From: Dermatophagoides farinae
Taxonomy: Eukaryota > Arthropoda > Arachnida > Sarcoptiformes > Pyroglyphidae
DNA length: 64,000 nt
Assembly (NCBI RefSeq): GCF_024713945.1
Contig: NC_134679.1
Coordinates: forward strand, 3,601,001 to 3,665,000
Direction of reading: 5' to 3'
The notes beneath the pieces are model-generated. The model was not told the origin of the DNA, did not search any database, and was given only the letters and a program-made list of their open reading frames with translations. The position numbers were made by a program, and so were the translations under genes. Shown piece by piece: positions 1 to 64,000 of this stretch. How positions within the stretch are numbered: position 1 is the first letter of the stretch; each line of letters opens with the position of its first letter.

Positions 1-1022
1 AACAAAACTCGCAAAATCGTAATATTTCTGATGATACACACTGACATGTTTAAGAATTAAGTATCAACACATCAACATCAACATTTATGTTTATTTCATC
101 AACAACTTTATTTTTGGTAAACATTCAACTGTAAACTAATGATAATGCATAATGTATTTATAAAACAATCAATGATTCGCGAACAACATTGATTGTTGAT
201 TGATTAATTTTCTTTATGATTGATTGATTTGTGTTCGATTTATGGTGTTAAAAATGGTAAAATTTGAATATTCTATCTTTAAATGATGGGCTATAAGCTC
301 ATATAATCATCATATATTTGTTTGCTTCGACCACAATAACCATTTGCTGTATTCAATTGTATATATTTATAGATGATGTGTGTGTCTATCTCTTTTGCTT
401 ATGTGTGGAGTTTTTTTTTCTGCATGCAGTGAGGCAGTCACATGATATGATCATTCATGACTCATATGACGATAGAAAAGCAAAGCCAAACGAAGCAATT
501 GAGCCATGATGATGATATGTGTTCATCAGCATCATCATCATCATCATAGATCTAGCGACATAGGACATTCGAATTAAATCGAATTCTAAAAGTTCCAGTC
601 AGTTTTGTTTCACAAACCAAGAGTGTAACTATAGTTGTTGCAGTCCAGGCAATTATGCTTTTTTTTTGTTCAACTTTATCATCACAATAATAATTTTTAT
701 TAAACAATAATCTTCCTGTTGCCTTGATTTTAATTGTAATTATTATATTATATTAAATGTTTTGTTTTGTTTTGTTGTTTGTGCTATTTGCTTCTACTGA
801 TCTACAGATGTTTTTTTATACGAAATAATTTATTTATTTAGATGGTAATTTCCTCTTCTCCAAAATAAATCATCTTGTTTCCGAATTTGATTCGACCTTT
901 TGATTGTTATCAACAAAATATAATAAACAAATCAAAATCAAAAAATCATCTGTGTTAATATCACCACCACCCACCAATAACAATTGAGTAATTCATCTCA
1001 AATCTTATTTATTCATTCAAAA
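1..1022. other. Upstream non-coding region of the Rag GTPase gene
   Basis: This is AT-rich sequence with short ATC/GAT trinucleotide runs (about 520-548) and poly-T tracts. I see no convincing coding exon; the small open frames here are full of Ile/Phe/Cys from simple sequence and lack splice or homology support. The last 100 bases or so before the start codon at 1023 presumably hold the 5' UTR and promoter of the Rag GTPase gene, but I cannot identify a TATA box or initiator with confidence. Confidence 0.5.
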
Positions 1023-2951
1023 ATGGTAAGTATTTGACGTTTAATTAATTTCACTTTATTTATTTATAATTTGAATAGGATTCATATAGAGAAGAAAGCT
1101 ATATGGTTCCAGAATCATTCCCAAAATCGTACAATTATCCGAACGAAGAGGAGAATGATCATCACTCTCATATTCATCATATTCCCCATCATTCACATAA
1201 TGAAATGGATGTTATGCGTCATATTACCGATGATATCAAGCCGAAAATCATGATCATGGGCCCAAAGAGGTCTGTTAGTTAAATTTAAAACGCCCTATTT
1301 ACAATTTTTTTTCAATTATACTTGTTTAGAAGCGGAAAATCTTCCATACAGAAGGTGGTTTTCCATAAAATGTCACCAAACGAGACGCTATTCCTAGAGA
1401 GTACAAACAAGATCGTAAAAGATGGTAATTACATGAAAGAGTTATACATACATTCATATATTAATCATTTTACTCTTCATGTAGATATAACAAACAATTC
1501 ATTTATTTCATTCTCTATCTGGGACTTTCCTGGCCAACTTGATGATCGTGAACTTGAATTTGATAATAACTCTAGTTGTGGTGCTCTTGTATTTGTCATC
1601 GATTCACAAGTATGTATTCGTTGCTAATTGCTGTTTGTAATTTTTAATGACTAATGTTTTTTGTAGGACGATTATGGTGAAGCGCTCGTTCATCTGAATC
1701 AGATTGTCCGAAAAGCCCATCACGTTAATCCTAACATCAATTTTGAAGTGTTTATACACAAAGTGGATGGTCTATCCGACGATCATAAAATTGAAGCTCG
1801 TCAAGAAATTCATCAACGTGCCAATGAAGATTTACTCGAAAGTGGTGAAGACATTTCGCTTAGTTTTTATCTAACATCTATTTATGACCATTCGATATTC
1901 GAAGCTTTCTCGAAAGTTGTACAAAAGTTGATACCTCAAATGCCTATACTCGAAAATTTGCTAAATGTTTTTATCTCGGTAATTAATTGTCAAACAATGT
2001 TTTTGTTATACAATGCAATTTTACCTCTTCTTTTAGAATTCCGGCATCGAGAAAGCGTTCCTCTTTGATGTAGTGTCCAAAATATTTATTGCAACCGATT
2101 CATCTCCTGTCGATATGCAATCATATGAACTTTGTTGTGATATGATCGATGTTGTAATCGACATTTCTTGTATTTATGGGTAGGTTCAATTTTTTTATTA
2201 TTATTATTATTAAGATTAAGATAGAATTTATTGTTATATCGTTTGCCATGTTTTTTTTTCAAATAGAATAAACGAAGATGGTGAAGGCAGTACATTCGAT
2301 CAATGTTCGTCTTCTTCAATCCGGTTAAATTCTGGTACTGTACTTTATTTGCGTGAGGTTAACAAATTTTTAGCCTTGGTTTGCATCCTACGTGAAGAAA
2401 ATTTCACTAAACAAGGATTGATCGATTATAATTTTCAATGTTTTCGACAATCAATTCAAGATGTCTTTTTTTATCGTATTAACGAATCTCGAATGTCTCA
2501 TAACAATAACAATAGTGTTATAGAAACACCATACGGGTCATCTAACGCTCAAGGTATCGATCATGATCATCACCATCATCACCAATTGATGATAAATAAT
2601 AATCTCGAACCAGATTTGGATAGTTTGGAGAATGAAATGCTTGGTGACAAACGAACATCGACTCCAATCAATCGATTAACGCCCAGTACATCACCAGCAA
2701 CAACAGCCACGCACTTTAAACCAAGCAACACTAATCATCATCATCATCATCCAGGCCGAAAGATGGCCATCCTACCTTCGACTACAATTCCATCTTCATT
2801 GCCCAATCACCAGACTAGTATCAATAATCTGGTAACGACCACAACAACAATGAACATGGCAAGTAAATCTAATACAAACAAAATGCAACATTCACCCAAT
2901 GTTTTTACTAATTACACAACGAATGGTCCTTTGGAACGACGTTTTGTTTGA
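1023..2951 (+). CDS. RRAGC: Ras-related GTP-binding protein C/D (Rag GTPase, seven exons)
   Basis: The protein is the RagC/D subunit of the Rag heterodimer, which sits on the lysosome with Ragulator and recruits mTORC1 when amino acids are plentiful. The spliced frame is 1023-1025, 1079-1269, 1330-1424, 1485-1609, 1667-1978, 2037-2179 and 2267-2951. Every intron is GT-AG, phases agree, and the sum is 1554 nt (517 aa plus stop). Seen: P-loop GPKRSGKSS at residues 62-70, the RagC signature block [17 protein letters not shown] just after it, WDFPGQ at 109-114, and HKVD at 169-172, the Rag version of the G4 motif. The C-terminal roadblock-type domain (about 243-361) includes [19 protein letters not shown]. 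Residues about 362-517 are a His/Asn/Thr-rich low-complexity tail, longer than the short tail of vertebrate RagC. Exon 1 codes only for the initiator Met. Family assignment is very secure; RagC and RagD are not separated, as arthropods usually have one. Confidence 0.95.
1026..1078 (+). other. Intron 1 of the Rag GTPase gene, directly after the ATG
   Basis: The start codon is followed at once by a strong donor (ATG|GTAAGT), and the acceptor is AATAG|GAT. The intron is only 53 nt, in line with the other introns of this gene (about 57-87 nt). Splicing gives M-D-S-Y-R-E-E as the N-terminus. Without it, reading through from the ATG meets a stop (TGA) within a few codons. Confidence 0.8.
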
Positions 2952-3192
2952 ATGATGATATTCGATTTACGTTTGGTATCCTTCGAGAGCTTATGCTAAA
3001 TGTTTATGTTCAAAGTCCACAAACATAAGCATCTTGTTTTTCAAATTTTTTCAAATTTATCATTGTTTTTTATATATGGCAAGATGTGAAAATGAATTAC
3101 ATCCACCCCCATACACACACAACACGCTACAAAATGATTCCATTTTAAATTGATCAAAAGATCGATGAATTTAATAATTATAAATAATTTGA

Positions 3193-3198
3193 AATAAA
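3193..3198 (+). terminator. Poly(A) signal AATAAA of the Rag GTPase gene
   Basis: A canonical AATAAA lies about 240 bp past the stop codon and is followed by a T-rich stretch. It is the best candidate for 3'-end formation of the plus-strand transcript. Confidence 0.55.
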
Positions 3199-3222
3199 AT
3201 TGTTTTAATTTTTTGTTGATAT

Positions 3223-3228
3223 TTTATT
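3223..3228 (-). terminator. Poly(A) signal AATAAA of STK11IP
   Basis: On the minus strand, AATAAA occurs only about 10 nt after the STK11IP stop codon. If used, it gives a 3' UTR of a few tens of bases that reaches into the RagC 3' end. Confidence 0.45.
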
Positions 3229-3237
3229 TTTTGTCAA

Positions 3238-6200
3238 TCAATTTAATTCATCGTTAAATCTATATTTAGACAAAGTAAGTGCGACACCGAAATTTGTTTC
3301 CCATGCCGAACAAATTAAACGACAAGTTTGTATAAGACTTTGTTGATTAAGAAATGTCAATTTATATTCATAAATGATAAGTTGATTGTTATTGGTCAAT
3401 GTTGATGATGATAAAGAGGCCGTTTTATTGTTGGCCAAAGATGGCGGTAAGCAGATGGTGGCTGTAGATTCATCGTCTTCACGAAAACGCATCACTAGTA
3501 ATGATTTTGATTTATCAACGTAAATGTTGGGCAACAGGTTATTAATGGATTCTTTAAACAACGTTTTAATTTCGATATGATCATTGAAATCTTTTTTGCA
3601 TTGGTCTTTCAATGTTTTCGAAATTGATTGCTCATTTGAAGATGCTTTTTTGATAGTCGATGCTATTTTGGGCAACGAACAAAACATTTCGAATATGATC
3701 AGATGATCATTTGCTATTATTAGACCAATATTTTCATTGATTGTAAATACATTATTGAATGATGATGGTGAAGATGAAGATGCAGTAATCGTGGATGTCG
3801 AAGCGTTCTGTAGAAATCGAAATGATTGAAGAAAAAACATCCGATAAGATCGATCATTTTTAATGTCATCATTTTGGAATGCTTGAGATGGTTGTGGTTC
3901 GCCATGGTGTAGCAATGATCGACAAGTCTCATCGAAATCCACTTTCAAACAATCGACATTGTCATCTTTATCGTTATTTTCAATTAGTTTATTTTTCACT
4001 TTGATCAATCCATTCATATTGCCGACTAGATCAGATTTGGAATGATTGCGAATGCAAATTTTTTGAAATTCAAATAATAGTTCGAGGAATGCTTTGCCAA
4101 CAGTATCATCGCCGAATATTATAAATTCTAATAGATAATTTGGTTGTTGACGATTGATGCGTTTATTTTTAGCCAATAGTTTCTTCTGCGAATTGCTAAG
4201 TTTATATTCGATCCAATAGCCAAGATTTTTAATTGGCCAAGGTAGATGACAAATATGAAGCGAACTTAATCGTTTCGATCTTGGCGCCAACGGAACGTAG
4301 AAAATCAAACATATTAGATCGTGTTTCTTTTCTTCGGATGTGGATCGGAAACTAGATGATGATAGATTTTTTCTTAGTGATAATGGCTCCTTAAGTGGTA
4401 TTTCCTTGTTCGGAATCGATTGCTGCACAGCTAGATGATCGAACAAGAAAAAAAAGTTTGACGTAAGAACAGCAAGAGCCGGTTTAAATGAATTTTGTTG
4501 AAAATCGAAACAATAACAATAGAATAGGACTTCTACAGATTCCGACTTGAGCGATTCATCGCCAATCTTTTCATACAAATAGATTTCGATATGTAATTTA
4601 AGATAATGATCAATGTTGTAGCGGAAAAAGTTTTCGTCCAACTTAAGAAGGTCATTATTATCGTTCAAATCAGAAGAATCGTTACGAATGGAAGTGTTTT
4701 GTTGTGGATAATCGACTAACAGTGATTGTAATTGAACATCTTTATAAGCTGAACTTTCATCTTTGATGATCAAATCTGAGCCACATTTAGTACAATCAGT
4801 TATGATACGATGCGTTCGATTACCACATCGTAAACACATATAAAACCAAGGTGCATCTGCTGTTTTCTTATTTCCACTTGTTTTAGCTTGATCGATACCA
4901 CCGCCATCCTTATTTCCAAAAGATGATTGATATTGTTTTCGATAATCAATTAATTTGGAAAGAAACATTTCGACAAAATTCTTATAAGATTTTTCATCCA
5001 AAAAACGATATATACGTTCTTTTTTCGATACAACACAAGTGTCAAAATATAATTTGATTGCTGTATTTACATTTAGACATTCATATTTTTCCAATACTTT
5101 TAGATCAAGTGTTTGTAAAACTTTGCCTGATGTACAATCTTTTTCGTAGATTAATCCATCATGTGGTCTGATACGAATAAAATAATAATCAATATCCGGA
5201 TTTGGAGTTTCTAGAATTGATTCGAATTCAGAAAGGCTTTGATAAATTTCGACCAAGAACACTGTGTTCTCTTCCTCTGTATCTTCGCTTGCCCATTCAG
5301 AAGTGCTATTCAAAAACTGATGTGGTTCAGGTGAGATAGATTTTTTTGCCATGTTTTCGATGGTTTCATTTGGTTTGTCAACAATAGTTTTTTCAGAATC
5401 ATCTTCTAATTGTTCCTCCTGTTCTACATAAACTTCAAACAACTTTGAGCTACTTTCGTTTCGATTTGGAATACTGCTATAACTTCCAGTATATCCACCA
5501 AAAAAATAATTCTTTATAGCTGTCTCATTTCGTTTTTCATTTCTAGTAACAGATGTGGATGATAAAATGATGGGTGACACATCAGTTAAACTGTTAAAAG
5601 CTTCAATAGCTTCATCTTCATCATCGTCACTGATTACAATAAACCGTTCTTTGGATGGTTTACTTCTTTTCATTTTTCGAATATTTGCATTTTGATTAGT
5701 TGTATTTGATAACTGATCGGCTGCATAATCGTTGGATAATCGTATTGTTTGATCAACAATGTTTGATATAACTGGTAACGGTTGCAATGTTTCGCTAGTC
5801 TTGTTTCTGCTTACTCGTTTACCATTGAAACGGACCAATCGACAAAGGACACTTTGACATTTCGATTTAATCCAATGATCACAGCAAATGGGATTCTTTT
5901 CAATCCATAGTGTCTTTAATGTTGATGAAAGATAGACCATTTCGGAAAGAAATTTTCTAGTATTGGTAATACTATTCTCAGAAACATCGAGGTAATCTAA
6001 CGAAGTGAAATTTCTGAGACCAAAAATTGAATCAATAAGATTGCCACGAAGGGATAGATATACCAACGATGATAAAGTGTTACTATTTAGTTTCGGCAAT
6101 TCTCTTAAAGAGTTATAGTCTAAACACAATTTAGTGATTGTCCCGGATGATGAATAATTGGCCAAGTTGTTAAAATGGGATATCCTATTACAGCGAAGAT

Positions 6201-6852
6201 CCAACGTTACGATTGAATTGGGTATAGTTGATGCATTCATTACAGTAATGTTGCTACGAGATATACAGAGGTAAGTTAGTGAAGGCCATGAACCGAACTT
6301 GTCCCAAAAAAGTTCGTCAATTCTGAATGGTTTGAAATTATCCCTTTTTGAATCAATACTTTCATGCTGACGATATAATTGCCACAGTGAATATGTTGAT
6401 TCACTGAGCGATTCATAATTTCCACGTATCCATATCAAGGATCGCAGATTTTGTCTCAATTTTTCCGTTCCGACCAATTGATGAAACGGAATCCTAATCA
6501 ATTCGAGTGCTTGACAAGACTCAAACAATGATACATCGATCAATCCTCTAAATGACTTGTTCGACGGATAAACAATTTTGATACAAGGACATTCACGAGC
6601 TAATGAGAGGATAAAATCATCACCACATGAAGCTAATGGACATTTGTTACTGGGCGTTATGATTTCATCATCTTGTTCTTGTTGATGGTTGACAATTTTT
6701 TGTGGTACACGCAACAACAACAATAAACCGTCGATGCAAAGTTGACATTTTCCTTGGCGTAAATTTTTTGCTTGTAATCGACATTCTTGGCTAAAAATGG
6801 CCAATGAATGAGGGAAAAGATACGATGATGATGATGATGATGATGATGACAT
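3238..6852 (-). CDS. STK11IP: Serine/threonine-protein kinase 11-interacting protein (STK11IP / LIP1), intronless
   Basis: The family binds the tumour-suppressor kinase LKB1 (STK11) and has been reported on lysosomes as an mTORC1 substrate that affects autophagy and acidification. This reading frame is 1204 aa with no intron; the human protein is about 1090. Seen: poly-Ser at residues 2-10, then leucine-rich repeats from about 190 to 325 (units such as VTLDLRCNRISHF, LVYLSLRGNLIDSI and LDYLDVSENSI), capped by LWIEKNPICC. An acidic low-complexity linker (ISDDDEDEAIEAF) follows near 409. A four-cysteine zinc ribbon sits at C673-x2-C676-x10-C687-x2-C690, ending CTKCGSD, as in vertebrate STK11IP (CLRCG...CPNCGSD). 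The C-terminal third (about 750-1204) is PH-like beta-rich sequence with a final motif around CSAWETNFGVALT. The LRR plus ribbon plus C-terminal architecture fits STK11IP; nischarin is the nearest alternative, but no PX domain is present. The start lies inside a trinucleotide repeat, so its length may vary. Confidence 0.85.
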   Translation of the reverse strand: MSSSSSSSSSYLFPHSLAIFSQECRLQAKNLRQGKCQLCIDGLLLLLRVPQKIVNHQQEQDDEIITPSNKCPLASCGDDFILSLARECPCIKIVYPSNKSFRGLIDVSLFESCQALELIRIPFHQLVGTEKLRQNLRSLIWIRGNYESLSESTYSLWQLYRQHESIDSKRDNFKPFRIDELFWDKFGSWPSLTYLCISRSNITVMNASTIPNSIVTLDLRCNRISHFNNLANYSSSGTITKLCLDYNSLRELPKLNSNTLSSLVYLSLRGNLIDSIFGLRNFTSLDYLDVSENSITNTRKFLSEMVYLSSTLKTLWIEKNPICCDHWIKSKCQSVLCRLVRFNGKRVSRNKTSETLQPLPVISNIVDQTIRLSNDYAADQLSNTTNQNANIRKMKRSKPSKERFIVISDDDEDEAIEAFNSLTDVSPIILSSTSVTRNEKRNETAIKNYFFGGYTGSYSSIPNRNESSSKLFEVYVEQEEQLEDDSEKTIVDKPNETIENMAKKSISPEPHQFLNSTSEWASEDTEEENTVFLVEIYQSLSEFESILETPNPDIDYYFIRIRPHDGLIYEKDCTSGKVLQTLDLKVLEKYECLNVNTAIKLYFDTCVVSKKERIYRFLDEKSYKNFVEMFLSKLIDYRKQYQSSFGNKDGGGIDQAKTSGNKKTADAPWFYMCLRCGNRTHRIITDCTKCGSDLIIKDESSAYKDVQLQSLLVDYPQQNTSIRNDSSDLNDNNDLLKLDENFFRYNIDHYLKLHIEIYLYEKIGDESLKSESVEVLFYCYCFDFQQNSFKPALAVLTSNFFFLFDHLAVQQSIPNKEIPLKEPLSLRKNLSSSSFRSTSEEKKHDLICLIFYVPLAPRSKRLSSLHICHLPWPIKNLGYWIEYKLSNSQKKLLAKNKRINRQQPNYLLEFIIFGDDTVGKAFLELLFEFQKICIRNHSKSDLVGNMNGLIKVKNKLIENNDKDDNVDCLKVDFDETCRSLLHHGEPQPSQAFQNDDIKNDRSYRMFFLQSFRFLQNASTSTITASSSSPSSFNNVFTINENIGLIIANDHLIIFEMFCSLPKIASTIKKASSNEQSISKTLKDQCKKDFNDHIEIKTLFKESINNLLPNIYVDKSKSLLVMRFREDDESTATICLPPSLANNKTASLSSSTLTNNNQLIIYEYKLTFLNQQSLIQTCRLICSAWETNFGVALTLSKYRFNDELN
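6824..6850 (-). repeat. GAT/ATC trinucleotide repeat coding for N-terminal poly-Ser
   Basis: A run of GAT units on the plus strand reads as TCA serine codons 2-10 of STK11IP on the minus strand. It directly follows the start codon, so repeat slippage would change only the length of the poly-Ser N-terminus. Confidence 0.75.
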
Positions 6853-7416
6853 GGCAATTACATCAAAACAACGATCATGGACGGATAAATGGGGTATGAA
6901 TTTGTTTATTTGAGGCGTAAATAATCATTTCACATTAGATCATATATTTTATTTATTACATTGGTTTGAATCACATGTTTATATTTAGATGTTGTCTTTG
7001 ATCACAGATATAGTACCTATCAATCAATCAATTCATAATTATAATCGATGATGATATGAAACATAAACACATTCCAACATAGTCAAAAACGAATTCAGAT
7101 ACTTTGGATTCTAAACAAGAAATAAACAAACAATTTCTTGCCTTAGTCACAATGTTGAACCTGTGCCTAATCGTGGCAAATGGTGCTAGTAGCATTCATC
7201 ACAATTAACAGAATGGCCAAACCACAGTTTCCATACACATTGATTGTTATGCTGTTGTTATGCTATAGCCAATAGTCAAACGTTTGTCACCAAATTCAAA
7301 TCGAATTTTTTCCATTATTGATCCAACAATATTTCAAATTTCAAACAGTTTTCAATATAAAATAGCCCGATGAATATGGGCATGATAATGTTGTTATTCG
7401 AATACGTCGAACTAAT
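6853..7416. promoter_or_regulatory. Shared divergent promoter region of STK11IP and PRC1
   Basis: The 564 bp between two head-to-head start codons contains no credible gene. It must carry both promoters and 5' UTRs, or be a bidirectional promoter. The sequence is AT-rich and less dominated by simple repeats than the later part of the window. I cannot point to a specific TATA or initiator element. Confidence 0.6.
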
Positions 7417-9144
7417 ATGTCTAGCATCGAATCGATTCAAAGAAGTCTTAGTGCTAGTTTTTCTGAACAATTTTTGGATACGAACGAAAATCAATGTGAT
7501 GATCAAGCATTTGTCCCGGAACCAATGAATACAAATGATGAAACAATCATTACGGATTCAAATATACATTATGACAATGATGAATGTTGGCGAAAAATGT
7601 CCGAAGAGTTCCTTCATCATTTTCGACGTCAAGCAAAACGGTTGTATAAAATTTGTTCCAAAATGACCAGATCAAGCAAATGTCGAGAGGAAACAATGCG
7701 AGAATTTAGCCAAAAATTGTTACATGAAATGGAATCGTTTGTAAAACGTAAGAAATCGATCTATGAATCACGTTTGGAAGAAATCGATTCATTGAAAAGA
7801 GAAATTGAAACCATTTTGAGCCAAGTGATTTTATTTATGCCTGAATCAAGACTGCGAAAATATCTCCGAATATCGATTGGATCGACATTTGATCACGAAG
7901 AAGAATCAAGCATTGAAGATCGGTTGGACGAATTGAAAAGAATGCAACAATCATTAATCGAATGTCGAGATAAACACGTGTCTAAGGTGATTGACTCGCA
8001 GGAAAAGTTACGGCAGTTGATCAAAATATTGGGCATCGATTCCTATGATAGTAATGATTATACTCGTTTTTTGTCAACTCATTTGTTAGATATCGAAGAA
8101 CTAAAATTACTTCGTAATGAATTAGCCAATCTTCATATATTGATGCATCAACGACAACTTCTTTGCAGTCAAATGGCTAAACAGATTTGTTTTATAGTTG
8201 GCCTAGTACCGTTGCCCAGATTTAAAAACGAACCATTTTTGATCGATCATCTTGATTTCAATAAAAATCCAATTGAAGATTATTGTATCGGGCGTCATTT
8301 TATCTATTCCGAGGAAAATATCACAATTTTAAAAGATTATCTGAATCAATGTCAAGTCGAATTTAAAAATAGTTGGCAATCAATTCAATCTAAATTCGAA
8401 CAGCTCGATCAAATGTATTCACTATTTGATTTGGAATGTCCAGATAATGATGCGTTTAATTTGGTTAAAGCTATATTAAACCAATACGATCTTTATCAAA
8501 AAGAGCATCAAGATAAAAAAGATCTTACCGGATTTTTATTTGAAAATTACAGTTCATTCCCATTTTTTGCAGCTATCAATGACTTAGCTTGTATCCAAAA
8601 ACAATTAGATGATGATTATAACCATTATGAACAAATGAAATCATCAAGAATGGAAGAAATAATTGAACTTGTAAGAAAACATTTTGTTACTCTTTCAGCC
8701 AAATGTATGATTGATTTCGAAAGTCTTATCGAATCGGATGACCGATATAGGCAATTGTTCCAGAAATCGGACAACTATAATGCTCAATTGCTTGAAGAAC
8801 ATGAAGCGGAATTGGCTCAATTGAAACGATATTATAATGAATATGAGAAATTTTTCATGCTCATCACACAATATCAAAAATTAAAGGAAGAAATAATCGA
8901 ATGTGAACAAAAATCTCGAGATGTATATAAGACAAAAAATCGTGGCGGAATCATGTTGCAGATATCGAATAAAAAACGAAGCACCCAGAAACGATTGATG
9001 CACCTACAAGAACAAATACGAAAATGGTACATTGAATATTGTAATCAACAACAACAACAACAACAACAGCTAGAGAATAATGACTCAAAAATTCCATTCG
9101 ATTATTATGGTGTTCAAATCGAAGATATCATCAATAAAATATAA
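7417..9144 (+). CDS. PRC1: Protein regulator of cytokinesis 1-like (PRC1/MAP65/Ase1 family), intronless
   Basis: Proteins of this family are homodimers that cross-link antiparallel microtubules in the anaphase spindle midzone and, with kinesin partners, organise the cytokinetic apparatus. This one is 575 aa, near the usual 600-700, in a single uninterrupted exon. Most of it is charged helical/coiled-coil sequence: the N-terminal half (about 50-250) fits the dimerising rod, and the centre carries the segment ILKDYLNQCQVEFKNSWQ. The most conserved family element, NRGG in the spectrin-like microtubule-binding domain, is at about 508-511 (VYKTKNRGGIMLQ) and is followed by the usual basic helix (KKRSTQKRLMHLQ) and an aromatic WY pair. 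A CAA tract makes Gln 544-551 in a short C-terminal tail, so the long basic tail of vertebrate PRC1 seems to be missing. Overall identity to vertebrates looks low; the NRGG block carries the call. Confidence 0.8.
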   Translation: MSSIESIQRSLSASFSEQFLDTNENQCDDQAFVPEPMNTNDETIITDSNIHYDNDECWRKMSEEFLHHFRRQAKRLYKICSKMTRSSKCREETMREFSQKLLHEMESFVKRKKSIYESRLEEIDSLKREIETILSQVILFMPESRLRKYLRISIGSTFDHEEESSIEDRLDELKRMQQSLIECRDKHVSKVIDSQEKLRQLIKILGIDSYDSNDYTRFLSTHLLDIEELKLLRNELANLHILMHQRQLLCSQMAKQICFIVGLVPLPRFKNEPFLIDHLDFNKNPIEDYCIGRHFIYSEENITILKDYLNQCQVEFKNSWQSIQSKFEQLDQMYSLFDLECPDNDAFNLVKAILNQYDLYQKEHQDKKDLTGFLFENYSSFPFFAAINDLACIQKQLDDDYNHYEQMKSSRMEEIIELVRKHFVTLSAKCMIDFESLIESDDRYRQLFQKSDNYNAQLLEEHEAELAQLKRYYNEYEKFFMLITQYQKLKEEIIECEQKSRDVYKTKNRGGIMLQISNKKRSTQKRLMHLQEQIRKWYIEYCNQQQQQQQQLENNDSKIPFDYYGVQIEDIINKI

Positions 9145-9175
9145 AATAATTAACTTTATGAACTTTTTTTTGATA

Positions 9176-9185
9176 AATAAATAAA
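9176..9185 (+). terminator. Overlapping poly(A) signals AATAAATAAA after PRC1
   Basis: Two overlapping AATAAA hexamers begin 32 nt after the PRC1 stop codon. They imply a short 3' UTR. Confidence 0.5.
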
Positions 9186-12100
9186 TCTATAAAATAATCT
9201 AATTGTTTTCATAATTTCGAATTCTATTTTGAATAGTTGTCATTCGTGATATTAGATGTCGCCCATTGCATATAAAGAGAAATTTTCATTTTTTTTTTTT
9301 TTTTGGATTTATCATTCCATCTCTCCAAAAGAGTATGATCAATGAAAACAGATCGTGAACGTCGACAAGTACCCATTTATTCATTTATATCCATACGTCC
9401 ATAATATATTCCAAGCGACAGCAATGTTTGGGTAGATTTTTGGCCAAGATAATCGTTAATAATTTACAGTTTTCATTTTGTTCTGTTGTAGTGTGCTTTG
9501 GCCTTATCGGCTTTGAGTTAGAAATGTTTGGATGGTTTATGGTCTCTTTCTCTATATCCGCTGCTTGTGTTTTGATTGTCATTACGACAGAGTTATATTG
9601 ACTAAAGCTGCACTTCACTAACTGTGGTCGATTTGATTTCTTCTATCTATCTGTTTATCTTTTAACAATTGTAGTCACAATAAGCGTTGACAATTTTTTG
9701 AAAAAAAAATATTTTTTGTTTTTCAATTTATTCCATATCAATTCAATAATATTCACATTGTCAATATCCTTTGACTATCTCAAATATCGAATAAAAAATA
9801 AAACCGGAGATTGAGATTATTGAATGAATATATCGATAAATACAAACAAACAAACAACAAAATTCATTTCAATTTTTTTTTCAATAATAAATATAAATAA
9901 TATATATAAATTAATGTTCTATGTTCTGTGTATATGGTGTCTATGTCTCAAAAGAGGATGATGAAAGGCTCAATTTATTTTTTTATTAATATAAATCTAT
10001 GAAGCCACAAAAGCGCTTAAAAGTAATAGTAATTATTTTTCCGAAACAAAACAAACAAAAAAAAAATTGATCATACAGGTAAAGTTATCTGATTATAATA
10101 TTTTTATTTTATTTTATTTTTTTTTTTTTGAAAATATTGTTCATTTCAATCCGATTTTTTTTCAAATCGATCATCAACATTAAGAGCAGAGCACTATATG
10201 GGAATGAATTTAGGCAATAATACTAATGTTACTATAGTAACAATATCATATCATATCTCATATTCGTATTCATCATTAACAATCATCCTCCTCATCGGTT
10301 TAAACATAACTAGAAAAAAAAATTTAAAATTGATAGCTCAATTCTTTGTTCTCGAATTTTAAACAAACAAAATAAATAAAGACAAGTTTATTAGATATAG
10401 TTTTCATTAAGTCATATATTTGATATATATATATGATTGATTCATTCAACAAGACAATGTTTCGAGTGGTTTTTTTTTGTATGCGTTTGTCCACAATAAT
10501 GTTGATAGGGACACAAATCACAAATGATTGTTTTACAAAACAAAAACAAACCAATGCTCCCATGTCATGTCCGAAATATATTATACGACATAACTTTGAT
10601 GACTAAAGAAAAAGAACAAAAGATTCGGCCGGCATCGATCAGATATTCGAATGATCAAGCTTGAAGATAATACCCGAATGATGATGATGATGATGCCATG
10701 GTTGTTTAGTGAAATAAAAACAAAAAACAAAAAAAAAAAAAACGAAGAAATCATAAAATTCTTCTGCCAAGTAACAATGATCATCATCATCATATTCTAT
10801 GTTTATATTGATTTCAGTCATTTTTTTTCTTTTTTTTTGTTATGATAGATAATGTTATGGTTTCCATTGTACCGGTATCATAAATGTGAGAAGATGTCAC
10901 TATAAAAGCATCCATATGATCATTGTGGCGATAATGATGGAATAATAATAATAATAATAATCATAATGATTACCAAATAGAGATCCAATTTGACCAATGA
11001 TGATGATGTCTTTTGTCTAAAATTTTTGAATGTGAATTTTTAAAGCCATTCCGAAAAAAAATTTTGAAATATTCGAATATAAAAAAACCCGAGCATAACT
11101 TTATGACAATCATCAACGTGAGAGAGAGAGAGAGAGAGAAAAAAGGAAGTTTCAGTTTAGTGTCCAGTTGATGTGATGTTTCACTTTAAAAAACTTCAAT
11201 TGTGGCCATCATCACCATGGCGATAAAACTATTTTCGCTTGAATCAACAACAGAGAATAAAAAAAAGCAAGATTGCCAATGATAGATATGGTGACAAATG
11301 TGTGTGTGTTGTGGTGACCCCAGTGATGATTATGATGATGATGACGACGAAAGAAGAAGACTGTGAGGGGAAAGAACTTTGTCGTCCAATTGATGGCCAA
11401 CATAACGATGCAATTGAATGAATGATCACTATCATCACCTGTAGCAATTAGGTTCGTTTTGCTATTATATTATTATTATTATTGTCCATATTATCATTAT
11501 GTACAATATTGAGAAGGGGAAAAGAAAAACACTTAACTTTATTTCAATCATTGGAATTCATTCGTAGGCGCTGACATGATGTGGTTTCAAACTTAAAATT
11601 CAACAATAAAAATTGAATTTTTGGTTTGAATCAAAAAAAAATAAAAATAAAAAAAGTTTTACGTCGGATGATAAATTTATGAATGAAGATAGTTGATCAT
11701 CGTCATCATCATGATCATCATTGGGTTTTATGCATGATTAGAAAGAAAATGTGAATAGTCGTGAATATGACAAAATCAAAAAAATGGCTATTCATGGCAC
11801 ATCCATCCTACACGATGATGATGATGACATTAAGACAAAATTTTGAATTAGCTTTTTATCCAATAATCATTTAGGTGGAAAAATATAAAACACGTGTTTT
11901 AAACTGATGATCGTTTGGTGCTCATAAATATTATAATCGATAAGAGAGGCAAGAAAAAAAACTTGAATCACTTTTCATTCGGAATCTATAATTTTAAAAA
12001 TGGACATGATACTGTACCCACACACATATACGAATACAAGCAAGTAATTCATGATCGATATAGTGGAAAAATTGAATCTTGCCTTGAATCAACGAAATAA

Positions 12101-15095
12101 ATAAACACACACACACACACACGTTGACACCAGAATGGATTCAAAAAATTATCATAAGTACACATTCAGATACTTACACACACACACTGGAAACCGTTTC
12201 AAACATTAAGGCAACAAATAAACATCACCACACATTATCAATGGTTTTCATTTTTACTGGTCGTGTTTGTTTGGTCTATTCATAAAGAAAAAGAGAGAGA
12301 GAGAAAGAGAGTTTTGGACAACAATAATAGCAAAACTAATAATAACCACGAGTATAATAAACACGGGAATGCTTTTGCCCGAATAGTTAATGTTTGTGTG
12401 TATGTATGGGTCATGTAGCCGGGTTTATATGGTCCAGCCAGCATTAATAGTAGTGTGTTTCCTTCCTTTTTTTTATTTTGTGATGATTCAATCCTCTTCA
12501 CTTGAACATTGATATAGTTTTGTATTTATATGTAAATTAGTTCACACATACTTTCACACAATGGTATAGTAGAATCTTTGGAAAATCTTTTTTCGTATTT
12601 TGTCATTGTCTAAAATTCTTTCGAAATAATTTGTTTTTTTTTCTCTCTCGGGTTCATCGATGATGATTATGATGAATGTATGAATGAATAAAACAAAAAA
12701 ACAAACGATCACAAACAAACTTTGTCCAATAAACATCGAAAATATGCAGCATTCGTATCATGTTTTCATGTTTTCATTCTATTCTGATCATCATCATCAT
12801 CATCATCATAGTCGACGATAAAAAAAAAATTCAAAACAAATTTTTCAATTCAAATGCTAATTTTTTTTTGTACATCATCATACTTGTTTGGATAATTCAT
12901 TCGTCCAAACATCACTGAATCCAGATTCGTCAACAACAACAACAAACAAACAAACAAAACTGTCACTTATTCGCATGCATACGACAAAAATTAATAAATA
13001 TTTATTCTTTCACATCCATTTTCAGGTGATTCAAGAAGCTAGCAATATTAAAGGTAATGTGTTGACAAAAAAATGAGAATTTTTTCATTGCTTTCATACT
13101 TGTTATTCATATATGAACCAAAGAAATCATAAGAATCGGATTTTTTTTCTTTGTTTTGTTTTGTTTTGTTTCCATGGTCATCATCAACATCATCATGTGA
13201 ATCAGAGGAAAAGAAAATCATTTGACAATGGACATCATCAACGTTCACCCAAACGAATGGTTTATGACTATTTATTTATTCGATTCATGATATTTTTTTT
13301 TATTATCTTATAAGGCTGTAGTTGATTTGTTCATCATTAATAATAATAATAATAATCAGAAGCTACTATGATAGTTTGATAGTGCCATTGCCATCATCAT
13401 TAATTCCACCTACAATCACAGTGAATCAATAGTGAATATAGTTGATTTAATTAGTCGTAAAGGCTATGAAATCAAAGATCATATCACCATCATCATCATC
13501 ATGTAGGATATACAATATGACCATCATCATCAGCATCATCATCAATTGTCATTTTATTATTATTATTATTATTATAGCCTGAATCATCAAGTTGAAGCAT
13601 CAGAATGAAAAAAAACGATAATAAACTTGAACACACACACACACACACAGGTATAAAACCATAGTGTACACATCACCATTATAATAATATCATAAATGAA
13701 TGACCATCACCATGATCAATATAAAATTATTATATTCAAAACCAAAGAGAGAGAGAGAAAAAAATGATTCGTAATTGGCAAAGCTCATTTACTTGATTAG
13801 CGTTTGTTTTTATTTATTTTTTTTTTGTCAATAAATACGTAAAGACAAGATGATGATGATGATGATGATGATGAAATTAATGTCTTGTGTAAAGGGGAAG
13901 TTTTTTTTCATATTTAAAATTGATTCAATGTGTGTGTGTGTTTATGTGCGTATGATTTGAACTGAATATTATTATAGGCTCAGAAGATTATATTTGTTCT
14001 CTCTCTCTCTCTCTCTTTATGGATGTTCACGTCTTTTTTTTTGAATCTATTTGAAATTGTTTGCAATTGGTGATCATTCGCTGCTTATACGTCAATCAAT
14101 CACGATAATCACATGGGTGATGGTGATGATGCTACAGAACTGTGTATTGTAATAGGCCCGTTGTATAAATTGATTTTTTTTCTCTTATTTTGATTCCACA
14201 ATCCACAAAGCTAAATCTGAATGATAGGACCAATTACACCTCGTTCAATCTTGCTTCCAAAAAAAAAAAAGAAGAAGAATGACCGGCTTTTTTTCTCTCA
14301 TCGATAATGATGATGATGATGATGGAATCATCTATACAATAACATAGATAATATTGGCAAATGAATATTCAGTAAGAGTGTATCTAGCTTTGTTTGTTTG
14401 TTTCATTGTTCAACATTGATTTTTTTTCTGATGCTATTCGGTAATCTGTTTACATAACCGATGGCTATAGATTGAAATAAGAGCAAAAAATAAAATAAAA
14501 TCTAACCATTGATTCATATGATGATGATGATGATGATGATGAATTGGATGTGATTCGGCAGCCAAACAACAACAACAACAACAATAGAAAAACGAAGAAT
14601 GGACAATAATGCTCAATGGCGATATATAGCTTTTAATATGCCCGTGTTATTACTATGGCTATTATTGAAATTTTTTTATTTATTTTTTTTTTTTTTTGAA
14701 TTCTTGAATCTTTTTTTCCATTATGACGGTGGTCAACGATGATGATGATCAACTACAATCATTGGCTATTGGTGTGTGAACCAAGTAAATAATAATAAAT
14801 TTTATTAAAACACGAACATCGATTACCATAAAATATATACAATATGTTTATCGTTATCATAATAATGATCATTGGCAAAGGTCACCGAGATGAGAATAAT
14901 AATAATAATAATGATTTGAAAAATGGATCACCCAATAGTCAATCCAAACATCTTTTGTATAAAATACAACTACAGGTAACCTGAGCACAATTTACAATGA
15001 AAGAGGATCAAAGTCAATGAATGTGAGTGTAAGAGAATCGATGACCATGGCTCAATTGTGTTAGGTCAATTGACAACCACAATCGACGGATGAAT

Positions 15096-15237
<142 letters not shown>

Positions 15238-16057
15238 ATATGTTGCGTGATAATTGAAACGAATTTTTTTTTTATTTTATTTCATTCAATGATGATGATC
15301 GTTTCGGGCTTAACAATTTTTTTTTGGGTGCTTGAAGCCTGATTAAGTCACGAAGTCCATCCAATTGTAAGTGTATGACTATCTGAACTTTAGCTGAACG
15401 GATTGATTAGATTTTGGTTGGGTTTTAGCTTTTCTTCTATGATGAAGATGATGATGATTCGAGAAAAAAAAAACAACAAATAAAAAAGGAGACAATGGCT
15501 CAGGAGGATCATCATCAATCGGATTGATGAGCAATGAGTAATGAATAATTACAATTGATTTGAATCCAATGAATGAATGACAAGTGATTAATCTCAATTG
15601 CCATAATGGATTATGATAGATGGATGCATTAGCCAAGATATTTCAACATGACATTACGTTAACGATAACGATGATTCGCCGATGACCGATGAGACTTAAA
15701 GATAGGAAGAGACAAAAAGATCTATCGGGCTGTCATTATGAGTATTGTAGAAATCCATCGGATAATTAATCGGCTATAATCAATTCATTGGCCATGTTTG
15801 TATTGTGATTGGATTTTTTTTTTTGCTCTTTCAGATTAAGATCTCAGACCTTCGATAAGTTTTGGGCGCCGACCAAACCTGACTTGATCGATCGTCATTT
15901 GATCGATTGATTCTAATATTCCAGCACTCTAAGAGAATATTTGGTCGTCATTTCATTTCTTCGTTTTTCTTTTCTACTCAAATTTCGTGATTTGTCATTT
16001 TGTTATCGACCGATCTAGTTGGCCATTATGATCGTATTTGTTTAATACGTATGGCTT

Positions 16058-16312
16058 ATGTCCATAATTATCATTCAAAATATTGATACTGAATTGAAAG
16101 TAACAACCACTACCAATATAAATAATCATTTGTTTCTGGAACGTCACACCAGAAGGCGACATCTACACCGAAACCTTTTATTGCCCAGTAGAATCGAGTT
16201 GATTGACAGGATTAACTGTGACTTTGAGTTGCAATTGGAACTTCAGACCAACGATGATGATGATGATGATGACGATAAATCGATATATATGGAATTGGGG
16301 AGCGGTAGCTAA
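16058..16312 (+). CDS. Possible small ORF or 5' coding exon (84 codons), unrecognised
   Basis: This frame stands out because it lies in a low-repeat, higher-complexity stretch and uses mixed codons, with Arg/His/Leu-rich sequence (RHTRRRHLHRNLLLPSRIEL) followed by a run of eight Asp. It has an ordinary ATG and a TAG stop. A donor-like site AGCG|GTAGCT at 16305 would leave phase 1, and an acceptor-like TTTTCCAG at 17266-17273 would fit that phase and read on into the Met at 17309. That could make it an alternative upstream exon of the large gene. The match of phases has a one-in-three chance of being accidental and I know no family for it. Confidence 0.2.
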   Translation: MSIIIIQNIDTELKVTTTTNINNHLFLERHTRRRHLHRNLLLPSRIELIDRINCDFELQLELQTNDDDDDDDDKSIYMELGSGS

Positions 16313-17308
16313 GAATTTCCGAATGAATTTCTTATTAAGCTAAGGTATTCCGTTTGAGAAACGCCCACCCATCTAATTGCATCTAATTACTTCTGTGAGT
16401 GTTGTCCAAATTCAGCATGCGTATATGTATTACTGACTTATTCTTCGTATGTGTGTCCAGGTATACTCATACCTCTTTCTTTTGATGAGAATGATGATGA
16501 TGATGATAAGGAGGAGGATGATGAAGATCGAAACCACAATCAGGCATACACTGATAAAGCACGGATACAGACGTATCTTCTGAGAGAATGAAAAGAGAGA
16601 AAGAAAGAAAAAAGATAGAAAGAGGAGTTGTTCACCGGTTGTTGTAGCAGCATTAAAATATGAGTTGATCATCGATCCGTGTTTGAAAATATACTGTATA
16701 AAACATTGCTGCTATCATCTACAACATTGAATGTTGGCGCGCTATTTTATCTCTTCATTTTAACAGGCACAATTGAATCGGTTTTCAGTTCAGTTTGAAC
16801 GTGATTGGCAGTGGTGTGTTATTTTGTTTTCGCATGTTATAACAGTTTCTGATTCTTGGTTATCGTTCGGCTTCATTTTGTTCCATAAGTCTACAAACAA
16901 AAACAAAACAAAAAAAACTCGTCTGTTCTTTCTTTCATACTGTTTTTTTTTCGACCGCCGACCCGGTTATCCGATTTCAATACATTTTTTTTTTTTTTTT
17001 TGGATATAAATTCATTTTCAATACATGAATCAAAATAATTATGATTTAACAACTAATACAACCTGTGTGTTGAAATTGTGTTCCAGTCAATATTATTGTT
17101 TCTTTTACCGAAGAAAGATTCAATAACATCATTCATTCGATTGTTCGTGTCTTATTTGGTCTTTTTTATTTGTATCTGTGAGTGCGTGTTTTTTGTGATG
17201 CAATATATTTATTGTTCAAAGTGACAAACAGATTTTATTTGTTAAAAAATCAAAAACGGAACTGATTTTCCAGTCCTTATTATTTTTTTTTCACACGTTC
17301 AATTCGAA
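16313..17308 (+). promoter_or_regulatory. Probable promoter and 5' UTR region of the large plus-strand gene
   Basis: The kilobase before the Ala-rich first exon is less repetitive than its surroundings. It holds an arthropod initiator-like TCAGTT at 16785-16790, directly followed by a second CAGTTT, and a long T-rich leader. No TATA box or clear downstream promoter element was found, so the placement of the transcription start is tentative. Confidence 0.3.
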
Positions 17309-17419
17309 ATGGATTTTCAATCAATGATGGAAACTTTTGCTGAAGCATGGGTAGCTGCCAACACTCAGACACCATTAACGGAAGCAGCCGCTGCTGCGGC
17401 AGCTGCTGCTACTGACCAT
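17309..17419 (+). CDS. First coding exon of a large unidentified gene (Ala-rich N-terminus)
   Basis: The 111-nt exon codes for 37 residues starting MDFQSMMETFAEAWVAANTQ and ending in an alanine run followed by TDH. It closes on a good donor, CAT|GTGAGT, in phase 0. The start has a favourable context (GAAATGG), and the GC-rich codon use of the GCN run contrasts with the surrounding AT-rich DNA. The frame joins without a shift to the exon at 38642. Poly-Ala next to Ser/Thr/His/Gln-rich sequence and very long introns is typical of developmental transcription factors and RNA-binding regulators in arthropods, but no DNA- or RNA-binding domain lies in this window, so the product is left unnamed. 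Confidence 0.6.
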
Positions 17420-20400
17420 GTGAGTTAAAATAGAATTAAATTATTATTTCTTCCATTTTCCGGTGCATGATTATCATAAGTACCGTTGATTCAAAAAAGA
17501 TCGTTTCCTCTTTTTCCATTACATTTCATTGCAATTGTTTTTGATGGTAATAGTGAATAAGACAAAAAAAATGTCCTCAACGATTAACGATATATATGGT
17601 TACATGCATCAAACATAGATGAATGGATGGCTGAATGCATGGATATAAACAACAGCTGTCGGATTTACTAAATTTTCCCGGATTCTACTATCAGTCTTCT
17701 CCGTCGATTCGATTCAATCAATTGATATACACACGCATACATGAAGAGTGAGAAAGATCTATCTATCTATCTATCTGTGAATAGATTCGTCCTGTAAAAT
17801 CCCGTCATTTCAATCCCAATGCAGGTTTTTTCGGTTGATGCATTTTCAAAATTGATAATTCGAGATCTAAATAGAAAAATAATGGAAAAAAAAGAATCTT
17901 CAATCTACCTTGCAATAAAAATCGATCCATAATTGAAAATATATGAAACAGACAATCATCAGTCGATTCTAATATATCCATCATACAAATGTGGTTATAT
18001 TTGGCTGGTTGATTTGGTTTTGGTTTCATCCATTAAAATCCAGATTCGTGCTTCTAACTCGAATCTTTCGACCGTGAATATGGAATCTGGAAAGAAAAAC
18101 GATTGTAGCGTTCTACATTTCTAGAATAAGTTTGCCAATTCCTTACCTTTTGGTTCTCTTGTTATCCCAGAGCTATTCCTCTGAAGCTATCGGTATGAAT
18201 TAATTCCTATTTTTTTTTTCTACATGATGATGACGAACCTGATACCGTCAAAATTGAGAAACCGATGATGATGATCCTCATCATTGATCATCCATCCATG
18301 TGATCGTTTTGGCTCCTGTTTGCCCGTTCATTTTCCTTTTTTTTCTCGGGTCTCAAATAGCGCATACTCTTTGGCATTGCATGCCAGTGTCAACTAAAAT
18401 TCTCGTTAACCAAAATGAAATTGATCCGATATTCTTCGTCGGGGTTGCTATGCTGCTCTCTTGGATGGATGGATCTATGTGTTCGTGTGTTCGTGTGTGT
18501 GTGTGTGTAGATGCACAGCAGTAATCGTTAATCTTATATCCTTTTGAATCGTGTGTATGAGAAAAAGAAAGAGAAGATGAAAAAAAGAAACTCCATTTCC
18601 GCAGATTTTCACTGCTATTGGCAAGCTTATATAACTTTTTTCTCCTGTATTATTATTATTATTTTTTTTTTGGAATTCGATTATTTCGAGATTCCATTGA
18701 TGTTGTTGTTGTTGATGATGATCGTCATGTGCTTTGATGGTCGTTTTTTTTTACTTTGGTTTTTATTTTTTTTTCTTTTTTTTTCATTCATCCATATACA
18801 GCCAGATAAAATCCATAAGATTCCATTCGATTCAATCCTGATTTATTTATTGTATAGAATACGATAATGGTAACAGTGGTAGTAGCAAAAAAATCTGAAA
18901 AGAATTAAGACAATTCTTGCGGTTCATACTAGATAATAAAAAAAAGAATTACCATTATTGAAATTATGTGAATGTGACTGAATCAAATATTGTTCGATTT
19001 GTATGATATGTTGAAACGCAACGGTATATACACAATGATGAACACAAAATGTATATCCCGAAAAATCCCAAGTGAAAGATTTTTCATGTATTTATTATAT
19101 GTGCACGCGATATTTTTTTTTATTATTTGTATTGCACAATCTCATTGTTTTCTAGTTAATCTCTGACAGAAAGATTATAGATGAGATAGCAAATAAGATT
19201 CATGTCATCGTAATATTTTTGTGGTGGTATGTTGATGAAAAGCTGCTATTATCAAGCTTAAGGATTTTATTCTAACCATTTCCATTTTGTTTTTGTTTTT
19301 GTTTTTTTACTAAAAGAATGCGATTTACATATACATACATATTCTATGGACTCTACATCCATTACATCATTTATATGTTTGTATGTTTTGTTTTTTTTCT
19401 CTATAGTAGTATAGTAGTAGTATATATTCAGAATCTTATTCGAATTATAATTCCCCATCGCTAACGCTTTTTTCAGTTCTATACTCTTACCTTTGTTCAT
19501 TTATATACTTGAATTATTGAGAGAAAAAAAGGCCAAACTCTTTGAAGCAACAACAACAACAACAACAGGAACATCATTCGTTGAAAGTGCTAATTTAATC
19601 TTAGAGCTAGATAATCATCTTTGCTGTTTTGTCTGGCTGTGTCTGTTTATATCTGTGTGTGTGTTTGTGTTGCTAATGATATTATTAATAACATGCACAG
19701 ACCTTATATCTTCATTTGGTTGTTGGACCAATATTGAATAAAGAAAAAGAATGCGAGAGAGAGAGAGAATTGGATAAAAGTTTTAAGATGTGTTCATACA
19801 GGCGAACCGATTACATGGGTTTAGAGTTTTCTATTTTTCTTATTGATGACTTTGCCTTTGATAATTATAATTGAATGAATATATAAATTCTTTTTGCATT
19901 CACAAATCTTGCCAACATTTATTATTGAAACTCTTTGGTTCTCTATTTTTTTTGTATGTTAGTGTTTTTTTTTTGTGCATATGTATGTGTATTTTATTAT
20001 TATTGAGACCATTCGAAATCTAAATGAAATCCTTTTTCTCAACTTTTTTACTTTTGATCTTTTTTTTCATATTCGACAACATTTTTGGCATTTTGACAAC
20101 CATCATCATCAAGAATCAATCGTAAGCGTAAAGTAAAAGCAAGCAAAATTTTGGGATAGATTGACTGACAATCCAATAAAAAAAATAATAACCAAGCCTA
20201 GCTGATTGCTTTGAATCATTGTAGCTCGTGGAATGGTTAATTGGTTTTGAATATTACCTGATTTTCATTGCCTTGAGGTATTTTGGCCACACATATATAC
20301 TTAACAAGGTACCAGGTAAATGTAAGGCTCACCAACCGTTGATGATCAATGAAAAAAAATCGTTGACGGCTAAATCAGCTTAGATTGTAAGAGTCATATT

Positions 20401-20820
20401 TTTGTACATTCATGTTATTCATTCATTATAGCTTATATGGCTCCGAATCAATTGGTTCGGTCGGTTTTTTTGCCATTTCTGTCATTGATTTGTTACACAC
20501 ATGACTTGACTAGGTCCGGTACAATCGATTGTTGTTATTATGGATAGATTGATTTGAATTACCTTTTCTTTCACTCTGGCCTAGTGGATTGATTGTCGAA
20601 TGATTTCAAGTGAGAGAGAGAGAGAAAGAGAGAAAAACACCGCGACTGATTATGGCAATCTGACTGACCTTGTCCAATAAGGAAAAAAAACCCGAAAAGC
20701 CAAATCTAATGCCGTGGCTAGCTTACAAATCCAGAATAAAAAAGGGGCTTTTACCATTCACTCATCGTCGATTGTCGACTAAATATTTAATGTTGAAAAA
20801 AAACGTTTATTGATCTTGTA

Positions 20821-20822
<2 letters not shown>

Positions 20823-20846
<24 letters not shown>
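20823..20846 (+). repeat. (TG)12 microsatellite
   Basis: A perfect TG dinucleotide run lies within the long intron. Confidence 0.9.
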
Positions 20847-20851
<5 letters not shown>

Positions 20852-21855
20852 ATTTCGTTTGTGTTAGTCATTCGTTAAGACGTGAAAGTGAAAAAAAAAC
20901 TTGAATGCCGCGATTAACCTAAAGACGATGAAGAATGATCGATCCAACAAGTCCGATAGCTATCTCTATATATGTATATATTTACAAGGACACGACATAT
21001 ATTTTTTTTGTGAAGTTGAAAAAATTTGTGTTTGTATATGAGTGTGTTTGCAAATCTCAATAGGTTTATTATTCGGTTTGTCGAGACTCTGTCAATAAAG
21101 GTGTGTGATGATTTTTTTTTCATTTTTTTTTTTAATTTTGATTTTTGCCACACACACACATACCACACATATACAAATTGACGAATTTGAAATCCAAATC
21201 ATGGAAAAGAAGAAAAAAAGAATAACATGGACATTCATCCTGAATGCAAACAGAACATCAATAACAAGATGGATGAATAGATAGATGGATAGACATCATC
21301 ATCATCATCATCATTGCCTATAAATCTTATAGATATTCAGATCTCACACATATTATGGATCATTTCACATGTCCACTTCAGTTGATTTATGTCTATGTGT
21401 GTGTGTGTGTTTGTGCGTAATATGATGATGACATTAACCATTTCTCAATATTATTATATTTGTACAATATCATGTTTGAATAACACCGACAAATTTGATT
21501 TCAATTTTCAATAGTTCATCATTATCATCATCATCATCATGTTTGAGAATAAAATGTTTTTTAAATTCATGTATACATCATTTCTCTTTTTTTTAAATTT
21601 TTTTCTTTATGTGACAATAAACAAACAAACAAAAAGAAATAAAAAAAAAGATGCAAGGTCGTCACTGTGTGTGTGTGTGTTTGGATTCCATTTCCTTAAT
21701 TTATAAATCTTATTTCTTCTATAAACTTTTACATAGGTTCCTTTTAGACCATTGATTATGGTGTTATGGTATTTATATATTGATTACATTGTACACATAA
21801 TAATCACATTGTGCCGTATAAATTGATGTGAATCAATTTGCCGAATTTTTTTTTC

Positions 21856-21862
<7 letters not shown>

Positions 21863-21888
<26 letters not shown>
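21863..21888 (+). repeat. (TC)13 microsatellite
   Basis: A perfect TC run lies in the long intron, close to a poly-T tract and a CAA/GTT trinucleotide tract. Confidence 0.85.
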
Positions 21889-21893
<5 letters not shown>

Positions 21894-22326
21894 ATCTCGC
21901 AATGATTCTCGGGTGAAAGTCTTTTTTTTTTTTTTTTTTTGCTTTTCAATCTGAGCAAATATGACAAGACAACAACAACAACAACAACAACGATGACAAC
22001 AAGAACGACAACAGGAAGGGAGGAGGTGAGAGTTTTTGTTCCTACGGTCTGATTTTTTGTTGTTGTTGTTGTTATTATCTTTCAATTCAACAATTTATGC
22101 TTCGATTGTGGTTGTTGTGTTGCAAATCTCGTTTTCATTTTGTTATTGAAAATGTATAGTTTGGATTTTTTTTTTTTTTTTTTGTTTCTTTGGTTTGCAT
22201 GTGTGGGTATGTTTTTTTCCAATTCGATATGTACATTTCGATACGGTGGATTGATGATGATGATGGTGGTGGTTGTGGTGGTTGTGGCCATGCAAAAGCA
22301 ACACGGCGTGAGATTTGTCCATCATC

Positions 22327-22367
22327 CATTCATTCATTCATTCATTCAAATCAAGAATGAATGAATG
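22327..22367. repeat. CATT tetranucleotide repeat with perfect hairpin
   Basis: CATT units (22327-22347) are followed after the 7-nt loop AAATCAA by the complementary GAATGAATGAATG (22355-22367). The result is a perfect 13-bp stem. Confidence 0.8.
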
Positions 22368-22442
22368 AGACCTATCTATTCTAGTGTTTTATATCTCTTA
22401 TCACCGACAGAGACAAATATACTCACACACTTGGTATATGAA

Positions 22443-22472
22443 CATCATCATCATCATCATCATCATCATCAT
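22443..22472 (+). repeat. (CAT)10 microsatellite
   Basis: A perfect CAT trinucleotide run lies in the long intron. Confidence 0.9.
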
Positions 22473-22602
22473 TATTCTTAAATCCATTTGAGATGACCAA
22501 TTTGAATATAAGCAAGCAAGCAAAAAAAAAAGTCAATATGTGGAACGAAATGACAATGATGATGACAACGGATGCTATAGGTATGTTGATACAAACAAAC
22601 AT

Positions 22603-22627
22603 ACACACACACACACACACACACACA
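22603..22627 (+). repeat. (AC)12 microsatellite
   Basis: A perfect AC dinucleotide run lies in the long intron. Confidence 0.9.
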
Positions 22628-25600
22628 TAAAAATACAATATGCCTGTCCAATTGACTATTGCTAGCAATTCGTCATTTCATTTCATTTTTTGTATTGCCA
22701 GACATTTGGGTTTATTTCAATTGTATAATATAATTGAATCATTTCTCCCCTTTTTTGTTGTTGTTGTTCAGCTTCTGAGCTTTTCATTATTGTTGTTGAT
22801 TCTTGGTGTTGTCTATTTGTATGTGTATCCTGTGGTGTGTGTGTGTGTGTGTGTGTATTATTCCATTGAACATATATATAGTCTTCGATCATCATTTTGT
22901 GGTGAGGATCAACATCATGAATATATATGGTAACTATTATCATATTAATGTTTTGATAATAAATGGTAACAATCATTTGCTTCTTGTGTTATTGTTGGCT
23001 AAATACTACCTGGCTTTAGCATTATTATCGGCCAACCGAATAATAATAATAACAATTGACACCACCCCTCATCCATACAAATATCCCCTTGGGTGTATAG
23101 CCCTATGGTCTTTTTTTGTGTTTTAGTTTTTATTTTTTATTTTTTTTTTGTTCTACAAAACGGATGGATGGATGTGCTACGAAAAATGACATGTGTATGC
23201 ATGACGAATTAATCATAATAAGATTGTCTTTGTGTGTGTGTGTGAGATGATAGATCCAAGTATTTTTTTTTTATTATTTTTCAATTTTTCATTCTTTGTT
23301 TTGTTTTTATTGTCCAAGGTGAAATAAAGTCCAGGTTTTCTTGTTTTGTTTTTTTTGAAAAAAGAAGAAATCTTATAACCAAGAAAATAAAAAAAAAACA
23401 TCCATAAAGCGAGACTGATGAGAAATGCTTTCAATCATTATCATGGCAAGGACAATAACGAAAAATAATGTGTCAAATCCTTTAACAGCAATATAGCAAC
23501 GATTTTTCAACAGCCATCGTCCATTCATACATTACAGATGAATATCATAGAAGCGGTTTTTTTTTTGTTTATCAGCTAAATAAAAAAAAACGTCGTTTAT
23601 TGTGACAATCATCCAACCACAGAAAATCTTTATTTTTATTTTTTTTTTGTTAGTCATCTTTGTCGTCGTCGTCGTCGTTGTGGTGTTTAAGTTGAAGCCA
23701 AAAGAATTTTCATGTCACAACAACAAAGAAACATGTCTTGTATATTGAATGAGATAGATTTTCTTGGCCACCATTCATTCATTCGAATCCGAATCATCTC
23801 ATTTATGTGTGTGTGTGTGTGAACACATAGAATTCAATTGAAACATCGAGCCACTTTTTTTTCATTTCCCCCCACCCCCCACTAACGATGACACATTCAA
23901 TGAATTTTTTTTTGTTTTGTTTTGTTGCTGTTGTTGTCCAAATATTTTCACTCTCATACCTGTATGATGATGATGATGATGATGGTAATGGGAATATAAT
24001 ACATTCTCGAATCAAATATAACTTTTGTACTTTTAGTCGATGGTGGATAGTGGTAATGAAAAATATACGCTTGGCTAGATATGGCTTGGATAATTTTTTT
24101 TGTTTTTTTCTGTTGTTTTTGATTCAACCCTTTTATTTTATTTTATTTTTTTCTTGCTTAATCCAATTTGATCGATGTTATTGATTAAAAATGAGTGGTT
24201 ATTTCTATTTTATATATGATTATATGATATTTGGATATATATAACTGTTTTATCCATAATTTTGACATTTATTAATTTTCATTTATATTTCAATAATTGC
24301 TTATTGTGGTGACACTTTTAAATGTGCTTGTTTTGATCATCATTTGTTTAAAAACCTTAACAAAAGAAATAGCAATTTATTTATTTGATTAGATGCGCGT
24401 TGATGATTAGTGGATGATGATGATGATGATCATCATCACATCATTGAGGAAGTGAACACCTGTGCAAATTTTTTTTTTTTTTTTGCCATTGTCTGTCAGT
24501 GATGAATTTTTTTTTTTTTGTTGCCTTCTATTTTCAGGATTTCGTGTTTCATTGTAGATTATATTACTACAACACAGTGATATACACAAACACGATGCAA
24601 ATGTGTTGATTTTTTTTTTCTACACTTCTGTCAATATATTTTGACAACATATTTCTTAATATATTGATTTTTGCACGTGTTATGAATATGAACATGGTCG
24701 TTTTGTTTGCCCACAAATCTTGTATAAATAAATATAGAATTGAAGATATTGTAATTACCTACCACCTTTGTGTGGATGACTCAGTGTATACCTTTTTCAA
24801 CTGTAAAAAAGAGATCTAGAAGAACAACAGAAGAAGAAAAGAATATTATTTTTCTTACAAGTGCATATATCACAATGACATATACAATGAATGTACGTTA
24901 ATTACACCATTGCTGTTGATGATGATGATGATGATGATGATGGCTGATTCTATTCATTCATTTTAAGCTATAACACATGGCTAATATCCATTCTTATTAT
25001 TATTATTCGGTGGTCTTCAACAATTTTTTTTGCTCATCGTTTCTCGATAATTCCAGGCCAAATAGTAGTTGCTGTTGTTGTTATGTTGTTTTTTTTGTGT
25101 ATGTGTTCAATTTGTCACACTCGGATGAAATTAATTTCCTTTTCTTTTTTCTTTGTTCGAGCTTTACACCTAACTCTCTGTGTTTCTCACTCAACATGAC
25201 TTTCTCTCTCTCTCTCTCTCTCCTGCTCTGTGAATGTGTAGGAAAAAAGATCTCTAGCCTAAAATCTTTTTCTCCAAGCTAAGATTACTGTTCGTAGCAA
25301 ATACCGGCAAGAAAAAAAGAAACCAAACATTATGACATAGGCACGATACAATTCAATTGGTTTTTTTTGCTCTTGATGACTAGCAACTAAGGTTATATGA
25401 TGATGGTGATTCCCTTGGCTTTATCTATCTATTCCAATCTAAACACAATGAGAATTAGAGAATAAATTCATCTGTGGTTGTTGTTGTTGTTGTTATCTTT
25501 GTTTAGGTGAAATCTTTTCTTGTATTCAATAAATCAATGAATGAAAAAGAAATAAAGAATCAATCAATCGATCGAACGAACGATCGATTCGATTGGTTGG

Positions 25601-28600
25601 GATGATGATGATTGTTGTTGCTGTTGTTGTTTTTTTTTTATTACTGATTGAATAATTATTTTCGGAATTCAATTTCGACTCTCTATTCGCATATTTACCA
25701 ATGTATAGTAAAGGTTTTTTCCTGATTGATTGATTGATGTTGAAAGTTGAAAAATATTCACTCGTTTGACTAATTACCATCTAATCGAGTGTCAACTGGA
25801 TTGTGTTTGTGTGTGTGTGTGTGTGTCACCCCTTGGTAGGTTGAAAAAAAGTCGTTTTTATAGTTGAATTAAATATAAAATAAAATCCAATCCATCCAGA
25901 ATGTCGATACCATATGATGTATATGATTATATAATGACGACCGACCCAAATGTTGTGTTATCTCATATATATATAAGCTTGATTTGATTTTCTCTTACTT
26001 GATTTTCTTGATTGATATCAAAATCGGCGGACAATAGACTAAAAAAGACAAGCTGAAGCTAAACATGACTACCTGTCTTTTTTTTCTCAGTTTAATAATA
26101 ATTCGCTTATACACACTTGCACACACACACACACACATACAAATTTTCAAATCTGATCTGGCTTTTGATTTTTTTTTCTTTTTCATCTTTTTTTTTTGGC
26201 ACTTTGCCCTATGTCGTCTAAAGCCGTCTAATATGTGTATATGTCTATCCATCCTTTGTTATGGTTGTTGGATGATGATGATGATGAGTTTGAAACTCTC
26301 GGCTGATTTTTTTTTTCTCTCTCTCTCTCTCACTCTCTTTATGTCTGTTAATCGATAATTTCGGTCGACTTGTTGTTATTGTTGTTGTTGTTGGTAGAAA
26401 CAAAAAAAAAAAAAAATTTTAAACCCAAAGCTTCAGCCAGTAGCAATTTGAACAAGCAACTACTTGATGATGGTGATGGATGCAATGACTGACATGGATG
26501 ACTGTCATGGATTCATCATCATCATCATCATCTTGGTTTAACTTGAGATGATGATGATGATGATTATGATTGTTATTAGCGCCTTTATGATAACAAAAAA
26601 AAAATCAAGATGAAAAAAAAAATTCATCTTCATAAGATGATGGTCCCATAAGATTCGATATGATGATGATGATGATGATGATGATGGCTATTGCTTAAAT
26701 TGACCAAATATGTTAAAGCAAGCAAGCAAAGAGATTTAAGTCGCCGTGTAATGACTTATTGGCATCACTCATCTCTCTATATATTTTTTTTTTTTTTTTG
26801 CATTTCCAATAGATAGATGGATTGATGATGGTCATTGTTTATTTAGTATTGATAATAGATAGATAGATAGATAGATTGGATGACTTTAAAGAAAAGGTTT
26901 TTTTTTTGTTTCATCAATCGTTCATTCTGTGTTGCTTACCCATTCGATTCGATTATTAACACAGAAATACCATAACAACACTTGTACTGATTTTTTTTTT
27001 CTTGACAGTTTAAGTGAAAATGTGGCTGCTGCCGGTTAATCAAAAAAAAACAAGAGAGAGAGAGAGTTTCCAATAAAAAAAAAATCTATGAAAAGAAAAA
27101 AAAACACAAAAGACTTATCTATCTTTATCGGCAGATTGTATAGAGATAGATTGGAAAATTTTTTTTTTTTTTTGAGATTGAAATTTCAAACAAGTGAATC
27201 CATGTGTTCGTGTGTGTAGGGAGCATTACAAAATAATTTTCATTGGTCCAATCATTTTGCTACTGGTTATTATTATTATTATTATTATTATTACAGTGTG
27301 ATTTTATTTTGTTTTTTTTTCAATTTTCAAAATCATAAAAGCTACTACACACCATTATATAATATATATATTACAAGTTTATAATATCCATTGAATCGTC
27401 AAATCATTTATTTATCATGATGATAATCATCATCATCATGATCATATTTGGATTCAATGGTCTATTATATTCCTTATATTTTAGAGCTGATTGATTGGAG
27501 GATGGAAAAAAAAATATCAAGCCCTTGATATAAGTGGAAAAATGTATATTTAAGTGTGCGTGTGTGTGTGTATGTGTGTTTGTGTATCAGAAAAAGAAAA
27601 AGGTGTTTTCTCATTAAATTCTATGTGATTGTAGCATATCGAATCCTTAATTTGTCGATTTCGATGTTGTAACCAATGTCGGTTATTATTATTATTATTT
27701 TTTTTTTTTGTTCATTGGTTTAGGTGATGTCTGTTAAAGTTTTTATAGAATATGTTGCCATCGGGATCGTCGTTTGATATATATGGAGCCTGAAGGCGTT
27801 CAATTTCATATTCATTGTATTGTATGATGATGATGATGATGATGAATTCAAATATAAACCAAAAAGTATGAATGCATAAAATGGCTATGTATGAAATTAT
27901 AAATGCCTGTCTCTTTTAGCATTTATTCCGTATTTCGATATGCTGGTCGCCACTTATGAGGCAATCATAAATACATACGGTACATACACACACACACACA
28001 CACGCATACAAGATGATGAGAATCAATTGAGATGCAAATGATGTGTCATCTGTGTTTTGTTGTATATATTCGTGTAAATTTGTTGTTGTTGTTGGTCTGT
28101 TTTGTGAATGAATTTTCACTTATGAAAACCATATATACATTTTTTCCCTTTTTATATTTCATTGAATTTTTGAAACGAAAGATTTGCTTCTGATTTGATT
28201 TGATTTGATATTCCATCTTATAAGTGTCACCATCATACAGATGTAAGCAATTTTTCTTCTTTGATTTTGCTTTTCCTTACTTTTCAGAACCAATTTTTTT
28301 CGGGATAGAATCATAGATATTCAAAATAATAATAATAATAATCAGCTACATATTAAGATGCCGAACATAACGATATCGCCGATGATGATGGTGACAACAA
28401 TGAGATTGTAATAGATGAAAAAAAAATGTTGATGACAAATATGGTTGTGGTTTGGTCTCAATTTTTTTTTGTGCATACCGAAGCGAAAAAGAATCCTTAT
28501 ACAAATTCATTCATTGGAATTGAATACGTATCGAATAATACATTCATACATACATACATACATACATTCACCGATCATCATATTATTAAGAACCGTAGAA

Positions 28601-31600
28601 TTAGAATCGAACAGATGCTGTATGTTGAATTTTATGATTTCTCTGTTTGACAGGCAAAAAAAAGCAATTTTTGCTTGCTACACTTTGTTCATATTTGTTT
28701 CTTCTTGATTTGAATTGATTTTTTTTTTTATTTCTGTCCATACAAATCAAATTGAGTAATTACTGACAACTAGAAAATAATTTGTGATCATAAAATCAAA
28801 TTCAATTTTTTTATTTTTTCAATAATAATAATCAGCAAATTAAGTTTGTTCAAATATTTCCAATCAATTCTCGATGTATGAATTTTCAAATCTTTAATCT
28901 TAATCTTAATATGGTGTATGAAAATCCTTACGTTTTGTCCATTTTGGTGGTCATATATATTTATTTAAATACCATTTATCGTTTTTTGACATGATATATT
29001 GGAAACAATTTGTCATCTAATTACTATGACATAACTTATGATAATAAAATGATATGAAAAGCCGCATTCATTTTTTTTTTGTTGTCTTTTATCCTCCAAC
29101 TAGACATATATATCGTTTACACACTCCACATGATATCCACATCTATTCTATTCTATTACATGTTTATATATTCACAACATATTTATTTTACATGATAAAC
29201 AGAAGAGTTTTCCCAGTTTCGTTCATCTTAAAAGTCTAGATCTCTTTTTTTTTACAGAATTTTTATTCAAGTTTCACAATAATAATCTCGTTTTTTTTCT
29301 CATTTTAATAAATTGTGTAAAAATCTTCAATCACAGTCGACAGCACCATTTTTTGTTTTGCACATTCATCTATTGTATTTTATTTTTGGCCACTTTATTT
29401 ACAATATTTGTTATTAATCAAGCTGTTTATTATAAACCATCGTTATGATGATGAGTTTTTCTTATTTTCAAGGCTCAGGATCAAGATTATGAATATCCAC
29501 TCTATGTGTGTGTTTAATATGGAAATTTGACCATTTTTTCTGGATGATGAAATCGGTTTGTTTGTCAAACTAATGGGTCTTTTTTTTATGTTGAGATGGA
29601 TAATTTGTTCACATAGATGATTTCTAGATCCCTTTAATGATGATGATGGCATTTAGCTTCTGTTTAGTTTCTGATTGCAATCTCAATCATGATGATGATG
29701 GCAGTTCGGTTCATTCGACTATATCCATCTTGATTGTTTCCATTAACTTTGCTCGGAAACCAGTTAACCAATGTTTGAGGTTGAGTTATTTGTTGTTTAA
29801 TTGATAATCATCGCTATACACAATAACCATACAAACATACACATCAGGATCATCTCATGGTTGGATGATGATGCGACATTACAAGGTTAGAAATACAAAT
29901 ACAATCAACGATTCGATTCGATCGGATCATCATCATATGGACACATCTTGCGTCTCCCTGTTATCGACAGGTGCATGTTGTGCATCTCATCATCATCATC
30001 ATCATCATCATCGTCATCAACATAATCATCAAACTCGAACAGATTTCCTTTTTTTTCACCATATTATATACGCTTGATAGTGAGATGGTGGACTTTGGCC
30101 GAAAATAAAAAAAAACGTAGATTTAATTCTTCATCATTATCATCAAAAGCGTAAATAATAGCAATGGGCATTTGAAATTAATATAATAATATTCTATATA
30201 TGTATGTATTGGAGCCTTGAATGATTGTTGTTTTATTATTATTATTATTAACATGATTATAATCAATATAAATAAATATCCGATTCTTATGAACAATCCC
30301 GTTATACATCAATGAATTTAATGCAACCAATGAATCAGATATATGGATTGTCCAACCCTGGAAGCATATGCTTATTTCAATGTCATTATTAATAATGATA
30401 ATATTTTTTTTCTGTTTCGTTTTGTTTTGTTTTCATATATTTATACATGTAATTGATTAGGTGTTAATTGATGCCTTGATTGTCCATTTGATGTGTGTTT
30501 TGTTTGATTGAAAAACAAAAATCGAACAGCTGCAACTAAATAATATATAGATAGATAGCTTCGTGGCCACAAAATGATTGACCATTAACACTGACACTGA
30601 AGAAATTTTTTCTTCTTTTTTTTAGACAAACAGCTGACTATGAATTCATATGTGTTTGTGTGTAATAATCCCAAGTTTTCAATTTTGGCATATATTGTTC
30701 TGTGCCAAAATATATATGGTCGAGTGAGAGAAAATCGACAAAAAAAAATCAAATTGGATAGATCGATGCTTCTAAAAAAAAAATGAAAATGAATAGAGTA
30801 AATTGCCGGATTCAATTTCGCACCTTTTTTTTCTGTTGGTTTATTTTTTTCGCACTTAAATTTGATTTCAATCTAAAATCGATCGAATTTGAACGATTGA
30901 AGATATATTTAAGTGTGTGTGTTTGTGTGTTTATTCAAATAACTTTCAGTTATTAGGTGAAATGTGTTTTTTTTTATCCAGGAAAGAAGAAGAAAAAAAA
31001 ATCCAACTGAATATTTGCTGCTGAGATTTTCACGTTGGAAAAAAATCGGCCATTTTCACCATTATATGATAATTGAAAAAAACCTGTTAAAATGGAAGCC
31101 ATCGATAAATAATAAATATGGCTTTTTCTGTTCGTTTAATTAGTGAAATTACTTTATTTATATCAAACTATGTTGATTCCATATCAAAATGATGATGATA
31201 TTGATGATGATTATTGTATTCATCTTTTACACGTGTAAATTTTATTTTATCCAATGAAAAAGAAAAAAAAATAGATTCATCCATGATGATGAGTAGCATC
31301 TGTCCATATCATTTTACATACTTACTTACTTTTCTAATCACAATCTATGACAAAAAAAAATATCGATTTTGTTATGGCTTGTCAAATTTAAACAAACGGC
31401 AACAGCCAATTGATCGTCTTGTTGTTGTAGTTGTTATTCAGAGGATTCATTTTATAATGTGTTGCTGTTATTGTCATGTTTGGTGGATAAAACGAATGTT
31501 TTAACGCGTGCAACAACAACAACAACAGCAGCATCAACAATATTTCCATTTTATGTGTGTTTGTGTTGGTGTTGTTGTGTTTAAATGTATACACCTGCGA

Positions 31601-31953
31601 TTGTCAATGGTGCAATCTATGCACAAATGATTTGAATCATTGCGTGCAATGGAAATAATTTTTATTTTATTTTTTTTTTCTTTATTCTTTTCAATTGTCT
31701 TGAAAATCTAACAAGCGTGTCAATAATATCTTAGCATATGTATGTGTGTGTGTGTGTGACGATCGATTTTCAACCATTGCCATATGATTATCGTTATTAT
31801 CTCTCGTATCTATTTTCTTCTTCTATTATATTCCAACAAATGTTGTTGTTAAACGCATCACATCAATTTGTCTAAATTTAAATGATTTGATTTGTATGTA
31901 AGAAAAAAAAATAGCATAGTATTTACATTTGCAGGATGCAGAGATTTATTACA

Positions 31954-31978
31954 ACACACACACACACACACACACACA
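31954..31978 (+). repeat. (AC)12 microsatellite
   Basis: A perfect AC run lies in the long intron. Confidence 0.9.
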
Positions 31979-32294
31979 AAGGAACACAAATTGGCCAAAT
32001 TGATGATGAAAATAAACATTCATTCAGCAAGTTAGTCAGAAATTCAGATACGTAAACAAGAAGAAAAAAAGAGAGAGAAAGAGATAGATTATTTGCCAAC
32101 AATTAACAACAACTAAATACATTAATTGTTCTTTCATTCGTTTTGAATCGACAAAAAAAAGGATGCTATTTTAAATGATTATAGCATGAATGCACACACA
32201 CACTCACACACACCTTAATGATGATTTCAATTCGATTCTTACCGGTTTTTATTACTCTACCTATTTATTTTCATGATGATCACATTGTTGACAG

Positions 32295-32343
<49 letters not shown>
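32295..32343 (+). repeat. (TCA)16 microsatellite
   Basis: This is the longest perfect trinucleotide repeat in the window, 49 nt of TCA/ATC units. It is an extreme case of the GAT/ATC repeat that recurs throughout the window and also makes the Ser and His tracts in its proteins. Confidence 0.95.
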
Positions 32344-35300
32344 GATTAAGGTGATGATAATCAACACACAATCACTGAAATGTTTGGTTTCTTTCTGATA
32401 GTTTTTTTTGGGAATTTTCGGATGTTGATCATTTGTAAAGATTTTTCTATTTTTTTTTTTTTTTATTCACAAGGGATTCAAATGTTACTTATGTTATAAT
32501 GTTGTGAATAGTGATGTGATTAAATTCTTTTTTAGATATTCAGTGTTGATGATGATGATGATGAACAAAGAAAAAGAATGATGAATATATAAAATGACTA
32601 GTTAATTGTTAAAAGTTTAAAGGCCATTGTTACCGGCATAAAAATTTAATAAAATGAATGAATGAATAACTGAGATCTGTGACCACTGAAATTGTCTCAT
32701 ATGTGCAAGTGTGTGTGTGTGTGTGTGTGAATATCGGATGTCATTCTGAATAGAAAAACCTAGTGTATAGTGATTAGATTTAAATTTGTCAAGATTTTTT
32801 TTTCTTTGACAAAAAAAATAATAAACACAATTGAATAGGAAAAAAAACAAAACAATTGAACACCACCTTAATATTAAGAAAAAAAAATCTATGCATGTTT
32901 GTGATTGTGATGACTTTTTTTTCTCTTTAACAATCAAAACCGATTTGGCGTATACCTTGATGATAAAAATTCATTCCTTTTTAATGTGACAATTTTTTTT
33001 TCTTATCCTTTCTTTACATTTGTGTGCTTTACATGTAATGGATTGTCATTGTTGTTATGATACACAGACACACACACAAAAGCATCGAAGATGATTGTTG
33101 TTGTTGTTGTGTCTCCATTGATTTGTAAACACAACCTAACTATAACGAAATAAAAAAAATGGATGATGATTATGATGATGAGATGATGAGGTTTGAATTC
33201 TATAGGATTGATGATGGGTTTGGCGATAACACAAAAAAAGTGTCTATATTTATATCGTTCATATGATCATCATCTTTATGATCAATGTTTTTTGAGGAAA
33301 GGAAAATTTTCACCAAAGAATTTTCTTTTTTTTTACTAAATTGATGATGATGATGATGATCAACAAGGTGGTAATCTAATGATGATATCCTCTCTCTCTC
33401 TCTCTCTCTCGCTTTCTTCGATCCAATCATATCATATGAAATATGTGAAAAAAAAGAATCGCTTGATTATGATGATCGGGCTGCTGATTTTTACATGATT
33501 CTTTGTGTTAGACTGAGGTTAATTCTATAGCTGATGACAATGTTAAATGAAATCCAAGTCAGATTTTGGTGTGTTGTTTGTGTGTGTGTGTATGTGTGTG
33601 TGTATGAACGTAATTTTTCCTTTTAAATTGAGAAAAAAAAACTAAAGCTGAGCGAATTGGAATGCAAATTTGCGTGACATGGTGTACGCCCGACCGTCGA
33701 TTTTATTATTTATATATATGTGAATATACGAATTTACTCTGCACTGATGATGATGATCATGATGGTTGGATTGAATTGAAACCACTGGCTTTTTTTCGGT
33801 CCCAAAGCGATCTAGAATGAATCGCCTTACTTTAGTTCACAAGGATTGTGAATTTGATTGTGTGTATGTAAAGCTGAGCTGATTTTTTTTCCCTATTCAG
33901 AATAGATAGAAATGCATACAAGACAAATCTTTGGTGTGTCTAATTGAAATGAAATGATTCATTCTACAATAACAATGTACAACATACACACACACTGGGC
34001 TTTTTGTCGACAAATTTTTTTTCCAACCAAAATTATTATGTTGCAGATAATAAATGGACAAGCTTAAGCAAATACATTTTTTTCTTCATCCGTTTATTCC
34101 CTATTTTATTCTAGAATTTTGATGATTACCTTTTTTCCGATCATCATCATCATCATAAATTCTCAAATCTTAAGCCAAATACAAACAATATGCTTATTAA
34201 GCTTGTGATTTGCTATTGATGGGAGGTGGTTATTTTTTTGTGTCAGTTTCTTTTCAATCATCATCATCATGATTGTTTAATGTCTTTATGTCATACACAC
34301 ACACACACATATATTAACAATTTGGTCAGCGACAATAGAAAAAAAAAATCAACGAGAATTAAATTGAGAAAGCCCACTCCTTTTGGCGCCCTTTTTTATA
34401 TATTATACTACTCTATAGTTGTGTGGTCCGGATGCCCAATTTAATGTGTCCAAAACGATTTAGTTGATTGACTTGATACCATATCATCGCTATCATAGCT
34501 AGTCAAGTTACATTTTCTTCTTTTCCCTCTTTCTTCAAAATCAAAGATTTTTTTTTTTGGCTTTTGGTCACCACCATCAACACCAAAATCACATTGCCAC
34601 AAATTATGTAGCAATGAAATTTTTTCAACCACCGGCGATGTTAATGTTGATGATGATATTCATTAATCACTACACTGAACATTGCAACTCGTATTACCAA
34701 CAATTACAATCATTCGACAAGTTTAATCCGTTTTTTTTCACTTAGTAATAAATAATGAAAAGAAACAAAAATCTTAAACAGGATTGCCATTCGGATTTAA
34801 TGACCATGTAACATTTGTGAATGTATTTGTGTGTACCTATGCGGCCTTGGAATGTCGATCGATATTTTATGATTGTTTTTGTTTGTTTGTTTTTTTGTTT
34901 GTTCGTATGGCTCTTTGGTAGGATTCACCCATCTAATGAAATGTAGTATATAGTATTAAATGATAATCGAATCAAACATTGAATGAATGGATAAATAAGA
35001 TTTTTTCATTTTATTGGCGAGGGATTAATGAATAACGATTGTTTAGTGTGAATGAGGATTTGTGAATTTTTTTTTTGTTTTTTTGTTTTTCTCCTGACAA
35101 TAATCTTGATGTTGCTGTTAATAGTTAGTTATTCGTATTCGTTTTTGTTCGATGGTGGCCCGTTTTTTTTCCTCGATTGACGATGAACCGAGGTGTGAAA
35201 ACTTTTCTTTTTCTTTTTTTTTTTTTGCTATACTACCAAATTCCAAGATTTTTCTTTTGTTTGATCACTGATCATCATCATTAGGATGTTCAATGTGAAA

Positions 35301-37764
35301 AGCATGTCTCAAACATATTCAAGCCAAGTTTTTCTTTATCAAAACAATGGATCATCATATGGATGGATGGTCCATTGACACAAGGTGGCTATATGGGTAA
35401 TTTTTTTTATGGTTCGATTCAAGTTAAGTGGCCTGAAATGATGAAGAGTATTGATGATGAGATTTATGTTTTTCCTGGCATTTATTTAGCATATATACAG
35501 CAGCCGCCCTGATCTGGCTAAAATTTTTTTTTTGTTCGTTTTCATTTTTTCCCTCTGCTTAACATCACATCATCTTTGGCAGGGTTATATCATATCTTGT
35601 ATATTTGAACTTTGAAGGATTCTATGGTCTTCATCCTCACAAATGTAAAGATATATTGTTGTTGTAAGATAGAGAGAGAGAGAAAAAAAAGCATGGGAAT
35701 AAAAGAAGCCGTAAATTCTGAATATCTGAACAGTCGTTTTGGTCAAGCCGCGAAAACAAGTCAAAAAAAGTGAAAAATGTTTGTCTAGGAGATTTTTGAA
35801 GAAAGAAAGGAAAAAAAATTCAGACAAACATTGAAATCCGACATATAAAAACGGTCTGTACTTAGTCGATTCGATTCGAATTTAAAAAAAAGAATTTCTT
35901 TTTTTCTTTAAATCACTGGATTTACTATCTTGACTTTTGCTTTCGATATTTTTTTCAACACACATATTCGAATCCAAATCATTTTTGCATGAATTGTTTT
36001 TGTAGCTTGTCCAGGTTTGAAGTTGTTTTTTCTATTGTTATTATTATTACTTTGTTGGTGTCCTAGTTATCACCTTTTTTTTCAAGTAAGAAAATCCTAA
36101 AATCATCTTCATACACAAAAGTAATATAATAAGATAATTTAAAATTCATTCCAACGAAACGTGTTTGATATAACAAAAGAGGGAAAGAGAGATCAAGAAA
36201 AATGTAAAACAAATAATTACATTTTCGATGAATGTTTTGTACATATATATATGACAAGCGGAGGTTTCTCATTTTCTGATGAAAAAATAAAGATTTTTTT
36301 TTTGAATAGAACACCACCTTTGACGTTTGTGTTTGTGATGAAATCATTTTATGGTTCATGCTATTATGGCCATGATATTATTATTGGATTATCAATGATG
36401 ACAGTAGATCATGAAAGTGGCTAAACAACAATGTCATATTGATTCATATGTTTCGATTTCTTTTTTTTTGGTTTTGTTTTGTTTCTATTGATTGGATCAA
36501 ATAGATTAAATGTCATTCATTTGAATTGATTGATAATACACCAACAACAATTGTGTTGATGATGATGATGATGATAATAGTAACAACAAGGAAAAAAAAT
36601 ATAAATAGCGGTGGCCATAGTTGTCATCAAAATTTTATTTTCCTTGAATCAATTAATGTGTGACTGACCACCACTACCACTAGAATACCTGTAAAATTGA
36701 AATTATTTTTTACCCGTTTTTTTCCAATGTGATTTAATTTGATATAAATCTGAGACGTTTTTTTTCCTGGTCCAATGATCACATTGTTAAATTACCATTT
36801 TACAATTTTATATATCGTCTTCATCTTGGTGGTAGTAGTTTGTCGGAGGAGAATAATTTTGAATGTGATTTTGTTGTCATTATTATTATTATTATTATGA
36901 ATAAATAAATGAAACGCCAACCGATGACATTTGCTTTTATAAATGTAATCGTGATGTATATCGTGTATTTTTTTTTTCTTTTGGTTGTCGGATTGACTGT
37001 TCCCGTTTTTTTTCTGGACTCACGAGCCTAAATTTTTGGTTCATCGCTCGTTTGCGCTTTGTGGTTATATGGATGGATGGATGAATGAAATTATCGTCAG
37101 TTTAGCACGACATTATTTATTATTATTATTATCATTACAATGTTCACTTTGGTTAGTTATCTGAATAAAGATTTCTTATGGATTTTTTTTTCGTCAAAAT
37201 TTTATTTGTTACTTTGTTATTGGGCGTTAAGAATTATTATTATTATTAGCTAAACTAGATTTGTCCATTCAGTTTATGAATGGGCTTTTAATTCACCTGT
37301 CATATTCATTCGTTTTTTTTCTGAAAAGGAAAGAAATGAATGGAGAGAGTTATTGTTGTTGTTGTCATTTTTTTTTGTTATTATTTCTGTATATAAATGG
37401 TTATGTCATGTTTCGATTTGTTCGTTGTGTTAGAAGAAAAAAAAATTCTTATCTTTAGGTTTATGGTCAACATCGTTAACTGTGTTGATTGTCAGATTTT
37501 TGTATGTATGCAACATGTGTGTGTGTGAATTAAACATAACATCAAGATCAAGGTCGATGAGATTTCCATATTCCTTTTTTTTATTATTATGGTCCATGAT
37601 ATTTTTTTTTCTTGGTTATTCAAAACACATACACAAAAGTAATGTAATAATAACAAATGGCCGACCTCGACCTTTTTGTGATTTGTTTTTTTTTTCTCGT
37701 ACACCATTCATTCATCCTAATGATGATAATCATCATCTGGAAGCCAATTGGCTACCAGATTGGA

Positions 37765-37782
37765 TACTCACTATAGTGAGTA
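37765..37782. other. Perfect 18-bp palindrome TACTCACTATAGTGAGTA
   Basis: The 18 bases equal their own reverse complement, with no spacer, in sequence that is not a simple repeat. It lies 860 bp before the second exon of the large gene. Each half carries GTGAGT, a donor-like hexamer. It could be a dimeric protein-binding site or chance. Confidence 0.5.
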
Positions 37783-38641
37783 AATATATGAATTTGAGTT
37801 AATTTATTCAATTCAAATCTTAGTAAGTCGATCGGTCGGTCGGTTTTTTCTTCTTATTCTTCACTTTTCACTATCCACTATCCACCACCACTTGTTTCAT
37901 CGGTCGGTGGTATACAGTAGTTGTTTGGATGCTAACATTGCTTGGCAATAAAGATTGATATTTTCGATATAGACTAGACTATTTGAGATATAATCATTAT
38001 TATCATCATGCTAGTTTGTATGGAAATTTTCGTACATTCACATTGGATTCAGGCTTATAATCCTCTAGAAAAGAAAAAGGATTCAAAGATGTTTTTTTGT
38101 TTGTTGATATGAACTACTGTGATTCATTCCAATAATATGACTTGATTGAATGAGGATGATTATTCATGAGACATTATCATGGATTCTTTTTTGAATACAT
38201 CATGACAATTCTCGAGGAATGTTAAAACAATTACCCGATAAATATAATTTTTTGTTACAGACAATTTGGCGCCCGTATTGCCGTACTTTTGATGATGTGT
38301 GTGTGTGTTTGATTCCAAATCTTGGATCGTAGTCTGTTTGTTTTGGGTGTGTTTGCCTCTTTTTTATCGAGTTTTAGCTGCTTTTCTGTTGTTGTTGCTT
38401 GCCGAATTTTTTTTTTATATCAAGTAGTCAGTACTTTATCGATTGGTTGGTTGATTCTTGCTAAATATTTACCTAATTCGTCAACATCATCATCGGCAAC
38501 AACAACAATAACAATAATATTTGAACCTTTTTCTGTTACCATTGTTGTTTTTTTTATTGATGTCGTCTTTTAAACCCACCCATTTACACTTTCAAATGAA
38601 CATTGTGATTTGAAATTTTTTTTTGTCTTCGTGTTTTGCAG

Positions 38642-39110
38642 GCCAATCTGTTTATGGGACTTGGCGCCGCAGCTACGAATAATAGTACTGGTAGTAGTGG
38701 ATCACCACTTATTTCTGATACGGAATCACGTGGAATCCGTTCAACAACCCTATCAACACCTGCATCATCAGCCAATATTGCTCCACAATCATCATCGGTG
38801 ACGGCTTCATCACCTGTGAATCAATCACCACCAGGGTTAAATCTATCATCACTTCATCATCATCATCATCACCTTCATCAACAACAACAACAACAACATC
38901 ATCATCATCAACATCAACATGGTACATCGCCAACAACCACAGCAACGACAATGACGACCTCGACAACAAATCCAGATACATCGGCCGTAACATGCGATGA
39001 ATCATTAACGGCTGCATTTGGACAGGCTGCTGTTGCTGCAACACATTTACTCGATATCAAGGATGTAATCGGCGCTGCTAATGGGGGTAGTTGTGATCAA
39101 CAACTAAACG
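38642..39110 (+). CDS. Second exon of the unidentified gene: Ser/Thr/His/Gln-rich linker
   Basis: After the acceptor TTTTGCAG the frame opens in phase 0 with ANLFMGLGAAATNNS and continues for about 156 codons. It runs through Ser/Thr/Pro-rich sequence (STPASSANIAPQSSS), SPPGLNLSSL, a mixed His/Gln tract (CAT/CAA codons, about 38856-38922) and a Thr-rich tract. It ends in a more ordered segment, ESLTAAFGQAAVAATHLLDI. The exon probably ends at AACG|GTGGGT (39110, phase 1); otherwise it stops at TAG 39119-39121, giving a 196-aa protein with AATAAA at 39188-39193. The first reading is preferred because 196 aa of mostly disordered sequence would be an odd complete product. No recognised domain is visible; it looks like the activation or linker region of a nuclear regulator. 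Confidence 0.65.
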
Positions 39111-39121
39111 GTGGGTGCTAG

Positions 39122-42100
39122 ATTCTTACATTAATATACGAATGTAGATAAAATATTTGTTAACCATTGTGGATGTATATATCTTTGAATAAATTTAATG
39201 AATTTATACAATTGATATGAGTCAATATACGAATTGGCTGATTCATATTGCATCATCTTCTTTTGTTTACTGTTGAGTGTGTGTGTGTATAATATCCTGG
39301 CTCTAAGTACACAAATGACAATGAAATCCGAGTCGATAATGACTTTATTATTCGGCCATTCGGATATACGAATATGGCTACACGTGATCATGGCTATGAC
39401 TTGAAATGTCGATGTTTTTTTTTTTTTTTGGTGTCTTTGGAATTATTCACATGATAAAAATAAATATCAGAGAAATTTTTTCCAATAAATTTGGCATATG
39501 ATTTGCATTTGAGTTGAAAAAACCAGATCATTTTTGTATAGGTAGTTTTTTTGTATAATTATTGTTATTTATAAATAAAATATGGACTATGATTTTGTAG
39601 TGGATTATTTCTTCTTCATACACCTATACCCTTTGATTTCTTGCAATTTTTTTTTCAGCTGCTTATCTCAAGGTCTATTTGGTTGAATGTTTCACATATC
39701 ACAAAAACAACAACAACAACAACACATCATGAATATTGTAATTTTATAATCTCATTTTGTGTTTGTGAAAAGTACATTAAGCCCGATTTTTTTTTTCATT
39801 CCTTTTTTTTATCCAACCAAATACACTTGTTGCCAATTATGTGTTTGTATGAACGTTTGGGGCACATAGTCGACATATTCGTTTTTATATTTAGACCGAA
39901 ACATACATGGAGAGAAAAATTAGAATAAGAATCTCGTTTTAAGACAAAGTCCAATTAACCTATGATGTCTTGAATGTCTGATTATGTAATGTACACATTA
40001 AGAGATGAGGATTATGGTTGAATGGTTATAACCATGGTCACCAGCTGCTTTTTTTGTACATGTTGTTTATTGAATATATTGTGACTTTCACTTGAAATAC
40101 TTGATTTGGTTGTTGATTATATTTGATGATTATGATGATGGAGATGGTGATGATAAAATGATAGCTTAACAAGGAAAAAAAACACTATTTATTGAAATGA
40201 ATAGGAAAAAAAACGACAATATATTTTTTTTTTTTTTTTTGGATTTGGAGAATATATACACATCCATCCATTCATTTATTCATTCATTCATTCGTTCTTT
40301 AGCTCGTTGTTTTTATCTATCTCTTGATTTTGCCATTTATTTTTCTTCGTTCTCATATCCAAAAAATGATGACGATATTTTAATCTCTAATTCATCTCAA
40401 AAACTATGTCCATGTGTGTGTATGTAAGATTTCTTTAGCAATAGCTAAATGTGAACACACACACACACACACACACAGACACACATACATTCATTTTTTT
40501 CGCACATAAAGCCATTTTGGATATGAATTAAATCGACTTATTATTATTATTATTATTATCACCATTATCATTGCTTGAATGTTAACGCTGCAAAATGAAC
40601 ATGAACATATATAAGTTATAACAGATTAAAATAAAAACGGAGCAAAACAAATGATGATGATACGTGTTTGATGACGTTTTTTTTTTAAAAAAAAATATAA
40701 TTAAAAAATGGAATCATTAATTATTTAAAAAAAACCATTGAGATTATCTCTGATTGTTTGTCACCTTATTATTAATTACACTATATTGGCAAGAAATGAA
40801 AAAAAAAATTGTTTGAAAATTTCACACACCAAAAAAACAAACAAAACAAAACAAAATGGTTTAACCAATTTGAAAAAAGGCATTCTTTTATTGGATTCAA
40901 ACACCCTACAATTTTGTCAATGGACGATATGTTTCATAAGCTTTTTATTTAATTTAATTTTTTTTTATTATAGATAACGATCATCATTAAATTATTCGAT
41001 TTGAATTGAATATATGCTATTTTGTGTGTGCGTGTGTGTTATTTTTTTCTTGTAATCAAATGTTTTTCAATGTCAAACCATTAGCCACATTCACATACAC
41101 ATACACAATATTGCTGGTTTTATAATTTTCTCGACCGCCACAATGGTCGTTGTCGTTGTTGTTTTTTTTTCATGTCATTTTATTCATCGTTTCGAGATTT
41201 TAGATTTTTACCATATGAAAATGATGATGATGATGATGACAGACCATATCGTTTAAGCGCTAATCTTTAATCGTCGTCGTCGTCGTTGTCGCATTATATT
41301 TGGCCACCAAATTCGCTTATAGCTGGTGTTGTTATTATTGATTATTGATTTGCAAATCTTTTGATTTCTTCGTTTATCTAGCTATATGTATAGTTTAAGC
41401 TAATCTCTTTCTCTCTCTCTCCCTGCATATATTAAAAAAGAAAAATCTAATAAAACGACAAGGCTTTTTTCTATATTTTGTCTTTCTGGTGTTTAGTATA
41501 TGGCCATGACCTTGTATTATTTGCTTTTGCTTTCCTTTTTTTTGTTGCAATTTTTTTTTTATTAGTAACAAAGACCAGCCTAACTCATAATGGTGTTTGT
41601 CTTTGAAATGAAGAAAAAAAAATTCTATCTCCTTATGGCGTTTTTACATATATATATAAATGCACGCCTGTTTTCACTATTTTAGTTCAGTTTTAGTTCT
41701 TTTTTTTTTGTTTCCTAAAATCAATCTCATAAATCTCTGGAATTGGTTATCGTCTCGTGAGGCTAAATGAAAAAAAAACGAATTTTTTTTTCTGTTTCTG
41801 TAAAACAACAACAACAACAACAATAATAACAAGAAAATTGGCAGCAATGACGATAACGACAAGCCATAGCTTCAAGCTTTTTTGAATAACAAACAACAAA
41901 CAAACATGATGATCATCATGGAAAATTGCAATGATAATTTCATGAGATTAGAGAATTAACCACTTTCTTTTTTTTCAACATTTCATTCGGAGAAAGTTGA
42001 AACCGAAAAATTGAAAGAGAAAATTTTTTTTTAAATCTAAATGTCTTCACCAATCTAAAGCATGTGGATTTTTTTTTGCCTGCTGATTCTGAAGATGATG

Positions 42101-42308
42101 ATTATGATATGATTATTCAAGATGGATAGTTGGATGATTTTTTTTCCTTTTTTTTCTAACTTGAATTTAGCCGATGAAAGTGGCAATTTATTCTTCAAAA
42201 TTCAATCATTTGATCAAAAGAGTCAGGTTGCCAAACGATTATCGCTAAATTAAATGTCCATAAACTGAATGAATAAATAAATAATTAAGGGAAAAAAATT
42301 TTCACACA
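39122..42308. other. Non-coding, repeat-rich sequence (probable intron)
   Basis: About 3 kb of AT-rich sequence contain an (AC) run at 40455-40477, GAT runs and poly-T. Nothing here can be supported as a gene. Confidence 0.5.
40455..40477 (+). repeat. (AC)11-12 microsatellite
   Basis: A perfect AC dinucleotide run is followed by imperfect CA repeats. Confidence 0.85.
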
Positions 42309-42317
42309 TCATTCATG
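42309..42317. repeat. Left 9-bp target-site duplication TCATTCATG
   Basis: This nonamer abuts the left end of the foldback element and is repeated exactly at 43282-43290. Confidence 0.9.
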
Positions 42318-42544
42318 GGTTGTGTCACAAATTGTCGAAAATAAAAATGTCGAATACAAAATGGTCGAAAATATTTGATCGAAAATAATAAAGTCGAAAC
42401 GACAAAAACGTCGAATAGACAAAAATGTCGAAAATAAAAAAGTCGAAGATTGAAATGTCGAAAATGGCTTGAGCCCTTATCCCTTAAAATTATCACTAAC
42501 GAAAAAAGACTCAAATATTATTTTTTTCATTTCAATTCTGGATA
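42318..42544 (+). repeat. Left terminal inverted repeat
   Basis: The outer two thirds are built from TCGAA-centred units separated by AT-rich spacers. The inner third (about 42465-42544) is unique sequence including GGCTTGAGCCC, and it matches the right arm in reverse complement. Confidence 0.88.
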
Positions 42545-42780
42545 ATCACACATTAAGATGATAAAATTTTATTTTTATTCGAACTATTTGGATTCATATT
42601 ATTATCAATTCACTTTATATTTTCATTCAAATTTGTTTGTGATTATTATTTGATTGTTTATCGAGTTACTACAGCATCAAAATTATCTTTAAGTAATTAT
42701 TGAAGAGTGGGTGATAAAAGGAGCATTCAATGTTATGAACGGTCTTCACAGGGCCAAAAATGTTTATTTTTTTTTCTAGT

Positions 42781-42800
42781 TTAGGTTAGGTTAGGTTAGG
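42781..42800 (+). repeat. (TTAGG)4, arthropod telomere-type repeat inside the transposon
   Basis: Four perfect copies of TTAGG, the common arthropod telomere motif, lie in the loop region of the foldback element. The run is too short and too internal to be a chromosome end. Confidence 0.85.
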
Positions 42801-42824
42801 TGGTCTCGGTTCATTAGATTAATA

Positions 42825-42849
42825 CAAACCTCACCGAAGGTGAGGTTTG
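42825..42849. other. Perfect 11-bp hairpin in the transposon loop
   Basis: CAAACCTCACC and its exact complement GGTGAGGTTTG flank a 3-nt GAA loop. The hairpin follows the TTAGG run closely and is the strongest short stem-loop seen in the element. Confidence 0.8.
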
Positions 42850-42968
42850 GATAAAACTATTGTATTGACAAACAATCTAGAATAGAGATCAAAGTCTAAA
42901 ATACTATAAATCGGTTCATCGATGTTTTACACTTTTGTCTCAGAAAATTTCCTTGTCTTTGACAATAA

Positions 42969-43056
42969 GTAAAGTCAACACTGACGTTATCTGCATTGAA
43001 TAAAGTAAAGTTAACACTGACGTTCTCTGCATTAAATAAGGAAAAGTCGCCACTGT
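42969..43056 (+). repeat. 36-bp tandem repeat, about 2.3 copies
   Basis: Units starting GTAAAGTCAACACTGACG (42969) and GTAAAGTTAACACTGACG (43005) are 36 bp apart. A third, decayed and partial copy starts near 43040 and runs into the right inverted repeat. Confidence 0.75.
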
Positions 43057-43057
43057 G

Positions 43058-43281
43058 TATCCAGAATTAAAATGAAAAAATAATATTTGAGTCTTTTTCG
43101 TTAGTGATAATTTTAAGGGATAAGGGCTCAAGCCATTTCGACATTTCAATTTTCGACATTTTTATTTTCGACATTTTTGTCTGTTCGACATTTTTGTCAT
43201 TTCGACTTTATTGTTTTCGATCAAATATTTTCGACCATTTTGTATTCGACATTTTTATTTTCGACAATTTGTGACAGAACC
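43058..43281 (-). repeat. Right terminal inverted repeat
   Basis: This is the reverse complement of the left arm with a handful of mismatches and short indels. The good match suggests that the insertion is fairly young or that the arms have been homogenised. Confidence 0.88.
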
Positions 43282-43290
43282 TCATTCATG
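43282..43290. repeat. Right 9-bp target-site duplication TCATTCATG
   Basis: This is an exact copy of 42309-42317, directly after the right end of the element. Confidence 0.9.
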
Positions 43291-46200
43291 AGATTCATTG
43301 ACATTGAGATTTAAATGAAATGCCAAAAATACCATTCTAGCTGCTGCTGTGTTAAACACCTGAGATGTGCCTGATTTTTGTTTCAATTTTCTAATTGTTT
43401 CATACCATTGACCAAAAAAAAAATCACTGATACCAAAGACCAATATATCTTACAAACATATGGACCATATTCCAAAAAAATTTTTTTTTTTTTTTTTGGT
43501 AAGCATATTTTTGTTCAATTTCTTTTCCATCTAAAAGTGGAGAAAGATAAATAGTCGCACAGGACATACATGGGTACTTAATCGATATAAAGAGGCTATT
43601 TTCGTTATTATATAGCCCAATAGATATCGAATAACGATCTATTAGAAATTATGGTCCATTTTGTTCGTTTTTCTCGTTTATAAGTTTGTATGTGTGTGTG
43701 TGTGCATGTTGACTGGTTAGAAAATTTTCGTTAATCCATTCCACAGAATTTGAGTGATGATAATATTTGATGCACATGCGTATCGATGAATAATAGATTT
43801 CATTATTTGATTCCGAATTTTACATGCATTCAAATCTTATTTTTTTTTGTCATTATACTTTCCCTTTTGGTATTCATATTCATTGGACAATATCAACCAT
43901 TAACAGGCTATAATTTGTGTTTATTGAATTCTTAAGTTCTGATTCCAATGTTTATGTTGACTATAGTGGTTTCTGTAATAACAATCGATGAAAGAAGAAT
44001 TTTTTTCCTTTTCGCATCTTTTTTTATCGGTCTTTATCCGTTCATATATGGTGGATAGTGATTATATAGAAAGCAAATAAATCTATTTTACAGTTTCCAC
44101 TATCCGAAATCTGCATCTATCTTTCCGGTGAGTGGTGTATATGTGTTTATCAATGGTTCACAACCAGTTAATTATCCGAATGTTGTATGTGTGTGTGTGT
44201 GTTATCAATACTATCGGTGCCTGTTAAATTCCATAAGTCGTATAGGAAAGATTCGTACATTTCTGAAATTCTAAGGTTCTTTTTTTTCCTATCCCCACAC
44301 TTCCACTTTGTCTGTCCAGCATTTTTGAATCGTCGAACCAGGATGATTTGGATGGCCTGCATGCGCCTTTTAGCCCTTTTTTTTGCAATCAACGACATTT
44401 ACAGAATTGGTTTTAGCCTGAGCGGCTTAGCCATTTTACACATGCACATTTATCGGCTATACAGCTGCATCTCATCTCATCTTTCTATCCATTCATCCGT
44501 CCATAGGGAAAAGCAGGAGTCTAGCAAGTCGAATCGAAAGCAGATTAGCGGCAGCAGCATCAACAACAAAAGCTGATGGATATAGCTAGACTCCTGCTCT
44601 TATCTCTTTCTGAAATTTTTTTCCCTATTCATTCCCTTTTCCTGAAAAACGGACATAGCATCCTATAGGGGATTTTCGTAACTCCATTCAAAACTCGTTG
44701 CCTCTCTCTCTCTATCTATGTATTTTTGTGTGCCTTTCTGTGCAAATACGAATTATCTCGAAGGATATCAACCGAAATTAAGCAACAACAGCAACAAAAA
44801 AAAGTATGAGCCCCGGATTAGGATTTGATGAATATAAAACTCATTGCAATTTTGACATTTCGTTCATTTCAACCGTATTTTCATTCATATCCATTGTCCT
44901 TGTCAAATTATAATCAAAAAAAATTGGCCTTTACACTAGAATTTTTTCTAAGTCTTTGTTTTTTTTCTCATTCTAAATCGCAAAAACCAGGGATAAAGGG
45001 GCCAGATTGTTGTTATTGTTGGCCATTTGTTTCAATCATGCTCATCATCATTAAGCTTATATATAAGCTGCTCATGATGATGATGATGCTATCTTGTCTT
45101 TTGAATCTATCCATACCTCTCATACACTACACAATACGGATTAAGCTTTCGGTTTTGCTCGGTTAGTGAATTTATTTCACCATTTTTATTATTTTTCATT
45201 CAAAAAAAAAACTCTTTTCATCTTCATTTTTGTTATTATTGTTATTGCTACTGCATTATTGTATTTCATGGGCTCAAACACAGGCCCATCTATAGCATTA
45301 ATAATAACCAGTGAGATAAAGGAGAGCGAATATTTTTTTTAAGCTTTCTCTATCTTTTTCTCTCTTGTGTGTGAGTAAATTTTTCGCGATATCTCATTTC
45401 TAGGATGAAAAAAAAATTCTCGAATCCTGTAGCAAGAATGAGTGAGAGAGAGAGAGAGAAAAGCTTATCCATGTGCTTCATCCTGTGTACCAACCTACAT
45501 CCTTTCCATTGAGGCAAATGAAAATTTGTTGTTGTTTTTTACTTCTGCTGGGATGCTGCTTTTGTTGTTTGTCGGTTGGTCGGTCGGTTTCATTTCTCTT
45601 TTTCGTTTCGTTTCGTTTTTTTGGAATTAGTTTTAAATTGAACTCGAAGCTTTTATTATTATTATTATTATCTCGATTCTGCTGCTCATGATCCTCATGA
45701 TCTGTATAATGATGCATCTTTTTCCCATTCGTTTTTTATTATTACTGGTGTGGTGGGTTCTTCTTGGTTTCATCTCATCTCATCGGCTTGGGTATTAAGC
45801 TGATGATGCCAGTTTTTTCCTCTCAATCTTCTTTTTTATGCTTTATTTCGGCTCATCTTGGTTTTTGAGCTTGTTTTTCGCCCCTTCTGTTCACATTGAA
45901 CCTAATTTGAGAAAAATTGACAATTCAACATCTCCAACATCAAATGATTAGGGTTCTATCTATACATATTCACCAGAAAAGAGCTAGGAATCAAATAAAC
46001 ATAACACCAAACAAAAAAAAACGAATGATCTTCGAACATCAAATAATAGAAGCAGCAGCAGCATTAGAGAATGACAGACATCACTTTAAGCATTAACGTG
46101 GTTGCCCATGGATGAATGGATGGATAGATTAGCTTCTACTGTGGATGTTTATATGCCAGAATCTGTCTTGTCTCATTGTTGTCCCCATGCTCTTTTAGCT

Positions 46201-49200
46201 TTATTCTCATCCTAATATCTACGTTTGTAATTGTGTGTGTGTGTATATATCCCGAATTGTAGATTGGTTAAACCCAGAATTCGTTTTTTTATTCTATAGC
46301 AAATTCCGAACTATTCTCACTCCGTTCCTCTTCATATCAGAATCATGAATCCTGCTGTCTAATTTTTTTTCTGTATTTCATTTCCCCGGTACTAACCAAT
46401 GATTAGTCGGATTTTGTTCATTCGATCTCACAATATCTGTCTAGTTCATTCGCCTTCGTCCATTCATCCATTGTGTCAATGTTATCATGTTGTCGTGTGT
46501 ATAAAATGAATATTATTTGACAATGCTTCTGCCCGAAATCCTATCCAATCCGGTGTATATACCGATGATGATCATCGGTTTTTCAACTATCCAAAATGAA
46601 TTGAAACTCAGTCAAAAAGTGAACGACAAAGGAATTACGAAACAGGGACAGTAGTTGAGTGTAAAGAACATACAGACACACGCACACGTTCCAGGAACAC
46701 ATGCAATCATTTCATGTGATAGAAGCAAAACCAAATAAGCAACCAAGAATAAAAGAGAAAGAATGCAAACAAGTCGAGAGAAAGAGTGAGAAGCTAGATT
46801 TATTATCCATTATATTTAGGAATGGTTTTTTCTTTGGATTTAAGATTAGCTTTTGATTTCTCATTCGTTTTGTAGAAGTAGTGCGAATAAAATTGGTCAT
46901 CCACCGATTATGATGGTGGTGGTGGTAATGATGGTGGTAGTGTGTGGTAATGGTACGAATTTTATTTCTCAAAATCGATTTGACTCGTATTTGTATATAC
47001 ATCAATATAAGATGATATAGGATGATCCTTTTGTGTGTGTGTATGTATGTGTGTATATGATGCCCATTACAAATTGATCTTCATTTCATTTTGTCGCCAT
47101 TATTATCTATGAATGAGAGTGAGCAAAGGCGGCATTAATGTGCTTCGATTTGGTTAACTTTCGGGGTTAGTGAGAGATTTTTCATTTGAAAATTGCCTTA
47201 CCCGAAAAAAAGTTATATATCCTTTAGAAAATTCTTTCCATCCCCCCCAGTCTTACTCTTGATCAGTCAGTCATTAACTTTCGATTGTATTATATTTATT
47301 TGCTGGATTTATGACCAAATCGTTATTGTTGTCGTCATTGACAATTTAACAAATAAATGCCTTTCCCCAAAAAAAGTCTCAATGTGTATTGGCCAAGTTA
47401 AGCTACATTCGGAATTATTATTATTGCTTGATTTATATATATAGAAATTGAATATGCACCAAATAACTGAAAATGAAAAATCGAATTCCGTATTGAATGC
47501 TCAACGCTTTTAGAGAATCCATTGATGATGATTGTGATGCCATGATGTTTGTAAAGTTGGTTTCAAATTTAGCCTAAATATACGACTTTTATACTTTTTC
47601 TCTTTTTTTTTGCTCAAATTGTACAAACGATGCTCGAAATCCGAATCCTAATCAACATGAACATTATTGGATGAATTCTTGTCCAACTTGGCTAACAAGT
47701 TTAGTTGAATCAAAAGACAAAGAAAAAACAAAAAGAAAAAAGAGAAAGAGAAATTCGAAATCGAATTCCGATTCGAATGATGATGATAATGTCGGACCGT
47801 GATGATAATCCGCTTATATGGTTTCTTTTTCCAAATCATCATAGCCATCATCATCATCATAATCATCGTGCTTCTTGCTTCAATGTAAAGATTATCCGAA
47901 TGTGAATTCGTCTATTCGTGTGTGTGTGTGTGTATATGCTGATGGAGAAGTAGCTACTCTATATTTTGAGATTCTAATTCTAAAGTAGATTTTGTTTCAT
48001 CATCATTCTTTTATGTGTGTATTTGTGTTTGTTGAGTTTATTTTTCTTTTTGACCATTTTATATAGTATCTGGATATTTGTGGGGCAAATGATAACAATT
48101 AGAGAAAAAGAGAGAGAGAGATAGGTAGAAAATAATGTTGACGATAATCATTTGTACAAATCCATTTCGATTGAACATTCATTCAATTTTGATAATCACA
48201 TGATCCTAAACTGTACTATAGAATGGCTTTAGGGAATAAACATTTTGAAATGAATGAATGCCTTTTGGCGTTTATGAATTTTTTTTTTTATTCTTTTGTT
48301 CTTCTTTCGTTGTTTTTATATAAATGGATATTGAAAGCCTCATGTTAGATTTCAATATACAATATACAATGATAATTTTGAGTGGTACGGAAAAAATTGT
48401 ATGCGTATACTTTATGGATTATACCCATTCGAAAATCTCCCAACATCTCATCCTATGTGTGTCTATTATGAGTGTATGTCCATCGAATGTAAATTATGAA
48501 TTAATATCTTGCATACACACACAAATGCAGCCACCGAGCATGTTTTGAATTTGTGGTCATGTTCTCACTTGAACAAGCTATAGCTATACCCATCATCGTT
48601 GATGTATTCTAAACATCCATTTTGGTCATTGAAATTGAAAGAGAGAGAGAGAGAGAGAGAGGGAAATTGCTTGATGCTTTTGACGATCGGCTGGTTAGGC
48701 AGTATTTTTTTTCACTCTACAGTAAGTAAAGTAGCTCAAGTAGCTATTGGCCGAATTTTTTTTTCTCTTTCTATCTCGTGCATAATGATTACATTCACAG
48801 TCCAAAAATATATAATTCAATAAATATTTCCCATAGAATGAAAAAAAACATCTAATATTCAAATTAAATTTAAGCCTCAGCCATGCAAACCAAAACATGG
48901 CAAAAATAATATTGAATCTAAAATGAAAAGAAGAATTTTCTTTTAACGAACAAAAAAAAAATAAGAGAAATGGAGATGGAATAAACGAAAAGCCATTTTA
49001 GAGCAATTATTCGCCCATAATGCTGTTGTTGTTTTTCGATAACGAAAACAAATCTTGAATTTATGTGTATATGTGTGTGTGTGTTATGGCTTAATAAAGG
49101 GTTATTGAGGATGGAGATAAAAAAATTTTCTTGCCGCTGTCCCAGAAAAAAAAACTACAACTCTTTTAATCACCCCATATTTTTTTAATTAATTAATTTT

Positions 49201-52200
49201 CCCCACTTGCAAATTTTTCCATCTTAGCATCTTATTTACTTATTTACTGTAACAGGATTTTTTTTTCTATCCCACAATTATTATTCGTTAAAGAACCAAC
49301 ACCAACACCACCACCACCCTCAAAAAAAGCATTAGTGGCTAGTTTATAAGATGGAAAAAAATTTCAATTTCTTTTCATCTTTTTTTTACTCGTTAAATTG
49401 TATTACCGATTACTATTATTATTATTTTTCACTCGAACGATTCAAACATTGAAATGAACAGAAAAAAAAATTTCTTCATGTGCTCATTCGATGACAATTT
49501 TGATTGCCTTTGTCCATTAATAGTATTTGAAGTTTTTTCCTTTTTTTTTGACCAACCAAAATCAATTGGAATTGCCCATAGCCATATATACACAGTAGCA
49601 TAACCTTATAACAATCATCATGTATATATATATGACCACTTGAAGAATTTATTTATTTATTATTTTTTGCTTCAATTCATTCATCGCCAAAAAGATTTTG
49701 GCGTTTAGATTTTATTTCTTTTCATTCTTGTCATGTTGAAAAGAATCAAATTTAAATTTGAGACAGATAGAGAGAGGGAAAATTATTATTATTATTATTC
49801 TGGATTAGATTAGAGAAGAAATAAAAAAAAATAGTCGATCGGTCGGTATGCCGCGAGTCATCTTTTTTTTATGTGGAACCCAGTAAATATAATTTATAAA
49901 ATATTCATTGATTTGTAAAATTTGTGAAAAAAAAACAAATTCGGTTCCACTATATATCCAAATAAGAGGATAGATATTTGTTTTTTTTTTCATTTTACAT
50001 TCACCAACAAGGTAATTTGGCTGCTTTTTTCTCAACAAAATTGAAAAACGAAACAACCGTGTGGTATTCAGCTTCTCTTCAATGATGATGATTGGCCATG
50101 TGAATGTGGTTGTTGAACTTGATCAATTTTTTTTTCTGTTGAAAAGTCAATTCATTCGAATCGATTTTATCAATGATGAATGTATGAAAATGAACATCTT
50201 TTGTTGTTGTTGTTAAATTGTAAAATTCAAAAGCCTACAGATTGAAATTTTCTTTTCTGATCATCTTGTGGAATAAATCCAAAAAACCACAACCCCTAAA
50301 TATAATTAATTTCGCATCAAATTAACGAATTGAATGTAAATGTAAATAATTTTTTTTCCAATTGAATGTGATTATGATGATGATGATGGCATATGTAATT
50401 CATCATCATAATGATAGGGCGAGGGTAATGATCATTATGATCATCATCATCATTATCTATTGGTGATGGTGTTGATGACGATGATGATGATTGGTGATGA
50501 TAATCATAATAATAAACATAATTAATAATCTAAATAGTGTTAACACAACAACAATTGACATTCAATCAAAAAAATTATCCTTTCTGATCAATTGACTATG
50601 GATTTTTTTTTCTTTTGATCTAAACTAATGTGTATAAGTGTGAATGTCATCTTTAATATCAACAACATCATCATAATCATCATTGTTCATTGTTGTCGTT
50701 ATTACAATTGTCGAATGATTTTTTTTCTTCGTCATTGTTTGCAAGATTAGTTGTTTGCATGTGTTCGTATATGATGAATAGAAAAGGATACTTTTTTTTT
50801 CTTCATTTCTGGCCTCAATTTCAGAGGAGAATTCATCAACATGATAATGATGATGACAATGAATGAATAAAGCTACTGTGGAATCATCTGCTTTTTTTAC
50901 GATTTATATACGTTGCAACTTAATTTGTAGTTGTTGGATAAATTTATGGAATGGTGGCAACCGGAATGATGATGATGATGATCATGATGATAGTGGTGGT
51001 GGTGGTGGTAGTAGGACATTCATTTAATAAATATATTGAGATAAATGTGATGTGTCAACGACACATTAGAAACTAATTGAAAGTTGCAAATTTGTTCCAA
51101 TCAATACCAGAAACGAACACACACACACACATACAAAGCAAAGCAAAGCAAAGCGATGAGATAAAATGAGCCAATGAAGAAATCAAAGGCAGTAAAAAAA
51201 AATAATAGTAATGACAACGAAAAAAAAATCTTACCATTGCTTTTCATTGTGTGTGTGTGTGTGTGTCAGGGTGTCTGGTAAATTGATTTTGCAGGATCCT
51301 TTTTTTTCTCTTGATCATTCACTTGACGCCTTAGCCATTGTCATCATCATTTGGATTTAAATTTAATGTTTGTTCCTATCCAATTGTTACCATTTTTTTT
51401 CTTTCTCTTTCTCATTTTCTTTCACTCAATCTTTGGTTTTTGCCAAGTTGAATCAGCTAAACAGAAAAAACGGCCCGCTTAGTCTTTGATTCCTTTTTTT
51501 TGTTGTTGTTGCTGTTTTGTCGATTCAATTCTGTAGTTGTATTCTTTAATTGTATGTAGTGTATCCAGGCAAACTGGGATTGATTGTTAGCTTTTTACCC
51601 ACAAACACCGACAACGACTACGACGACCGACTTATTTTCGTTTTCTATCGTTTTCAGTTTAGTTGGTTTTAATGAATTAGGCTTCAGAATGATTTTTTTT
51701 TGTTTCTTTGCTTTATTTCGATCCACGGCTTGATGGCTTTTCGTTCTATAACTTACTTTTTCTCATTGTGGTATGAGAAAAACTAAAGATTTTCTGGCTT
51801 TGAGAAGAAAAAGAATAAAAACAGAAAAATAATTCTCTCGATAGTTCCACTTCAATTCAATTCATTGTCCAAAGTGTGCTTGGCAGCGGTTTCATTGTGG
51901 CTGTGGTTGTGTGTAAGAATGAATAAAAAAAAGATGAGAACCGCATCTCTTTTTTTTCTCGGGCGTTTATTATTGTCTTGCCATTTAATTTGTTACGATT
52001 TTTTCTATTTTGACTCATTTTTTTTTTACTTTTTGTTTTTTCCTGTCTTTCATTTGGATAATTTTCACTTTCCATTTGTGTGTGTGTATAAGTGAATAAA
52101 AAACGTTTTTTTTTCACACCTTTCGTACAAAACATCCGGCGGAAGTGTTTACGTATGAAAATGATATGGATTGTCAACACAAGAGAGAGAGAGAGAGAGA

Positions 52201-55200
52201 GAGAAAAAAAAATCATGTAAACCACGAAAAAATGTTACAAGAATTTTTTCACAGAAATCCGATTCTTTTGTTTTCTGTCTGAACAAAGTTACCTTGCAAC
52301 AACATGATAGGATTTCATAGCTAAACTCTTTTGCTTATTTGTGAATGTGAAAATGATGACAATGATAATTCTAATGAAGTGTCATTAGGTTAATAACAAG
52401 GTTAGGTTTTTTGTTATTGTTGTTATTGTTGTTGTTGTTGTCATTGTCAACTTGGCCAGCCACTATTCTTTTGTAAGATTTGTTCAAGTTCCAAAATTTT
52501 TTCCCTATATTTTTTTTTTGCTGTGAATTCGTATTTTTTTCTTTTTTTGTTTCATTCATTCATTTTGATTCAGTTTGTTCGTTGATTGGAAGCTGCTACT
52601 TCAGCGAATATTTTATTTCATCGACATCATTATCATCATTTAAAAAAAATGAATGAGGTATAGTCACAATGTGTATCAGAAGGTTTTTATTTTACCATAG
52701 TCATCATCATCATCTCGTTGTATCCATCTTTCTGTTCTAGTGTGTTGATTGGTCTATCCCCTATGTGTGTTTGTCTTTGGATCTGGTTTTGTCAGATGAA
52801 ACTCTATGTCAGTTTTATAATGTGGAAGGGGGGAGTAAGAAACTAACTTACACATATAGTCGCATCATCATCATCATCATCATGGCATTGATAATAACAG
52901 CGACAATTATATTCTATCTTTGGTTCGAATTTTTTTTTTTGGCTGAGTGGATTCATCATCAAAATATGAAAACTTCAATAGTTTCAAGATTATCTGTGTG
53001 TGTGTGTATGTGCCACCACCAGTATTTAGTAGTATATCATTATTAAATGAGAGAAAGAAAGGGTCCTCGGCTGGTGGTGGTGGGTAGGTAGGGAATCCAT
53101 GTGATGAGCTAACCTGATATATAATAGTGTGTGTGTGTGTGTGTGTCTAGTATATTTCCACAAATGAACGCAATTGGTAAATTAATTAAATCACAAGTTA
53201 TACACAGTTTTTTTTGCATCAAACTATTCAAAATTTGTATGTTTGTGGATTCTTTTTTGTTTAGATGATGATGATGAGTTTTTCACGGCAATTTTATTTT
53301 CTTCTGATTCTGATTAAACATCCAATTCATTGGCTATATATAACGAATGTTAAAAGTCTTTTATATCCCCCATTTGCTTTTTGGTTTGGTTTGGTTTGAT
53401 TTTTTTGCTGATCCCGATTTTATTTTATTTTTTTTTCAAGTGACAAAATTGCATTTCTCGATTGGGCTATGGGACACACACATACACACACACACGAGAT
53501 GAACCTAAATAATAATAACAACAACAACAGTGATGACGACATTTAAGTTTAGAATTTTTTTTCCTGTTGTTCAACATAAATAATCTTATTTCACGCTATA
53601 AATTCAAAATCTTTCTATGCTTGATATATTTGTGTTTATGAGTGAGTTTAGTCTCTCTCTCTCTTTGATCTTCAATATCTGATCCAATATATATGCAGGG
53701 ACACTTGAAAATATTTTATTTTTCATTCTATTCTCTTTTATATTATACATTTGACGTCGTATTTGGCTTCGATTCGTGTCAGTTTTTATTTTGGATTATA
53801 TTTGCTTTGGATTTATTTTATTTTATATATAATACATTCTTCATTTCATCATTCTTTTTCTCTTATTTTAGTGTCACATGTGCGTGTGCTTGTAGATTGA
53901 AATTACTTCCGAACGTATAAAGATAGAGTGGGGGGCGGAAAAAAACGAATATCTCTGGTACATAGATTCATTCTTTCATTCATTCATTCATTCATTATTG
54001 TCTCTTTCTGTCATTGCTTCAACAACGAAAAAAAATCTCAGATCAGTTGGATATCAAAAGCTGGACTTTTGATTTGTTAGTGGAAACAAAACAAAACCAA
54101 AAGAAAAAAAAAATTTGTTTCAAAATGCAATGACACGCGCGTTATTATAAAATTCATCTATATTATTATTGTTCTTGTTGTTGTTGTTGTTGATGATGAT
54201 GATGATGATGATGATCACATTGTGACACATGCCAAACTATACTTGAATTATATGAAATGCCAATTTTCATTCCATTCTATAGTTGTATGTGGGTGTTGTG
54301 TGTAGTGTGTCTTTTTTCCCTATGTCATTGGAACAAATCATCTGAACATCTTGCCACAATCCTGTGTCCGGTTGGTCGATCGTTCGATTGGCTGGTTGAA
54401 TGATTTCAATGAATGAGCCAGCCAGCTCATTTAGATAAATCTAGTGATTGATTTGAGATTAGCTATAGCAGCTATCACCTTCTTCAAGGCCTTTTTCATC
54501 TATTAAATTAATGGTTGATAAAAAAAAACAACCATTGCTTTTTCAGCTTTCCGTAATGAATTTTCAATATAATATCGTATCATTTCATTTTTATTTTATA
54601 GATACTCATTTGCTCATCATTAATTGTGATTGCGTCAATGATGATGATAATGATAATGATTCTCAATGATCCGATTCTATGATATCCACGATGCATGTGC
54701 CAATATCCGAATGGATGGCTGCTCCTTGCTGTGTGTAATACAATTGAAAATGAATGAAAGAGGAGATTGAATATACTAATCTATATATATATGAGCTCAA
54801 GTTCCAAGTTGGTTGCATTTTAATTGTCAAAAAAATTTTATTGTCATCATTTTCATTATTATTTGGCCATTCTAGACTGGACTTGACCGCTACTTCAGCC
54901 ATACTATGGTGTGTGTGTGTGTGTGTGCGTTTGGTATTTATGTACGCGTACATTTTGTGTAAGAGTTTGTATAAATTTCAATTTTATTTTTATTCAGCAT
55001 TCTCCAATTGCTCAATGTTCTCCCTCTCCCCTCTCATCATCAAAAGAAAAAACTTCTTTCATTTAACCAGATTTTATATCATAGCACATTTTGAAAATCC
55101 GGCCGCTTTTTTTTCCTAACTATTCATGAGCTGCTTATTTATTAATGAATAATGATTCGGATTCTGGATCCATCCATTTTTGGTCATTGTTAGTAGCCCG

Positions 55201-55878
55201 TTATGATCCTGGTTGATTGCAAAAGAGAAAGAAAATTGATAGTGAAAGATTCTCATTCATTCATTGATTCTCATGCCAAAGAGTATTTTTTTTCATTATA
55301 TTATTTAGCATAAATGGATTTATGGATGGCAAAAAAAAAATAAAATTTGATGCCATCCAATCGAAAAAGAAAAGAAGAACATGAACATATTATCACGCAC
55401 AAGTGACAATAGATGTATATGTGTGTGTGCCCTAATATTAAGATGATCATTATTTTTTTTAGGTTCTGATTCCATTAAGAATAAGAATCGAATCTTTTTT
55501 CCATCCCCCCATCGAATAGATAGAATCCAATAAATCTGTGTATTACAATAGTGTCATATGGATGATATTGTTATTGAAAATGTATAAATACAAATACGAA
55601 AGATGTACCATCATCATCATCCTTTTATAGTCATATATGAAGATCACTATGATGAATATGACGACGACGACGACTCGAAAGGATTTGGATTCATTCAAGC
55701 TCATTTTCGCGATATTTGAACAAATTTTTTTTTTGCTTTTTTTTCTCATTTCATTTCTTTTGCTTATACTACTCTACTCATCTCATCATTCTCTCCCTAA
55801 TCTGATTTGCACTTTATTAATTTTGACGGCTTTCTCTCTCACTTGAATCCTCCCTCGTTTCCTTCTCACAATTTTTAG
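43291..55878. other. Gene-poor sequence with a few low-repeat islands
   Basis: About 12.6 kb carry no gene that I can support. The background is the usual poly-T, GAT/ATC and CA/TG repeats. The stretches around 44180-44830, 45440-45960 and 46060-46700 are richer in GC and less repetitive, and could be conserved non-coding elements or missed exons. The open frame at 44187-44576 is discussed under the findings. Confidence 0.45.
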
Positions 55879-55976
55879 CCAGAATTGTAAAAAAAACGGC
55901 AACTCATTCAGCTTTAGCAATGGCAAAAGGCATCAACGCCATGTGCCAAACGATCCAAAATAGCATCGAAAATAGT
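55879..55976 (+). CDS. Candidate third exon of the unidentified gene
   Basis: A pyrimidine-rich stretch ends in the acceptor ACAATTTTTAG at 55878. The two leading bases CC fit the phase-1 donor at 39110 (making GCC, Ala), after which the frame reads ARIVKKTATHSALAMAKG and INAMCQTIQNSIENS with well-mixed codons. The donor is weak (AGT|GTTCTT at 55977 or ATA|GTGTTC at 55975). A second pyrimidine tract and CTAG acceptor at 56034 would define an intron of about 58-60 nt, the size seen in the Rag GTPase gene. The following exon would then read either IAKDGFSVTNS or CQRRFFGYQFG. No domain is recognised, and the phase match alone is weak evidence. Confidence 0.3.
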
Positions 55977-56108
55977 GTTCTTTTTTCATTATTCTTTTTT
56001 TGCTTACTTCCTATATTTGTCGTTTTTTTTCTAGATTGCCAAAGACGGTTTTTCGGTTACCAATTCGGTGTGTTTATGTCTGAGAGCTTGAAAGCTGCAA
56101 TGTATTAA

Positions 56109-59100
56109 ACGCTTCCACTTTCTAATATCATAAAGTATTAAGATCAAATATCACATATCACATCAATGTTTAGGAAAGAGAAATGTTTAGTGAGGTGTGA
56201 TGAGCTTAAATTCGAAACAACTACAATGATGGCGATTTTTTTTTGTTGAATCGAAGACGAATAGAAAAGTTTTCCATTTCGTTTTTTTTTTAAAATCCAT
56301 TGTGTATGTATAGCCTTAAGGGGTATGATTTGGTTAGCTCTTCGAAATGAGATAGAGAATAATAATAATAATAATAAAAAGAATAGAATACGAATCAGTC
56401 ATCAGATGAAGATCATATCTTTTAAACGGTAAATTCTTTATCCCCTTATACTAAATATACTACTACTACTATTACTAATATATGATTCTAACTGGAGGGC
56501 AGTTTATGTGTTTTAGATATATATCCATTGTAATAATAATAATATGTAGTGTCGATGAAAATGATGATGATGATGATGATGTCAGTCACCGATATGATAT
56601 GAGGTGATTATCATCATCATTATGATGATGATGCCAATCTGTATGGAACTTTTTTTATTTTGTTAACATTTTCTATATATAGATAGATAGATAGTAGATG
56701 GAAATGGTCTAAATCCTTAAGTAAGTGAAATTTTTTTTTTTTTTTGAGAATTCGTTAACACATACTGCAAACAATAATAATAATGATGTCGATGATGATG
56801 TTGATAAAAAAAATAGAATGAAATGAAAAAAAAGATAAAAAAAATCCGAATTTCTAAATTTTCAATTTTTTTTTCACCATCGAGAATCGTGAAAATTGCC
56901 TGTTTTTTACTGGTTGTGTAAAATGACAATGAAACGAATTTTTTTTTCTTTTGATTCACTCACTAAATGTTTGAAAGTGGTGGCTGTTCGACAAAACAAG
57001 AATCTGCTGTTAATGACAATCTGATTAGTTCAATCTCTATGGTCTTTCGTTTTTTTTTTTGCTTTGCTTTTAACTATGTTCTTTACTTGTGTTCCTGGAT
57101 CGTTTTCATTTTTTTTTTGTTGTTGTTGTTTTATTTGCTGCCCATGGCGTTTATAGAGATTTCATTTTTGATTTTTTTTTCACAAAAAAATTTTTCATTA
57201 TCACTGTTCTGGATTGTTGTTGTTGTTTGTGTTTCAAGAACGATTCAAATATCCATTTATAGCTGATAATTGTTCTCATTTATTCACTGAAAAAAATGAA
57301 ACGAAACGAAACAAAAAAAATTGTAACCACTATTGACTGTGTGTGTATGTGTGTGTTCAATCCAGATTTTTTCCATTTCAAGCATTTGAATTGAACTGAA
57401 ACTATCGGATTGACCAGCAAACAAAAAAAAATAGTATCAGTCAACAACATTATTATGGTATATATTACAACTACCAATTATTATTATTATATGATAAATT
57501 GATGTTTTCTACATATATCTTATACACACTAAATACATGCATCAAAAGATGCTACATTACACGATTACATAATTAGAATAGATTCATTGATCGATATAAG
57601 TTGATGATTATAATGAAATCAAAGATCATCATTATCTAGCTTTTTGTAGTTTGAACCATTCTTCGATGACCACCCCTCATCATCATCATCATCAGTATTA
57701 TTATTATTATTGTTCACTTGACTCATCTTTGCATGAATGTGAGAGTATTAAGATGGATGATGATCATTTTCGCTGTTATAAGTAGTAGGGAAAATCAAAT
57801 GTGTATCAACCATTTTCATATATGAATATGAATGGTACACACAATGATGATTATGATCATTGGTGAGAAGAAAAGGTGTATCTGTGTGTTTGTGATGTTA
57901 TCCACATTCAAAGCTATATCCTATTGGCTAATGCAATAAGATTTTTTTTTTTGCATTATGATAATCTCAATTTTATGATCGTTTTCACCACTGTTCCTGC
58001 CCCTTTTTCCTATTTTTTTAGAATATTAATATTCATCTCAATGTTGTCGTGGGGGGTTTATTTTAGTCTGTCATCGAAAATCTGTTTGTTTGACCAAAAC
58101 CGTTATATAAATAGTTTCCATAAGCAATCAAAACGAAGGTCTTTTATTCTTTTCTCTCTCTCTCTCTTTCTCGCGATTAGCATTATTCGATTTGACAGTT
58201 GATTATTCGATTATTTGTCCTCAATCTTCAAATCAATATTATCGTATTTTTCCTTCATCATTTTTGTCGTTTCTAGGAAAAGTAATATTCATTGTATGTT
58301 GTCGTTGTCGTCGTCGTCGTCTCTGGTTATTATTATTATTATTATTATGATTGCTATTGATATTCGAATTCGAGGAAAGACAGCTTTGATTTCTTTCTTT
58401 CTTTTTTTTTGTCGTCTGTCGTCGAATGGAATCGATAATAACGTATATCTGTGTCTCGTGTTTAATAATAGTAATAAATATACTTTCCTTGTGTGTGTGT
58501 GTGTGTATGTATTTCATTGACCATAGTGGATTTGTGGCCCGTTGTTGTTGTCACCGAAGAGGAGGAGAAGAAGAAGAAAAAGAAAATCTCAAGCCAATAA
58601 AGTCCAATCATGACGGCTATTAGTGGTATTTTTCATAGGTCTTGGTATTAGATGTTGAATCTAGCTCTAGTCTCTTTCTCTCTCTCTCTCAATTGCTTTG
58701 TCATTTCCTTTTTGTTTGCTGCAGAATGTAAATATTTTTATTTTATATCGTATTTAGCTTCAATGGAAATGTGTACGACATTAAAAAAATTGGCTATGAG
58801 AAAAAAAACCGAAACCTACATCTTTGGGTGCATGCACATAATATATATGAATAAGGGCTCCAAGTAGCTTATCGTCAGTCTATGAGCCATTGAAATAAGC
58901 AATTTCATCTTTGTATCGGCCTAAGCTAGTAAAAAAAAATAACGATTTAACACAATAAGAATGATTTTGTGGACAAATCAATATGCATAGATTTTAGCTT
59001 AGCCACCCCATTGAATTAATGATCACTGTTTCATATCGGATCATTCATGTTTGTTATGTTACCTGGCTTATTTTCTTGATTCACCTACCATCAAATTATT

Positions 59101-59684
59101 ATACTATACATTTGTTCGTATTTGATTTCCAAGACGAATTATCAATGAATGAATGAATGAATGCATGAATGTCTTTTTTTTCTTTTTGGCTTGTCATAAA
59201 AAAAACTATTGCAGTGACTTTCAATTTTGGATCTTTAGACCAGAGTTTTTTTTTTGTTGTTGTTCTGGTTTTTTTTCCTACTAAGTCGATGGTTAGGTGC
59301 TAATGAATAGATATATTTGCTTCATCGATGACGACGACAACAAAATCAAATCGGTCATCCAGGTATAAAAAAAAAGACGGAAAAAAGAAATCAATTCAAA
59401 AGACAAGTGTACATTGGAACAACTACGAGACTACCTTTCAAATTATAATGAGACAAATCAAACCGAAAGCCTAGAAAAATATTTTATTCTTCTCTCTCAT
59501 TTTTCATATGCTTGGATAATCATCTAAACGACCTCGGATAATGAAAAAAAAGGAGTACGTAAAGACGAAAAAAAAGCAAAGAAGAAAAAAAATTAAAAAA
59601 ATCATCATCATGGTTGATGGGTTAATTAATATCATCATTATGACCATGATGATTATGATGATTGTCGTTGTGATGTTGTCGCAG
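56109..59684. other. Non-coding, repeat-rich sequence
   Basis: AT-rich sequence with TAA/AAT runs (about 56359-56377), GAT runs and long poly-T. Nothing in it can be supported as a gene. Confidence 0.45.
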
Positions 59685-59777
59685 AATGTCATCGAGCATC
59701 TTTGTTGTGTTATGTTAGCCCGACAAGATTTATCACAACACATACTTAGAGACTTTTTAGAGGCCATTCAATCTTAA
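59685..59777 (+). CDS. Possible terminal exon (30 codons), unrecognised
   Basis: A likely acceptor, GTTGTCGCAG, precedes 30 codons that read NVIEHLCCVMLARQDLSQ and then HILRDFLEAIQS before a TAA stop. The codon mix and the amphipathic-helix pattern differ sharply from the repeat-derived frames around it, and two AATAAA hexamers follow near 60082-60096. The entry phase is 0, so it does not join directly to the donor at 39110 and would need an exon in between. It may be chance. Confidence 0.2.
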   Translation, partial: NVIEHLCCVMLARQDLSQHILRDFLEAIQS

Positions 59778-62700
59778 GCTTTGAAAAATATTTAAATATT
59801 GAAAAAAAAATTTCATTTTTAGTTGTTGATCATCCAGTTGAATATGGAAACTCGAATAATTTTTTTTTCACCAGGTGATCTCGGTATTTTTTTTTTTGTT
59901 GTTGTTGTTGTTTCGATGATGATGAAGAGATTATCGTTTATATGTATTACATCAATAGTACATTCGTCTAAATTCTTGATTTTTTTTCAAAACCTTAAAA
60001 AAAGTTCATCTAATCATTATCGTATGTTTTGCTTTATACAAACACTGAAGATTAGTCGTGATTAAAAATTGTTGGAAAAAAAATAAATGAAAAATAAAGC
60101 GCAAGCTTTTCCCCTGAAATCAACGATGATGATGATGATGATGATAATATCTTGTCTCTTGTGTGGTTCGATTGATCATCCTGATGTTTGTGTGTGTGTG
60201 TATGATAGTTATGAATATCATCATCATCATCATCATCATATTATCTAATCTGATTTGATCTTGGCCTTTATTATTATTATTATTATTATTTGATTTGAAA
60301 TATACACCGAACACACATTATTTACTTTAGTATTGAAAAATCACTTTACTAAACACTGTGCAAGATGAAAAGATGAAAAAATGTGAGAAAATTCTATTCA
60401 TATTCCAATGATAGGGGGGGAAAAGGAAACTTTTCATGCTCATCTCCATCACTTTGATGATGAATTTTTTTTTCAAAAATTTCTCTTATTGTTGATTTTA
60501 TGAATTTTTTTTTCCACCACGAGTACAATGGCCAATCAATCGCCGATTTACAGGGGATTTGGAGTAAACTTAATTTTTTTTCAATAAACATAAACAGCAC
60601 CGGCTAGAGTATATATATAATATATCAAAGTCATTTATGTGTTCAGGATTGATTGATGATTCATTAGAAAAAAAAAGATTTTTTTTTTTAAATAAAACTA
60701 CCGATTGTTTGATTTTTTTTTCACTGTGGCCATCATTTTCTAGTCGATCACATACACATACGCCTTGTAGGAAATCCATCAGAACTATTTGAAAACCATA
60801 TATAATCAATATTATTATTAATGAGTGGCTTATTTGATGTTCATGGTCGTCGGTCGTTTATTTTTTCGTTTACATCTATCTAGCGACGATGGTAGCGACG
60901 ATGACTAGTTTAGTTTTGGTTCTCATATTGATCAAATGATCATCATCATCATCATTATCATTTGATTTAATACCATCTTGCCATTTATCCATTATTCAAT
61001 TCAAACTTGTCATCTGATTCATTACCAGATTAGCTCATGATGATGATGATGATGATGAGGATGATCACACAAAAAGATAGAGCTAAAAATCCAGAAAAAA
61101 AGCTATTTGATCTTTTCCCTGTATATGGCTGAATTTTTTTCTATCTATCTCTTTTTCTGTGTGTGTGTGTGTGTGTGTGTTTGTGTGTTAAAAAGAGATT
61201 AATTTTATCTATCAAATATATATCTCATTTTCAATCGTCATTATCCACTTGATTATTCATCTTTCAAAAAAGTATCTTTAATGTTAGATAAATTGCTTTT
61301 TGGACGACTCCCTTTTCAATGTCTTTTTCTCCTGTGAGATGATCATCGTCAGCCATCATAAACGTAAATCAATCCTCTTGGCTTTAATGAAAACAATATT
61401 GTCAATATGACCATCATTTTTTCTTGTCTTGTCGTTTGGGTTTTTTCTACAATTTTTTTTTCGATTAATGATTATATTTGAGAATAAAAAGCTAAATAGT
61501 TACAGTGGCATCGATTCATTCATTCAGTAATACAGTTACTCAATTATCACTTTGATTCGATCGGCATATGAATAATCAAAAAAAAACACCCAAAATCGAT
61601 GGATATTATGATGTAAGATATATCGGATGAATTGATAGAGTTTTATCTTAAGCTTTACTCATCGAATGACTTTTTTAATTTTTTCAATCCTTCTAGATTA
61701 GAAATGAAATCGAAATTTCTTTGCTTCTTTCATTGAATTTTACCTAGTATGATAGAATGTTGTGGACAAAAAAAAATGTTTTTTCTTCAATTCTAAGGTC
61801 TTGGTCGTTGAGATTTATTGCCATAAAAATTGCCAAATGTCTGTATATTTTTTTTTAATCACAATCTCTTTCTCTCTCTCTCTCTCTCTTTCCCTAAATC
61901 GTCTCAATGGTTTTCCACTTCAGAATTAGCTTTTTCCTGTTGCTATATATTAAAGTTGTTGCAATGATGTTTGAATGTTGAAAAATTTTTATTATTTAGT
62001 TACAAGATTAAGGCCTGAGATACAAATACAGCGACACAAAATACAGACAGACATTCTGTTTATTTCGTTTTTTTTTTTGATTGCTTCAAATTTTCTGCCT
62101 TCGTCATCATCATTACCATTCGCGTTTTTTTTTGTATTTTTAAGAAAAAAAAATCTCTAGTAGATTCTTATGAACACACTATTAGATTTTGATAAACTTT
62201 AACTAAACGATTTATGGCCTTTTTGTTTTTGTTTTTTTCTCCATTCTCCATTCTCCATTTCATTTTCCATTCCATTTTCGTTACGTTTCGTTTTAGCTTT
62301 TTCAATTTAACTGACTAATCAATGAAAACGGCTAAGTTGAAAGCAGTTTTTTTTCCAACTTCAAATACAAATGTTTGATTGATTTTTTTTCGTTTTCTAC
62401 TTCTGCCTCTGCACTGTATTCTGATTTTTTTTAGATTGTAAAAAATATGATCCAAAAAAGATTCCTGAATTTTTCTAGGTGAATCAGATGGGCAGAACTA
62501 GAAATTTTTTTTTTAACGTACACAACAAGAGGCAATATTGTTAAAGTTTTACATTTGCCTAATTCAATATTTTTGTTGTTTTCAATTGAAAAAAATTTTT
62601 ACAGCCCTAATTTAACTTGTTGATGGTTGATTCATCATAAATAATTTCAATGATAATATAAATTTTCATTTGAAAATCCATTTCTGTTTGAATAATGTTT

Positions 62701-64000
62701 GGTTTAGCTTTAAGGTCTGGTTGTCGTTGGCTGTTTTCTCAACCATAACTAAGAACGACTTTGAAATCCCTTAATTAAACCTTTTCTTCCGATTTTTTTT
62801 TCTGGTGAACAATGATGATTATGGACAATGATGATGTATGATGATGTACAACTCAATAGATCACATATTATAAGTAAAGATCTAATTTTTTCCTTATTTG
62901 ATTGTTGTCCATCTTATTCAAAGTGATTATCATCAAAAAAAAATAGAAGGAAAACCTCGCCTACAAAATACGCCAATCACCACCGGTAATTGCACATTTC
63001 TTTGGCATGAATGAAAAAACAAAAAAAATGTTCTGTGCCTTCAAACGTTTTTTTTTGGGGTTCTTAAAGTCAGGTCGTTAACAAACACACAAACACAGAC
63101 AAACCAAGCTAGAGAGGGAGGTTAATATAATAAAAAGCCGACTGAATGACTGGTTAAGAATTTTTTTTTGTTTTGTTTGAAGTTTTTAATTTAGAGACCA
63201 AGATTTTAGATTGTCGGTGGATTGGAGATCCTTCGTTGTTGGATTGTCTTGGCTTACCAAGGACGAACATTTGATGATGATCAGGCAGTTATTGTTTTAA
63301 TGTCATTACGTAATTATCGACGTCGGCGGTGGCGATAGCTATGTGGCGGCCATTCCAATGAATAAGGCCACAGATTTTCTCTGTTCTTTTTTATTTTAAG
63401 TATTGTCTTATGGCAGGACCAAATGTTATTTACGATGTTTATTCCCCAATTTTTTTTTATATTTGGCTTAAATATAACCAAAAGTTGAGTCACCATCATT
63501 ATGGCGTTCATATCTGATAGACATGTATTTGTCTTTAAAAACACATATGTTGATTATGACACAACCTATGATGATGAAGTTGATTGTAGTGGTGATGGTG
63601 GTGGTGGTGGTGGTCAAGTTGCATCCAGATTTATCTATTAAGGCAGCTGTGTCGGCCTTGTTATTGTTGGTAGTCATCATCATCATTTTTGAATAGATAA
63701 TTCCAAGTCTCAAGCAAAATGTCGATATTTTCCAATAAGCGATCAGCAAGCCTCCTCATCACCATCTATTATTTAATTGTTTATTACATTTCATCCATCC
63801 ATCCATCGCCAAATTTTTTTTTGTTCATTCGTTGCCATTCATAATGATGATGATAATAACCCATTCGATGGCTAACTTGTTATATGATTATGTTATGCGA
63901 AAGAAGGAAAATTGGTTCGAATTTCTATTGATAGCAAACAACATGAATTATTGGGAAAATCTCTTTTTAATAGTCGTACAACAACAACAACAACAACAGC
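59778..64000. other. Non-coding, repeat-rich sequence to the window end
   Basis: There are GAT/ATC runs at about 60123-60147 and 60217-60239, a TG run at 61158-61180, poly-T tracts and, near 63323-63355, a short GC-richer patch. No gene can be supported. The window ends inside an ACA/CAA trinucleotide run. Confidence 0.45.
61158..61180 (+). repeat. (TG)11-12 microsatellite
   Basis: A perfect TG run is followed by an interrupted TG stretch. Confidence 0.88.

Follow-up and report, generated by a model that had tools for sequence, protein, structure and literature searches.

A probable non-autonomous foldback transposon from a small, recently active family in the house dust mite Dermatophagoides farinae

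The window analysed here, a stretch of 64,000 nucleotides from the genome of Dermatophagoides farinae (assembly GCF_024713945.1, contig NC_134679.1, positions 3,601,001 to 3,665,000), contains a 964-bp element that is probably a non-autonomous foldback transposon of a small, recently active mite family, for which a MULE-type enzyme would be supplied in trans. A foldback-type transposon had been proposed in a sequence-only reading of the window, and this is borne out by the multiple copies with their own 8–9 bp duplications, the composite long inverted repeats, and the variable number of repeat units.

The limits of the element are exact to the base, as had been claimed, with the same 9-bp duplication (TCATTCATG) on both sides (Table 1). 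Its two arms of about 225 bp were rightly described as near reverse complements, as they share 94.4% identity over an alignment of 233 columns (42318–42550 against 43054–43281) with 8 mismatches and 5 gap positions. The same holds for the terminal motif (GGTTGTGTCACA at the left end and GGTTCTGTCACA at the right end) and for the short internal units of the inverted repeats, which are ~15 bp long, have a TCGA core, and recur with a period of 15 in both arms (nine TCGA each within the outermost 230 bp on the left and on the right). These arm units are candidate binding sites for a transposase. When the element is folded as single-stranded DNA, it reaches −273.5 kcal/mol, compared with a mean of −91.7 kcal/mol (sd 5.8) for shuffled sequences, and none of 20 shuffles folded as well.

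Table 1. Features of the foldback element (positions are those of the window)
Feature	Position	Strand	Remark
Whole foldback element, type A, 964 bp	42318..43281	+	nine aligned copies, 886–974 bp, same ends
Left target-site duplication TCATTCATG	42309..42317	.	identical to 43282–43290
Right target-site duplication TCATTCATG	43282..43290	.	identical to the left one
Left inverted arm	42318..42544	+	94.4% identity to right arm
Right inverted arm	43058..43281	-	inverted match to left arm
Left terminus GGTTGTGTCACA, G at position 5	42318..42329	+	
Right terminus GGTTCTGTCACA, C at position 5	43270..43281	-	
Left-arm array of ~15-bp TCGA-core units	42329..42465	+	Tandem Repeats Finder, period 15
Right-arm array of ~15-bp TCGA-core units	43136..43270	-	Tandem Repeats Finder, period 15
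(TTAGG)4 run in element interior	42781..42800	+	
Perfect 11-bp hairpin with 3-base loop	42825..42849	.	loop GAA in window, TTC in other copies
36-bp minisatellite, 2.5 copies	42967..43055	.	adjoining right arm

The further copies that the sequence-only reading proposed to look for do exist. The assembly (62,435,336 bases in 22 contigs) was searched with the whole element, its terminal 83 bp, and a terminal pattern, the resulting repeat counts being lower bounds, and 15 two-ended elements with a summed length of about 19.9 kb were found; partial copies (L018, L020, L021, L022, and L027) and smaller fragments, in which at least one end is missing, stand outside this count. Nine elements of 886–974 bp (the window copy and L009–L016) form type A, L017 and L019 measure 1,269 and 1,671 bp, type C is represented by L023 (1,454 bp), and type B by L024–L026 (2,266–2,481 bp). 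Types A, B, and C have in common a related terminal motif, TCGA-core units, and a 36/38-bp minisatellite. The ends of types B and C read GGTKCTATAACAATTGGTCGAACA, which is related to the type-A ends, and the minisatellite unit of 36 bp in type A has a related 38-bp counterpart in L023 and L024. In the accessible part of the D. farinae genome paper, 736 DNA-transposon pieces (55,004 bp) are given, with no foldback class (PMC11074847).

Flanking duplications were likewise confirmed for the copies: 14 of the 15 two-ended elements carry exact duplications of 8–9 bp that differ in sequence from one another, L019 being the sole case without one. The duplication is 9 bp long in 11 of the 14 elements and 8 bp long in three (L012, L014, and L016), which agrees with the length typical of MULEs (8–11 bp, usually 9). 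When left and right flanks were taken from different copies as a control, 0 of 210 combinations matched over 8 or 9 bp and 1 of 210 matched over 7 bp. Chance is excluded mainly because the other copies have their own duplications. Furthermore, the 1,480-bp flanks of eight of the nine type-A loci (all but L016) gave no mutual match at E ≤ 1e-10, so the type-A copies are not segmental duplications. The minisatellite units and long palindromes in the sequence might also suggest that the repeats are no transposon but a palindromic satellite or the outcome of segmental duplication; however, the unrelated flanks of these eight loci, the exact ends, and the 14 duplications of differing sequence make such an origin extremely improbable. 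A separate observation was made on C2 to the right of L026 (2951–2969 of that locus), where the flank after the right duplication TTTTTTTGT reads GGTTCTATAA, identical to the first 10 bp of L026's own end; this may be a footprint left by excision or gap repair that stayed incomplete, or by another insertion into the same junction.

Recent movement of the foldback family is indicated by three copies on three contigs (L011, L012, and L013 on contigs 4, 3, and 2) that show 0 differences over 928 bp, each of which has its own duplication of 8 or 9 bp. L010 differs from these three in 1 of 928 compared columns, gaps aside. Among the type-B elements, 7 differences were counted between L024 and L025 in 2,266 columns, and L026 differs from L024 and L025 in 45 of 2,330 and 50 of 2,210 columns, respectively. 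Copies also differ in the length of their repeats: the left arm has lost 17 bp in L009, 54 bp in L015, and 37 bp in L016, and one unit of the 36-bp minisatellite is missing in L011–L014 and L016. These arm deletions and the unit loss would fit slippage in repeated sequence, which foldback arms are expected to undergo. The interior hairpin is present in 12 of the 19 sequences examined, its loop reading GAA in the window copy, L009, L015, and L021 and TTC in L010–L014, L016, L017, and L023. Since GAA and TTC are mutual reverse complements, a single inversion event accounts for the three base changes, and since each loop state is seen both in the A group and in the L017/L021 pair, at least two flips, or a spread by conversion, would have taken place. 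As for the TTAGG run inside the element, four units were observed in the window copy and at the corresponding position of other copies, and five in L010. The run might be taken for a telomeric capture; short TTAGG/CCTAA runs occur in L033 (see below) as well.

The two ends of an element are similar yet not the same. Among the elements with a duplication, the ten whose ends read GGTTSTGTCACA have G at position 5 of one end and C at that position of the other, and in the four type-B and type-C elements G at one end is paired with T at the other at position 4. The ends are thus unlike in all 14 elements with a duplication, and they are alike (C and C) in L019, which has none. Because the copies share ancestry, they do not amount to 14 independent trials; at least the A group and the B/C group are separate. 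In L017, the two end bases are swapped relative to its interior, which is what exchange between the arms would be expected to produce. A comparable pattern has been described for Tm1, a Mutator/Foldback family of root-knot nematodes, in which the motifs of the two ends differ in 24 of 39 and 20 of 22 elements, and one element whose end motifs are identical lacks a duplication and was proposed by the authors of that paper to stem from a crossover (PMC3169594, in the sections available). A crossover accounts for L019 equally well, and the rule of unlike ends is therefore a hypothesis and not a result. Taking both sets of observations together, we tentatively suggest, as a reading that is on the doubtful side, that foldbacks may transpose only with two slightly different ends, a single near-terminal base marking each end so that the transposase would treat the two in a strand- or order-specific way, and that hairpin loops and the interior may be inverted in place repeatedly through the action of the long arms. 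The mite family offers a natural test of whether unlike ends are needed, as the differing base could be swapped once the enzyme is known.

The larger elements hold captured sequence. All three type-B elements (L024–L026) carry a copia fragment: in their core, a stretch of ~463 bp that matches two copia elements having long open frames (88.5–89.6%) is joined to a sequence of ~320 bp, which occurs in at least 39 other places among the matches listed (40 of 190 candidates scored). Part of a 42–51 bp minisatellite is included in the type-B interior as well, and an 81-amino-acid piece of this interior matches RVT_2 (PF07727) with an E value of 1.9e-12. Type B is thus a case of a retroelement fragment captured by a foldback element. 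The dispersed repeat carried by type C (L023) is different from the type-B cargo. Several repeats surrounding this subject were noted on the side. The copia-like L043 and L044 have frames of 1193 and 1288 amino acids that are uninterrupted in the stretch fetched. L040 (1736–6408) and L041 (2999–3523) belong to another repeat family with a 42-bp minisatellite, whose arrays in L040 are inverted over several kb in a foldback-like manner, and a related piece is found in the type-B elements. Moreover, a motif of ~32–49 bp around CGTTCAAAGAGAACGT is present in L023 (element positions 911–958), L033, L038, L039, and L042, loci that are otherwise unrelated.

The check for an autonomous copy, which had been proposed along with the first description, yielded further copies and none with a MULE-type transposase between the ends (34 of 34 terminal sites and 100 listed arrays). 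A 22-base terminal pattern (GGTTSTRTMACAAWTKGTCGAA) matched 58 genome sites with up to 3 mismatches, compared with 17 for a reversed-pattern control. All 34 sites with 0–1 mismatch lie in known copies, corresponding to both ends of the 15 two-ended elements (30 sites) and one end each of L018, L020, L021, and L022, and the other 24 sites have 2–3 mismatches. Triple GTCGAA arrays were confined to known copies in 100 of 100 matches listed (115 in total), with 0 in the control. At the locus of the largest two-ended element (L026, 2,481 bp), the longest listed stop-to-stop frame has 103 amino acids and gave no Pfam match. Together with the PF10551 (MULE) profile, the terminal-pattern sites with 0–1 mismatch and the listed GTCGAA arrays disclosed no transposase between family ends; as the window copy is non-autonomous, its partner may be missing from the assembly or have ends that diverged. 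Other sites were considered and set aside. In L030, the GGTCACAAAATGTCGAA sites are part of long direct repeats belonging to an LTR-like element, and the sequence around them is common to L031 and L032; a lone one-mismatch site at C5:753160 (L034) gave no repeat in self-comparison. The direct repeats of L030 (736–1895 and 7180–8339) are 1,160 bp long, 99.9% identical, and about 5.3 kb apart, and L030 is a young LTR-like element. Three identical relatives of the terminal pattern with 3 mismatches (TGTTTGATCACAATTTGTCGAA) at C6:5218465, C7:3165, and C10:3338089 all lie near contig ends and are perhaps a subtelomeric repeat.

Genome-wide, the PF10551 profile gave one match (C3:1397048) that scored 26.5 bits against a cut-off of 27.6, and 27.7 when the frame was scored alone. 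A FLYWCH match lies just upstream of it, and this relic (L033) is broken by stops and partly duplicated. With regard to the FLYWCH-MULE transposase of Phantom and Tm1, FLYWCH matches occur at four places in the genome, with no terminal site of 0–1 mismatch near any of them; those on C1 and C8 were rejected as partners, their long frames being read as host genes with no PF10551 match there. Within L033 (1–5340, C3:1392500–1397840), two FLYWCH/MULE relic copies flank central frames, and a GIY-YIG frame (PF22945) follows downstream. The frames between the relic copies presumably resemble a BEL/Pao retroelement. As similarity to both FLYWCH and MULE domains, which are paired in Tm1-A, was found at L033 alone, and as a 41-bp stretch upstream of the relic shares 88% identity with part of L023, the relic (C3:1396392–1397227) could be regarded as the remains of the family's own autonomous element. 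The 41-bp stretch, however, is a dispersed repeat whose core of ~32–49 bp is also found in L038, L039, and L042 without other family sequence, and its likeness is therefore no evidence linking L033 to the movement of the family. When L033 was compared with eight elements (the window copy and seven others), the arms gave no match better than E = 0.008 over 28 bp, and the relic seems to have been duplicated together with an apparent part of a zinc-finger gene, which leaves this origin quite improbable.

A further possibility is that the foldback elements are mobilized by a non-MULE transposase, namely of the P superfamily (Galileo-like), Merlin, or hAT. Foldback anatomy has been described in several superfamilies, Galileo having a P-type transposase (PMC3169594 and PMC4079207, as far as their available sections go), three of the 14 duplications are 8 bp long, and no MULE transposase with family ends was found. 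Against this stand the 9-bp length of the other 11 duplications and, for Merlin, the 0 matches of PF12762 in the genome (this domain matched in 1 of 14 control genomes); the P-type domain PF21787 gave 0 genome matches and likewise none in any control genome. We consider a non-MULE enzyme unlikely, though less so than L033 as a remnant of the family's autonomous element. The MULE/Rehavkus assignment made in the sequence-only reading gains from the duplication length and the published anatomy and stays at the level of a probable assignment, as no transposase was found between the ends; it is favored because of the duplication length and the parallels to Tm1, Rehavkus, and Tetris. There is a tension between the recent movement and the lack of a visible enzyme source.

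Under the preferred reading of a non-autonomous foldback family served by a MULE enzyme, a DDE cut-and-paste transposase, most likely of the MULE (Mutator) superfamily, would be supplied in trans. It would bind the repeated arm units, pair one end of each kind, cut at GGTT, and join the ends to staggered cuts in the target. Arm length would be altered by slippage within the units and by exchange between the arms of one element, and parts of the interior would be flipped.

In the surroundings of the element, from 9.2 to 64 kb in the window, only one of the stop-to-stop frames listed reaches at least 135 amino acids (38609–39121, + strand), and it gave no Pfam match above the cut-off. No tRNA gene was found. 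Two longer frames lie at 3238–6924 (− strand, 1228 amino acids) and 7366–9144 (+ strand, 592 amino acids), which may encode a leucine-rich-repeat-like protein and a PRC1/Ase1-type protein, respectively. Among the literature matches listed, no report on foldback or MuDR elements in house dust mites was recognized by title or abstract start, which is consistent with the early suggestion, as far as titles and abstract starts tell, that the family is undescribed in this lineage. In a 2026 survey of arthropod MULEs, complete elements are listed for Ixodida and for some spiders, whereas neither 'mite' nor 'Acari' appears in its main text (PMC13359780). The present analysis shows that a medically relevant mite harbors a foldback family that moved recently, and the unlike ends as well as the absence of a visible enzyme source are details worth following.

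Several known systems resemble the mite elements. Like them, Drosophila Foldback (FB) elements have long repeated terminal inverted repeats (TIRs) and target duplications of 8–10 bp. Tetris, in the sections available, likewise combines long repeated TIRs with 8–10 bp duplications, which were interpreted as Mutator-like, and its search for an autonomous copy was also negative (PMC4079207). With Rehavkus, the mite elements share a 9-bp duplication, a TIR within the range of 26–400 bp, and a minisatellite before one TIR (the 3′ TIR in Rehavkus); the Rehavkus transposase has a PHD finger, and insects and annelids are the hosts given in the part of that paper at hand (PMC6446971). Like Pack-MULEs (PMC8277862), type-B elements hold captured foreign sequence between their ends, but the cargo consists of a retroelement fragment and repeats, with no host gene identified. 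The parallels to Tm1, as presented in the accessible sections of its description (PMC3169594), include composite TIRs with a variable number of short units (~14 bp in Tm1 and ~15 bp in the mite), 9-bp duplications, ends that usually differ, copies of ~0.9 kb without a transposase, and, once in each family, an alike-ended element without a duplication. In contrast to the mite family, Tm1 has an element that encodes a FLYWCH-MULE transposase, and it is described there as not recently mobile, no two elements being identical, whereas the mite family has three identical copies and yielded no coding copy. Finally, the asymmetry of the ends takes a different form in the two families, as it resides in a 7-bp motif outside the inverted repeat in Tm1 (PMC3169594, same sections) and in a single base within the inverted repeat in the mite.
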